A stretch of DNA of 64,000 bases, from contig NC_060023.1 of the NCBI RefSeq assembly GCF_021134715.1, positions 372,001 through 436,000 on the forward strand. Direction: 5' to 3'. Below the pieces are notes generated by a model. That model had not been told where the DNA came from, did no database searches, and saw nothing but the letters and a program-made list of their open reading frames with translations. This document shows positions 1 through 64,000 of this stretch, piece after piece (within the stretch, counting starts at the first letter, position 1; each line of letters opens with the position of its first letter). Origin of the DNA: Daphnia pulex. Its lineage: Eukaryota > Arthropoda > Branchiopoda > Diplostraca > Daphniidae. The position numbers were made by a program, and so were the translations under genes.

Positions 1-790
1 ATATTTAAAAATAATTTAAAATTCTGAAATTGTATTTATTCCAACCGAAATCAAAATAAATTTGATGTTCTCACATAAATCAACTCGCCTTTTTCAATGT
101 GTCGCACTCAGAAGAAGCCTGGTAAAATTTGCTACACCAGATAATTGAATTGGCAAACCTGTTGGGCAAATAAGTGCAGGATATCAGCACAACTTTAATT
201 GCATGTGCAGTTGTTTTGAGCGGTTTTGAGCTTATGCAATAGTGGACGATGAACGAATATGGAAACCAACCGGGTAGAGAATAATTAAAAATTCTGAATT
301 AAATTCCATTCAAGATTTTAAGTCTATCAAGAAGCCTATACAAGAAAACGACCAATGAATGACTCATCAGGTGAGGACAACTATGTACCGAGTCATCGGA
401 AAAGAAAGTGGGCGAACGTTGGGAGTTTTATAAAAAGTTATTATTACAAAATGAAAAATCAAATGATTATTCATTCATAAAAAAAGGTAAAAATAGGAAA
501 AAATAATTTGTACATATAGTTTAGAAATATCCAGAGAAAAATTGCTCACAAGATTAGGTAATGAGTTGGTGCGGTACCTAAATTTTCATGACTCAAACAA
601 TTTTATCGGAATACTGTATACACCCATAGGAAACGTTTATCGCGTCACCTAGACCTCATTATTCATCACTGTTTATTTAGTTCGTCACGTCAAATGTTAC
701 AGTCAAACTTCTATTATCTATAAAGGTTAGGCATACACCAGCCGATACACCGTACACAGCGTAGCGTATAGCCTACGCAATCGCTTGTTA
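1..790. other. AT-rich upstream region, no gene seen
   Basis: AT-rich sequence upstream of the first gene. I see no coding exon, RNA gene or obvious repeat here; the last ~100 bases form the proximal promoter of the four-pass gene that follows. Confidence 0.5.
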
Positions 791-793
791 CGG

Positions 794-831
794 TATAAAT
801 TAGGAATCTAGAACGACAGTAGTTCATCAGT
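794..831 (+). promoter_or_regulatory. TATA box and initiator of the first four-pass gene
   Basis: TATAAA at 794-799 is followed about 35 bases later by TCAGT (827-831), which fits the arthropod initiator. The ATG lies at 912. Spacing and position support a TATA-type core promoter; no transcript evidence is available. Confidence 0.55.
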
Positions 832-911
832 TGTTCTACAGACTCATTTGAGTTAACTACTTCACTAGTCACTACAAAGTTCCGTACGTGTAAATCTTTA
901 ATAAGATAAAA

Positions 912-1626
912 ATGGAGAAAATTCTGGCAGCTGCTGATGGATTCGCCGGTCTTTTGGCTTTCTCATTGGGGGTAATTAATTTAAATTATTTAATTATACC
1001 TATTAAGTAGGCTATCATTTTCTTATTTCATTACTTGATTAATTAAACAGATCTCCGGTTTGGCTGTTTATTCAAATTGGACTCCGGATAATGTCGCCGT
1101 TGGCATCTGGGGAGGAATTTATTTACTGGCCTTCGCTGCTCTCCTCTTCATGAAAATGTAATCAAATTATATTTTTGATTAGATCCTTTGAACCTGTAGA
1201 TAGAATCTAAAAAAAAATGGTTGCGCATATAGGTTGAAAAAGAGTGAAATCGTCATGGGTATGGCGGTGTTGGCGGCTTTGATTGGCGCCACGATGATTG
1301 GAATCCATTCGTGGAGTATCGACATGTACCAGCCATTGATTGCCGATTGCAAAATGTACGATTCAATCAACTCGACGTTGCCAAACTCGACGGTAACGAT
1401 TGGCGAAGAGTATCCGGACATCTTCGAACCAGTCAAAATCTGTGAGTCTCTTATTTCTCCCCTTAATTATATTTGGAGAGAAAAGAAATTATGACATTAA
1501 GTTCAATTTGATTATTTTATAGGTGACCGAACTGCCATCGATTCATTGATGCTCGTTTGCGGCATTCTGGCCGTCGTCGTCAACGGATTCATTGCCGCTA
1601 CTGCCTCGTCCATCGCATCTGATTAA
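912..1626 (+). CDS. Four-pass membrane protein, paralog 1
   Basis: Exons 912-971, 1051-1157, 1233-1441 and 1523-1626 (GT-AG introns) give 159 aa. Each exon carries one hydrophobic segment: residues ~4-25, ~38-57, ~60-82 and ~125-150. This suggests four membrane spans with a loop between spans 3 and 4 containing Cys, potential N-glycosylation sites (NST, NST) and a conserved HSW...Y motif at the end of span 3. The same intron positions and the pattern GIWGG..(L/F)..FA.LL, then YSW....Y, then LDSL..(V/I)CGIL recur in the genes at 21555 and 24735, so this is a local family. The topology resembles MS4A/tetraspan-type proteins, but no named family is recognised. A likely poly(A) signal ATTAAA lies at 1706. 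Function unknown. Confidence 0.8.
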
Positions 1627-1739
1627 TAATATTTCATCATGTTTAATTCATTTAACTTTAATATTTGTAGATTCGTGTAATTGTGATATCAAATGTACTG
1701 TGTCTATTAAATGACCTTCAAAATTAAACAGATTTTTTC

Positions 1740-2405
1740 TTGATTATATTTCAATATGTCGTTCATTTTAAATTAATAAGAATTGATGATGAGTTAACCT
1801 CTTAAAAGATCGTTTTTCATTTTTTTACCAACCGTCCATTATAAGGACATTTAAATATATGTTTTCTTAAGTGCATTCCAGAATGTTCGACACAATAAGA
1901 TTCTGTTATAAATATCTACAAGGACAAACAAACAAAACAGCGGAACGATATGGCTACGCAGACGTCCTCCATGTCACCTTTCAAACAGCACAGATAAGAA
2001 TGGACGTGTGACATTTAAATGTTTGAATAATCACGTAGACAACACCTGATGTTCAAATTGATTGATTGATCTGATGTCAAAATTACCATATAAATTTTAT
2101 AATTATGTTAAAGAATATAGCCACATGTAGTCTTTTGCTCTACAAGGATGAACTCGATGGACCCCCGGATGTAAAAGGTAACAAGGTCATTACCTACAGA
2201 CTCCCTGCATAGGATAAAATGACATTGATGTATTCACGGCTTACCACATATACACAGAAATAAAATAAATGAACGTTGCAAAAGTTCCTTTTAGTGAGCG
2301 CTCCAGCTGTTTCGTCAATCAATTGCTGCATCCTATATACATATACAGAGCTATCATGCAATTTATTTAACTATTGCTTATACAGCAACATCAACTGTAT
2401 AGCTG
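1740..2405. other. Intergenic, no gene seen
   Basis: Spacer between the four-pass gene and the Cys/Pro-rich gene. No ORF with splice support, RNA gene or clear repeat was seen. Confidence 0.4.
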
Positions 2406-2410
2406 CGACG

Positions 2411-2418
2411 TATAAATA
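2411..2418 (+). promoter_or_regulatory. TATA box (TATAAATA) of the Cys/Pro-rich gene
   Basis: TATAAATA about 100 bases before the ATG at 2517. The same box occurs before both PAN-like genes (4198 and 9651), so these secreted genes share promoter style. Confidence 0.6.
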
Positions 2419-2516
2419 AGACGCCGGAGTCGAGTTGGATCTATCCGTCCTCTGCTCTCTGCTCTTCCAGTCACGTTCCAAGTTATCTAATAATTCCTCA
2501 AGTTAAAATTATAAAA

Positions 2517-3138
2517 ATGAAGGTAGAGTATAACATTTAATTCAATACATTTTGAACACTATTTGAAATTCATAATTTGTGGTTTTAGGGACTGTCAATC
2601 TTGGCTCTGATGATCGTTGGCATCGCCTGTGTGGTGGCCCAAGAAGAATCAAATGACGTAACTTTAATTTGAATTTGGGTCTTGATTTTAGGAATAAATA
2701 TAACGATGATTAATTGAAATACAGGGATCGGTGTTGGACTTTGCAGCGGATGCAACGGCCATGGCCGACGATAGAAATACCCCTGTCAACTGCCGGAATT
2801 GTCACCCCCATTGCCCTCCCAGTTGTGTTAAACCTCCTCATCATCATTACAATCACCACCATTATCACTGCCCAACCTGCCCACCTAGACCCACTTGTCC
2901 CACCTGCCCACCCAAACCCACTTGCCCCACCTGCCCACCTCCAATTACCTGTCCAACCAAACCCACTTGCCCTCCTTACCATTGCCCAACTTGCCCAACT
3001 TGCCCAACAAATCCCACTTGCCCAACTTGTCCTCCCAAACCAACTTGCCCCACAGTCTGTCCCCCTAAGCCCTGCCTCAATCCTCACCCCGTTCTGATCG
3101 GAGTCTGCCTCGATTTGGATATCGGCATCGGCAAGTAA
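2517..3138 (+). CDS. Secreted Cys/Pro/His-rich protein
   Basis: Exons 2517-2522, 2589-2657 and 2725-3138 give 162 aa. The first exon encodes only Met-Lys, the second a hydrophobic signal peptide ending near VVAQ. The mature chain has a His-rich run (HHHYNHHHYH), then about ten tandem CPTCPP/CPTCPPKP-type repeats, and a C-terminal tail LIGVCLDLDIGIGK. The tail resembles the C-terminus of the PAN-like proteins downstream (LIGIFLNICVGLSI), so the three genes may be related modules. Many Cys-Pro-Thr-Cys units suggest a disulphide-rich extracellular structural or metal-binding protein, but this is inference; no database family is recognised. A truncated second copy lies at 8446-8741. Confidence 0.8.
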
Positions 3139-3144
3139 AAAAGG

Positions 3145-4190
3145 AGGAATCCGGCAGTTTCAACATGATGACGATCTTGGCAAATTAATAACATTATTGA
3201 CTTTTATTAGTCTTTCTAAAATATTTGGTGCAAGTGGTTTATATGGGTTTTAATTCCTGTCGATTCACATCATTCTGATACTCGGTTTGTCGTATTTCAA
3301 TTCTTCTCATTTGGAACTCTATAATTATTTTGATGTGGGCTCCATTGAAATAAGATTTAATAAAATAATTGGTAGATAAATTCAATCGCGTTTGTTTATA
3401 TTGTTTTACTTTGGCGGGGATATGGCGGAAGCTGTGGGCCAATCACATTAAACCCGTCATTCGATATCATCCGCAATCCGCATAATGAATTAAATAAAAT
3501 AAAAAAATGTTAAATCAAGATGTTTTAAAAATATGTTAAAAGAACAATCCTACAGGTAACTAGAGTTACATACTTACATGATGTATAGAGTACATTTAAA
3601 AGTGCTAAATCATTTTAGTTGGACACCTTTATTTGTTGAAATATTTGCCATATAAAACTGTGTGACCTTCAATTTTTTCCCATGTGTCCGTAATAAAATT
3701 ATTCAAACTGTTGTCTTCCATAATTAATAATTACCAAATAATTAATAAATTACAATCAGCTATTTTTGCGCAATGAATGTTCACCGTACGTTCATTACTC
3801 GGTTCATTAACCGGCTGACTAAACTCGTGAAATCTTAGAGTGCTGATTGACATTGAGTGCTTCATTTGACTCTCCTTGAACCCATACGATAAATTCAACA
3901 AAATATAACCTGCAGGGAATTAGCTATCATCAAAAGTGGATGGAGTGATGCCCGGCAGTTATATTTCTTCAATGATTATATTGTACGTATTATTATTACT
4001 ACGCATCAAAGTGTGTAATTATTGCCGAGCTGGAATAAAAGCTAAATTGCTATATTGATAACAGCTGTCAATAAAATACCAAATAAGAAATTGTTGCAAT
4101 AATGAAGAATAAGAGGAGCCTCATTTCTTCTTCCTTTTGTTTGACAATTATTTTGTGTTGCATCAGGACATATCCGAACCGACTGTTTTT
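3145..4190. other. Intergenic spacer, duplicated downstream
   Basis: No gene seen. Most of it matches 8750-9480 imperfectly (shared phrases such as GTGGGTTTT and CCCGTCATTCGATATCATC), because it belongs to the tandem duplication. Confidence 0.6.
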
Positions 4191-4197
4191 GTACAGG

Positions 4198-4205
4198 TAT
4201 AAATA
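4198..4205 (+). promoter_or_regulatory. TATA box of PAN-like gene, copy 1
   Basis: TATAAATA followed by GAGATGCTGGCAGAGGTGG, a leader almost identical to that at 9651 in copy 2. The ATG is at 4312. Confidence 0.65.
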
Positions 4206-4311
4206 AGAGATGCTGGCAGAGGTGGATCCATCACTCGTCCTCAGTTTGTTCTCACCAGTTAATCCTACTTCTTTCATTTTGTTCGTATTAGCTCAACTCA
4301 GAAAATTCAAA

Positions 4312-5043
4312 ATGAATCAGGTATAATCACAACAGTCCTAATTTATTTCACTGTCAGGGTCAGGATCGATCCTGCCTTAAATCTTGGCCCAACAGTTTAG
4401 TTAATTATCGTTATAAGACTCAGATTTTACAAGATTGTTTTAACATTCTCTTTAATTGCTAAAATAGAAATTGTTTTCGCTGTGTCTGTTGGCCACTGCT
4501 ATGATTTTCATCGCCACTTCAGCAGAAGCCTCACCAACGGTAATGGAAATCCCTGGGAACATCGACAAGCGTCTGACTGATCCTCGTTGCGCCACTTGCT
4601 CCGATGACTGTCCACCCTATTGTGGGCCGATCACAACTCCTTATCCCGTTACCGAACCCCCGTGTCACGATTGCCATGACACCTGCCCACCTTATCACAA
4701 ACCACCGCCGAAGACCAAATTCCCCAACCTCCCGTCCATCACCTACAGCACCAATTGCGATTTCTGCGATCACGATCTTTACACGCTCACCTGCGTTGCG
4801 ACGCCGTTCGATTGCGCCGCCCGTTGCGCCGTCGACTTGCGGTGCAGCCACTTTACTTACATCGCCAATCTCAAAGGAGGAACTTGCATTTTGAAAAAAG
4901 CTTTCGGTTCCGGTGGCGCCTGGGCGTCGGTCGTTCCGTCGCCATCGCATTACGTCTGCGGTTACATCCCCAAACGGGCCTTGATTGGCATTTTCCTCAA
5001 CATTTGCGTTGGATTGAGCATTACCGGTTCTAGCCATAATTAA
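4312..5043 (+). CDS. Secreted PAN/Apple-like domain protein, copy 1
   Basis: Exon 1 (4312-4320) encodes MNQ; exon 2 (4468-5043) encodes the rest, 193 aa in all. Residues 1-24 form a signal peptide (hydrophobic core then SAEA). A Cys-rich linker with two C..C..(T/D)CPPY blocks follows. From about residue 95 there is a domain with the pattern C.ATPFDCAARC, DLRCSHFTYI and GGTCILKKAF, which fits the PAN/Apple fold (conserved Cys, aromatic HFTY and C-Leu-Lys core). The C-terminal tail LIGIFLNICVGL resembles the neighbouring Cys/Pro-rich protein. PAN domains bind proteins or glycans extracellularly, so an adhesive, mucus or cuticle role is plausible; the exact function is unknown. Copy 2 is at 9765. 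Confidence 0.82.
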
Positions 5044-5299
5044 TTTATAAATGGCATTTGTTAATTGGGAAACATTTAACTATTCGGGAATTTTGTATGG
5101 GGTAATTTCTATTTGAATAGGGAAATAAATTGGTTAAAAAAAAACAATTCTTATTTGAAGAAAAGTGATGATATTATACAATAAGGAATTCAATTTTAAA
5201 TTAATAAGCTGAGCGTTCTAGTCGGAGCCAATTGATCCGATTTGTTGAAAGTAAATTGGGATAATTGAATGTAATTGATTTATTCCGTAAATGTTCCTT

Positions 5300-7720
5300 T
5301 CGAATGCTGAGTGTTGCATATCAAAATGATTGTCTAAATGCATACTTGTAAAGGAGTTTGGTATTTCGAAAAAAATTTTTGACAACTATAAATAGACTAA
5401 ATTTTCATTTAATAGTACAGCCTCGTAGCACAATCACTAAATACCGTAAATGAAACTCGGCTTGCCGTGTGACATCTATAACATTGTGGAGAAAGTGAAA
5501 AATCGAAAGACGGCTCGCGACTATCCCGAGACTGAACTGCTTATAGAGCTAAATTTTTAGTTTTTACTATCAATTTATCAGATTACTAATTATTTTCGTC
5601 GAATTGAATGTCTGTGACTTTTCACACGAATTTCCATTTCGTGTAGGTCGTTCCTGTCTTGCTTGACTCCAAGGCTCGCGAACTCCTTTCTTTTATGCAT
5701 TCTGCCAATACAACTCGTATTAGTCTAATTACCCATTCATTATTTTATCAACTGCATTAGTTGTCTTATTCCGCATCTTTGAATGTCTGAATTCCCTGTC
5801 TTTTTTGCACGCTTTTTGGATTTTTGCGTAACGATAATTTATAAATATGTGTTAATGTGTCGAAGGCCCTTATATTTCTGAAAACCTGGGCCTGTCTTTG
5901 TGGCGCCCCTAGCGGCCTCGTAATGAGTTACTTCTTGGTCGAGTGTCGAGTCGTCGACCACGTTTATGCTTTCCATCCTTTTGTTATATTGTTTTCGAGT
6001 TATAATTTGGTTTACTGGTTTCTACAGACAAAATTCAACCACAATTTGATGTTTAAGCAATACTTAACTGTAGACTGATCATTATAGCTTATTGTTACAC
6101 ACATCTCCTTATTCAATATCTATTAATCTCAGAGTCCCACGTCTCAGCCATTGTGTGTGTTGTCTCATTAGGTTATCTTCATGGAACATGGCCATGGGCA
6201 TTCTTAGTTTCCACAAAAAGTTCCTGATAATGATAACCCCACCTTCAGCTAGCTTTATGTCCCAACAATGGTGGGTGGATGCAACTTGTAATATGTAAGT
6301 TTAACATGAAGTATTAATTACATTAACGCAAATGATTATATTTCTTTCATTCGACAGTTCCTCTTGAGTCTTGACTTAATGGATCATGAACATTCGTCAA
6401 TTCCCAGTTTTCACAGAAAGGAACAGTTAAGATATCGGTTTGATTATAATTTTTAAATTTGTAAAGGAAAAGGTAAAGGGCAACACGGTTGAATTTGTTC
6501 TGTGTTTGTTAATAACCTGCATGCTGGCTTCTACCTTTAATTTCCCTCTTTCAATTCCTTCTAGCAGGCTTGATTTGAGGCAGTGCCTGGCAGTGCTTGG
6601 GTTCACTACAATCTTCTTTTTAAAATTAGTGACATCTAAATTCTAAACTAAGTAATGTCCATTCTCCCTTGAGGAATCTGTTGGTGGAAACGTGGAAACT
6701 GACAAGAGGACAGTGACGACTGCACGAGCAGTCAGTTAAAAATACTTCCAATATACTGGCGTGCCGTCCTTTCGTCGCTCCGACTGAGCCTGGTTCAACT
6801 TCGCGGTCAGCATAATTCGACGACCATGTGCCCAACGACTCCTACTACCCCTGCTCTCCACCGGAGTCATGTTGTATAGTTTTTTATTCAGTGTGATGGT
6901 GGACGACTTGGGGTCTACGAGATGATGATGAATTTGGTGAGGAGAATCTTGTGTGAGTACTGAATTTTCTGGTCTATTTTTTTAAGTTGTTTGCTATTTC
7001 AAGTGAGTGTCGATGACGATGAGCTAGAGCAGGGATAATTTTCATGTAGTTGTTTGAAACATTTTGAAACATGTTTTCTTGATAACGCTGAATGGACATG
7101 CATGGCCTTCTAGCCCAGAGATTGTTTTTTGCTGTCAGAAACATTAGTTCAGTGGCCTTTTTATTTGCACATTTCTAGAGACATTAATCTGTAGTCAACG
7201 TTAAATCAAATTGTGTGATGTTAGGTTTAAGTGTTCCAGCAACAAAGCTCACTTGCTAGATTCTTAAAATTGTGATGTCTACTTCCGGTTTCTAAACGAG
7301 TCAACTTGATTAAGTAAGTATTCATTTGATGCCCAAAAGAACAGAGTAAGAGATATTATAAAGAAGTCTTGCTACACATGACGTTAATAAGGGAAAGTTA
7401 TTTATTTATTTTTTTTTTAAATTTTCAGTCGACTGCTTTAGCCATGACCGGATTTCTCAATCTGCCCAATCAGCTGTTCAATTTGTTTTTTAATTCATCT
7501 GGTTTCAACTTTCAATCAGTGAATTCTGTCGTGTTACCAAGTCTTTCGACATAACGGATTTTTCTTTCTACTCAACAAAATAAGGTTAGAATCATTTATA
7601 AACTTCATTGTGTTTGTTTAGCTTTTAAAAGTGGGCTGTTACTCCTGTTAGTCGTGTTAGTAGTCTGACAAGTTTTCCAAGGTGATCGTTTATCACATGC
7701 CTTTTTTTGGAAACTATTTA
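5300..7720 (+). other. Conserved non-coding block, copy A (TATA-driven)
   Basis: Contains TATAAATA at 5387-5394, then the conserved strings GTACAGCCTCGTAGCACAA and, 132 bases after the TATA, GACTATCCCGAGACTGAA (5519-5536). Further conserved parts include AAGGCCC...GGGCCT (about 5864) and ATGGCCATGGGCATT (about 6190). Copies B (11530), C (16560) and D (25370) share these elements in the same order. A 36-codon ORF follows the TATA in A and B but not in C and D, so coding is unlikely to be the conserved feature. A long non-coding RNA gene or an old mobile element with its own promoter are both possible. Positions about 7116-7458 are absent from copy B and include the arm CAACAAAGCTCACTTGCTAG at 7240-7259, a fragment of the inverted-repeat element found at 40606. 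Confidence 0.55.
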
Positions 7721-7775
7721 ACGGGAAAAATGAATTGAAACACAAAAAAATTCTTATTTGAGAAAAATTTTTCAT

Positions 7776-8445
7776 TTAAAGAAATTTTTCTTTGTATTTG
7801 CTTCCCAAGCCCCATTTTAAATTTAAATATTTCAAATGTTCGGACACACTTTTCTGTGACATGATTTCCTCGATGAGCCAGCCAAAGAAGTCCGAGTGAT
7901 GGTAGTTGTTGTCATAGAGAGAAATGGTGCCCGAAGTGTGGTGTACATGATCGCCTTTTTTTCTCAATTGGACGGTGGTCCGATCAGCTTCTCCATTTCT
8001 GCGTGAAATAAAAATTCAAAATGTTTTCGTTACGCAATCGGCAACTGACTAGGTGTGACTGATTTACTTTTGTCGTCGACCGTGAAATCGCAGTAGACGT
8101 TAAGGACATTTTTTCCGCCCATGACGGAGTACACTCCGCTTTTTAAGTATCCGATTTGTTTGAGATCCGCACAGGATGTCGGCATTTGGCATTTTACCGA
8201 TGGATCTGGGAAGTCGTCTAACTGATGAGGAAATAAGAATTAACATTGAGTGGGTTTATGGCTTTAAAAGAAAATTGGTTATGTACCTCTGAAATCTTCT
8301 TTTAATTGTTTTAGTGCCAAATTTGTGTCCGCCAAGTTTTACTTAACATCTGTCAACCGTAATTAGCGAGTGAATCGAATGCATTTTTAACATTTGAATA
8401 GCAATTCTTTTACCTTCGAAATCCGTCCTCAAATTTTCGATGGCT
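7776..8445 (-). pseudogene. C1q/coiled-coil gene remnant, copy A
   Basis: Three-prime part of a minus-strand C1q gene. It keeps the last part of the C1q exon, the Cys-containing exon encoding SCADLKQIGYLKSGVYS (about 8070-8215, with a few extra bases near 8185 that disturb the frame) and one coiled-coil exon. About 330 nt of the C1q exon are missing, with the same deletion end points as in the copy at 13.5 kb. The fragment stops abruptly near 8445, where Cys/Pro-gene sequence begins. Confidence 0.75.
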
Positions 8446-8741
8446 GTTTCCGCAGCCATGGCTAAAGATAGAAACACCTTCGTCCCTGTAAACTGCCGGA
8501 ATTGCCACCCTCATTGCCCACCCGGTTGTGTTAAACCAACTACTCCTCACTAGAATCACCACCATCATCCTTATACCACTGCCCCACCTATCCACCTCCA
8601 ATTACCTGTCCAACCAAACCCACTTGCCCTCCTCACCATTGCCCAACTTGTCCTACCAAATGCCCGACTAAACCACCCCACTGCCTCCACCCTCATCTGA
8701 TCGGAGTCTGCCTGGATGTAGATTTGGGCATCGGCAAGTAA
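8446..8741 (+). pseudogene. Truncated copy of the Cys/Pro-rich gene
   Basis: Matches exon 3 of the gene at 2517 from the ATGG that follows its first 30 bases through the tail and TAA. It lacks exons 1 and 2 (start and signal peptide) and the repeat array is shortened. An in-frame TAG follows codons for ...PTTPH, and frame shifts follow. Its left edge is fused to C1q gene sequence, which marks the junction of the tandem duplication. Confidence 0.85.
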
Positions 8742-8749
8742 AAACGAGG

Positions 8750-9640
8750 AACGAATTTAAGACGACCAATAATAATCCAGCAGTTCCAACATGATCACGT
8801 TCTCGGCAAATTTGTATTATTAATTATTATTAATTCGATAATATTTGGTGCAACTTATTTCTGTGGGTTTTTCCTGTCGGTTTCTAAAGTTAAATTTTTC
8901 TCATCTGGAATTATACTTAGTCTGATATGGGCCCTATCGAAATAAGGCAATAAAATGATTGGTGGATAAATTAAATCACGTTAGCTTGTTTTACTTCATG
9001 GGGAAAAGATGGGAGCTGTGTGTGAAATCGCTAATAAGTAATAATAAGTGATAACGTCAGAATGACGTCACATCAAACCCGTCATTCGATATCATCCGCA
9101 TAAGGAATTAAAATTCAAACGGATGTTTAATCAAATTGATTTTTAAAAGAACAATTAGACAACTGGAGTTGCATGATGTACATTTAAGTGCTTGAATCAT
9201 TTTGGTTGGACATCTTTATTTGTTGAAATTTTAATTTCAATCTTCAGTTTATTCCATGCATCCACTAGCAAAATATTCAAACTCTCTTCTTCCATTTCAA
9301 TATTTCAATTACATAAATAATTACAATCAGCTATTAATATTGTGCAATGAATGTCTGCCGTACTTTCATTAAGCTCAGACAAAACTCATAAAATCTTAAG
9401 AGTGCTGATTAACATTTTACTCTCCTTGAACCTAATATATACTATAAATAATTCAACAACATGTATGATAGGATTATCGTCTCTTTCTCCTGCTGCCACT
9501 TAAAGAGGAGACATACTTTAATTAGAACGTTTGTAAAAGTAGAATTTTTCTGCAATTGAAATTTTTTTTTAAATTAGAACTTTCTAAAATTAGAATTTCT
9601 AAAATTAGAACTTTTGTAAAAGTAGATCTTTTGGATCTTT
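8750..9640. other. Duplicated spacer with AT-rich short repeats
   Basis: Left part is a diverged copy of 3150-3900. The right part (9515-9650) holds irregular repeats of AAAATTAGAACTTT and TTTTGTAAAAGTAGA that are absent upstream of PAN-like copy 1, so the distal promoter of copy 2 differs. No gene seen. Confidence 0.5.
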
Positions 9641-9650
9641 TGTAAAAGTA

Positions 9651-9658
9651 TATAAATA
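9651..9658 (+). promoter_or_regulatory. TATA box of PAN-like gene, copy 2
   Basis: TATAAATA with the same downstream leader as copy 1; ATG at 9765. Confidence 0.65.
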
Positions 9659-9764
9659 AGAGATGCTGGCAGAGATGGATCCATCACTCGTCCTTTGTTG
9701 TTCGTACCAGTTATTCACTACCTTTACCATTCTGTTCGTATTAGCTCAACTCAGAAAATTCAAA

Positions 9765-11203
9765 ATGAATCAGGTATAATCAGAACAGTCCTAATTTGTT
9801 TCACTGTCACGGTCAGGATCGATCCTACCTTAAATCTTGGCCAACAGTTTAGTTAATTATCGTTAAGATAGAAAAGCAAGCTTATCAGCTCGCCGCGAAG
9901 GGATAGTCGTAAGCCAGTTGAAAACTGTCTTAAATGAAAAATTCAGGGCCTATTGTTAAGTCGGACTTATTTACGATTCACAATTTTCTTCAAATGTTTT
10001 GGTCTTAAAACGGGATTTTTCTTTCACAGTTCAATATCCTTGCAAGTTATTTACGTTTAGTTTGCTCAACTCATATTTTCCAATTTTTACACACAAAGTT
10101 CAATAATTCAATTTAAAAATAACCATCTTTTAGTCAAATAACTGCAAAACATAAATGAAATCTGGTTATTGCGTCATGGTTGGGACATTAATTATTGCGT
10201 CATAACGGCGATGCTATGGACATCTGGTGGTGATTTATTTCGACCTAAAGTGAAAAAGCTGTAGTTCAACCGCCAGATGTCACTAGTCGCTATGCAATGT
10301 TTATAGCAACTTTTCATTAATTACGGGAGAACTAATTAAGCAAATGAAATTATTTTTGTTCTGGTCGCATCGCATATTTTTTGTCTAAATTTTAAGACCA
10401 AAAAGTCCAAAATCTGTCGTGAAACACCCGAGCTATGAAGCGTTACATACATACAGACAGACAGACAGACAGACAAAGTGACATGGTTTTTATTTTTCTG
10501 CGTATGCGATTATTAGCTTCGCCCTTCGGGCTCGCAATAAGACTCAGATTTTACAAGATTGTTTTAACATTCTCTTTAATTGCTAAAATAGAAATTGATT
10601 TCGCTGTGTCTGTTGGCCACTGCTATGATTTTCATCGCCACTTCAGCAGAAGCCTCACCAACGGTAATGGCTTACTTAATAACCTTCACTTTAGCATTAA
10701 TTAAAATTTCAAATGTCTAATAATCTTCAATTGAAAATGTCGGACAGGCCCTTCTGAAAGAAGAAGAAGTCAGAGGAGGCACTAAACTTCCCGTTACGAC
10801 ACCACCCACCACTAAACCTCACCCGTGTCCCGATTGCGATGACACCTGCCCACCTGTCGACAACCAAACGCCAACTGAACTAACCAATCTCCCGTCCATC
10901 ACCTACAGCACCAACTGCGATTTCAACGATCACGATCTTTACACGCTCACCTGCGTCGCGACGCCGTTCGATTGCGCCGCCCGTTGCGCCGTCGACTTGC
11001 GGTGCAGCCACTTTACTTACATCGCCGATTTCAACGGAGGAACTTGCATTTTGAAAAAAGCTTTCGGTTCCGGCGGCGCCTGGGCGTCGTCCGTTCCGTC
11101 GCCATCGTCTTACGTCTGCGGTTACATCCCCAGCCGGGCCCTGATTGACATTTTCCTCAACATTTGCGTCGGATTGGACATTACCGGTTCCGGTCGTAAT
11201 TAA
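9765..11203 (+). CDS. Secreted PAN/Apple-like domain protein, copy 2
   Basis: Exons 9765-9773, 10592-10663 and 10748-11203 give 178 aa. The signal peptide and the PAN-like domain (FDCAARC, RCSHFTYI, GGTCILKKAF) are nearly identical to copy 1. The linker differs: after ...EASPT copy 2 uses a GTAATGG donor and a new exon, whereas copy 1 reads through the same GTAATGG as coding. One linker Cys-Pro block is lost, and one Cys just before the PAN core is Asn. Intron 1 carries a 672-bp insertion (9865-10536). The C-terminal tail LIDIFLNICVGLDI is kept. Probably a functional secreted paralog; a role in extracellular binding is inferred from the fold. Confidence 0.75.
9865..10536. mobile_element. 672-bp insertion in intron 1 of PAN-like copy 2
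   Basis: Copy 1 reads ATCGTTATAAGACTCAG; copy 2 has ATCGTT, then 672 bp, then ATAAGACTCAG, so the insertion is clean. The ends carry GC-rich motifs (CAGCTCGCCGCGAAGGG near the left edge, CTTCGCCCTTCGGGCTCGCA at the right edge) and an ACAG microsatellite lies near the right end. No ORF of note and no clear target duplication were seen. Probably a non-autonomous transposon of unassigned type. Confidence 0.7.
10453..10474. repeat. (ACAG)n microsatellite
   Basis: Five to six tandem ACAG units inside the insertion in intron 1 of the PAN-like copy 2. Confidence 0.9.
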
Positions 11204-11529
11204 TTTGTAAATGGCGTTTGTTAGTGAGGAAAATTTATTTATTTGGGAATTTTGTATTTGAATTATTTCTTCTTTGAATCGGGAAATAAATTGATAAAGC
11301 AATTTTGAAGTCTAGTTCAGTTCATAACCGCTGATGTGGATATGAAGCATACCTGTTTAATTTACTATTGACGTTATCGAAACGATATCACAATAGAACG
11401 AGGAATGACCGAATAAAAGAGGGTTTTAAATTCCATTGATTAGGCCTACAAGCATTTCTGTTACAAGTATTTTTTTTTTATGTGGTTAAATTTTTCTAAA
11501 TGATAATTACAAAAAAAATTTTCGTAAAT

Positions 11530-13260
11530 ATCCCTTTTGAATATTGGGTGTCGTATATCAAAATGGTTGTCTAAATGCACACTTGTAAAGAAGTTTGGTA
11601 TTTCGAAAATTTTTTTGACAACTATAAATAGACTAAATTTTCACTTATTTGTACAGCCTCGTAGCACAAACACTAAATACCTTAAATGAAACTCGGCTTG
11701 ACGTGTGACATCTATAACATTGTGGAGAAAGCGAAAAGTCGAAAGACGGCTCGCGACTATCCCGAGACTGAACTGCTTATAGAGCTTAATTTTTAGTTTT
11801 TACAATCAATTTATTAGATTACTAATTATTTTCGTCGAATTGAATGTCTGTGATTTTTCACACGAATTTCCATTTCGTGTAGGTCGTTCCTGTCTTGCTT
11901 GACTCCAAGGCTCGCGAACTCCTTTCTTTTATGCATTCTGCCAATACAACTCGTATTATTAGTTACCCATACATTATTTTATCAACTGCATTAGTTGTCT
12001 TATTCCGCATCTTTGAATGTCTGAATTCCCTGTCCTTTTTGCACGCTTTTTGGATTTTTGCGTAATGATAATTTCTTAATATGTGGTGCTAGTGAGCCGA
12101 AGGCCCTTCTATTTCTGAAAACCTGGGCCTGATAAAAGGTACCAGGAAGTCAGTAGCGCCCCTGGCGGCCTCGTGATCAGCTATTTCTTTGTCGAGTCTC
12201 CACGTGCATGACTTGTATTCGATCAGACTGCTTCTACAGGCTTCTATTTGCCATTTTGTTTTCGAGTAAAATTTGTTTCACTTGAATTTTTAATGACCTT
12301 ATTCAACCACAATTTAATGCGAAAGTCGACTTTGCTGTAGACTGATCATTTAGCTTATTGTTACACACATCTCCATATTCAATATCTATTTATTCCCAGA
12401 CATTGTGTGTGTTGTCTTGTCAGGTTATGCTCATAGATCATGGCCATGGGCATACCCAGTTTCCAACGAAAAGTTCCTGATCTGATGCTTCAGCTAGCTT
12501 TATGGCACAACAATAGTGGGTGGATTATAAACAAGGTGATAACATTTCTTTTATTTTACAGTTCCTCTTGAGTCTTGACTTTATGGATCATGAACATTCG
12601 TCAATTCCCAGTTTTCACAAAAAGGAACAGTTAAGATATCAGTTTGATTATTATTTTTTACTTGTAAAGGAAAAGGTAAAGTGCAGCTCTTCTTTCAGGT
12701 TAATTCTGTACAGCTATTCATGGACTGAATCTGTTGGTGTGGTGGTGGCGGTCACTCCCAACGACTGCAACCATCCCTGCTCTCATAGTTTTTTAAGGGT
12801 AATGACTTGTGGTCATGGATGATATGGTGATTATTTTGGCGGAGGAGAATCTTGTGTGAGTATTGGATTTTCTTGTCTTTTGTTTTAATCGTTTGCTATT
12901 TCAAGTGAGTGCTGATGAGCTAGAGCAAGGATAGTTTTCATGTATTTGTTAGAAACCTTTTGAAACACGTTTTCTTTATAACGCTAGATGGATGTGGCAT
13001 GGCATTCTAGCTCAATCTGCAAAATCAGCAGTTCAATTTGTTCCTCAATCCATTTGGTTTCAACATTCAATCAGTGATCCAACTCACGACATAACGGATG
13101 TTTCTTTCTACTCAACAAAAATAAGGTTAGAATCAAATCAAACTCCATTGTGTTTCGTTATGAGCTTCTAAAAGTGGGCGTGTGAGTCGTGTTAGTCTGA
13201 CAAGTTTTTCAAGGTGATCGTTTATCACACATGCCTTATTTTGGAAAACTATTTAACGTC
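11530..13260 (+). other. Conserved non-coding block, copy B
   Basis: Closest relative of copy A. TATAAATA at 11623-11630, the CCTCGTAGCAC element just after it, and GACTATCCCGAGACTGAA at 11755-11772, again 132 bases from the TATA start. It lacks about 340 bp present in A at 7116-7458. The 36-codon ORF after the TATA is open but differs from A at three amino-acid-changing sites and one silent site, which does not suggest selection on a peptide. Confidence 0.55.
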
Positions 13261-13379
13261 AAAAATGAATCGAAACACACAAAAAAATTCTTATTTGAGA
13301 AAAAGTTTTCATTTAAAGAAATTTTTCTTTGTATTTGCTTCCCAAGCCCCATTTTTAAATTAAAGATTTCAAATGTTGG

Positions 13380-13500
13380 GACACATTTTTCTGTGACATG
13401 ATTTTCTCGATGAGCCAGCCAAAGAAGTCCGAGTGATGGTAGTTGTTGTCATAGAGAGAAATGGTGCCCGAAGTGTGGTGTACATGATCGCCTTTTTTTT
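13380..13500 (-). pseudogene. Orphan end of the C1q exon, copy B
   Basis: Sequence matching the last ~40 codons of the intact C1q exon at 18240-18730 (GTISLYDN, HSDFFGWLIE). It lies beyond the stop codon of the copy B gene because about 330 nt of the domain were deleted and the join is out of frame. Confidence 0.75.
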
Positions 13501-13504
13501 TGTC

Positions 13505-15484
13505 TTAATTGGACGGTGGTCCGATCAGCTTCTCCATTTCTGCGTGAATTAGAAATTCAAAAGGTTTTCGTTACGCAATCGGCATCTGACTAGGTGTGAC
13601 TGATTTACTTTTGTCGTCGACCGTGAAATCGCAGTAGACGTTAAGGACATTTTTTCCGCCCATGACGGAGTACACTCCGCTTTTTAAGTATCCGATTTGT
13701 TTGAGATCCGCACAGGATGTCGGCATTTTGCCGATGGATTTGGGAAGTCCTCTAACTGGTGAGGAAATAAGAATTAACATTGAGTGGGGTTTATGGCTTT
13801 AAAAGAAAATTGATTTTGTACCTTTGAAATCTTCTTGCAATTGTTTAAGGGCTGAATTTGTGTCCGCCAAGTTTTGCTTAGTTTCTGTCAATCGAAATAA
13901 GCGGATGAATCGAATGCATTTTTAAAATTTGAACAGCAAATTCGTTTACCCTCGAAATCCGTCCTCAAATTTTCGATGGCTGAATTTCTTTCCCCCAATT
14001 TTCCAGATACTAAATCAATTTTGCCTGAATTTTTGCCAGTTTGAATCTCTGCAAAAAAAGCTTCAATTGAAATCTTTATTGGATTTAATTTAATTTTGAT
14101 TTGTTATTACCTTCAAACTTGGTCTTAAATTCTTCAAATTTATTCACGGTCTCCTTTAATGTCATATCGGTTTCTGTAATGAATAAGTTTTAAAAATTTA
14201 AATGGGACATAACATTTTGTGTAGAAATGTAACGACATTCTTACCGGACAATCTACTCTGTAAGTCAAAATATAGTTGATTGGTATCTGCCGCCATTTGG
14301 TTCAACATACCCTCATATTTAGTAGTATATTCTAAACATGTAACAGAATTAGTTTCTTTCATTTGTCAGTAGTGAAATTACCAGCGGGTATTATTACCTT
14401 TACTTAATTGGTCAAGGCTCAACGAGAGCGATTCTTGCACTTGAGACTGACCTGGAAAATTCAAAAGTAAATATTTTTTCGAATCTATTTTCTCAAAATG
14501 TTAGTAAAGTCCAAAACGTGCACAAGTTTTGGCTGATTCTTGTTTAGTAGCCATCAAATCATTCGCTTACTATTTGAATTCGATTTCATGCAAAAGTAAT
14601 GATTATTTCATTTTTACCCGCAAGCCCAAACTCCATGAAGACAAGTTTTTGACTCGACTCAGTTAAATTGATTTCGGTTGCTGTAATAAGATCAAAGATG
14701 TGATTGTAACTCAAAATATTTTGTGCCAAATACTTGAAATTTCTACCGAATAATCGTTCATCCATTGCGACAAATTTGAATTTTGTTTCTTCCATATTTT
14801 CGTTTACAGTTTTCTTCAAGTCTTCCAACTCCTTTCGGATTTGCTCATTCTCTGCATTCAGCTCCTTTTTCAAAATTTCACTGGTGGAAGTGTCAACAGT
14901 GACTGTCGTTTCTGCATGGAAAAACAAAATGGACTAAGTATGAATTAATAATAGCAAATTTCATCAAACCCTTACCGTCCAATTGCTTTTTAAATTCTGA
15001 AACATTTCCCCCAGAATTTTTTTTAATTTCGGCCAATTCTTTTTTGAGTTGCTCATTCTCGACCTTCAGCTCCTTTTTCAACGTTTCAATCGCGTCATTC
15101 GTGTCAGTCAACCGCTGGCTCATCTCTGAGTTCGACAAATTAAGTAATTCAATTAATAGTTTCATTTTTCAATTGACATAATCCCTACTGTACTTTGCAA
15201 CTCCTTTTCACATTCAAATTGATCGCCGACAGTCTGTGTGTTGGGGAATCGACCAGCACCATAGTTGTGCGGGTACCGTGGCAGCGTGAAACGCACGGGG
15301 AAAACCGGATACCTATCGGGGGAATACATGGGTCTCTGGGCGGTGCATCCCATCACAAATGCCAACAGTAAAAGGATCTGAAATTTAAAATAAGAAACAA
15401 AATATTTTTTATTTATTTTTTAAAACAAAAAACATATACTTCAAATTTAAATTAATTAAAGTTTCACCTCACCGTGTACTTCAT
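13505..15484 (-). CDS. Secreted coiled-coil protein that has lost its C1q domain
   Basis: Twelve exons can be joined without a break: 15473-15484, 15194-15377, 14976-15125, 14747-14911, 14618-14680, 14398-14451, 14245-14331, 14111-14173, 13950-14048, 13822-13884, 13609-13755, 13505-13539; 373 aa. Residues 1-~17 form a signal peptide (LLLLAFVMGCTAQ). Internal introns are phase 1 and the stalk exons are multiples of three, encoding Glu/Lys/Leu heptads (ETLKKELKVENEQLKKELAE). The penultimate exon encodes SCADLKQIGYLKSGVYS...VYCDF, resembling the start of fibrinogen-like domains. The last exon enters the C1q domain (MEKLIG) but stops after 10 residues because about 330 nt are deleted. The open frame over eleven other exons suggests either a very young pseudogene or a functional stalk-only protein. 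Confidence 0.6.
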
Positions 15485-15558
15485 GACGATTCAGCAGATA
15501 ATTTACTCGATTGCGAACTCTGCGATGCCGAATGAAGAAAATGCGAAACTGGCGGTCG

Positions 15559-15566
15559 TATTTATA
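15559..15566 (-). promoter_or_regulatory. TATA box of the stalk-only coiled-coil gene
   Basis: On the minus strand TATAAATA, 75 bases before the ATG at 15484. The paralog at 20829 has the weaker CATAAATA at 20899-20906 in the same sequence context. Confidence 0.55.
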
Positions 15567-16050
15567 TGCGATTCACGGCGGTTGGGTTGCGTGCCAAAAA
15601 GTTTTGTTTAGTCAACTCTTCTTTTTTGCTCCCAAATAACGTGTTTTTAATCTAGCTTGTAGGTATACAACTATATTAATGCCGATCGGCAACACCTTAA
15701 CAATCTCGTCCGCTCGACACAACATTTGAAAATATTGTTCAACTCTATACTTGGAACTCACCACCAGTTTTGGATTTCTTTTATTATTATTTTCTCAGGG
15801 TCAGTCAACTCGTGACGCACTTGGAAAAAACAAAAAATGAACCGGTTCTATATTCTGCTGTTATTGTGACCGCTACAAACGGTTTGACGTGAAATTTATT
15901 CAGTTGAAGGACCTGGCACGTGTGAATTCTTAAGAAACGATTGGAACAACACTGGTGATTCGTTCGTTGTCTTTTTCCAGGTGATTAATCGAATTGTTTT
16001 CTTTTTTAGGCGTCGCTGAAAATAATTGCGAATTGTTTTTTGCATGGCAG

Positions 16051-16171
16051 ATCTGCGAATTGATTTTGTTTCCATTAGCCAACACTCCAACAGCTCCTTC
16101 AAAGATTCTGCCGTTATCGGCATCTGGGGATTGAGTTTGTTTTTTTTCACTTGGCTCTTGATGAACAATCG
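16051..16171 (+). pseudogene. Fragment of a four-pass membrane gene (exon 2 only)
   Basis: Matches exon 2 of the gene at 21555-22230, including its CAG acceptor (ATCTGCGA.TTGATTTTGTTT, then GGCATCTGGGG). Small insertions shift the frame, and the sequence stops at AACAATCGCGG, where galactosyltransferase sequence begins. Exons 3 and 4 are missing. Confidence 0.8.
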
Positions 16172-16485
16172 CGGATGTCTTGCTGGACGTCGGATTGATC
16201 GGTCGATCCTATCGATCGATAAGGTAGGTGCACTGGATTCCTTTTAATTGAGTTACCCACGTCCGTCTGATTAATTTGCGGTGAAGGAAATTTTCCTGTC
16301 GCGCTAATGACGACAATCAACAGGCTCCTATCATCACGACATCGGTCTGTGACTGTCCTCGGGTTGATTGAGTATCTGAAATGGACATTGTTCAACACCG
16401 GCCCGAATTCCGGTTTCAATGAGACACCTCCGGCGATCGGCTCCCACTTGAATCGTAACTTGTAGTGACGGGTGTATACTGGTCG
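16172..16485 (-). pseudogene. Fragment of a beta-1,3-galactosyltransferase gene
   Basis: Minus-strand sequence matching 23205-23500 of the intact gene (LKPEFGPVLN.VHFRYSINP, RTVTDRCRDDR, LLIVVISA). It covers the stem and the start of the catalytic domain only. The frame shifts after GKF, and the DDD and EDLY motifs are gone. It is fused directly to the four-pass fragment on its left, so one deletion removed the intervening parts of both genes. Confidence 0.85.
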
Positions 16486-16508
16486 GTCGGTTCCTCCTAT
16501 CCTAATCC

Positions 16509-16532
16509 TACCACGACGGAGGCGTCGTGGTA
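16509..16532. repeat. Perfect 10-bp hairpin at a duplication boundary
   Basis: TACCACGACG, loop GAGG, then CGTCGTGGTA. It lies between the end of the galactosyltransferase fragment and the start of block copy C. Could be the footprint of a small element or the recombination point. Confidence 0.6.
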
Positions 16533-16559
16533 AAATTTTCTAAAAGAAAATTTGAGTAA

Positions 16560-18150
16560 AATTTGTCCGCAATTGTCCCTTTCGAATATGGAGTGTATGA
16601 AAATGATTGTCTAAATTCATTTTATGTAAAGATGTGGAGCATTTCGAAAATATTTTTGACAAACATAAATAGGCAAAATTTTCATTTAATAGTACAGACT
16701 CGTAGCACAATCACTAAATGTATCAAGTGATGCCCACGGCTTGCCCATCCATCATCTATGATTAGTGGAGAAAGCGAGAAAGTCAGGAGACGGATCGCGA
16801 CTATCCCGAGACTGAAAATTTTAATGAGCTAATTTTTTTTAGTTTCATTGATTAATTTATCGGATTACTAAACATTTTCGTCGAATTTCTTACCTGTGAT
16901 TTGTTATACGAATATTCAAATTGTGTTGACTCTCCAGGCCAGGTCTCGAGTTGCTTTTCTATATGCATTTTGCTTTACAGTTTGTATTAGCCATTCATTA
17001 TTTCATCAATTTCATTAGTTGTTTTCTGTATTTCTGAATCTCCTGTCCTTATTGCACGGTTTTTGCTTAATGATAATTAAAAAAGAAAAACTTTTAGGGT
17101 GTCGGAAGGCCCTTAATTTCCATGTATAACCCTGGGTCGTAGCAAAGTCTGCAGGCAGGCGGAGGCTCCTTGTGGCCCCCTAGCAGCCTAACGGTAAGTT
17201 ATTTCTGGATTGAGCAAATTAGATTCAGTGCTTCTGTCTGTCATTCTGTTTTCCGAGTTAATTTGTTTTATTTTCTTTGTTTTTACGGACCAAACTCAAC
17301 CACAATGTGATATGCTAGCATGGTTGGCATGGATCATGGGCATTCCCTGTTTCCACAAAAGAGTTCCTGATAACCACAACTTCAGCTACCACAAATCAGC
17401 TTTATGGCCCAATAATAAGTGTGGGTGAAAGTGATGTTATGGTAAGCATAACAAGATTTATTTCTCAAGTACATCTTTAAACAGTTATTGTTGATGGTAT
17501 TATTTCAGAAGTGATGATGCAATTTATTTCTTTCCCAACAGGGTGCGAGCAACATCCTTCAAACAGTAGATAGAGGTATAAATAAATCAGTTGTTGCCTA
17601 AATGTGGATTTGAAAATAGTTCCTGGCTGTTTTTAGTTCAGAAATTGGCAACCGCACTAGGAGCCTCTTGTCATTCTTCTATCTTGATTAATATGATCAC
17701 TGTAAGTTATGTAGAATTTTAAAAGATTTCTCACATTGACAGCAGCTCTAATTATTTTTTTTATTTGCATGGCAGACTGAACGAGTCGTGTTGGTGTCCC
17801 AACCATCTGCTTGATGATATTCAATCTAAAATGAAAGAAAAAAGCTCGCAGTGTGGCGTGTTTCATACAGGATTTCACCATCGAAGCTCATCAGCTGTTG
17901 TTCCCTCCATTCCGGTTCGAGTGATTTATTTCGTGTTACAAAGCTACCCGACATAACGGATTTTTCTTTCCAGCAAAAATAAGGTTAGTTCATTAACTTC
18001 ATTGCGTTTGATTTCCTTATTAAGATTTCGCAAGTGGGCGTGTTATTAGTCCGACTAGTTTTTTCAAGGTGATCGTTTCTCCCCGTTTTTGTCACGTACC
18101 TGTTTCGGTAAACTTTTTTTTTTAACACGAACAAAAAACAAGTTTTTCAG
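16560..18150 (+). other. Conserved non-coding block, copy C
   Basis: CATAAATA at 16664-16671, the element GTACAGACTCGTAGCACAA, and GACTATCCCGAGACTGAA at 16799-16816 (135 bases from the TATA-like start). The 36-codon ORF of copies A and B is destroyed. The ATGGGCATTCCCTGTTTCCAC motif recurs near 17335. Ends just before the C1q gene, as in A and B. Confidence 0.5.
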
Positions 18151-18239
18151 TCAAAGAATTATTTGATTTTATTTTCTTCCACCAGAGTTCCACCACCGAT
18201 TTAAATATTTCAAATTAGCAGCGCACATTTTTGTTTCTT

Positions 18240-20824
18240 TTACTGTGAAATTGTTTCCTCGATGAGCCAGCCGGAAAAGTCCGAGTGACGGTTGTCATTG
18301 TCGTAGAGAGAAATGGTGCCCGAAGTGGAGAACATGTTCAACCAAACTCGATCGCCTTTTTGCAATTGAACGGTCGTCGACAGGGACAACGGACTGCGCT
18401 GACCTCTACCGATGGATGAGATGCGGGTGTTGGCCTCTTCGGTCATTGCCAGGGCCACTCGTTCATTGTTGACAAAAAGTCCGACCGCCATGTGAGGTAC
18501 ACTTGTACTTGAGGAATTAAACTCTGCCTGTCCGTGGAAGTTGAACGAGTAAACGCCCAAAACGGGTGCCGTGAAAACGCCCGAAGCTAAATCCATGGCT
18601 CCGCCCACGTTCGTCTGCGAATACTCGAAAGGAATGGGAATGTTGGTGCGGTTGAACGAACTGGTTCTCTCCACCGAGAAGTAGACGGGCGACGATTTGA
18701 CGTCGACGTGTCCGATCACCTTCTCCATACCTGCGTGAAATTAAATTCAACAAGTTTTTTCGTTACGCAATCGGCAAATAACTTTCAGCTGTGGCGAATT
18801 TTTACTTTTCTCGTCGACCGTGAAATCGCAGTAGACGTTCAGGACGCTTTTTCCGCCCATGACGGAGTACACTCCGCTTTTTAAGTATCCGATTTGTTTG
18901 AGATCCGCACAGGATGTCGGCATTTTACCGATGGATTTAGGAAGTTCATTCGCTGATAGGAAATCATTATCGTTGAGTGGATTTTGAGGCTTTAAAAGAA
19001 AATTCGTTTTGTACCTGTCAGTTGTTCTTCCATTTCTTCAATTTCCGTAATTGTTTCCGTCAAGTTTTGCTTAACATCTGTCAACCGTAATGAGCGAATG
19101 AGGTGAATTAATTTTTCAAAATGGAAACAGCCAACTTTATACCCTCGAAATCTGTCTTCAAAATGGTTGTGGCGGTTTTCGCTTCAGCCATATTGTCTTT
19201 CAATAGACTAATTTCGCCAGAATGTACGGTAATTTGGTTTTGAATATCTGTAATAAGTAAATTTGATTGAAATTTTGATTCGATTTTTAAAATGTAGCTT
19301 TGGTTTGAATTGGTTACTTTCGAAATCAAAATCATCCATTTTGTCCAACTTATTCACCGTTTCTATTAATACGTTATCGGTTGCTGCAGTAAGATTTTTA
19401 AAAATGTAATTGTATATTTCGATATTTTGTGTTAGGGTTTCGAAATTTTTACCGGCTATGCTTTCCTTTAACATGTCCAAGTTGAGATGGGTTTCTTCCA
19501 TGTGTTTGTATACAGTATTCCTGATACCTGTATTATAGTAAACAAAAAAGGGAATTAATTTTTTCTTATTAATTCGTTTAATTTTCCCTGTAGCAAAATT
19601 ACCAACGAATTCCTCTTTAAACCTGTCGATGTCGACCAGCGATTCAGTCACAAATTGAGCATTACCTGGAAAATTCAAAAATTAAATTTAAGAAAAATCT
19701 TTAGGAATTTTCAAATGTCTGAATAGTTATTTCTTAATTTTTAGAATTCCGAAACGTGCAAAATTTAATTTAATTTAATTATTTTACCGTTAACCCTATT
19801 CTCCAGTTCTCCAACTTTTTGGACCGCCTCCGTTAAACTGTTTTCGTTTACTGAAACAAAACAGGAAATCAAAATTAATTGTAACTCGCAATATTTTGTG
19901 AGGTTAACTTGAAATTTATACCGGATAAGCTTAGCTTTAAGCTTTGCTTCATTATATCAAAGTTGAGATGGGTTTCTTCCATGTTGTTGCTTACAGTTTT
20001 CTTGGTTTCTTTATCAAAGTATAAATGAAAGGATATTAGTTTTAGTAAATTCTTTTCCTCTTTCATTAGTAAAATTACCTGCCAACCCAGCTTCCAAAAC
20101 AGCAACGGCGGCCATCGAGTCGATCAAAAGTTGAGAATTGACTGGAAAATTTTTAAAAAAAATGTAATTATGAAAAAAAATTAACTATGCACATTTGCAA
20201 TTTAATTTACCAGACATTTCTGTGGTTAAACCGTCAACAGCGACTTTCGTTTCTACATGAATAAAAAAAGAATTCAGTAAATATTAAGTATGTATTAATA
20301 GCAAATTCCATCAAACGCTTACCGTCCAATTGCTTTTTTAAATCTTCAGCTTCGATATTTCCCCCTGGAATTTTCTTCAAGTTTTCCAGTTCCGTTTTGA
20401 GTGCCTCAATCTCTGCCTTCATGTCCTTTTTCAACGTTTCAATCCCGTCATTCGTGATAATCAACCGCTTATTCATCTCTGCGTTCGACAAATGAATTCA
20501 TTCCATCAATAGTTTCATTTTTTTACAATCGAAATTATCCCTATAAACTGTACCTTCCAATTCTTTTTCGCATTGAACGTGAGCACCGGCAATGTTTGTG
20601 TTGGGATCACCAGCAGCAAAGTTTGGTGGGTTCCGTGACCGCGTGATTCGCACTGGGAAAACGGGATACGTATCGGAGGGAAACATGGGCCGCGGTCGCT
20701 GGGCGGTCGCTGTGCACCCCATGACAAATGCCAACAACAAAACTGCCTGAAAATTTGTCAAAATAATTTTTCTTTTAATTTCTTTTAATTTGAATTTTGA
20801 ATTTCAACTCACCAAGTGCTTCAT
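18240..20824 (-). CDS. Secreted coiled-coil protein with C1q domain (intact)
   Basis: Fourteen exons: 20813-20824, 20554-20746, 20323-20478, 20211-20252, 20079-20141, 19922-20008, 19788-19850, 19603-19665, 19453-19527, 19318-19383, 19143-19247, 19015-19077, 18806-18952, 18240-18730; 541 aa with no break. Order: signal peptide (~1-20), short Pro-rich segment (FPSDTYPVFPVR), a long heptad stalk (~65-330), a Cys exon (SCADLKQIGYLKSGVYS to VYCDF, ~330-378), then the C1q domain (~379-541: VYFSVERTSSF, FTAPVLGVYSF.FHG, GDRVWLN, FSGWLIEE). After the first intron all introns are phase 1. C1q-domain proteins trimerise and bind glycans, lipids or proteins outside cells; in invertebrates many act as soluble pattern-recognition or adhesion molecules. 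Ligand unknown. Head-to-head with the four-pass gene at 21555. Confidence 0.88.
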
Positions 20825-20829
20825 GACGA

Positions 20830-21554
20830 TGAAATAATTTCTACTCGATGTGGCGAATTCGGCGAGCACGAATGAAGCCAATGCGAAACTGACGGTCGTA
20901 TTTATGTGCGATTCACGGCGGTTGGGTTGCGTGAAAAAAAAATTCGTCAACTCTAAAATTTGTCTGGTCAACTCTACATGGCTGTGTGTGTGTGTGTGTG
21001 CAGATCGAAGATGGCTTGTTTCAGATAACTTGATTTTTTTTGGTGGGGGGGTTTGGCTTGTGTAGATATAAATTCAGTAATATCGACACCAACAGGTTTA
21101 TCCGCTTGACGCATCACGTAAGGCCCTATACCCTTGAAATTATTTATACTGCCGACCAGTTTTGATTTTCTTTTCTCTTGGGTCAGTCAACTTTTGTCGC
21201 ATTTGAAAACAACGCAAACAAAAATGTAAAATGGGACTGGTTTCTCTTCATCATTATTGTACTGAAAGTGTGGTCAAGATAAATGTTTCAACGTATTAAA
21301 AGTATTTGGCTAAAGAACAATGCCCACCTAGCAGTTAGGAATTCCCAAACAAACATCACAGGCCATTGGAAAAAAAAGATAAACAGTTTCCAAGTGTGTA
21401 GACTATTTAGCCGGTCAAATATATCCGGTGGAGATAAAGTGCATTTAGAAGCGACCCGGATACATATAGTCGTCAGTTGTATCCAGGGGAGGTCATTACA
21501 GTTTGAATTTTTCGCCCAGCACAAAGTTCTGTCCTTTTTTTTGTTTGGTCCATC
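20830..21554. other. Bidirectional spacer between C1q and four-pass genes
   Basis: Holds the minus-strand TATA-like box CATAAATA (20899-20906), a (TG)n run at 20983-21000, and a stretch alignable with 15560-15850 of the older duplicate. No gene seen. Confidence 0.5.
20983..21000. repeat. (TG)n microsatellite
   Basis: Nine tandem TG units upstream of the C1q gene. Confidence 0.9.
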
Positions 21555-22230
21555 ATGACATTAACTCTCAAATTGATTTCAGTGTCTGTGATGACTATCG
21601 GTTCCTTGTCCATCTTTTTCCAGGTGATTAATTGACTTGTTTTTCCCCTTTTATTTTTTAACAATTCGCTGCAAATTATTCATCAATTGTTTTCTTTACA
21701 TTGGCAGATCTGCGAGTTGATTTTGTTTCGATCAGCCAACAGCACCTTCAAAGAACCTGACATCGTTTCGGCCGGCATCTGGGGTGGAGTTTTCCTTGTC
21801 TTATTCGCTGGACTGCTCTTGAATAATCGGTAATCCAATTAATCAACGACACGACTCTTTGTCATTTTCATCTGTTCCTTTTGAACCCAACGTGTTGGCG
21901 TCTTTAAGGTTGAGAGATACCAGAGCTATACAGGGACTGGCCATTTACGGAATATTAGTTGGCGTCACTATCGTAGGATTGTATTCCTGGAGCATCAGCC
22001 GATACCAATCGGCCGTCTCCCGTTGCCAAAGCATCAGCGTATCCAACGTGAATTTGTGTACGCGAACTTAGTTAACTGATAACGTGTTTTTTGTTTTGTT
22101 TTCTATAACATCATTTGCATATTCAGGTGGTCGAGTGGCTCTCGATTCCTTGCTCGTCATTTGCGGAATTTTGACCGTGGGACTCAACGTCTGCACTGCT
22201 GCGATGGCGTCGAAATTTGCATTGGATTGA
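21555..22230 (+). CDS. Four-pass membrane protein, paralog 2
   Basis: Exons 21555-21623, 21708-21829, 21909-22057 and 22127-22230 give 147 aa; phases match paralogs 1 and 3 (0, 2, 1). Exon 1 was chosen because it supplies the expected hydrophobic first span and ends in phase 0 at CAG|GTGATT. Spans: ~6-23, ~45-62, ~68-86 and ~115-140. Diagnostic shared motifs are AGIWGG, YSWSISRYQ and ALDSLLVICGIL. Cys residues lie in the loop between spans 3 and 4. Function unknown. A truncated older copy of exon 2 lies at 16051. Confidence 0.75.
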
Positions 22231-22349
22231 ACAAGTTCGACGAACCGTTGTCAGCAGCTTATTTGAATATTATCGTAACAAGTTCAGTACTTGTTTTCTT
22301 TTTTACCCAGCTTGGCAACAATGAATGTTTTTTTTTTTTTTGTATTTGA

Positions 22350-23729
22350 TTAAATTATTCCATTAAAAGTCACAGTCCAATTGAATAGCGAATTGTTATT
22401 CAATTTAAAGTTGCTGTTGAAGTAGAGTTCAGTGGCCAGGTGAGAGGCGGCCATTTCATCTATGGAGGAGGTAAGCCACGTCACGAAATTGGCCACCAGC
22501 CCGAAATCCTCGTCCAGTAAGTCTTCCGATACGTCTGTAATTGATCCCAGCATTCTGTTGAAAACAGTCGAATAATTAAGAAATAATTTTATAACTTAGA
22601 AATAACTTAGAAATAATTTAGAAATAAAAAGTTTAGAAATAATTTTAAATAATGTCGAAATAATCAAAAATAATTTAGAAATAATTTTTACAGAAATATT
22701 TACATACAGGTCTGAGGCCAGCACTTGGACTTCCGCCTTTCTAGCGCACAATCCGTTGATGTAGAGGTCTTCGAACGGGAAATAGGGCGTGGTCTGGGCG
22801 GCCGCTAATAGAGGACCGATAGCGCTCGAGTCAATCAGATAACATCCGCCGGAGACGTACGTCGGGTACGTTGACCACGGCCACAATTGCCGATCGATGA
22901 TCCATTTGTCGCTGTCATCCGCCGGCTGAGATGACGAACCCAATTCTTTAGGTCTCAGAGGTTTCAAGTTGGACACGGAAGTCCCGTACACCCTAGGAAT
23001 TTTGGGCGGAAGCTGCTGGACGACCTCGGCCAAATTGCGGGTGTTTATGTAAATATCGTCGTCGCATTTAAAGATGAACGGAGCATCCGGACAGAATTTG
23101 GAAGCCCAGTGGAGTAGAGCGACGGATTTCAGAGTTAAATTCATATAAGTGTCGACCATGTCGACTTGGATCAAGTCCTCGTAAATGGAACTCTCGTTGC
23201 GGATGCCTTGCTGGACGGCGGATTGATCGGTCGATCCGATCAAGAAAGCGTATTGAATTCCTTTTAAATGAGTTACCCACGTCCGTCTGATTAATTTGCG
23301 GTGAAGAAAATTCCCTGGCGCGCTAATGACGACAATTAATAGCCTCCTATCATCACGACATCGGTCTGTGACTGTCCTCGGGTTGATTGAGTATCTGAAA
23401 TGGACGTCGTTCAACACCGGCCCGAATTCCGGTTTCAATGGGACACCTCCGGCGATGGGCTTCAACTTGAATTGTGACGTCATGTGACGGGTGTACTCGT
23501 CGACCCCGGCGAATTTTCCGGCAGATCGGCCGTGAAAATCATCGGCCAGCAACTGATGTCGGCTGCTGTTGGTTTCCGTGTTGAAATTGTGGCGAACTGA
23601 GATCAAGTAGAGATAGAAAACGGTTAAGGCGAGACTAAAAAGCCGAAGCCACTGCATGACGACACTGAGAACCGACATGGTGACTGCCGACTGGCTGCGG
23701 TCCACTGAAACTAATTTTATCTCATTCAA
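22350..23729 (-). CDS. Beta-1,3-galactosyltransferase-like protein (GT31)
   Basis: Exons 22708-23729 and 22350-22554 give 408 aa. A type II membrane anchor lies at ~28-45 (LRLFSLALTVFYLYLISV), then a stem and the GT31 catalytic domain with RRTW (~148-151), the metal-binding FKCDDDIYIN (~220-229), YPTYVSGGCYLI (~288-299) and EDLYINGLCARKA (~320-332). The family transfers galactose or a related sugar from a UDP donor to glycans in the Golgi. The second exon encodes a ~68-residue tail. A later start at residue 18 or 25 is possible and would still keep the anchor. The motifs are intact, so the enzyme is probably active; acceptor unknown. Next to a C1q gene, as its truncated copy is at 16172. Confidence 0.9.
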
Positions 23730-23984
23730 TTAAGGGCTACACCCAATAATGTTTGGCGATGGACAATCGACAGATGCGGTTACTACTTAAACGGATGTAT
23801 GCACAGTTGCGCAAGGTTGGAGCGACCAGACATTAGCGTCACAACAGCTGTTTCTAGTTGACACATTTTTATAGGTTGACTAAGTACGTTCACTATTATT
23901 AGTCGTTTACAATTTTATTCTGATAATGTACAAGTCTGAGATTTCAGGAAGTGATTTTTTATTAATAAAGGAAGGAATTAAATT

Positions 23985-24735
23985 TTAAATTAATGTGCTG
24001 CGCGTTCTAGGTGGAGCCAATGGATCCGATTTGTAGAAGTAAGTCGGTTTGGACCTGTTGATTGGCCGGCGACAGGTGGAGTAGAGGATGGCCGAGTTGA
24101 CGATGATTGCAAAAGAGCCGAGGGCGATCATCAGTCCATGCAGAGTCACTAGGGCTTTACCTGTCGATACATTTGTCTAATTAATTTAAATATTATGTGC
24201 TGAATAATAATGTTAACGTTTTATTTACACGACTCAGGATCGATGAGGAGACCGGGTGCGTAAAATTCGCAAATTTCCCACGTCGTGTAAACTTTGAAGA
24301 ATCGATTCAAATTCCATGAGTAAATGACCAACATGATTAAGCCGCTGGCAATTGACAGACAGGTAAGTATCAGTATCCAAAGATCCTTGCCGGGTCTAGT
24401 CAATCAAGTTAATCATTAGAAATTAATTTTTTTTCTTTACAAGGATTTGAATGATTTACCTGTCCAGTATAATCAAAGTGGCGGCGGCTATCATCACAGC
24501 CCCGCCCCACAGTCCCGAAGAGACGTAATCAACCACCTGGCGAGTGACGGCATAACTTGCAATCTACCAAAACGATTTTTCACGTAATCATTAATTATTA
24601 TGTACTTATTTCTGAGCTGATTTCTAAAGGTTGTTTCTTCATCTTTAATTATTTAGCCAAAATTGAACATACCTGGGCACTGATGGATAAAAGTCCGATC
24701 AAGATACTAGCGGTTGCCAACAATTTCCGGTACAT
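23985..24735 (-). CDS. Four-pass membrane protein, paralog 3
   Basis: Exons 24673-24735, 24460-24563, 24229-24395 and 23985-24160 give 169 aa with intron phases 0, 2, 1, the same as paralogs 1 and 2. Four hydrophobic segments: ILIGLLSISA, the GLWGGAVMIAAATLIIL span, ILTCLSIASGLIMLVIYSW and GLMIALGSFAIIVNSAILY. The conserved YSW....(R/Q)(Y/F) motif follows span 3, and two Cys occur in the loop. Unlike the others it has a basic, Pro-rich cytoplasmic tail after span 4 (RRPINRSKP to PLAPPRTRSTLI). It lies in opposite orientation to paralog 2. Function unknown. Confidence 0.78.
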
Positions 24736-24739
24736 TTCT

Positions 24740-25360
24740 CATCGCCACACTGGCGGATGTGATGATGAGCACAACAACACGTTGACTGAACTGCGGGAGT
24801 AAACAGGGTGTGGCACTTGGTTGTAAATAATAGGATACAGATGGGGCTAGAGCCGCTAGCTCGAGCAAAGCACAATAGAACTATCTCTAATGAATGCAAA
24901 CGCACTTGTGTTTCCTTATCACGTTCCCGGAGCGATCACGTCGAACGGCCTGTCCACGGGTCGTGTCCCAATTTGAAATGATGATAACTTTGATAAGATA
25001 GGGATTGACTAGGAGATGGAATGCCTTTCGAGATATTACACTGGTGACCCAAAAGCTAAGAACAAGTTCTAGTATCTTTTAAATTTTTTGGCTTTATCGA
25101 GGCCATCAATCGCAATTGTTTGTAACAAATTAACTATGTATGTTCTAATTTGGGGAATGAATTTAATTAAGGCGGCTTGCGGTTTGAACAAATCTATCTA
25201 GAGAAAATTGTTTGAAGCTTCATAATAGAACCGGGAATGACGAAATAAAAATAATGAAGATTCAAAAAATGTCTTTATTGAAACACAGGTAACAATTTGG
25301 TATAGGACTCCTTGTCGTTGGTAAATTTTCTTAATTATGTATAAAAACACATTTTTCGGT
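24740..25360. other. Intergenic, no gene seen
   Basis: Upstream of paralog 3. No ORF with splice support or RNA gene is visible. Confidence 0.4.
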
Positions 25361-25369
25361 AATTGTCCC

Positions 25370-25870
25370 TTTTGAATATTGAGTGTTGTATATCAAAATA
25401 ATTGTCTAAAATAACTTTTTGCAATGGTGTAAATCATTTCGAAAATTGGTTGACAAATATAAATAGCCAAAATTTTTGATGTGAAGTACAGCCTCGTAGC
25501 ACATACGCTAGCAGCTACGCTAGTCAGTCACCGGACCTGAGATGAATATGAACTGGAATAAATGTAAGGAACCTGATGAAATGGATAGGCAGCGATGTCG
25601 CGGATCGCTACTATCCCGAGACTGAAATTCTTTTTGGGTAAATTATTTTTATTTATTTAATAATTTATTGAATTGCTAAAAATTTTCGTCGAATTAGTTA
25701 TCTGTGATTTTTCACACCAATTTTCATTTCGTGTTGCGTGTTATTTTGTCTTGACCGTCTTGACTCTCCAAAGAAATCTCTAGTCACTTTATATAAATGT
25801 AATCTTCCTTACAATTTCAATTTGTAATACTATTACAGTATGACCCATTCATTAATATATGTCATTAACT
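25370..25870 (+). other. Conserved non-coding block, copy D (most diverged)
   Basis: TATAAATA at 25458-25465, AGTACAGCCTCGTAGCACA just after, and CTACTATCCCGAGACTGAA at 25608-25626. The segment between the TATA and that motif is unrelated or heavily diverged from A-C, so the conserved parts are the promoter, the leader start and the ACTATCCCGAGACTGAA string. Confidence 0.5.
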
Positions 25871-25914
25871 GGACAACTGCCCATTAGTTGAATTAACTCT
25901 TGTGCTCTTAAGAG

Positions 25915-27860
25915 GAACCATATGTAAAGGTTGCCGAAACCGTTTAAACCGTTTTCCTATCCCCTTCTCTAAAATTCCATCATGGCCGACTTCTACAGCC
26001 TGTGAGTGTGAGCCTGACACTTCGGCACTTTGGAATCAAGCTGTGAATTAAGTAAACGGGGAATATTGGCCACAAGATTTGTTAATGTAATCAAAGAGAA
26101 CAATTTTTATTTTTAAACTTTATGTTGTTACAATCTGTGTTCATGAGAGAATCCTAGAGTTTAATATGACAGTATTTCAGTTGTTTTCCAATCAACTAGT
26201 GGAATCTAGTTGCTTGTTAGCTGATGATGTCTTCAAAAATCCAAGGTATTTCAGTTATTTCCAAACAATTTTTCTTCCAAATTTCTGAATTCATATTAAG
26301 GTAGAGTCAGATACAGATACTTTTCAGAGTCTAGGGGTCTAGGCGTTCAGGCATCTCTTCAACCTAACAGCATTTTGTTTTTTTTTCGATAAAGTGGGAG
26401 GTTTTACTTAGACATTTGGTAGTATTATTTTATGTGGCCACACCATCTAGGAAAAATATTAATAGGAAATTTAAAGGGTAACAGTATCCGAGTTACAGTT
26501 TTCTCTTGTCCCTAATATAACAACTAAAAATGCTTAGTGTTCTTTTCGTTCTTCTTCTCTGGCCCACCATATTTTCATTTCCAAGAGTAGATAAGGATCT
26601 ATGTATTTCAATATTTGTTATCTCTGGTATTCAATTATTCACATATTTAAAATTTAAAAATATTATGTTTCTGTGGACTGTAGTGCATGGGTTAGGGATA
26701 TATACTAAATTAAACTAACATATACAAATGCATAACATATTGCTTTTCACATCTATTTAGGGTGTGGAATCCTGGAAGTGTTGCTGACTTCTAACTCCGC
26801 CGCTCCAACTCCAGTCAACATTTGGTCTTGCGGATGCATCTATACATACTTTCTTGCCAGAAGTCATTCTTTTGTGAGCTGCCGGAGGATTTTGAATCCT
26901 CCCAACATTTTTAAGTAAGACGCACAAACCTTATTTTTGTTTAAGCTTGCTTTTAATTTTGAACTCGTTTTTTGACAGCATTATTAGTTATTTCCCTGAG
27001 ATCGCGTGTCGGCCGCCGACGTCAATCTACAACGCATTTTTTTTCTTTATTAGAAATTTGTGGTCCTGGCACGGCGATCCTTGAGCAGATGCTGGCCTTG
27101 TCCATGACGGAAGACTGATTCTCTGCACCACCGATATCTTCGCCAAGCACGCTGATCCAGTTTCACTGCTTCTTGAGCTGCTACTCAACTCGTCTTGCTT
27201 CACTGACTACTTAGACAACTTCTGTGATCGCTTCCGTCCGCTGTGACACACCTGTAGTCACTCACCAAAGAATTATGCAAAGGTACCCGAAAATTGACTA
27301 ATTCCCGTAGATTATCTAACAGCTTTAAACTGCTTTAAACTCTTGTGTCCGAGTTGGTAAATCAGGACCTTCTTGCGAGTCGAAAGCGAAGTGTCTGACT
27401 TCAATGTTTCTTTTTTCTAACGCCTTTACCATGGAGTTTGATCATTTTCAACTGTTTAATAGTCAGTTTCAGTTATTTTCCAAATCCCAGAAAACATTTA
27501 TCGGCAGTTACTGTGTGGTAATTTTTGGTAGATAACTGACGATTAGCAATTTTCGTCAATTGCTTTTTTGTCTACTTCCGGTTTCTAAATTTTAGTTAAT
27601 AGTTCTGTAAATAATCATCTGACGACAAAAAGAACCAGATATTCGTGATCCTAATTTAATTTGGTTGTCAATAGACAGTATTGGAAAATCGTCCAAAATA
27701 GTTTAGGAAAATTCTCGATTTTGGCCAAATTTTGGTTTTCGTTATTCCAATCAAAAATTAAAAACCCGCTGATTTCAGTTCTCCCCTTTGCGTCGAAGCA
27801 TGTGCAAGTTTTCATTTTCAAATTAAACTTTTTTAGAGGACCTTGAACGCCGAACAATTA
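25915..27860 (+). pseudogene. Decayed partial copy of the 36.7-41 kb segment
   Basis: 25915-26720 aligns in patches with 36720-37500 (GTTGCCGAAACC, CCGACTTC, CCATCTAGGAAAAAT). 26760-27420 aligns with 39770-40480 (GGAATCCTGGAA, GTGGTCCTGGCACGG, GTCCATGACGGAAGA). 27560-27850 aligns with 40660-40870 (CTACTTCCGGTTT, ATTCTCGATTTTGGCCAAAT). The cuticle gene that lies between these parts at 37.5-38.2 kb is missing here. No convincing ORF remains. Confidence 0.6.
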
Positions 27861-28940
27861 ATGATTTTGGTCGGTGGTTGACTACGAGAGCCGTATTGTA
27901 ATAGAATCAATTGCCGTTTGATGTCCTTTGTTTTCAAACATGGACTCGTTGAGTTTCAAAAATTTCTGATGTCAGAAGTTGAGGTAAACCACGGTATTAA
28001 ACCAGCCATCACATTCAAAATAGGCTGATTGCTTGTTCAGTTTTGTTTCTTATTTCCCCTGCCCCGTAGTGAGTTGCTGCCACTCACTACGGTGTACTTG
28101 GATAATTTTTCCATCATATAATTTGCAAAGGTTTGAATTCCTTAAGGTTACTGAATGTAATTTTTGATGCGTGAATTTACAAGTAATCTAGCCTATAATT
28201 TCCTTTCGGACCGTAACTGCTGTACATTTTACCAAAATGTCATCTCTTGCTATGCTGCAACATTTTGTCGAAATGTCGTCTATTTGCCATGCTAGCTGTA
28301 TCAGCTGTACGTCTCAATTTTTTCTCGATTGGTGCTCTTCAAACACCATCAACATGTTGATTTGAATTTAAATCCCCCTTGTCCCTGTCCCTATTAAACC
28401 ACTCAATTTGGCTTAACCAACCAACAATACTTTATTTCTTACACACATCTCTGTATTCTACTATTCCTAGATAAGGTGTGCGTTGTAAACCGCGTTATTT
28501 GAGGAGGATCCTGAGTCTAACCAGGAAGCCTACTATGACTAATCGCTCACTTTGCCTCGAGCGCCGTTCTTTATTTACAGAACGAGTTAGATCTCGAGTC
28601 ATATGATTAGAAAAAGATGTTAGAAAATCAATTCCTCGTTTTTGTACCCCGCGACTTTTGTTGAAAGTTTATGTGGTATCTACCACTGTCCTGCTTTTGT
28701 GCTCGAGTTATTCGGTCTCAGCGACCGCTGTACAGAATTGTTTCATTCCTGATTTAGATATCGTCAATTGACGTTCACGGGTGGTTTCAGTTCCTTTGTT
28801 AACGGAACTAAACTTGATTTTTTAATGCTACCATTCTGCCATGTAATACTCATTTGTTCTGTCCTCATCTCAATCAAAGAAAGACCGAGTTTGTACCATT
28901 TGTTTAGCTTCAGTGAAAACTTAAACAAATTTTTTAATTG
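27861..28940. other. Intergenic with a short perfect hairpin
   Basis: No gene seen. A perfect 11-bp inverted repeat CCGTAGTGAGT / ACTCACTACGG with a 7-nt loop occupies 28064-28092. Confidence 0.5.
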
Positions 28941-29021
28941 TTTTACATCCCAGCAGTAGTTGATCAAATGCCACCGTAAATTGCACATTGCATTTGATCA
29001 ACTACAGGACAAAATGTAAAA
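28941..29021. ncRNA. Precursor-miRNA-like hairpin 1 (hypothetical)
   Basis: TTTTACAT (28941-48) pairs with ATGTAAAA (29014-21). After a 7+8 nt internal loop, a perfect 16-bp stem pairs GTAGTTGATCAAATGC (28956-71) with GCATTTGATCAACTAC (28990-29005), leaving an 18-nt loop. The total of 81 nt is the size of an animal pre-miRNA. It may instead be a small foldback transposon. No known miRNA is recognised. Confidence 0.35.
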
Positions 29022-29042
29022 GAACAAGGTCCAGCCTACAGT

Positions 29043-29091
29043 CCATAGTTGGCCAAGAGAATTTCTGTGTTACTCTCTCGACCAACTACGG
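29043..29091. ncRNA. Precursor-miRNA-like hairpin 2 (hypothetical)
   Basis: CCATAGTTGGCCAAGAGA (29043-60) pairs with TCTCTCGACCAACTACGG (29074-91) at 16 of 18 positions, with a 13-nt loop. It lies 21 nt after hairpin 1 and shares TAGTTG in its outer stem. Confidence 0.3.
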
Positions 29092-29099
29092 AGAGTAGA

Positions 29100-32000
29100 C
29101 TGACGATGGAACGTTGGATGGCCAGCCTTTTAAATGAAATATGAAGGCCATCAACCTGTTAAAAAAAGGGGGACAATCTCAAGGTTTGTTAATCTGTGGT
29201 AGAAAAGTATTCCAAGGTTCATGTAATTATGTAAGAATATTGGAGATTTCAAGGTAAACGTAGGGAGATAATCAAATCTAGTGGGACGTCAGCTATTAAT
29301 GTTTTCATTTGTTTGTTTTTTCATGCTATGGATTTGGATTTGTAGCCTTGAACTTTAGATAAGACAGGTTTGGAGTATATAATTATTGGTGATTGTTAAT
29401 TCTTTTTAGCCTTTGTATTCTTTTTTGCGAAAAATTTCTTATCGGTTCTTTGAATTGTCCAGTTCAATCTACCACGAGTTTAAATTTATAACTCAGTTGC
29501 GTATCGTTAGTTGAACCAATAAGAGAACTTGTTAAGGTTTTCTAAAATCAATTGAAATCAGCGCTGATTGAAATCATGTAAAGCGTTGATAATTTGTCCG
29601 TCAGATGGCTCCGTTGAGTGTTAACAGCTGATTCAGCCATGACATTGAATGATGGTCTTCGTTTTATTGATCATCATCTCGTGGAACTCATAACATGAGA
29701 AATGTTTGTGTACAGAAAACGGAACGATAACTCTTTTGTAAACGTGCGTGGCTGCACGAAATAATAATGGAAAAAAAAACAAGAACAAATCAAATTAGAA
29801 AATGTGATCGTCTCTCGTGTGATGCGTCTGATCTGTGGTACTACCTCTCCATATTCTCCACTCGATGCTTTTTAACGGGTAAATAAAACTAAGAATAGAA
29901 ATGCCATGGAAATGCGATGATTATATGGGAGCTTAAATAGTTAAGTTGAACCTGTTCTAAGTTTGTGAAATGCTATCCTGTCTAGCACATGTAAGCCTCC
30001 TGTCGATGTATGGTATTTTGTTTGCACAATGTAACCTTTTTCTTTTGTGCAGATTTGAGGCAAGAGCCAGCCATCGTAAAAACATGAAGTGCTGATTTGG
30101 TCATCAGTCTGTCTGTCTCACCTGCCGTCACCAAATATCTCAGCATTATCTCAACATCACCGCTTAGGTAATGTTTTTGGATACTATTATTCCTGCATGA
30201 CCTGCTAGATATTTTATTGTTGCATTGCCTGCATCAATGCAGTGTATTACATAATTTTAACCTTGAATTGACACATTTATTAACAATAACAGTTTACCTT
30301 AGTGTCCCGTTTTCAACTTGTCCTGATTTGTTGTTGTTATTCTGTGAATATTTTTCGTATAACCCATTTCCATTTTTTTGTTTAGGTGAAAACATCCAAT
30401 TCCAATGCAATGGCATTGGAAAAACTACCTATGTCAATCGAGTTGCGGATGTCGATGTTGGCCTAATTCACGAGGACACCCAATGGAATGCAGAAAATCA
30501 AGGCCAGCCCGGAATGGACGCAAGTGGAACTACACAACTACAGGCGAGTTTGATCAGCACCCAACCCAGCGTATCCGGCTGTTTCGATGACGATCGCTGA
30601 TATCCAATTAATGCAAGGTATGAAATCATTTCAATTCTTTTGCCGCTATAGAATATGGCGCAGCTGAGTTTGGAATTCGTTGGCGGTGGTCGAATCGATC
30701 GATGACTGAAGCCCAGCTGATATGCAGATGATGCTATTTTTCTTTTAAGTTTGTGATTGGGCATCGTGTTTATTTTTAGGCTTGTTGACTTGATGAATCA
30801 TTCGCATTTGATTTAGACTTGTGCTTTTCTTATTGCCAAACTGCAGACAAAACTTGTTACTATTTCTGGGGTCCAAGATTTTGTGAGTTTCAATCATTCA
30901 TTCAGCGGCACTGTCGAAAAAACGAAAGAATTTGTGTGCGGGTTATAGTAATGCTTCGTTTATTCCACCAGAGTTCACCTTATTTATTCATCCGAATCAT
31001 TCATGTTTTTAAAAAAGCTAATGGGACATGAGGCCTAATCGACTTCATTCTCGCAACTGCTACCATTTTAATTTGGGAAAATAATTCGAGTGACTGATGA
31101 GTCAACTTTGTTATCTAATCTTATCGCTCGCACGACTCAACAATTTGACAGCTCAAAACCGTGTGACTTACAATAACGCTCACCGTGCTGGGCTAAACAG
31201 TCGGCTTGACAGCTACCTTTTTTTCTTACGCTGATGAACATGAGATGTTATGTCCCTAACAAGGAAAACCAAAAGTAATTTGTTTGCTTTGTTATATGTT
31301 TATTTTGAATTCTGAATTGTTATTCAAAGTATCGGTGAAGTTTTTTTTTGTTTGTTTTCATATTTTTATTTGAAATTTGAAGCACATTGTCAGCTAGGTC
31401 TCGGTAAACAATAGGAGCGAGTCAAAGGAATTTGGATGGACTTTGTGGAGTTTTCTAAATTCGGGGTGGAGGTTTAAAGGAAAGGAGAAGAGGTAATGGA
31501 GAGTGGGAGGTTAAAATTGGTTAAATTTTGCAAGTTTCAAAGCTAGAAAAGAGAAAGAAGGTGAAAAATAGAAAAGAAATTGGGTTGGAATACTGACACG
31601 TTCACCCAACCAAACTTAATAATTCGACAACAATTCGACGCACCTTCAACAAGCAAAGCAACTGCATTTCCACAATGGTCTGAAAATATTTCGACAACAG
31701 ATGTAGCGAGTAAATACTTCGACCTAACCTAACTTAAAATTACCTTAACTAACTTAACCTAATCTTAAAAACTAATTGTCCAAGTACTTTGGCTACACTG
31801 TGTCGACGTATTCACGCACCAGTCGAAATGCAGTTGCCTTATGCCGAAGGTACATCGAATCGGTGTCGAATTAAAGTTTGGTCGGATGAAACTTCCAATA
31901 TCCGACCCAATTGTGAAGGAAGAAGATGACGAAAAAGATAAAAAGAAGAAGAAAAAAAAGATGAAGATAAAGAATTAAGGGGAAGAAAAAGAAAGAAAGA

Positions 32001-32190
32001 ATACTCGGTTTAATTTTCTCTTCCGGTCCTGTCCTGACTACTTCCGGTTTCCACCTTCCTAGCCATCGCGTCATCTCTCGGATCCTCAACACTCTTTTCT
32101 CTCAGTTCATTTTCACTCTTGATCTCAACTTCCTTTACACTTTAGCCAGGCCTCCTCTTCTCCTGATATCCAACCTCCTTCCTTGTGAGC
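29100..32190. other. Gene-poor region
   Basis: No supported gene. One copy of a dispersed repeat lies at about 29900-30130. 31420-32000 is purine-rich with many GAAGAA/AAAAGA runs. ORFs here lack splice context, homology or sequence features of a protein. Confidence 0.45.
29900..30130 (+). repeat. Dispersed repeat, copy 1
   Basis: Shares with 35390-35600, and with the reverse strand of 59860-60070, the pieces GTCGATGTATGG/GTCAATGCATGGCAGTTT, TTTGCACAATGTAACC, and GTGCAGATTTGAGGC.GAGCCAGCC. Probably an old mobile element fragment. Confidence 0.55.
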
Positions 32191-32198
32191 TACTGCTT

Positions 32199-34910
32199 TT
32201 AGACTTTGGCCGAACTGGTAATTTCCACTTCAAGACAAGCTGTGCCCACTGGATTGTTAGACTTGTCGTACAGCTGCAGCTTATTGTGGCCGTCGTTCAA
32301 GCTGGACACGTCAAGTTTAACGAAGCCGACCGTGGACTTTTTCAAACAGAATTTCGACGACTTTTTTACTTTGATGGTTATTTGACACTCTTCCGGATTT
32401 TTAGTCTTGATGGTAAAATCTTTGTTCCACTCCGGCTGGCTGCCGCGGATCGTTTTGGATTTGCCGACTTTCTTGTCCTGTTTGCGGATCGTGTCGCGCC
32501 CTTCCTGGACCCGCATGGAAACGTAATAGTTGTCAGAATCCTTGGCTTCCGGCAGATTTACTCCCCTCTGAACTCTGATTTTGAAATCATTGGGTGTCTG
32601 ATTTCCTTCTTTGCAATCAGGTAGCGACTCTGCTGGTGCTTTCGGTTTCTCATCCATCGCCCGATTCAGTGGAAGTTGGGATTTTTCGGGTTTTGGTGGC
32701 AATGCGTGTGGGTCTTTTGGTACTTGACGGGGTTGATTGTCATTCTTCTTGTTGTTAGACGGGGGTACTTCAGCCGGAGTGTCCTTGGGCTCAGAAATGA
32801 TGTCTGAACGTGGAATGACCTCCGGCAGGTATTTTATCTCTAGCTCAAGACAACTGCCCTCTGGATTGCGACTGGCTTTGTATAGTTGCAGCCTATTGAC
32901 TTGATTGACTTTCAATGCGGACGCGTAAACTACGACGGATCCAACCGTTGACGTCTCCCAACCCAATTTCGATGACTTTTTCAGTTTAATTGTCATTAGA
33001 CACCATTCCGGATCTGGAGTCTCGATGGTAAATTCTTTGTTCCACTCCGGCTGGATGCCGAGGATCGTTTTGGATTTGTTGATTTTCTTGTCCTGGACGC
33101 GGGTCATGCCGCGCCCATCCTCGACCCACATGATGGAAACTGAAACGTAATATTTGTCAGAAGCCTTGGCTTCCGGAAAGTTTACTCCCCTCAGAACTCT
33201 GATTTTGAATTTCCCGGTTGTCTGATTTCCTTCCTTGCAATCAGGTAGCGGCTCTGGTTCTGTTTTCGGTTTCCCATCTATTGCCCGATTCTGTAGAAGT
33301 TGAGATTTTTCGGGATTTGGTACTTGGTGGGGCTGATTGTCAATCTTCTTCATCAAATCAGATTTTTCGGGATTTGGGGGCTGTACCTGTGGATCTCCAG
33401 CCTTATGACGGAATTGATTATCAGTGCTCTTGGATTGAGCCTTTGACGGCTGTTCCTCAACTTGTTCACTGTCCTCAACTTGTCCACTCTCTGCAACTTT
33501 TTCACTCTCCTCAGGTATAATCGTCTCTTCCGCAATTTCAAGTAGTTCGGTTTCACCCACCGGATCTTTATTAGTCACATTTCCGGTGTCGACAATGGTC
33601 TCGGACAAACTCTCCGACAGACACACTGGTTTTGTCTCGTCCATTCCAAGTTGTTGGTTGGATGGATGTTCTTCAACCGGAATGTCTTCCTGATTCTCGA
33701 CCGCAATTTCGTTGGATAAACTCTCGATGGTGAAAATAGCTTCCAGCGTTTGAAACTTGAGACTCTCCGGGTTGTTTTGGATCGTTTCAACGTGTTCTAT
33801 CGCCACCGGGATCTCATTGGGTTTTTCGACTTTAAGGTCGACTTCCTCGTCATTCCTCGGAACCAGTAGTTGTTCGATTATGTCGGTATGGTTGTTAAGG
33901 GATACTCGTAGTTTTTCCACTTCCGCCTGACTGAATGCGATCAGTCTATTCCTGACTTCTATTTCTCGCCTCAGACGCGAACCCTGATTTTTCAAGCGGA
34001 GATTTCTCTTTTTAATGTCAGTAATGACACGTTTCTTTTCTTCCAGTTTGCTTTTGGTAGTTTTCAACTCGATGTGGAATTGTCGCACCTTGGAATGGGA
34101 GTCTGTCAGTTGAGATTGAACTTGACTCAACTCATTCGCCAAGCGTTCTTTTTCCAATTCGTCATATGTCAAGCGGAGATTTAACTCGCTGATTTCAGTT
34201 ATTACACGTTTGTTATAATCCAGTTCGCTTTTGGTAGTTGCCAATTCGTCGTGTACGTTCTGAAACATTTGCAGCTTTGATGAGGAGTCTGTCAGTTGTG
34301 ATTGAAGCAGACTCAACTCATTCTTCAAACGTTCGTTTTCCAACACAGTCAGGTTTTTCTCAATCGCACTGGATTCGATAATTCTATCCCGGTCTTCAAT
34401 TTTTCGCCTTAACTGCGAGTCATCATTTGTCAAGCGAAGATTTTTCTCTGTAATGTCAGTAATAAGACTTTTCTTTTCTTCCAGTTCGATTTTGGTAGTT
34501 GCCAACTCGTCGTGTACGTTCTGAAATATTTCCAACTTTGATGAGGAGTCTGTCAGTTTGGATTGAACTAGACTCAACTCATTCTCCAAGCGTTCTTTTT
34601 CCAATACAGTCAGGTTTTGATCATCGTCTTTCGCCATCAAAGGAAGACCACTTTGTTGGTTCAAGTCATCTCCGCTGGGAGTCGAAACACCTTTGTCCAT
34701 TGCAAGTTTGGTTGCGCAAGAAACGTCAGGTTCAATCTTAATCTGGTTAACAGCCGAAAGCCGAGTTTGTGTATCGGTCTTTCGACTGAATAAATCCATG
34801 AAGATACCATCCCTGCCTATGTCCCAGCAGACATAAGCAAAAAGAAAAGCCAATATAGTGGCTGCCAAAATGTCGATCATTTTCACCACGGGTAAATTGG
34901 GTGTTTGCAA
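32199..34910 (-). CDS. Membrane-anchored coiled-coil protein with two C2-like domains
   Basis: One uninterrupted ORF of 903 aa, no introns. A hydrophobic segment at ~11-32 (MIDILAATILAFLFAYVCW) is a likely signal anchor. Residues ~95-330 form a coiled coil with three internal repeats (NELSLVQSKLTDSSSKLEIF / NELSLLQSQLTDSSSKLQMF / NELSQVQSQLTDSHSKV). An acidic Glu/Val-rich linker follows. A unit [Pro-rich linker NQP(H/R)QVP...PEKSQL + LPDCKEGNQT + C2-like domain] occurs twice: C2-like at ~566-700 and ~773-900, both with (F)KIRV.RGVN.PEAK.SD.YYVS and QPEWNK(E/D)FTI. C2 domains bind membranes or partners; several usual Asp ligands are not obvious, so Ca2+ binding is uncertain. A minus-strand TATATA lies at 34951. 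Intronless structure amid intron-rich genes suggests retroposition or local expansion. Exact function unknown. Confidence 0.85.
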   Translation of the reverse strand: MQTPNLPVVKMIDILAATILAFLFAYVCWDIGRDGIFMDLFSRKTDTQTRLSAVNQIKIEPDVSCATKLAMDKGVSTPSGDDLNQQSGLPLMAKDDDQNLTVLEKERLENELSLVQSKLTDSSSKLEIFQNVHDELATTKIELEEKKSLITDITEKNLRLTNDDSQLRRKIEDRDRIIESSAIEKNLTVLENERLKNELSLLQSQLTDSSSKLQMFQNVHDELATTKSELDYNKRVITEISELNLRLTYDELEKERLANELSQVQSQLTDSHSKVRQFHIELKTTKSKLEEKKRVITDIKKRNLRLKNQGSRLRREIEVRNRLIAFSQAEVEKLRVSLNNHTDIIEQLLVPRNDEEVDLKVEKPNEIPVAIEHVETIQNNPESLKFQTLEAIFTIESLSNEIAVENQEDIPVEEHPSNQQLGMDETKPVCLSESLSETIVDTGNVTNKDPVGETELLEIAEETIIPEESEKVAESGQVEDSEQVEEQPSKAQSKSTDNQFRHKAGDPQVQPPNPEKSDLMKKIDNQPHQVPNPEKSQLLQNRAIDGKPKTEPEPLPDCKEGNQTTGKFKIRVLRGVNFPEAKASDKYYVSVSIMWVEDGRGMTRVQDKKINKSKTILGIQPEWNKEFTIETPDPEWCLMTIKLKKSSKLGWETSTVGSVVVYASALKVNQVNRLQLYKASRNPEGSCLELEIKYLPEVIPRSDIISEPKDTPAEVPPSNNKKNDNQPRQVPKDPHALPPKPEKSQLPLNRAMDEKPKAPAESLPDCKEGNQTPNDFKIRVQRGVNLPEAKDSDNYYVSMRVQEGRDTIRKQDKKVGKSKTIRGSQPEWNKDFTIKTKNPEECQITIKVKKSSKFCLKKSTVGFVKLDVSSLNDGHNKLQLYDKSNNPVGTACLEVEITSSAKV

Positions 34911-34950
34911 TTGAAAACTGCTATGTAGTCTAATGCCGTTAGGGGTTGCC

Positions 34951-34956
34951 TATATA
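34951..34956 (-). promoter_or_regulatory. TATA box of the C2/coiled-coil gene
   Basis: TATATA on both strands, 41 bases before the ATG on the minus strand; the implied leader is very short (about 10-15 nt). Confidence 0.45.
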
Positions 34957-35389
34957 GACTTGCCAGGGTAATCCGAATTTGTATCCGTCCATTTCCTCTG
35001 TTTTTATCAGATTTCTAATTACGTAAATTCTTTTTAACTTTTCGTATTGATTGTAATTATACTTCAAGAAATAACGCACATTTTTCAATTAGTTTAAAAT
35101 ATATTTCAATTCATTTTAATCTTTTAATTGCATTTTAAAATTTAAAATTAAGGTTTTCGGAATCTTGGTCTGGGACAGGGCGCCTCTAGCGGTTAGTTCA
35201 CCAACTAAGAAGTATGGAAATCAATTTTTAATCAATTTTAATCGATATCCTAAGTATTGCTAATAGACGAAAAGCTTCGTCTGCTTTAGTTTTCGTTTAC
35301 AAATTTCAAGTAAGCAAGCATGAAGCATGAGCATGAGCAAGCATTTCAAGTAGCCACTCCATGCTGTTTGGCAGGTAAAAACTCAATAA

Positions 35390-35600
35390 AAATGGGATGA
35401 CTATGGAAGCTTAAATAGAAGTTTACTTTGTTCCAATTTTCCAATGATTGTGAATTGTTACTTCCTGCTAGCATTATGTATCCCCTTGTCAATGCATGGC
35501 AGTTTGTTTGCACTATAATGTAACCTTTTCCTCTGTGCAGCAGATTTGAGGCCTGGGCCAGCCAACATAACAGCACAGTTTTGGTCGTGCTGGACCTCAC
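35390..35600 (+). repeat. Dispersed repeat, copy 2
   Basis: Best-preserved copy: GTCAATGCATGGCAGTTTGT, CACTATAATGTAACC, GCAGATTTGAGGCCTGGGCC. Related to 29900-30130 and, inverted, to 59860-60070. Confidence 0.55.
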
Positions 35601-35973
35601 TGGAGTAAGTCACATATGTATCATATGTTAAACTTCTTAAATTTTAGTGTTAAGAAATAAAGTTCTCAGTTTATTTTTCTTACATTAATCTATTTCATCA
35701 TTAATCTATTAAAGTTGTTTCTCCACTTTGGTTAACCCGCACACATTCCGATTAGACATACATCTTCCCGATTCCAATCGAGTCGCTGTTGAAAATGAAT
35801 GACTGTCAATTTTATGAGAATTCTGCTGATGCGGATTAGGTATTATTGCTGTAACAAGTAAATTATCCTTACTTGTCTAAAAAAATCATTGACGTTAGTC
35901 AAAACCTCTTAATTGTCAATTTTTAATTATATCATGTTCTCGTTCCAGAAAGATTTGATGTGTCACGCCAGAC

Positions 35974-36126
35974 ATGTCGATGGATTGGATTTGGATCGCT
36001 CTGGCTCTCGCAGTCACTCTTTGTCGTATCGTTCAGTCATTGTTCTTGGGGATGCTGTACGACGTATCGTGCCAGATACTTGGTGAAGAAGTATTCGACG
36101 ATCAACATCATGGCGGATTAAATTAA
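35974..36126 (+). CDS. Small hydrophobic ORF, 50 aa (uncertain)
   Basis: ATG to TAA, 50 codons, beginning MSMDWIWIALALAVTLCRIV, which looks like a signal peptide or membrane segment, and ending in an acidic/His tail (EEVFDDQHHGG). A possible acceptor TTCCAG lies 25 bases upstream of the ATG. No relative is recognised and the ORF may be chance. Confidence 0.2.
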   Translation: MSMDWIWIALALAVTLCRIVQSLFLGMLYDVSCQILGEEVFDDQHHGGLN

Positions 36127-37488
36127 CTTGCGGTGACTTACTGTAAAAGTAATTTTAGTTCTTTATTTACATATAAACACCGTGTATTTTATTTTAATGC
36201 CTTCTTTACTGCTCTTTAGTTTTGCCTTCCACGTTGAGTCAGTCACACCGTGTGGTCGACGCGTGGACTTGATGATCACCAATAAGCGGTACTCATTGTA
36301 TTAATTAATTTAGATCTCTTACAGGATAACAACTAAGTTTCAATTCATTTGTAGCCTAAAGTGTGATATTTTCTTATTCTCTGTATTTTATTGCAGGTTG
36401 CAATGAATCTGAGTGCCTGATGTGTTCCTGCCATGAAGATTTATCAGAAGTTAAATTCATCAATTTTCAAATTTATGATTGATGATTTGAAATTTTTTAA
36501 ATTTCCACGAAGAAGTTGTGTGGATTGATCGACCAACCCAAATACAAGTAACTTCACTTGATGTTACCACCTATTACCTACCTGGTTCCTACTCCATAAC
36601 CAAATATCCAAGTTCCTATTTCTTAACTCCCCGTGTCATTGAATTTTGCTTCTATATTTAGTTTTTATTTATTAAAGTCGTCGACGTCCAAAAGTCACTC
36701 CGTCCCTTCACTCCCTTGGTTGTGAGGAACCTTATGTTAAGGTTGCCGAAACCATTTTCCTATCCCCTCTTTACGAATTCCATCATCGGCCGACTTCATA
36801 AGCCTGACACTTGGGAATCAAGCAGTGAAAATATAGTTAACAAGGAATATTAGCCACAAGCTTTGTAATGGAATCAAAGAAAACAAATTCTATTTTTAAA
36901 CTTTATGTTGTTACAATTAGTGGAATTGTCCATTAGACAATTCTAGAGACTAATCTATTTCGCTGTGTATTTTCAGTTCGTTTTCCATCGAACTAGTGGA
37001 ATCCTGATGTAATCTAGTTGACTTGTTAGCCGATGTTTTCTTCAAAAATCCATGGTAGTTAAGTCACTGGCTTACTGCCAACCAATTTCTTTTCCAAAAT
37101 TCTGTTTAAATTAACTAATTAAGTCAGGTATACAAATTGCTATCTTTTAGGCATTTCTTAAACGAAACAGCAATTTGTTTATTTTTCGATTCAAGTGCGA
37201 AGGTTTTGCTTAGACATATGTTATGATATAGCAGTTGTTTATGTGGCCATACCATCTAGGAAAAATGGGAAAAGTAAACTCAAGGGGTAATATAACCGTA
37301 TTTGAGAAAGTGAGACAGTTTTCTCTCCTTTTAATGTAAAATGCTTTATTGTTCTTTTTTATTCTTCTTTGTTAGCTATCAATTTCTCATTTCCAGGAGG
37401 AGTAGAAAAAAATGCAGCTATCAGTATCCAGAAAATCTAAAAGTATCAGTTATCCAGATGTTTCAAACAAGTCAACTACTGCTCCGAC

Positions 37489-38198
37489 ATGAAGGTAAAA
37501 ATCATAACCACAATTTCATATTTCACAAGCTGAATATTTCTATTATTGCTTAAATTAATTTTATTTTGTTAAATTAAATTCCAGTTCTTTATTATCCTCG
37601 TTGCATTTGTTGCGTTCGCTGTTGCCGATTCATACAAGGCTGCTGAATACGAGGCTCCCAAGTACGAAGCCCCGAAATACGAGACTCCTAAATACGAGGC
37701 TCCTAAGTACGAAGAAGTAACATACGTAAGTTTTGATTCAATTAATAATTAAATGACTCAAATGACAAAAATTAATTTGCAACCATTGAATTACAATTTC
37801 AGGCCCCTCAACCCTACAGCTTCGGATACGACGTCCAGGATAAAGAATCTTACACTGACTTCGAGCACAACGAGAAATCTGACTACAACGTAGTCACTGG
37901 ATCTTACCGTGTGGTTCTCCCCGACAGCCGCGTCCAGATCGTCACCTACAAGGCTGACGCCAACGGATACACCGCTGACGTTAAATACGAAGGGGAAGCC
38001 AAGTATCCCGAGAACGCTGAGTCCAAAGCTGATGCTTCCTACTCCGCTCCATCCTACAAGGCTTCCGAATACCAAAAACCGGCCTACGTCGCCCCCACTT
38101 ACGCCGCGCCATCCTACACTACCCCAGCCTACAAGGAGCCGGAGTACGAAACTCCAGCCTACACCACTAAAGCTACTGCTCCCTACCCAAAATATTAG
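37489..38198 (+). CDS. Cuticle protein with R&R chitin-binding domain
   Basis: Exons 37489-37494 (Met-Lys), 37585-37725 and 37803-38198 give 180 aa. The signal peptide (FFIILVAFVAFAVADS) is followed by repeats of YE(A/T)PKYE. The Rebers-Riddiford consensus spans ~53-115 (YSFGYDVQDKESYTDFEH, VTGSYRVVLPDSRVQIVTYK, ADANGYTADVKYEG), of the RR-2-like type that binds chitin. A Tyr/Pro/Ala-rich tail (YVAPTYAAPSYTTPAY) follows, as in flexible or sclerotised cuticle proteins. The first exon with only two codons is usual for arthropod cuticle genes. A poly(A) signal AATAAA lies at about 38432. Confidence 0.93.
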
Positions 38199-38239
38199 TT
38201 CCCGTCAATTGTTCTTTCTTGATTCTGAGATTATAATTT

Positions 38240-40600
38240 AAAAGTCTTCAAACGATTTAAAGTCTCCCACTGGAAAATCAGTTTAATGCTAGTCCAAGAT
38301 TCACTTCTCATTTCTCAACATTCTTCCTTGTTTGTGATAATGAAGTGATCATAGAAATCTACAAGCTAGGTGGCTAGTCAAGTAGTTAGTTGGACAGTGT
38401 CGAAAACCGATGTAAATTTATCAAATAACGAAATAAATAAATTGTTGCGAGGGAGCAAAACATATCTTATAATTTCTGCTTAAGCAATTTTGATTGGTGA
38501 CTGTCGGAAAACAATTGTAGTATTTTCTATTTTGAACGTAAGTTGCCTGGCTACATAGCACTTAGCAGTAAATTTCAAGTTACGCGTGATAAAGCAATCA
38601 ATTTTTCTCTTGCCCATAAAAAGTAATGGGGTAAAATGGTTCGTTTGATAGAAGATAGATGTCGCTTAAATCTCTCATGTCGAAAGCATGTCGAAAGTTC
38701 TTGCTGCTTTGTTCGAGTTTTACTTGTGTTTTTGGAATAAATTCGACGCTAAATCAAATGTAAGTTATTTTCAAGGATTATAGTTCCAACATAGTTTATT
38801 TTTATACCCATATCGTGTTTCTACTTGAATTCTAGATTGCGTATGCAAATGTCCTGCACTACCTGACAGCTTATTTCAACAACGTCGGGTTTTCATCACC
38901 AACAACTGATTGACTGAAATGTTTCCCGTCTGTCTGATCTTCCACTATGAAAATCACTTTGTTAATGAGACATTAGAATAAGATACAGGTTAACAAATAG
39001 CCTTTTCTGTGTTGTACCGCTCACTACAGTCAGAAGTGATCACAACCAAGTACGAAAACCAAACAGTTGTAGTACTACAATACAACCTATGCTATAAGTC
39101 TAGTAAGTACTAAAACTAATTTAAATCATATAATGCCAATAATGGTGGATTGTGACTGATTAAAAAATTCTCCCTTGAACCATGTAGAACTCTAAATTTC
39201 GTGCCTTCAGCAGTGTGAAAACAGTGAAATTGTATTCATACTGTGCTGTTTTCCAGGATCACTTGAAAGCAATATTGCATTAAAAGAGGTAAAGGTTTGC
39301 TACTGTTTTCTCCCAGAAACATTAATTCTTACAAAATTATTTCAATAATAAGTATTTCAGAAGTATGTTGATGAGGCCATACCGTTAACTTCCACATATT
39401 CTTCTTAATCATCAAGCAGCCTTAATGGGATATGAGAGCAGGAGCACCTCTTGAAATCATACTTCCCAGAAGTTACCCTAGCCTGGTTAAGGTAAGATTT
39501 CTGGATCATACAATTGATTGTTACTTATTGTTGTTTGTTTTTGTTTTCTAGGATCAAGAAAGGGACTGACGCCGATTATCACCTCCAGGTTTGGAGTTTT
39601 GAGCTTATGCTGTTTGTAGTGAGTTGGTGGGTTCTTGGTGACGAAGGAATGATCATGATTTGGTGAGTAGATGATGCGTAAATCAATCGATTGTCAACGA
39701 GCTAGACCGCAGACATCTTCACATTAGTTTTAAACGTTCTTCTTTCCATGTCTTATTTTTAACGCTAGATGGATAGATGTGGAATCCTGGAAATGTTGCT
39801 GACCGACAACCAGCTCCGGTCAAAATTTGGTCTTGCGGATGCATTTGTGCCACCCAGCATCAATACCACCTATCACCACGCTACTGCAATACTTCATGAC
39901 ACTTTCTTTAGCATCATGAAATTTATCTCAACATGTGGAGTTGGTTGCTGTGAATTCCATTTTTACGGTTTTTTCATCATGAGCATTTCAGTGTGCTTCT
40001 TAGAAAAGGTAAAGATTGATATGCTTTATTCATTTTTATATTTTCATTAATGTAAATCATTGTTTTTAACAGAGCACGCAGTTTCTTTATGGAATCGTGT
40101 GGTCCTGGCACGGAGATTCTTGTGCCAATGCTGACCTTTGTCCATGACGGAAGAGGCTATTCCACCAACGTTCTTCTCCATCCTTATCTTCGCGACGCAC
40201 GCTCATCTAGCTTCACTGCTACTAACCACAATTTGTTTTACTACACTGGCGACTTGGCGAGTTTCTGGACCACTTCAGTGATCGCTTCCGTGCCGCTGTT
40301 ACACACCTGCAGTCACTTGCCACAGGATTATGCCCAGGTACCCAACAATTGACTTATTTTCGTAGATTATCTACTAGTAATCTATTTGCGTTAAACTCTG
40401 TGTCTGTGTAATAGTTTTCAAAATCAGGCCCTTCTTGCGCAAACAAAGTTTTACTTGAGCGTTTCTTTTTTCTAACGCTAGATGGCTTTCGAACATTTTC
40501 AGCTGTCAAAACAGTCAGTTACAGTTACTTTGAACATCTCTTTAAACGTTTATCGACCGTTTTTGGTGGTAATTTTGTAGTGATAACTAACGATAACTAT
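38240..40600. other. Intergenic region paralogous to 26.7-27.4 kb
   Basis: 39770-40480 matches 26760-27420 in patches. ORFs at 39769-40050 and 40089-40352 lie here, but the matching frames are not kept in the other copy, so I do not call genes. Confidence 0.45.
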
Positions 40601-40605
40601 TCCCC

Positions 40606-40995
40606 CAACAAAGCTCACTTGTTAGGTTTTCGATATTTGATTTTTTATTTCTACTTCCGGTTTACTCATTTCAGTCTGTAGTTTAGTAAATATTCATTCG
40701 AGGTACAAAAGAACCACATATTCGTGATCCTCGTCGAATTTGTGGTAAAGTTCATGTTTTGTTTTTTATGTATTCGTACTTCCGGTTTCGAAAATTTTCC
40801 TGAACTATAGTTCAGGAAAATTCTCGATTTTGGCCAAATTTTGGATTTCGTTTAAATCATATCTAATCGACCCCAAATTTCATGGAGATCACGAATATGT
40901 AGTTTATTTTGACGACAGCTCAATGGTTGAGGCGCTGTGGTTACTTCCGGTTTACTTCCGGAATTTTTTTAAAGACTAGCAAGTGAACTTTGTTG
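40606..40995. mobile_element. Inverted-repeat element (~390 bp), unassigned MITE
   Basis: Left arm CAACAAAGCTCACTTGTTAG (40606-25) and right arm CTAGCAAGTGAACTTTGTTG (40976-95) are inverted repeats matching at 18 of 20 positions. The interior holds several ACTTCCGGTTT motifs and a perfect 30-bp palindrome at 40793-40822. No ORF. Fragments occur at 7240-7290 and 27560-27850, so it is a small repeated family. Confidence 0.65.
40793..40822. repeat. Perfect 30-bp palindrome
   Basis: AATTTTCCTGAACTA followed directly by its reverse complement. The sister copy at 27.7 kb keeps only the right half (TTTAGGAAAATTCTCG). Confidence 0.9.
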
Positions 40996-41251
40996 TGTGT
41001 ACAGTTCTCAATATTGCCAGCTATTTTTAAGCCTTTAATAATGCGAGCTGTTTAAGTTTTGAGCCAAAAACCTGATTACTGTTACCTATATGTAAGTTCA
41101 ATTGTCATGTCTCTTAATAAGAATTGTTTTGTATTTATATTTAGGTAATGCAGAGATGTTGCCTAGATGAACACCAAAAGATTGACGGCAGCCCTAAAAT
41201 GTCAGCGTGGATCATCGTATTGTTGGTATTGTTGCGTTTGTTTTGTGTTAG

Positions 41252-41470
41252 TTAACCCGTTGTCTGCCACGCCTTTGTTCTCCCCTAGCTCCTTAGCATT
41301 GGCCGCGCCGAAAGGCCCTGTTAGGCAATGCACCATAGGGACTTCCCCCTTGTCAGCCCGGACTTGTCAGCAATGGCAAGTCCCACCTTGGCCATGGATC
41401 CTTCAGACGTGGCGCGTAGATTAGTAGAAAACAACCTACGGGTTGTATGGCGTGGCAGCCAACGGGTTAA
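41252..41470. mobile_element. piggyBac-like MITE flanked by TTAA
   Basis: TTAA (41252-55), then CCCGTTGTCTGCCACGCC ... GGCGTGGCAGCCAACGGG, then TTAA (41467-70). The terminal inverted repeats agree at 17 of 18 positions. TTAA duplication with CCC...GGG ends is the piggyBac hallmark. The 211-bp interior has no transposase and is fairly GC-rich. Confidence 0.8.
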
Positions 41471-41559
41471 CTTAAGTGTATATGTGTATGTATATGTGAT
41501 TGTAAAATGTGGCGGAATTGTGGGTGGAGGTGGGAACAATAAACACAATTCACGTATCA

Positions 41560-43370
41560 ATTTAGTTTGTTTATTACATTATTTAAAAATAGCATTGTCA
41601 TAAATAATGACTTTCCAAAGCAGAATTCAAATATGAACAATAACTACTATACAATTTTATCTGTCGCTCGATAATGTTGAATCCCCTTGATCTGTTAGCA
41701 GAATAGACAATCTCTTCATACCATATAAACATAGATTTTCAACTTATAACAGACCAAAATTTCAAACTCAATGAGAAAAATGTAATGCAAGCTACTATTA
41801 ATCTTCTGACAGCAACAAACACAACAGCTCCTTTCAGACCAAGCAGCTGCAACACCTGCATTGCTGAAATTTCAGCTATATCTCTTGTCAGCTTCCACCA
41901 ATGGGTCCAAACCATGAAACAGCGGCGGAGGCCTGAAAACAGAATGGAAATGTATTGAAATGTCAACCATTTTAAATCAAGATGGTACAGAAAGGAAGCA
42001 ATACCTGAAATCAACCTTTCCTTTGATCATCGTAAATTGGAGCTTATGTTGTGGTCATCAAAATCTCCTGAGTGGGCACCATTATCTCCGCAATGGGAGC
42101 AAAAAGTTGGATCTGACGAGGAGTATATGAATGGCTCCATTAATCACATCACCAGCTGGCTGCTCCAAAACAAGACAAATGTCGAACTTCACCTGACGGT
42201 TGAATCCTATGAGATAAGAAAACAGATGGGACATAAGTAACACGCAGTGCACGCTCAACAGAAATATAACCAAAACTTCAAAATTTTTAGAACAGACAAG
42301 AATTTTTACAATAGACCTTACAGTTGACAAGGTTCAAATACTAAGAAAAATGTTGAACTAAGGGAAATCAAATCGTGTAAAAACCACACTGAGTTTTACA
42401 TTCTACTAAATGGATGATCAGATTATCAGAATAAAAGGCTAGATTCCCAGTTAAAATAAATTGATAGTTCAACTATCTGATCTGCTTTAAACTGGAGGAC
42501 AGGAAACAGATAAATTTCTGGATTTTACGAAAAAATTCTATGAATGTGGAAATTGCTGTGCAACAAAGTTTTAACCTGCCTTGAGTTGTCATAAACCCCT
42601 CCTACAGTACATTAAAATCAAGCACGAATAATGTCAAAGCAAATTACTTACTGCATGCATGCCAGTAATTTTGGGAAAATTTCTCATGGCAGTCTATAGG
42701 CAAAATAATTCTGGCAAAGTTAAAACCCAAGAGTTGCCATAGAGGACGCCGGCCACTAGCTGCCATCTTGAACATTAGTAAGGAGGAATGGGCAAGGTTG
42801 CCCGATAAGAAAAATTTACCTTTAGAAACTGTGAAGTGACATCTAGTGTTAAAGCGAAAAAGGTAATGGGAGGTCTCAGCAAATGGAGTGGCTAATTGGT
42901 CAGAAAATTGGTTTACCATTATTCTATTCTGCATCTAGCGTTACTTAAATGGTATCACTATCAGAAACCATAAGAATAAATTTGACACGAGTGGTGCGGT
43001 GATGCGACAGACCAAAATCTTACATTTTCAAGACTTTCAAGACACATCGCGCTAAGACTGCGAAATAGCGACATTGTTTTTGCGAATTGAAAGGGCATGT
43101 TAAAATTGGGAACATGGGAATATTGTTGTAGGGAAAAGATACAGTAACTTAATGTTTTGTATAGAAACAGAAATAAAACATTAGTTGGTTTGCTAAACAG
43201 TATGGAATTTGTTTTAAAAGGAATATTAAAGATTCGGCTCAATTTAAGGGTATCGCCAACGCAATCAAAATTGAAATATTTTCTGTGATTCATGATATCG
43301 TAACAATTTTAGGCACAGTACCTCCAAAATTACAAAAACGTGCTTAAGACATGACTAAGAGAAAGAAAAA
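41560..43370. other. Intergenic, no gene seen
   Basis: Several short ORFs on both strands, none with splice context, repeats or recognisable domains. No structured element stands out before the tRNA. Confidence 0.4.
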
Positions 43371-43375
43371 TGTAA

Positions 43376-43457
43376 TGGCAGCGGCGAGATTCGAACTCGC
43401 GCCTCCGAGGAGACTGGTGCCTTAAACCAGCGCCTTAGACCGCTCGGCCACGCTACC
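43376..43457 (-). tRNA. tRNA-Leu (AAG)
   Basis: On the minus strand the acceptor stem GGTAGCG pairs with CGCTGCC, the A box is TGGCCGAGCGG, and the anticodon arm is CTGGT-TTAAGGC-ACCAG with anticodon AAG. A long variable arm (CTCCTCGGAGG) and B box GTTCGAATC follow, with discriminator A. The long variable arm is typical of type II tRNA-Leu. An oligo-T terminator (TTTTTC) follows. No intron. Confidence 0.96.
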
Positions 43458-43459
43458 GA

Positions 43460-44410
43460 TACACAAGTAAGTCAATGATCTAAAACTTTCACTTTTTCGT
43501 AAAATAAAAATGTTTTGTAATGGTTTTTTTACAAATTCACCAACTCAGCAAATAGTAAAAACAAATGATAATAATAAAAAAAAAAATAATAATTCCCAAA
43601 GAATATTTGTTTTTCACGCATGTAAAAAAATCGTAATTTATGAACTGATAGGAGACGATATTATTAAATTTAATAGTCAGATGAGATCACGAGGAGAAAT
43701 AAGCCCATCGTCTTTTTAACGGATGTCCCCTTCTAGCCACATCTTGAAAATGATCCTAGCCCTGTAACAACTATGCATTGCAAAATAAAGTTAACCAGTC
43801 CTCTGCGCGAGTTGTTGGCTACGCTAAACGTCATCAATTACAATTGAGCACACGGGAAGGTTTGCGTTCAATAGGACATGTGGCGTTCAGATATTCCATT
43901 CAGTCGAATAGAAAATGTAATGTGTCGTAATTTAAGATCCTGATTTGATCGAATAACTCGCGCATTCACCCATTTCAAAATAACAGCCGACCCTAAATGT
44001 CAATAAATTAATGAACTGTCTAATTTATTACACCGCAACGCATGCGACGTCATTCGATAACATTTTAATGACTATAATCTATCACGAATTATAAACTATT
44101 AACGGTAATAGAATCAAGAGTCGGCAACAAACTTTTTGATTAAATGTCTGATATTAAAAAGGATCGTTGCTTGCTGCAGACACAAACTTTTAAATGACCT
44201 AGAAGAAAGTTACATGAATCGATAATGTCATTAAAAAAGACTATCCTATTCAGCGTCCATGAGATTATTTGTTGTGGAAACGGACCACTTTGCAAACAGT
44301 TTGACTTTTCCGGTATTATAAAATAACACTACAGGAGCTGTAGGCCTACTGTACTCGTGCAGTTTCAAGCAGTTGAATCGAGAAGATTCTACCAGAAAGT
44401 CTAATTTTCT
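43460..44410. other. Intergenic; promoter of the IR cluster
   Basis: No gene seen. A TATAAAA at 44317-44323 lies about 100 bases before the first IR start codon. Confidence 0.45.
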
Positions 44411-44418
44411 GACTCACC

Positions 44419-46860
44419 ATGTCGAATTTCCTTTTTCCTTTCTTCTTAGTTTCCATTTATTGGTTCACCTTTTCTATTTGTGGCTCGTCATCAACGCCCA
44501 ATCGGCTCAACGGCCAACACCTCCGCGTCATCTGGGTAATAAACATTAAAAACATTTAAGTAGTATAACCAATTAAGAACATTACATTACATATTCTATT
44601 GTAGACACCTTGGAGCGGAAACCCCAAAGGACTCGTAGGACCAGTCAAAGGAGAGCTAGTCCTCGAATTCTTGTCAAAACGTTTGAATTTTACGTAACAC
44701 AGAAATCTAAATTATTTTAAATGGCATTTAACACATTTAACATCTTAATTTACTTCATTACCGGCAAGGTACGAAATGATACGAGTGTTGGACATCCAAC
44801 TGGGACCATTACAAAATGGACGAGGACTCTTCAATTTCCTGCTGGATCAAGTTAAGTTGTTTCCTTTCCATTTGAAATAGAAATTAAGAATTTCCTGATC
44901 TATCGCAGCGATGCGATTTGCTAGTCCACGATCTGGTACCGACATCCCAGCGCAATCAAATCATCGATTTGACATTACCTTGGGCGTACGTAGTGTTTCA
45001 CCGTTGTGCTTTTTTGGATTCGTTATCGTTATCGTTAATCGTTATTTTTTCAATTTTTCATTCGTTTCGTTCTTCGTTTCGTTAATTTAAACGTGTCGCA
45101 TTTTTCTGTTTTTGCGACCGTTATCGTTTACCTTACAATTTTTTTTTAGAACCTAGTTTTCTAAGGCCTGTTAGGTTAAATGATGTAGCGAAAATAATGA
45201 CCTAATTCCTCGCTAGGGGATCGCTAAGCCGCTAGTAGGTGGTCATCCCAAAATTGAAAAATTCCAAATTTTGAGGGGAAAAAAAGTTCCCCTGGTGGTC
45301 AAAAAATTTGAAATCTCTACGGTTTTGATACGAAAAATTTAGCAAGAAATTAACGAAAACAACGAAAAAAACAGCCATTTCGTTATCGTTAACGAAAAAA
45401 ACGAGCATTTTCCAAAAAAATCGATAACGAGGCTCGTTAATACGTTATTTTCGTTGTCGTTATTTAAACGAGTGAAACACTAGGCGTACGATTATTTCGC
45501 TTTCCTCATTCCCGCCCCGGACGAAACGGCCAACATCAACTCGGTCGTCAAACCGTTTCAATGGCAGGTTTGTGCATTTCTACTAGCCCTAAATCTTCAT
45601 TCATATGCCCTTTCACAGCATTAAATTATTCAATTTACAGGTATGGCTAGGGCTGGGGGTATCGATCATTTGCGTCATCGCAGTTTTGAATTCAATCCAG
45701 CGCTACTTGGAATATCGATCCGCACTCCATATGGATTTTAAACCTAGAAATAAAAAACCGAAAACTGGAAATTTGCAAAACAATCGTAAAGTCAAGAGAT
45801 ATCAAACCGGAAAGCAATACCTTTACGTATTAGGCATTTTGCTTTCACAAGGTTATTTAAAATCTAAACTTGACAGTCACCGTCACCAGTCATCAACTTA
45901 TATTTGTCAGGTGGTTTTTGCCCATTAAAATGGCTACCCTATCGACTGGTTGCTGGCGTATGGACCCTGGCCGCTTTCATCTTCGTCCAGTCCTACACGT
46001 CGATTCTATTCACTTACGTCGTGACGCCAATCAATCACCCGCTAATCGATTCCGTCTACGACATAATTGACAACGGCGATATCAATTTCTACGTCAGAGA
46101 ATACGGATTTCTAAACGTTCTATTTAAAGCAAGTTAAAATGGCAAAAGTAAATTCACTTGAGGAACCTGGCTCTAAATTTCTTGTAACGACACACAGACA
46201 ACTAACGAGACGGGACTGTACACGACACTACGAAAAAGACTCGAGTCGTTTCCAAATTCTCGTTGCGCATCGCCATCTGAATGCATCAATTTGATTACGC
46301 CGGGATCCAGAAACGTTTTCGCTGAGGTAAAAATGTTTGACTGTTTTAATTCGACACGAATTTGAAAAAGAACTTTTTAAAATGTATCAAATTCACTAGG
46401 CAAGCGTTTACCTAAGGGACGCAATCAGAATTGATTTTCAAAAGACGGGCAAATGCAACTTGCAAACGGCAAAGGAAAACTTCATCAGTATCATGGCATC
46501 GTTCGCCCTGCCGAAAAACAGTCCCTACACTCAGAGCATAACCCAAGGGTAAGCCAGTAGAGTTCAATGACTTTTCTCTTTTCTTTAAAATTGTCAATTT
46601 CAATTGATGACACAATCTTATACAGAATATTGGAACAGCAGCAAATTGGTCTGATCGAATATTGGTACAAGGGGATGCGCGCCATACCTCCTCAATGTGA
46701 TGTTACAACCAAAATTGGAAATAAGAAAAAGAAAACAACTCCTCTTTCCCTGAAAAATTTGAGCGGCGCATTCATATTCTTATCGATTGGACTGAGTTTT
46801 TCTTTTCTGGTTTTTCTTGGTGAAAAAATTTGTTCGTGGCGCAGATTGCAACAAGATTAG
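44419..46860 (+). CDS. Ionotropic receptor (IR) 1, with transposon-derived intron
   Basis: Ten exons: 44419-44535, 44605-44693, 44769-44850, 44909-44989, 45484-45567, 45641-45851, 45911-46128, 46198-46326, 46400-46548, 46626-46860; 464 aa. Signal peptide, then ligand lobe S1 (GQHLRVIW, LGPLQNGRG, SQRNQIIDLTLPWAY with the Arg expected to contact ligand), M1 (~152-172, WLGLGVSIICVIAVL), pore loop (LLSQGG), M2 (~231-252, AGVWTLAAFIFVQSYTSIL), S2, and M3 (~425-447, FIFLSIGLSFSFLVF). No amino-terminal domain, as in most divergent IRs. Chemosensory cation channel by family. Intron 4 (44990-45483) is a hAT-like element; without it the two halves match the unsplit exon of IR2 and IR3, with a 2-codon duplication (AYAY). 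Intron 7 uses a GC donor (GCAAGT). Confidence 0.85.
44991..45482. mobile_element. hAT-like MITE inside a coding exon of IR1
   Basis: 492 bp with terminal inverted repeats TAGTGTTTCAC (44991-45001) and GTGAAACACTA (45472-82), flanked by the exact 8-bp duplication GGCGTACG (44983-90 and 45483-90). Eight-bp duplications and TAGTG-type ends mark the hAT superfamily. The interior is rich in CGTTATCGTTAA strings and has no transposase. The duplicated GT on the left and the element's terminal A plus the first duplicated G on the right form intron borders. Confidence 0.88.
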
Positions 46861-46869
46861 ATCGATTTA

Positions 46870-48210
46870 AATGCGATGGCATATCTTACGACATGGAAGA
46901 GGAAGCAGAACCCACGAACGCACCAATCGGAAACCAGATATAAAATGAGATTTAAAAAACGATTTAGTAGCCCAGTATTTAATAAAAAGAGTCTTGACAC
47001 AAGGTCCAAATATATACAAACTAAAAGACTATTAATTGTCTTTATTGCCACTTTTGCCAGCCCTACCGCATCAGAACTGCACGCATAATAAAATTTGATC
47101 AAATAAACTCGCAGCTCAAAAACCCATCACGTTCTAATGGATGAGGATTTATAGTGAACTAATCCATGGTCGAGTAAAAATACGAGATACGACTGTAATA
47201 TAGATCTAATGGGCGCGAGGAGATATCAGGTTGTTTGCTTACCCCACAATTCCGGTCGATTAAAAACCGCTGCGAAGTGTCTGCGTCGAAATTCTTTCAA
47301 TTGGCTTTCAGCAGCGCATTAGCAACGGACTGGAACAGCACGTATACGCACATGGTGGACTGCCTTCCAGCTGGATCTGCTTGACAATGTTGCACAAACT
47401 CACTTTTCCACTTTTCGAAATCGACGGATGCGGAATTGCGGATGCAGGCTGCTGGTATCCTATCCCGACTAGAGCGTGAATAAAACCAAATTTAGAGAGA
47501 CTTATTTGAGCAAAATATCAGATATAAATACAACCAGTCTATAGCGTCATTGAGTCCGGTAGGTAAGGCTCTAGTGCACAGTACGGATAGTCCACACGAG
47601 CTATGGAACTTTGATGAAGTGTATCTGGGTTTCAGATGTCTCAGAATATAGTTGACTGCAATTTGAAGTTTGAATGCGTGATGAGAACCTGTCGAACGCA
47701 CTCGAATACATTTACATAGATCAATAGACATGTACAAACCTGTTACAACAAAGTCTAAAATCATCGACGACCGTGTCTCTTATAGGTACCTCCAAACCAG
47801 TCGGTTTGAAGTCTGTGAATTATTACGTACGTCCATTGGTGTACGTTCCATAATGTTTTGGACTGGCCAAAACCAAGACAACTATAGAAGCAAATGCATC
47901 AATCAACTGAATTGCAATGACAGATTTCTTAATGCTTCACGATAAATGCTCACGGCGACTCGCAGGTACCGTTCAAATAATTTCCAAGGTTCAAGATGAC
48001 CCTAGGAACAGATTCAAAACAGCTGACAGCTTTTTCAAACGAGCCAATCATCACGATTGTCTTCCCGTTTCCACAACAAAGGCTTCCATAGTGAATTTTC
48101 ATCATTCTAGAGTAAAAATCCGGTAACATCAGCAGGAGTTGACTTTTAACAGTTTCAGGCAGCAGTTGCACTTTGGAGATCCTGCGACAAACATCAATCT
48201 CCATATCTAC
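46870..48210. other. Intergenic between IR1 and IR2
   Basis: No supported gene. Near 47900 the phrase AACTGAATTGCAATGACAG resembles the start region of IR3 (AACTGAATCGCAATGTCGC), perhaps a remnant of another IR copy; otherwise nothing recognised. Confidence 0.4.
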
Positions 48211-48215
48211 TCGCC

Positions 48216-50117
48216 ATGTCCTATTTACCTTTGGTAATGCTGCTGTACATCTGGTTCGCCATTTCTATTCGCATCAGTTTCTCATCGACGCCCAATCCGC
48301 TCAACGGCCAACACCTGCGCGTCATCTGGGTTAAAGAAAAACAATTATCAGTTTTTATTACAAACAAAATTCAATAAATAAAACATCAAATATTTGGTTG
48401 ATGCAGACACTTTGGAGTGGAAACCCCAAAGGACTAATTGGACCGCTCAAAGGAGCAGTGCTCTTGGAATGCATGTCGAAACGTTTTAATTTCACGTATA
48501 ACAAAAAAACAAAAAATTCATTGACTTATTGTCTCTTTTTAACTTTTATTTTATCCTTCCGGCCAGGTATGAGATGGTTCGGGTGACAGACGCCACACTA
48601 GGGCCATTAGCAAACGGAAAAGGACTTTTTAATTATCTACTGGATCAAGTTAAGTCGCTTTTTTAAAATTTCGGTTTAATAAAAGTTGAGAATGATCTGA
48701 TTCCTCACAGCGATGCGAGTTCCTGGTTCACAATATATATCCAACACTCCGGACGAATGCAGTCGTCGATTTGACACTACCGTGGGCTTACGACGATTAC
48801 GCTTTCGCCATCCCCATCCCCGTTGAAACGGCCAACATTAACGCCGTCGTCAAACCGTTTCAGTGGCAGGTGTCGCATTCAAATTGGTTTTTATTAAAAT
48901 TTCGTATTCAGCAACTATATTCGTTATTATAGATTTGGCTGGGACTAGGAAAATCGATCGTTTGCGTTATTGCAATTTTGAATTTAATCCAGCGCTACCT
49001 GGAATATCGATCCTCACTCGAAACTTCAAATGTTAGACCCAACGATAATAATAACCCACCGACTGAAAAAATAATCACCAAAGGAAGAACCGCAAAACAA
49101 TTTCTCTACGTATTCGGGAACTTACTTTCACAAGGTATTTGTAATATCTCAATTATTCTTTTAATAGAGGAATCACAGGACTTAATTAAATAGGTGGACC
49201 TTGTCCATCGAAAAGATTACCCTATCGACTAGTTGCTGGCGTCTGGATCCTGGCCGCTTTCTTCTTCGTCCAGGCCTACACGTCGACTCTCTTCACATAC
49301 GTCGTGACGCCAATCAATCAGCCGCTAATCAACTCGATCTACGACCTAATTAACAGCAACGATATTAATCTCTACGTCAGGGAATCTAGTCTCATAAATA
49401 CTCTAATATATGTATGTTATAACCAAAATTGAAATCATACGGATTTTTATTACAATCATTTCTTATTGCAACACGACACAGACAGCTAACGAGACAGGAC
49501 TTTATAAGACATTACGAAAAAGACTAGACTCCTTGCCGAATTCTCGATGCACATTGCCGTCGGAATGCATTCAATCTGTCAGACCGGGACTAAGAAACGT
49601 CTTCGCCGAGGTAAAATGTTTGATTTGTAAAAAACAATGTTCGCATTTTCTATTAATTGTTTAATTATTAGTCAACTAATTACCTGAACGACGAAATTCG
49701 AAAACACTATATAAAAACAGGGAAATGCATTGGGCAAATGGCAAAGGAAAAATTCTTCGGCATCACGGTAGCGATGGGCCTACCCAAAAACAGTCCCTAC
49801 ACGCAAACCATAACTCAAGTGTAAGCAATTAATACAACCCAAAGTAAATTAAATCGTTCTTAAATTTCTGTATCGACGTAAATAGGATACTGGAACTACA
49901 AGAAAATGGGCTGATCAACTACTGGGATACCTGGTTCCGACCCATGCCACCGCAGTGTAACGGAAAACCACAAATCAGAAGCAAAAAAACGAAACTTTCG
50001 CCTCTTTCTCTCAAAAATTTGACTGGCGCATTTTTAGTTTTATTGATTGGACTTGGCCTTTCAATTTTGGCTTTCCTCGTCGAAAAAATAATTTCGGTAC
50101 ACGAGCGTCTACGCTAG
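48216..50117 (+). CDS. Ionotropic receptor (IR) 2
   Basis: Nine exons: 48216-48329, 48407-48495, 48567-48648, 48711-48869, 48933-49134, 49194-49411, 49482-49610, 49672-49820, 49886-50117; 457 aa. Same order as IR1: signal peptide, S1 (TLRTNAVVDLTLPWAYDDYA), M1 (WLGLGKSIVCVIAIL), pore and M2 (GGPCPSKRLPYR, VWILAAFFFVQAYTSTLFTY), S2 (LPNSRC..PSEC, LPKNSPYTQTI), M3 (FLVLLIGLGLSILAFLVEKI). Exon 4 is unsplit, which shows the ancestral state of the exon broken in IR1. The sixth intron has an ordinary GT donor (GTATGT) where IR1 and IR3 have GC. All conserved residues are present, so it is probably functional. Ligand unknown. Confidence 0.88.
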
Positions 50118-50124
50118 AAGGAGG

Positions 50125-51805
50125 TTCAAATTTGAAGGAAGGGTTTCAACTCCTTTAGCTGCTAAATACAACAAATGGACGAACAATTTTGAGTAGGAGC
50201 TAGAGAATTTTAAAAGAAATATTTAATGAATAGCCTAAGAATACTGTGAAACATGTAGTTTGCCTTTCCCGCCATTGGCTTTTCTAATTAAGCAAAGTCA
50301 CGGATATTGAAAGGATATAGCGGAATAAAAATTTCCTTGAAAAAATGTAATCGACCTTAGCATAAGATTCACCTCTGTCAAATGTTGGAAGACGTCGCTT
50401 GTTAACACAGGAAATAACGAAATGGCTCTTCAGATTAACCAGATACCAGTTTTGGATCGACTATTTAGAACAAATAAAGAGGATTATTAGTTTCTACAAT
50501 GTGAAAAATAATAAACGCAGATAAAAACCATTGACAGAAAAATCAAAGTCCCAGAAAACTTTGCCGCAGTAAACATTCATTTCAATCCTCTATCATATCG
50601 ATAATAAACTCATTTCGGCCGATTAGAAATTCGGAAAAATACTGAAATCATGAATTCCGATCCTCCGATCCTCATTAATTAATCCTAATAGTAGTGCCAT
50701 CTCACTTGACAACTCCTAAGGCTACACTTATAACAGCAGGGTTCTCCTCTATAGACGACCTAACCAAAGGTGAAATGCTTCTACATCGAATTAACGAAAC
50801 GGGCGGAGGGACAAAGGACCACAGAAAGAGGCATTCAGAAACTAAAGTCAAATTGTAATCTAATCCCGATCAACAGAAAATATAACGAGGAATTGATCGT
50901 TGTTCAAAGAGGAAATAACGAAAGACAATAATATCAGCTTCACAGATGTGTGATAAAAGAAAAATCCTATACTATCTGTACTACCTCCATCCGACTTATA
51001 GGAAATCAAAAACATTTCAACTTGCAAATGGAAATGCATAAATCAAGCCAGAGCACTGGAAGCGAGTTTAGGAATAAAACGCACGGAAAGAGAAGAGAGA
51101 TGTTAAATAAATGCAAATTACCTTGATGCTGCATCGAATTTTTTCCGGGTTATTGCAATCTTTTCAGTTGACATCCAGCAGCGTGACTGGCAAAACAGGA
51201 AACTAGACTGCATACAGCTGGAAAAAAGAAAACACGACATTACTTGAAGTCTGATCAAATCAATTTTGAGTAAAATATTTACTCACCTGATATTGACATA
51301 AAGGATCGAGTTTGAATATCACAGCAGACTTTCGTGAAAAGGGAAATGCTCAATCCATTTTGATTGAATCGAGGGGAAAAAAATTTGATGTTTCCTTTAG
51401 TGGATTGAATCCGAAATATCTAAGGCGTTCGCATTAATCTCACATGCCGCAGAGGATCGAACAACTCCATCGAATACGAATAATGCACACGCTTTATTAA
51501 ACTTGGATTTACATGCAACGTAAAAGGACCGACCGAAAATAAAATTCAAAATATTTGCCTGCAACTCCATATTCCACTTTTGGACAAAACAAGATGTATA
51601 CGAGTAGCAACGCATCCATCACATGAGACAGTAAATGAATTTTAAAATTATTTACAATAGTCCGACCAACTCCACAACAAACATTTTTGTTTCAAGCCAG
51701 TGCATTACTGCGCACGTTGAATATTGTGGTCGGATATTTAAGAGAACGTTGCTGGCAACAAAGACAGCACTAGATACTAATCTGGCAGCTGGTACGTTCA
51801 ACTGA
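50125..51805. other. Intergenic between IR2 and IR3
   Basis: No supported gene or RNA. Short ORFs on the minus strand (for example 51397-51615) have no recognisable features. Confidence 0.4.
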
Positions 51806-51811
51806 ATCGCA

Positions 51812-53768
51812 ATGTCGCTCTTACCTTTCTTAGTATTATTCACTTGGTTCTTCATTTCCATTCCCGGTTTCTCATCGACGCCCAATCCGCTCAACGGCCA
51901 ACACCTCCGCGTCATCTGGGTAAAAAAAAAACAATTATCAGTTTTTATTACAAACAAAATTCAATAAATAAAACATCAAATATTTGGTTGATATGCAGCC
52001 ACTTTGGAGTGGAAACCCCAAAGGAATAGTCGGGCCGATCAAAGGAGGAGTGATCCTCGAATTCTTATCGCAACGTTTAAATTTCACGTAACAAAAAAAA
52101 CAAAAAATTAATTAATTGACTTGTCTCTTTTTAACTTTTATTTTATCCTTCCGGCCAGGTACGAGATGGTTCGGGTGACAGACGCCACCCTAGGGCCATT
52201 AGCAAACGGAAAAGGACTTTTCAATTATCTACTGGATCAAGTTAAGTCATTTTTTAAAATTTCGGTTTAATAAAAGTTGAGAATGATCTGACTCATCACA
52301 GCGATGCGAGTTCCTGGTTCAACATATACATCCGACATTCCAGACGAATGCAGTCGTCGATTTGACACTACCGTGGGCTTACGTCGATTGCGTTTTCGCC
52401 ATCCCCATCCCCGTTGAAACGGCCAACATTAACGCCGTCGTCAAACCGTTTCAGCGGCAGGTTGGAATATTTAAAGAACTTCCAACAATATTTCAGATTC
52501 AACAGCATCTACTTCTATTCGATCACCAGGTTTGGTTAGGACTGGGGATATCGATCGTTTGCGTCATCGTAGTTTTAAATTTAATCCAGCGCTACTTGCA
52601 ATATCGATCGGTGATTGAAACGACATTTACACCAAACAACCATCTAGCACCGACTGAAAAAATAATCACCAAAGGAGAAACCGGAAAACAGTACCTCTAC
52701 GTCTTTGGCAATTTGCTGTCACAAGGTTTAACGAATCAAATGATTCGTTTGTTTTGACAGCTGTACGAATATTCATAGCAACAATAAGTCACAACTGCTT
52801 CATTATCAATTAGGTGGCGTTTGTCCATCGAAACGGTTACCCTATCGACTAGTCGCTGGCGTTTGGATCCTGGCCGCTTTCATCTTCGTCCAGGCCTACA
52901 CGTCGACTCTGATCACCTACGTCGTGACGCCAATCAATCAGCCACTAATCAATTCCGTCTACGATGTTGCTGGCAGTAGCGACATCAATTTACTTGTCAG
53001 AGAAACGGGACTTTTAAATGAGTTACTTTCGGCAAGTCAAAAACGTAAATAAATTCAAAGAGCATAATGATCAAAGTTCATTTTCATTTTGACACGAGAC
53101 AGACCAACAATTTCACGGGACTATTTGCGACATTGCGAAAAAAAATTGATGCAGTCCCGAATTCTCGATGTGTTATTCCGTCTGAATGCATACGTTTGAT
53201 GACACCAGGTTCAAGAAACGTTTTCTTTGATGTAAGCTATGCATTCAAGTCTAATTATACAAACATTGTTTTCATTTTTTTAATTGATTATAACTATTGA
53301 CTATAGGTAAAGTCTTTTGTATTGGATGAAATCAGAAAAGATTATATGAAGACGGGCAAATGCAACTTTCAAATAGCGAAAGAAAGTTTCCTCAGCGCCA
53401 TGGCCTCGTTTGCCCTTCCGAAAAACAGTCCCTACACTCAGAGCATAAGCCAAGGGTAAGAAAGTAAAAACTAAAATGTCGCTTCTTCATTCAAGTTGTA
53501 TAACATTTGTTTCAATCAAATTAGACTATTGGAACTGATGCAGATTGGCCTCATCGACCACTGGGACACGTGGTTCCGCCCCATGCCTCCTCAATGTGAT
53601 GGTAAACCCAAAAGTGGAAACAAGACAAAGACTTCTCCTCTTTCTCTGAAAAATTTGACCGGTGCATTTTTAGTTTTACTTGCTGGACTGAGCCTTTCGA
53701 TTTTAGTTTTCCTCATCGAAAAAATCAATTCTGTCTCTAAATGTCGTCGCAGTCGCATTGGGAATTAA
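51812..53768 (+). CDS. Ionotropic receptor (IR) 3
   Basis: Nine exons: 51812-51919, 51999-52087, 52159-52240, 52302-52460, 52530-52725, 52814-53031, 53103-53231, 53307-53455, 53525-53768; 457 aa. Same architecture as IR2. Differences worth noting: the S1 Arg that is SQR or TLR in the other two is Gln (TFQTNAVVDLTLPW); the Trp before M1 in FQWQ is Arg (FQRQ); DDYA is VDCV. Intron 4 (52461-52529) is 69 nt, a multiple of three and free of stops, so its retention would add 23 residues. Intron 6 uses GCAAGT as donor. M1, M2 (QAYTSTLITY) and M3 (FLVLLAGLSLSILVF) are intact. Confidence 0.87.
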
Positions 53769-53774
53769 GGTTGC

Positions 53775-54615
53775 AACGAGACTAAAAAAATTACAAATTC
53801 GTATAGGTGTCGTAAAATTACGGAAGAAAAAGATCCGCCCCATTTATCCTTGGAATAGTATAGGTTGTAGGTAGAATTAAAACTCGCACACATCTGATGT
53901 ATGGGGACGAAACATTTTGAAATGCTCAGAATCAGCTAAAAGGCTAAATGGATATTTTCTTGATGAAATGGTAAACGATAGTAAATTATTTATATGCACT
54001 TGCGTAAAATGTTAGTTGGACAAGTACCACGATGAACTCGTATCTCTTTTCGCTTTTAAATATTTAATCATGCACCTATCATTAGTTGGACTATGAAGCA
54101 CAAGCTTAAAATACACTATCAAAACAATTACAGGATAGACCGATTTAATTCAGGTCAAATAATGAGAAATTAACGACAGCGAGATCTCAAAATTCAGCGA
54201 GGCACAACTTCTTACCGTCTTCCTGAGTGGACATAAGCACGCACCGGGATAACTCGACAAAATGAAATTGATAGAAAGGTTTAAAAAAATTTACAGATTT
54301 AACGAAACTACATTGACATTGGTGGTAGCAATCGAATACCAGAGGCAATAGAAGCGTATTGTAAAATCAGCAATCGCATCGACCAAAGATAAAGAGGTTA
54401 AATTAATAGATTCGGGACGTTTAAGCAATAGATATCAGTAGACCAGACGCTTCTGCAGTAATTAGAAGCTTTACGACCATACAGTGGAAGTTCCCACTCC
54501 ACCAAAACTGCACAATTTGTTTGGTAGATGGTCAATCTTACGTCAATCAAAGATAGATAAAAAGACGCTCAACAAGATTATTTCAACTAAAAACCAGAAC
54601 CAGGCATGAGCAATT
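53775..54615. other. Intergenic, no gene seen
   Basis: Spacer between IR3 and the fucosyltransferase, which converge tail to tail. Nothing recognised. Confidence 0.4.
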
Positions 54616-54619
54616 CATT

Positions 54620-55902
54620 TTAATTAATTGTATTGTTGGTCCAGTGAAAATTTTCACAAGGTTTTCTATCAAAAAACCATTCCTCAATGACTGGGTAACT
54701 TTTCCTTTCAGCCACGGAATCGTTGAGCATTTCACACAGTTTACACCAACCGGAACCTCGTTTCAAATTAAACTCTCCTCTCCAGTCAAAATATTTAGAA
54801 TAAAGATCGAGATTTTCACTTAATTTGACTAAATATTCCGCCAGCAATTTGGGCGTCTGGAAATCACGGGCGTTGATGAAAGAATGCGGCGGAGCGAACA
54901 GGGAATAATTCGCACCTCCAAACACAACCGGAACAGTTCCCATTTCGACAGCCCTGTAAAACTTTTCCGTGACGTAATCCGGACAAAACGAATTTTCGAA
55001 ACTCAGGTAAAACAAATAATCCCGCTCCAACGCTTCGTCACACTCCGTTTTAACGTAATAAAGCGACTGATTGTTGGCATCTTTCTTTCTCGGACACGAT
55101 TTGTGATTTTCCAAACACTTCCCAAAGACGTCAACTGGAATATGACGACGAAGTTCCCTGACGTAACCCTCTCGATTAACCGAAGTTTGGCAGTTGCTGA
55201 CAAACCAAGCGGCCAATTTCGTCTTGGCCGTAATGTTTACACCGTAATAATTAGTCAAATCGACACTTGTCGGTTGGATAGATTCTAAACGATCAAACTG
55301 GAAACCGTAAAACATTTTGCCGAAAAAATCCGAGTCGAGTCGATAAGTGGCCGTCAAATTGAAGAAGTCGCGGGGAATTTTTCGCCAAGGGAAATAACTA
55401 CGACTGCGAATGGCAGACTCAAAATTTAAATAAACGTAATATTGATCCGGTCTGCGACAAGTCGGTATCCGGTCCAACTTGTCTTGCCAAAAATGAAAGA
55501 TAACGGCATCGCTTTCGTTCAACAGACGCCGATCGGTGGTTAACCGACAGTTGTGATTGGGACATTCTTCATTCAAATCCATTTTTAATTTATTCCACAC
55601 GTGCTCGCCATAAAATGTTGTCCAGAAGAGGATCGTTTTCGGTATATCGTGGGAATTTGTTTCATTCGATGGGATGCAAACATCAACTGGGATTTCACCG
55701 ACCTTAAACATTTTTTAAAAAGACTTGAATGTTTGAAACTATTTTTGAAATGAATAAAAACATGATCCTCACTTGTTCCAGTGGCTTTCCACGCACACTA
55801 AACTGTTCTGACGCATAGTAAAGAAAACAAGTGCCAATCAATCCGATTCCAAAGAGCAATGTGGCTCTTTTTCGAAGTTTCTTTGGGCTGTTAACCAGTG
55901 GC
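54620..55902 (-). CDS. Alpha-1,3-fucosyltransferase (GT10), 5' end unresolved
   Basis: The last exon (54620-55702, acceptor TTTAAG) encodes the catalytic region. An upstream exon (55773 to about 55902, donor CAA|GTGAGG, phase 0) encodes a basic segment and the membrane anchor (ATLLFGIGLIGTCFLYYA). Hallmarks: ILFWTTFYG, HFWQDKLDRIP, YVYLNFESA, the donor-binding LFYLSFENSFCPDYVTEKF and VPVVFGGANYSLFAPPHSF, then YFDWRGEF. The family transfers fucose from GDP-fucose to GlcNAc in alpha-1,3 linkage in the Golgi. No in-frame ATG is visible in the upstream exon, so a short 5' exon is missing from the model (an acceptor GTAG at 55903-55906 fits this). Catalytic motifs are intact. Lies next to the C1q gene at 56510. 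Confidence 0.85.
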
Positions 55903-55924
55903 CTACCGATTAACAAATAGTTAA

Positions 55925-56395
55925 GTGAGAAACAAATGTATCGCCAAGAAAATGATTACCTTCATACATTTCAGTTACGTTTTGTTGCCTCGTCTAACAG
56001 GCGCCTAACTGAAATTAAATTTCGTGGCCACTTTAAAGGCGTGATGGCAACTGAAAGCAAAACTAAAATCCTAGTCATATTCATTTTTATCAGTTCATCA
56101 CGTTTGAGCTGTAAGTCAATCTCGCAACTTAGTTTCAAGATAACGAAAGTAGGCAACGATCTTTTATGACGTGACGGCTGTAAGTTATCTATAAACGCCT
56201 GGGGACATGGCAGGGTGGTCGATTCGAAAACGAGTTTCAAGTTCTATTTTTAGCCAAAGAACAAAGCATTTGCCATTTGAGCATGTTACGTGGGTATTGC
56301 AATTTCCTGCTTCAGGGTATAGAAGAGTGAACAGGGAAGTGCAACCCATGGATAACCTGTTTTACGAACAGCAAATCGACATGGTAAATCCCATC
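55925..56395. other. Spacer; promoter of coiled-coil/C1q gene 4
   Basis: No gene seen. The right part (from about 56320) resembles 61690-61860 upstream of the next paralog, with a TATA-like ATATAAAGG near 56397 and ACATTTGGACCAT shared just before the start. Confidence 0.5.
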
Positions 56396-56509
56396 AATAT
56401 AAAGGTTGCATTTCTTTCGATATTTTTAGTTTACACAAAACATTTGGACCATTGAGATCGCCCGATCGAAATTTGCAGTTTGTTATTCAAGGAAATAAGA
56501 AAAAATAAA

Positions 56510-58993
56510 ATGACAAAACTATCGGTAAGTTTTACATTTAAGTAGACACATTTAGCGATTAACTATTGACATGATTGTCAATTATTCTTTCTTCAATTAA
56601 ACCATGTGTAGTTGGTTGTGTTTGTTTGGATTTGGCACTGTGCTGTCTATGGCCAGTTACCCCTAAATAATGTTGATTACAATCCCTACACTTCTACGTT
56701 CTTGAGTCAACCGACTAAACAAATAAGAGCAGCTAGAGCAACTGGTCGATTGGGAAATCCACAGAACATTAGGGATGCTTTAAGTCTGAGTGCCATTTCC
56801 TTACAACTAAATAAACAAATTGAAGCTACGACTGCCAGCTTAGCAAGTCAACTAAAAGGTCTAAAATAAAGCCATATTATTTTCCCAAAACAAATTGGAA
56901 ATTTTATAAAACTTTAAACATTGCAGATACAAATGACAAATTAGAAAAAACTAACGCAGATTTATCCAGTACGCAAAAACAGGTTTCTGATTTGATGGAG
57001 GCATTGACAAGTACACATTTTATTTTGTCCGCAATTTAAATGAGTATTGTGCCGGAAATAAATTTCAAAAATTGTTCACAGAAGCAAATGATGCAACGAA
57101 AGCTGCACAAGCAGATCTAGACAAAACGAACAGCGCTCTTTCACAATGGAGTGCAGCACTGAAAGGTGTTTAATAATTTTATCGAAATTAAAAATACTGT
57201 TGCATAAATTAATTTCTGAAAATTATTTACAGCAAAAGCCTCAAAAGAAGAACTATATGGCGCCGTTTCACATTTTACTGCAGCATTGGACGGTGTTTAA
57301 ATCAAAATTTTAAATTGTTGTAAATTTATTATCAAACATTTCTTTACAGAAAAAGCCTTTAAAGAAGAAATGGATCACGCCGTTGGACAATTGACTACAG
57401 CATTGGATGGTATTTTTAATCTATTTGAAATTTAAACAAATGTTATGTAAACTGATTTTGGAAAATTATTTATAGAAAAAGTCTCAAAAGAAAAATTCCA
57501 TGGCACTGTTGCACAATTGACTGCAGCATTGGACGGTATTTAAATTTTATGTAAATTTCAGTTTTGTAAATCAATTTTCGAAAACTATTTATAGCAAAAG
57601 CTTCAAAAGGGGAACTGGTTGGCACCGTTGCACAATTGACAAAAGCATTGGACGGTATTTCAATTTATCGAAATTTAGATAAATATTACGTCAATTGATT
57701 ATGGTAAACTATTTATAGCCAAAGCTTCAAATGAAGAACTGGTTGACGCCGAGGAACAGTTGAATGCAGCATTGGACAGTATTTAAATCTGCTATTTTTA
57801 CATTTTAAGTTAACGTTAGGTAAACTAATTTTTGGAAACGATTAACAGCAAAAGCCTCAAAAGAAGATCTGGAGGAAGCCGTCGAACAATTGACTACAGC
57901 ATTGGATGGTAATGGTATTAAAATTTATTTACCTTTCAATTAATAGTTTTCAAAAACTATTTGTTTATAATGTTATAGCGAAAGCCTTAAAAGAAGAACT
58001 GGATAGCGCCGTCGCAAAATTTACTACTAACGGGACTGCAGCATTGAACAGTATTCATTAAAAATGTATTTAAATTCCTATTTTGTAACTTAATTATAAA
58101 CAACTATTTACAGCAAAAGCCTCAAAATCAGACCTGGAAGCAACGAATTTAGAAGTTTCAAAGTTGAAAGGTGATGCTCTAAAATTTTATTTTTTTACTC
58201 AATAAGAATTTAAAAAAAATCAACTTTGATCATTTTAAATATTTTACAAAAATGAAGTTAACACATCGATAAACCATTCAGATTTTTTTTTAAATTAATT
58301 TTCCCCAGTCCTTACGAGTCCTAATTCAAATGGAGCAATCCCCACCTCATGTGGAGACCTCAAAACTTTCGGCTTTGCCAAAAGCGGAATCTACTCCGTT
58401 ATGATCAGCAAACAAGTCCAAAACGTCTACTGCGATTTTTCTAAATCAAACGATGCAGGTATAGACTTTGCAATTCAATTAAGAGCTTAGTTATACCACA
58501 ATGTTCTGCAATCACTCTTTCGTTTTATATATTTTGATGACACGCAGGTTTGCAAAAATGGATTGGTATCGTCGATGTAAAATCGGCACCTGTTTATTTC
58601 CAAGCTCAACGGACATCTAGCTATTCGACTGTCGACAGCGTCGTTCCGTTTGATTTAATCAGACTCAATGATGGGAAGGCATTGGACCCTTCCGGAGTAT
58701 TCGTTGCACCTGCACCAGGAAAATATTTTTTCGGTTTTTCAGGTCTTAGTGATAACGGTGCCCTCGCAAGAGTAGTGTTGGAGGTGAAAACTGCAACAGT
58801 GGATTGGTCCAGAGTTGGAGAAGGGTACGGTGACACAACGTTTAAGACTTTCGCTTTCCACGCTACATTGGAACTCCTCAAAGGCGACCAAGTTAGACTG
58901 GTCTTGACAGAAGGAGCCATTCACGATAGCGATCTACATTTTTACACTAACTTTGTCGGTGTTTTAATCGCGCAAAACGAATTAACGGTTTAA
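56510..58993 (+). CDS. Secreted coiled-coil protein with C1q domain (exon-cassette stalk)
   Basis: Fourteen exons: 56510-56524, 56612-56858, 56927-57010, 57082-57165, 57233-57292, 57350-57409, 57476-57535, 57595-57654, 57719-57778, 57849-57908, 57979-58050, 58114-58170, 58309-58458, 58548-58993; 504 aa, no break. Signal peptide (LVVFVWIWHCAVYGQ), a linker (YNPYTSTFLSQPTKQ), then a stalk. Exons 5-10 are each 60 nt, phase 1 to phase 1, encoding variants of AKASKEELxxAVxQLTAALD. Exon 13 has TSCGDLKTFGFAKSGIYSV...VYCDFSK and exon 14 the C1q domain (~357-504, VYFQAQRTSSY, FVAPAPGKYFFGFSG, LLKGDQVRLVL, NFVGVLIAQ). Family role: extracellular trimeric recognition or adhesion. Next to a fucosyltransferase. 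Confidence 0.88.
57233..58170 (+). repeat. Tandem exon-intron cassettes, gene 4
   Basis: Eight units with exon starts spaced 117-135 bp: 57233, 57350, 57476, 57595, 57719, 57849, 57979, 58114. Each has an exon of 60, 72 or 57 nt beginning (G/A)AAAGC.T.AAA and an intron ending TTATAG or TTTACAG. Confidence 0.85.
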
Positions 58994-58999
58994 TTCTTT

Positions 59000-61640
59000 T
59001 TTCTGTTCTGAAAATTCCTAATCCTGAGTAGTAATTTCTGTCTTTATTACTGGACATCAATGTTTTTCATAGCTGACACAACATAGTAGCTCACATTAAT
59101 TGGTTAATGAAAACTTTTTCAGAAATATACGTGAGAGAAGAATTAAAATGAGCAGGACCATTTGGTGTGTGGCGGTAATAGGTCCTACTTGATCACAAAA
59201 ACTTCTAGTTGCACTCTGCTATAAGTGATTAAAGTAAAAATATTTTGGAATTTGTTTGTTAATCCACAGACAATTAAAGTTGTGAGGAAAAACAAAACCG
59301 AGCCACCCCTGACGACTGACGGGAGTAAACAAAAACGGTAAGAGGAAACGGCCAACAGCCTAGCCCAGGAATAGTAATCCTACTCCATACTATGTCGCGA
59401 TTGATAAACAACGCCACTTAATAATCAAAAAGGAAGAATAATGATCAACTGTGTCCTACCTTTAAGCCTGGTAAATCTACGGCCAGGCATCCAGCATGTG
59501 ATCCATCCGCTGAATAGTGAAATCCACCACACACACATGGGTGTACACGAGGATAGAGGGAATTAAAAGAAAGGGGAAGAATAGATCCGTAACTCGGCTG
59601 ACATCAGTAGTTTCTCCATTCCAATCCAACGGGATGTTGTTTATCTGATTGAAAAATAAAAATTGTGTTACGACAAATATTGACAGAAACAACAAGTAAA
59701 AGTTGAATGAGACACTGGGTTAACCCTAACTTGAAATCAATATGAGAATTTAAGGTTTCAATCTAAAACACTGCATTTGTGTGAGTCTGCATCATTAAAA
59801 TATCTAGCAGGCCGCAGTAATAAAAGTAACACAAATCAATATACCTTGTACAGCGATTTCATGAGATTGTTTTTGGAGGCAGATCAATTCCAGCACAAGC
59901 AACACTTGCATGTCTTGTGGTAGTGACGACTAGCTCAGGCCTCAAATCTGCACGAGAAGGTTACGAAAGAAGAAGATTACAGTGCAAAGAAACTGCCATG
60001 CATTGACAGGGGCTGGCATGATAAATGCTAGTCAGAAACTAACAAAAAAGGTTTAACTCTACTATTCAAGCCCCCGTAATCATTGGCATTCAAATACTTA
60101 GTTTCCTGCTAAACAGCATGGAGTGGAGAACATGACATGAGGGCCGCGACACCAAACTTCCACGTTTTCGTAATTCTATTTGCTGGGCTATTTTTCATGT
60201 AAAATTACGTATAAAAAGTTTCCAAAAAGTGATTATTCCGTTTTCTTTGTAATCTTTTACATTCGTCTCTTTTTCTAAACTTTCAAGTAAAACGAGAGCA
60301 GCAGACGACACTCATTTTTTAAGATATCGATAGAAATTGTTAAAATCGATTTTCCTTAAACCTCCGCTAAATTCAAACAGCTCAAAAACGATCAAAGCGG
60401 TTTTCTCAGCCGCGCTAGACATCCGCTGAGCGAATCGCAGGGATCAGGATTATTTTTAGTATCTCAAAGTTCGTCTCAACAAGACTAATCCCCGTTTTAA
60501 TCCGAAATAACCGCCATCACAATAAGACCCTCCAGGACCTTCTTGGAAGCCAAGAAGGAATGAAAAGATCATTTTGCTTCGTTTGGCATTTTACTCTTGA
60601 ATGTCTTTCACAGCAAACAAGAAATGTAAGCGACTGATCTAGGAGGTTTGTTTGCATGGTGCTGTTCACCTATTTTCTCTAACAGACTTCCAATTTTATT
60701 TGGATAAATTTTGGGTTTAGCTTAGAAAATCTCAATGAAATTAAACCCAAATCCTGTTTGATGAACATCAAGGTACGCCATTTACAAGTGTGATTTATCC
60801 ACTTTATCAAATTTTCTTCAGAATTATTAGAACATTTCCTTTTTACGCCTTTTTATAATAAGAACAACAATATTTTTCATTCAGGGTTCGCCATCTCTCA
60901 TTACTCACTATAATTCAATCATCATTATATACTTAAAAAAAAGACGTCCGTTGATCAGCGTGAAATGCGTTAATTTGTGGAATTTTGATTACGTCCACGG
61001 GCTGTATTAATAAGTAAAATTAGCTACTGAATAAGTCGCCAAGAAGCCGCCATAGTCGGAGGTCGCCCTCCCAGCTCATCGCTCACGACCATCGGACATT
61101 CAATTTACATCTGATGAACATGCCAACAGATTAATTGTTGGCATACAATTGTAATATTTATAAGGAAGCTTTAATGAATAACCACCGCACTACTTTTAAA
61201 TTCCAAACTCCACGATGTGATGCCCTATGCATAAATATGGTGCGTAGCTACTTATACTTTTGAAAAAAGCACCCACAGATCTCGGATGCCTTCCAGACTC
61301 GTCAGCAAGTGACACCGGAAGACACTGTCTATTACTAATGCCATCAATCTTTGCCATTAATCAAACTTTTCGCTTCATGTAATATTAGAGACGGATGAAC
61401 ATGTCCAGAAATTTTGGTGGGGATGTTAAGTTATAGCGTCAAATCTTCATTGCAATAAAATTAAGGACATACTTTAGTTTAAATATTGTTCGACTGAGTT
61501 TTACCACAAGTAAAATCAAATAAACAAGTTTAAAGTCAAGGTAAGCGTGGGACCGTGGGTCATAAAAAAGAAGGGAGGACTCGTGACTCGTGTCGAGGTC
61601 AACGGGGCTGCAATAGACAAGCGAGGGGAATGAACTACTT
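59000..61640. other. Intergenic between the two C1q genes
   Basis: No supported gene. Contains an inverted copy of the dispersed repeat at 59860-60070. Confidence 0.45.
59860..60070 (-). repeat. Dispersed repeat, copy 3 (inverted)
   Basis: Reverse strand carries GTCAATGCATGGCAGTTT, TTTGCACTGTAATC and TGCAGATTTGAGGCCTGAGC, matching 35390-35600. Confidence 0.55.
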
Positions 61641-61776
61641 TGATGAGAACTCGAAGGCTGATGGCCAATCCTTCCGGGCGGATGGCGGCAGAAGGGTGAA
61701 CAGGGAAGTATACTTACAGCCAAGATAACCTGTTTTGCAAAGGTCAAATTGACAAAAGAACATCGCGAGTGCCATG

Positions 61777-61783
61777 TATAAAA
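61777..61783 (+). promoter_or_regulatory. TATA box of coiled-coil/C1q gene 5
   Basis: TATAAAA followed by AGGTTGAGTTTCTTTCG, parallel to ATATAAAGGTTGCATTTCT before gene 4; the ATG at 61870 is about 90 bases downstream. Confidence 0.55.
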
Positions 61784-61869
61784 AGGTTGAGTTTCTTTCG
61801 AATGTTAGTTTCCACAAGACATTTGGACCATCCACAACCGGTCGTTGCAGTTTGATATTGACGCAAAAG

Positions 61870-64000
61870 ATGACGAAAATATCGGTAAGGTCTCAATAAA
61901 TGAGTTTAATTGTTTAACGTTCAGCTACCGTATTAATTTTATTGTCGATTTTGCTTTATTTCATTCAAACAAATAGTTGGTTGCCTTCATTTGGATTTTA
62001 CACTGTGTCGTCTATGGCCAGTTACCTTTAAATAACTTTGATCCTTATCATCATCCCTATTACATTCCCTACACTTCTACGTTCATTAATCAACCCGCTA
62101 CTCAAATAAATGACAAAACGGAAGCTAGAGGAACTGGTGAATTGGGAAATCAACAAAACTTGAGAAATTTATTTGGGAATTCTGCCATTTCCTTGAAAAT
62201 AAAACAACTTGAAGAAACAACTGCAAGTTTGGCAAGGCAACTTAAAGGTATGAAGAAATAAATGCCATATTTTTTCAAAATGATTTGAAAATTTAACAAT
62301 ACTTTCAACATTGCAGATACAAATGACAAATTAGAAAAAACTAGCGCAGATTTATCAACTACGCAAAAAACAGTTTCCGATTTGAATGAGGAGCTGAAAA
62401 GTATACAATATTAAACAGAATCCAGCAAATCGTTGGAAATAATCTTCACAATTTATTTTACAGAAACGAACGATAATTTGGCAACGAAAGCTGCGCAAAT
62501 AGATCTAGTTAAAACGAAAAAAGATGTTTTACAATTGAGTACAGCCTTAGACGGTAATTGAATTTATCTTATTTTTTAGTTAAGACAATTAATTAAGAAA
62601 AATTCATTTCAGAGAAAGCAAAAACAACAGCACTGAATGACGCCGTTACACAATTGAATACGGCATTGGATGGTAATTAAGTTTGATCGCATTTTAATTA
62701 ATTGTAATATAAAATAATTTCCGGAAATTAATTACAGGAAAAGCTACAACAACAGCACTAATTGACTTCGTTAATCAATTGATTACATTATTGAATGGTA
62801 GGCCTAATTAAATTTAATCAAATTTAAATAAATTATAATATAAATCAATTTTCGGAAATTATTTACAGGAAAAGCAACAACAACAGCACTGAACGACGCC
62901 GTCACACAATTGAATAGGCTACAGTATTAGATGGTAATTGAGTTTTATCAATTTCTAATTATAAATTATAATATAAATAAATTTCCGGAAATTATTTACA
63001 TTAAAAGCCACAACAACAGCACTAAATGACAACGTCACACAATTGAATACAGCATTGGATGGTAATTCAATTTAATTAAATTTTATAAGTAGTAATATAA
63101 ATAAATTTCCGGAAATTATTTACAGGAAAAGCAACAACAACAGCATTGAATGACGCCATCAATCAATTGAATACATCATTGGATGGTAATCAAATTTAAT
63201 CAAATTTTAATAAATTGTAATATAAATTAATTTCCGGAAATTATTTACATTAAAAGCCACAATAACAGCACTGAATGACAACGTCACACAATTGAATACA
63301 GCATTAGATGGTAATTTAGTTTGAATTAAAATAAATTAATGATATTGAAAATCTATTTCCGGAAATATTTCCAGGAAAAGCCTCAAAATCCGACCTGAAT
63401 GCAACGAATTTAGAAGTTTCAAATTTGAAAGGTGCTTGACAATTTTTTTAATATTTATTTTATATTATAATAAGAAATATACTTTTAAAAACCTTATATA
63501 TTTTTGATAAAAACTAAGAGAAACCAGTAACCTTTTTTAAAAAAAATTTCCCCAGTACTTACGAGTCCTAATTCTAATGGAGCAATCCCCACCTCATGTG
63601 AAGACCTCCAAACTTTCGGCTTTGTCAAAAGCGGAATCTACTCCGTCGTGGTCAACAAAACGGTCCAAAATGTCTATTGCGATTTTTCTAAATCAAACGA
63701 TGCAGGTATAGACTTTGCAATTCAATTAAGAGCTTAGTTATACCACAATGTTCTGCAATCACTCTTTCGTTTTATATTGTGAAACGCAGGTTTGCAAAAA
63801 TGGATTGGTATCGTCGATGTAAAATCGGCACCTGTTTATTTCCACGCTCAACGGACATCTAACTATTCAACTATCGACAGCGTCGTTCCATTTGATTCAA
63901 TCAAACTCAATATTGGCAATGCCTTTGACCCTTCCGGAGTCTTTGTCGCTCCTGCATCAGGAGAATATTATTTCGCTTTTTCGGGTATTAGTGGTAACAG
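61870..64000 (+). CDS. Coiled-coil/C1q protein 5, partial at window end, one frameshifted cassette
   Basis: Exons seen: 61870-61884, 61977-62247, 62317-62400, 62464-62553, 62613-62672, 62738-62797, 62869-62933, 63008-63061, 63126-63185, 63257-63310, 63375-63431, 63556-63705, 63790 to past the end. Paralog of gene 4 with the same signal peptide, linker (YIPYTSTFINQP), stalk and Cys exon (TSCEDLQTFGFVKSGIYSV); the C1q domain is cut by the window. Stalk cassettes read GKATTTALNDAVTQLNTALD. The cassette at 62869 has a 5-nt insertion (AGGCT after TTGAAT) giving an in-frame TAG; skipping it keeps frame. The cassettes at 63008 and 63257 lost the usual CAG acceptor (now CAT) but an AAAAG six bases later keeps phase. 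So it is either functional by exon skipping or an early pseudogene. Confidence 0.7.
62613..63431 (+). repeat. Tandem exon-intron cassettes, gene 5
   Basis: Seven cassettes, spaced about 124-133 bp from the second onward. Introns are also alike, with TTTCCGGAAATTATTTACA before most exons. Cassettes at 62869 and 63126 resemble each other, as do 63008 and 63257, which suggests that a two-cassette unit was duplicated. Confidence 0.85.

Follow-up and report, generated by a model that had tools for sequence, protein, structure and literature searches.

Besides hAT MITEs, two described systems come closest to the locus analysed here, introners and the recently gained introns of Daphnia. In the accessible sections of Gozashti et al. 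2022 (PMC9860276), 161 of the 175 genomes show introner enrichment within genes, and introners recur as introns in many genes. According to these sections, introners of Aureococcus add 12 bp, 8 of which derive from the duplication. Only two groups within animals and land plants are recorded there as having introners, both of them animals. Intron gain is documented for Daphnia (PMC4202315, PMC5427498). As described in the accessible text of Li et al. 2014 (PMC4202315) and Ye et al. 2017 (PMC5427498), these recent introns are about 72–78 bp long with 75–80% A+T, are attributed to double-strand-break repair and have cDNA/RNA support. A hAT-derived intron in Daphnia was not recognised in the titles and abstract openings of the open-licence literature, among the matches listed.

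The window (the whole stretch of DNA analysed, 64,000 nucleotides, C7:372001-436000) contains a transposon copy in exon 4 of an ionotropic receptor gene, IR1. In line with what is accessible on introners, the target-site duplication helps to form the splice dinucleotides, which are supplied by element and duplication together, and a whole number of codons would be added. Unlike introners, which were found as introns in different genes, one of 21 full-length copies lies in a clearly coding frame, and the intron is a candidate from its sequence alone. By analogy, the IR1 element would work like an introner if it were spliced, but it lacks the recurrence. With recent Daphnia introns, as far as the two sources describe them, it shares the exonic insertion, the short direct repeat that is often present at the ends and the GT..AG placement. 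It differs from them in the length of the candidate intron (494 nt), in its 66% A+T and in being a transposon copy. Whereas introns from double-strand breaks are short, very AT-rich and have no transposon source, the element measures 492 bp, has a GC content of 0.34 and belongs to a family of at least 21 full-length copies.

IR1 and its paralogues

IR1 (44419–46860, + strand) was delimited by exon alignment with the tandem paralogues IR2 (48216–50117, + strand) and IR3 (51812–53768, + strand). Each of these genes has nine exons, and eight intron positions are in common. Exons 1–5 of IR1 were located at 44419–44535, 44605–44693, 44769–44850, 44909–45567 and 45641–45851, and exons 6–9 at 45911–46128, 46198–46326, 46400–46548 and 46626–46860 (all + strand). 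The protein encoded without the insert (462 aa) matched PF00060 Lig_chan (4.7e-15) and PF10613 Lig_chan-Glu_bd (2.1e-8), both above the Pfam cut-off. IR1 is an ionotropic receptor, with the ligand-gated ion channel and the glutamate-binding domain both present. The coding sequence ends at 46860. Disabling changes were looked for in the eight exons other than exon 4, and all eight were open. Exon 4 (159 nt without the insert) is a multiple of three with boundaries between codons, so that the reading frame would survive its skipping.

The counterpart of exon 4 is unbroken in IR2 (48711–48869) and IR3 (52302–52460). Thirteen more paralogues from six genomic stretches were aligned to IR2 using a splice-aware program, with GT sites scored equally and GC sites penalised. 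The insertion site was unbroken in all 15 paralogues (IR2, IR3 and the 13 others), and the length of the peptide around it was constant in 15/15. No intron was present within 15 codons of the site in IR2, IR3 or the 13 further paralogues. Judged from these alignments, the insertion in IR1 is the derived state.

Pairwise dN/dS among IR1–3 amounted to 0.28–0.35. Because of these values, and because the rest of IR1 is intact, the gene was constrained for most of its history. Stops within aligned exons were encountered in 1 of the 13 fetched paralogues, indicating that decay occurs in the receptor family. This close relative of IR2 (L030, C5:2104199-2105653) has its aligned exons interrupted by two in-frame stops and is probably a pseudogene.

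Further observations were made on the array. IR2 had 194 matches genome-wide and, among the matches listed, most were on C7, pointing to a large receptor expansion (C7:258430-1355439, C5:2104199-2110236 and C10). Intron 6 of the family was GC-AG in 11 of the 14 genes scored there, including IR1 (46129–46197) and IR3 (53032–53102), the others coming from stretches L030–L035. It is a conserved GC-AG intron within the tandem array, where its frequency greatly exceeds the roughly 1% that is usual for GC-AG introns. The donor of intron 2 is unusual (NAC|GTANNN; window positions 44694, 48496 and 52088, and stretches L030–L035): C precedes GT in 14/14 genes, and G is found at +5 in 1/14. Elsewhere in the window (56600–59000), short repeated coiled-coil-like exons are followed by an open frame, which we take to resemble a C1q-type domain.

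A hAT MITE in exon 4

The non-autonomous hAT MITE occupies 44991–45482 (+ strand; 492 bp including the inverted ends). It is flanked by the target-site duplication GGCGTACG at 44983–44990 and again at 45483–45490 (8/8 bases each). Its left (44991–45001, TAGTGTTTCAC) and right (45472–45482, GTGAAACACTA) terminal inverted repeats (both + strand) agree in 11/11 bp. The exact duplication, the inverted ends, the intact paralogous exons and the open remainder of IR1 had all been described in the first-pass annotation and were reproduced. Its 492 bp are correct for the whole element but not for the interior, as 470 bp lie between the ends. Rfam gave no match within 44000–47500. Public genomes of bacteria and archaea, searched with the 30-base empty-site sequence for possible Daphnia contamination, gave 0 matches, in a search that may omit near records.

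A DNA search of the Daphnia genome itself (133.19 Mb in 13 contigs) yielded at least 30 matching stretches, at least 21 of them full-length, and the 20 other full-length copies were fetched. A perfect 8-bp target-site duplication (8/8 bases each) was present in 21/21 full-length copies, and the insertion structure in IR1 is accordingly more than chance. Two subfamilies of 14 and 7 copies were separated by a tree with full support. The copies start with TAGTGTTTCAC in 14 cases and with TAGTGTTGTTC in 7.

On contig C3, left and right parts of the MITE flank a hAT dimerisation domain (PF05699). In stretch L029, a 3,360-bp element terminates in MITE sequence on either side and is flanked by a perfect duplication, CAAAACGA. 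Four of its open frames were scanned. Dimer_Tnp_hAT was matched in one (9.7e-14), a BED finger below the cut-off was seen in another, and the remaining two had no domain match. Because this relative combines the ends of the MITE with a hAT domain and an 8-bp duplication, the 492-bp element is identified as an internally deleted hAT, and the former label "hAT-like" can be replaced by hAT. A second hAT dimerisation domain, flanked by two MITE-like parts, was noted at C1:69148-71985 and is perhaps another full-length relative. The 8-bp duplications, the short inverted ends and the existence of a relative with matching ends and hAT dimerisation domain are as in MITEs of the hAT superfamily. Nothing essential sets the IR1 element apart from these, its family having two subfamilies with slightly different ends.

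Frame, GT..AG placement and splice-site strength

The candidate intron extends from 44990 to 45483 (+ strand, 494 nt), with the donor TAC|GTAGTG and the acceptor CACTAG|GCG. As annotated previously, GT is found at 44990–44991 (G of the duplication and T of the element) and AG at 45482–45483 (A of the element and G of the duplication). Excision of 44990–45483 restores the frame and adds Ala-Tyr (six nt), also as annotated. Reading through the MITE leads to a stop at the 32nd codon past the last unaffected codon, where about 30 codons had been given. Frame restoration is automatic wherever a TA..TA element lands, because an 8-nt duplication minus 2 leaves 6 nt. The GT..AG flanks result from an element that begins and ends with TA and a target that begins and ends with G, and the latter is the sole real coincidence. 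GT..AG placement was found in 8 of the 42 strand orientations of the 21 copies (95% interval 9–34%; 7/40 excluding the IR1 copy), and each target end was G or C in 18/21 cases. This placement is probably a base-rate event, at about 1 in 5 per strand, rather than the product of an intron-making element. Of the earlier reading as a MITE turned intron, the hAT MITE identity is supported by the relative with matching ends and hAT domain. The intron remains a candidate, and frame restoration (automatic) and GT..AG placement (8/42) carry little weight as evidence for it.

A search for further copies inside genes, as suggested in the first-pass annotation, yielded no second one in a clearly coding frame among the 20 other full-length copies. 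Seven others are GT-AG placed, and none has a coding-like frame on the GT-AG strand (best score −2.2 vs +11.1 for IR1). On either strand, the best frame score among the 20 other copies was 3.7, and 11 were without an open 150-bp frame across the site. Of 15 further long frames at MITE copies, 10 were scanned with Pfam, and none gave a match above the cut-off. The IR1 frame is the single clearly coding one by this test, which could miss exons that lack a Pfam domain or whose codon use is unusual.

Splice models were built from 118 homology-defined introns (107 GT, 11 GC) of 16 genes, representing 8 positions only. For the ranks given below, the scored intron position was left out, while per-site scores in 44900–45660 were computed with the full model, including the natural sites of IR1 itself. 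Self-trained ab initio gene finding had been tried as a general Daphnia splice model, recovered 9/24 and 6/24 known IR introns and was replaced.

The candidate donor scored 2.73, with 39 of 107 real donors no higher. It is within the natural range and no worse than many real donors of the IR family, in which intron 2 likewise has C ahead of GT (14/14 genes) and seldom G at +5 (1/14). The candidate acceptor scored 0.51 (19/118 real acceptors no higher), and the 3' end of IR1 intron 7 is the identical CACTAG|GC. In 254 kb, 25% of 27,491 GT and 32% of 26,861 AG scored at least as high as the candidate, so that the IR splice model cannot call it a site. Between −20 and −5 (16 bases), the candidate acceptor has 31% pyrimidines vs a mean of 58% for real IR acceptors, 0/118 of which were as low. 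Within 44900–45660, 12 of 27 AG outscored 45483; seven of these lie in the element, the best being 45156 (5.46 vs 1.14, full model). Likewise, 11 of 49 GT outscored 44990, with seven in the element and 45175 as the best (7.19 vs 3.01, full model). The predicted fold (z −4.5, naked 561-nt RNA) places both splice dinucleotides in one terminal stem, where GT of the donor is base-paired and AG of the acceptor forms a bulge. The 494 nt of the candidate intron compare with 57–205 nt (median 71) for the 118 IR introns. Seven pairs of sites (5 GT, 2 GC) would keep the frame free of stops, and 44990/45483 had the best summed score. The GC pair 44984/45483, which would restore the ancestral protein exactly, was rejected (donor −1.8 vs at least 7.3 for the 11 real GC donors).

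Age and fate of the insertion

The IR1 copy was compared with the 13 other copies of subfamily A. Position 45420 differs from 13/13 and 45229 from 12/13 (the exception being L020, which carries an indel close by); 12/13 comparisons also showed an indel at 45257. The private changes of the copy thus number 1–2 substitutions, plus one indel that is nearly private. At about 1e-9 to 3.8e-9 mutations per site per generation, as stated in the accessible part of PMC11550904, a divergence of 0.2–0.4% would correspond to roughly 0.5–4 million generations, a highly uncertain age. Assuming a 15% indel share, an IR1 free of constraint since the insertion would have escaped any other disabling change with a chance of 0.31–0.56 (one or two substitutions) or 0.17 (three). 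With so young an insertion, the open exons of IR1 are therefore no proof of function.

Exon 4 of IR1, a gene that is intact otherwise, has received a non-autonomous hAT element by recent transposition, with 8 bp duplicated. We regard it as likely that the IR1 allele in the assembly is mainly a recent loss-of-function insertion in one member of a large chemoreceptor array. Most IR1 transcripts would then keep the MITE or use splice sites inside it, and would run into a stop soon past the insertion point (at the 32nd codon on read-through), before the membrane segments are reached. The mid-range donor, the acceptor shared with IR1 intron 7, the dN/dS of 0.28–0.35, the otherwise intact gene and the known intron gain in Daphnia count against loss of function. 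The same donor (mid-range among 107 real ones), together with GT and AG in position, a preserved frame, the top summed score among the seven permissible pairs and the intact remainder of IR1, would favour useful removal of the MITE as a new 494-nt GT-AG intron, with Ala-Tyr added and IR1 at least partly functional. This outcome seems rather unlikely to us. The evidence leans against clean splicing in that the acceptor is pyrimidine-poor, stronger sites compete inside the MITE, base pairing in the terminal stem involves the donor, 494 nt is large and a second clearly exonic copy was absent from the 21. A spliced product would still carry an insertion absent elsewhere, because the peptide length is constant in the 15 paralogues. 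The accessible text of Li et al. 2014 (PMC4202315) suggests that the splicing machinery of Daphnia may be relatively stringent, and the sources of new introns given in its section 23 include no transposon.

Partial removal or bypass, by cryptic sites in the MITE (such as acceptors 45156, 45174 and 45216 or donor 45175) or by skipping of exon 4, would give aberrant or shortened receptors and is improbable. The internal sites do score above the terminal ones, but a model of one gene family separates real from random sites poorly, as the shares of GT and AG scoring like the candidate illustrate. Skipping of the 159-nt exon would keep the frame but remove 53 residues of the ligand-binding domain. 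An assembly error at the locus is very improbable: one assembly stands behind it, but the 8-bp duplication is perfect and the ends are exact, which is what a real transposition leaves and what the 20 other full-length copies show. The favoured loss-of-function explanation would also be compatible with an insertion that only the sequenced clone carries.

If unspliced, the insertion would amount to an insertional allele of an ordinary kind, in a large array of chemoreceptor genes. It would then also be a caution, as TA-ended hAT elements give frame restoration and GT-AG flanks nearly free. That a hAT MITE was caught becoming an intron in an animal, with G-N6-G exonic targets yielding a frame-keeping GT-AG intron and two added codons, is a doubtful proposition on present evidence. 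If the MITE is spliced, it would exemplify a transposon route to new introns in Daphnia in which element family, target and paralogous empty sites are all visible. About 1 in 5 exonic insertions would then qualify, and the family would be a standing source of frame-neutral Daphnia introns beside the double-strand-break route.
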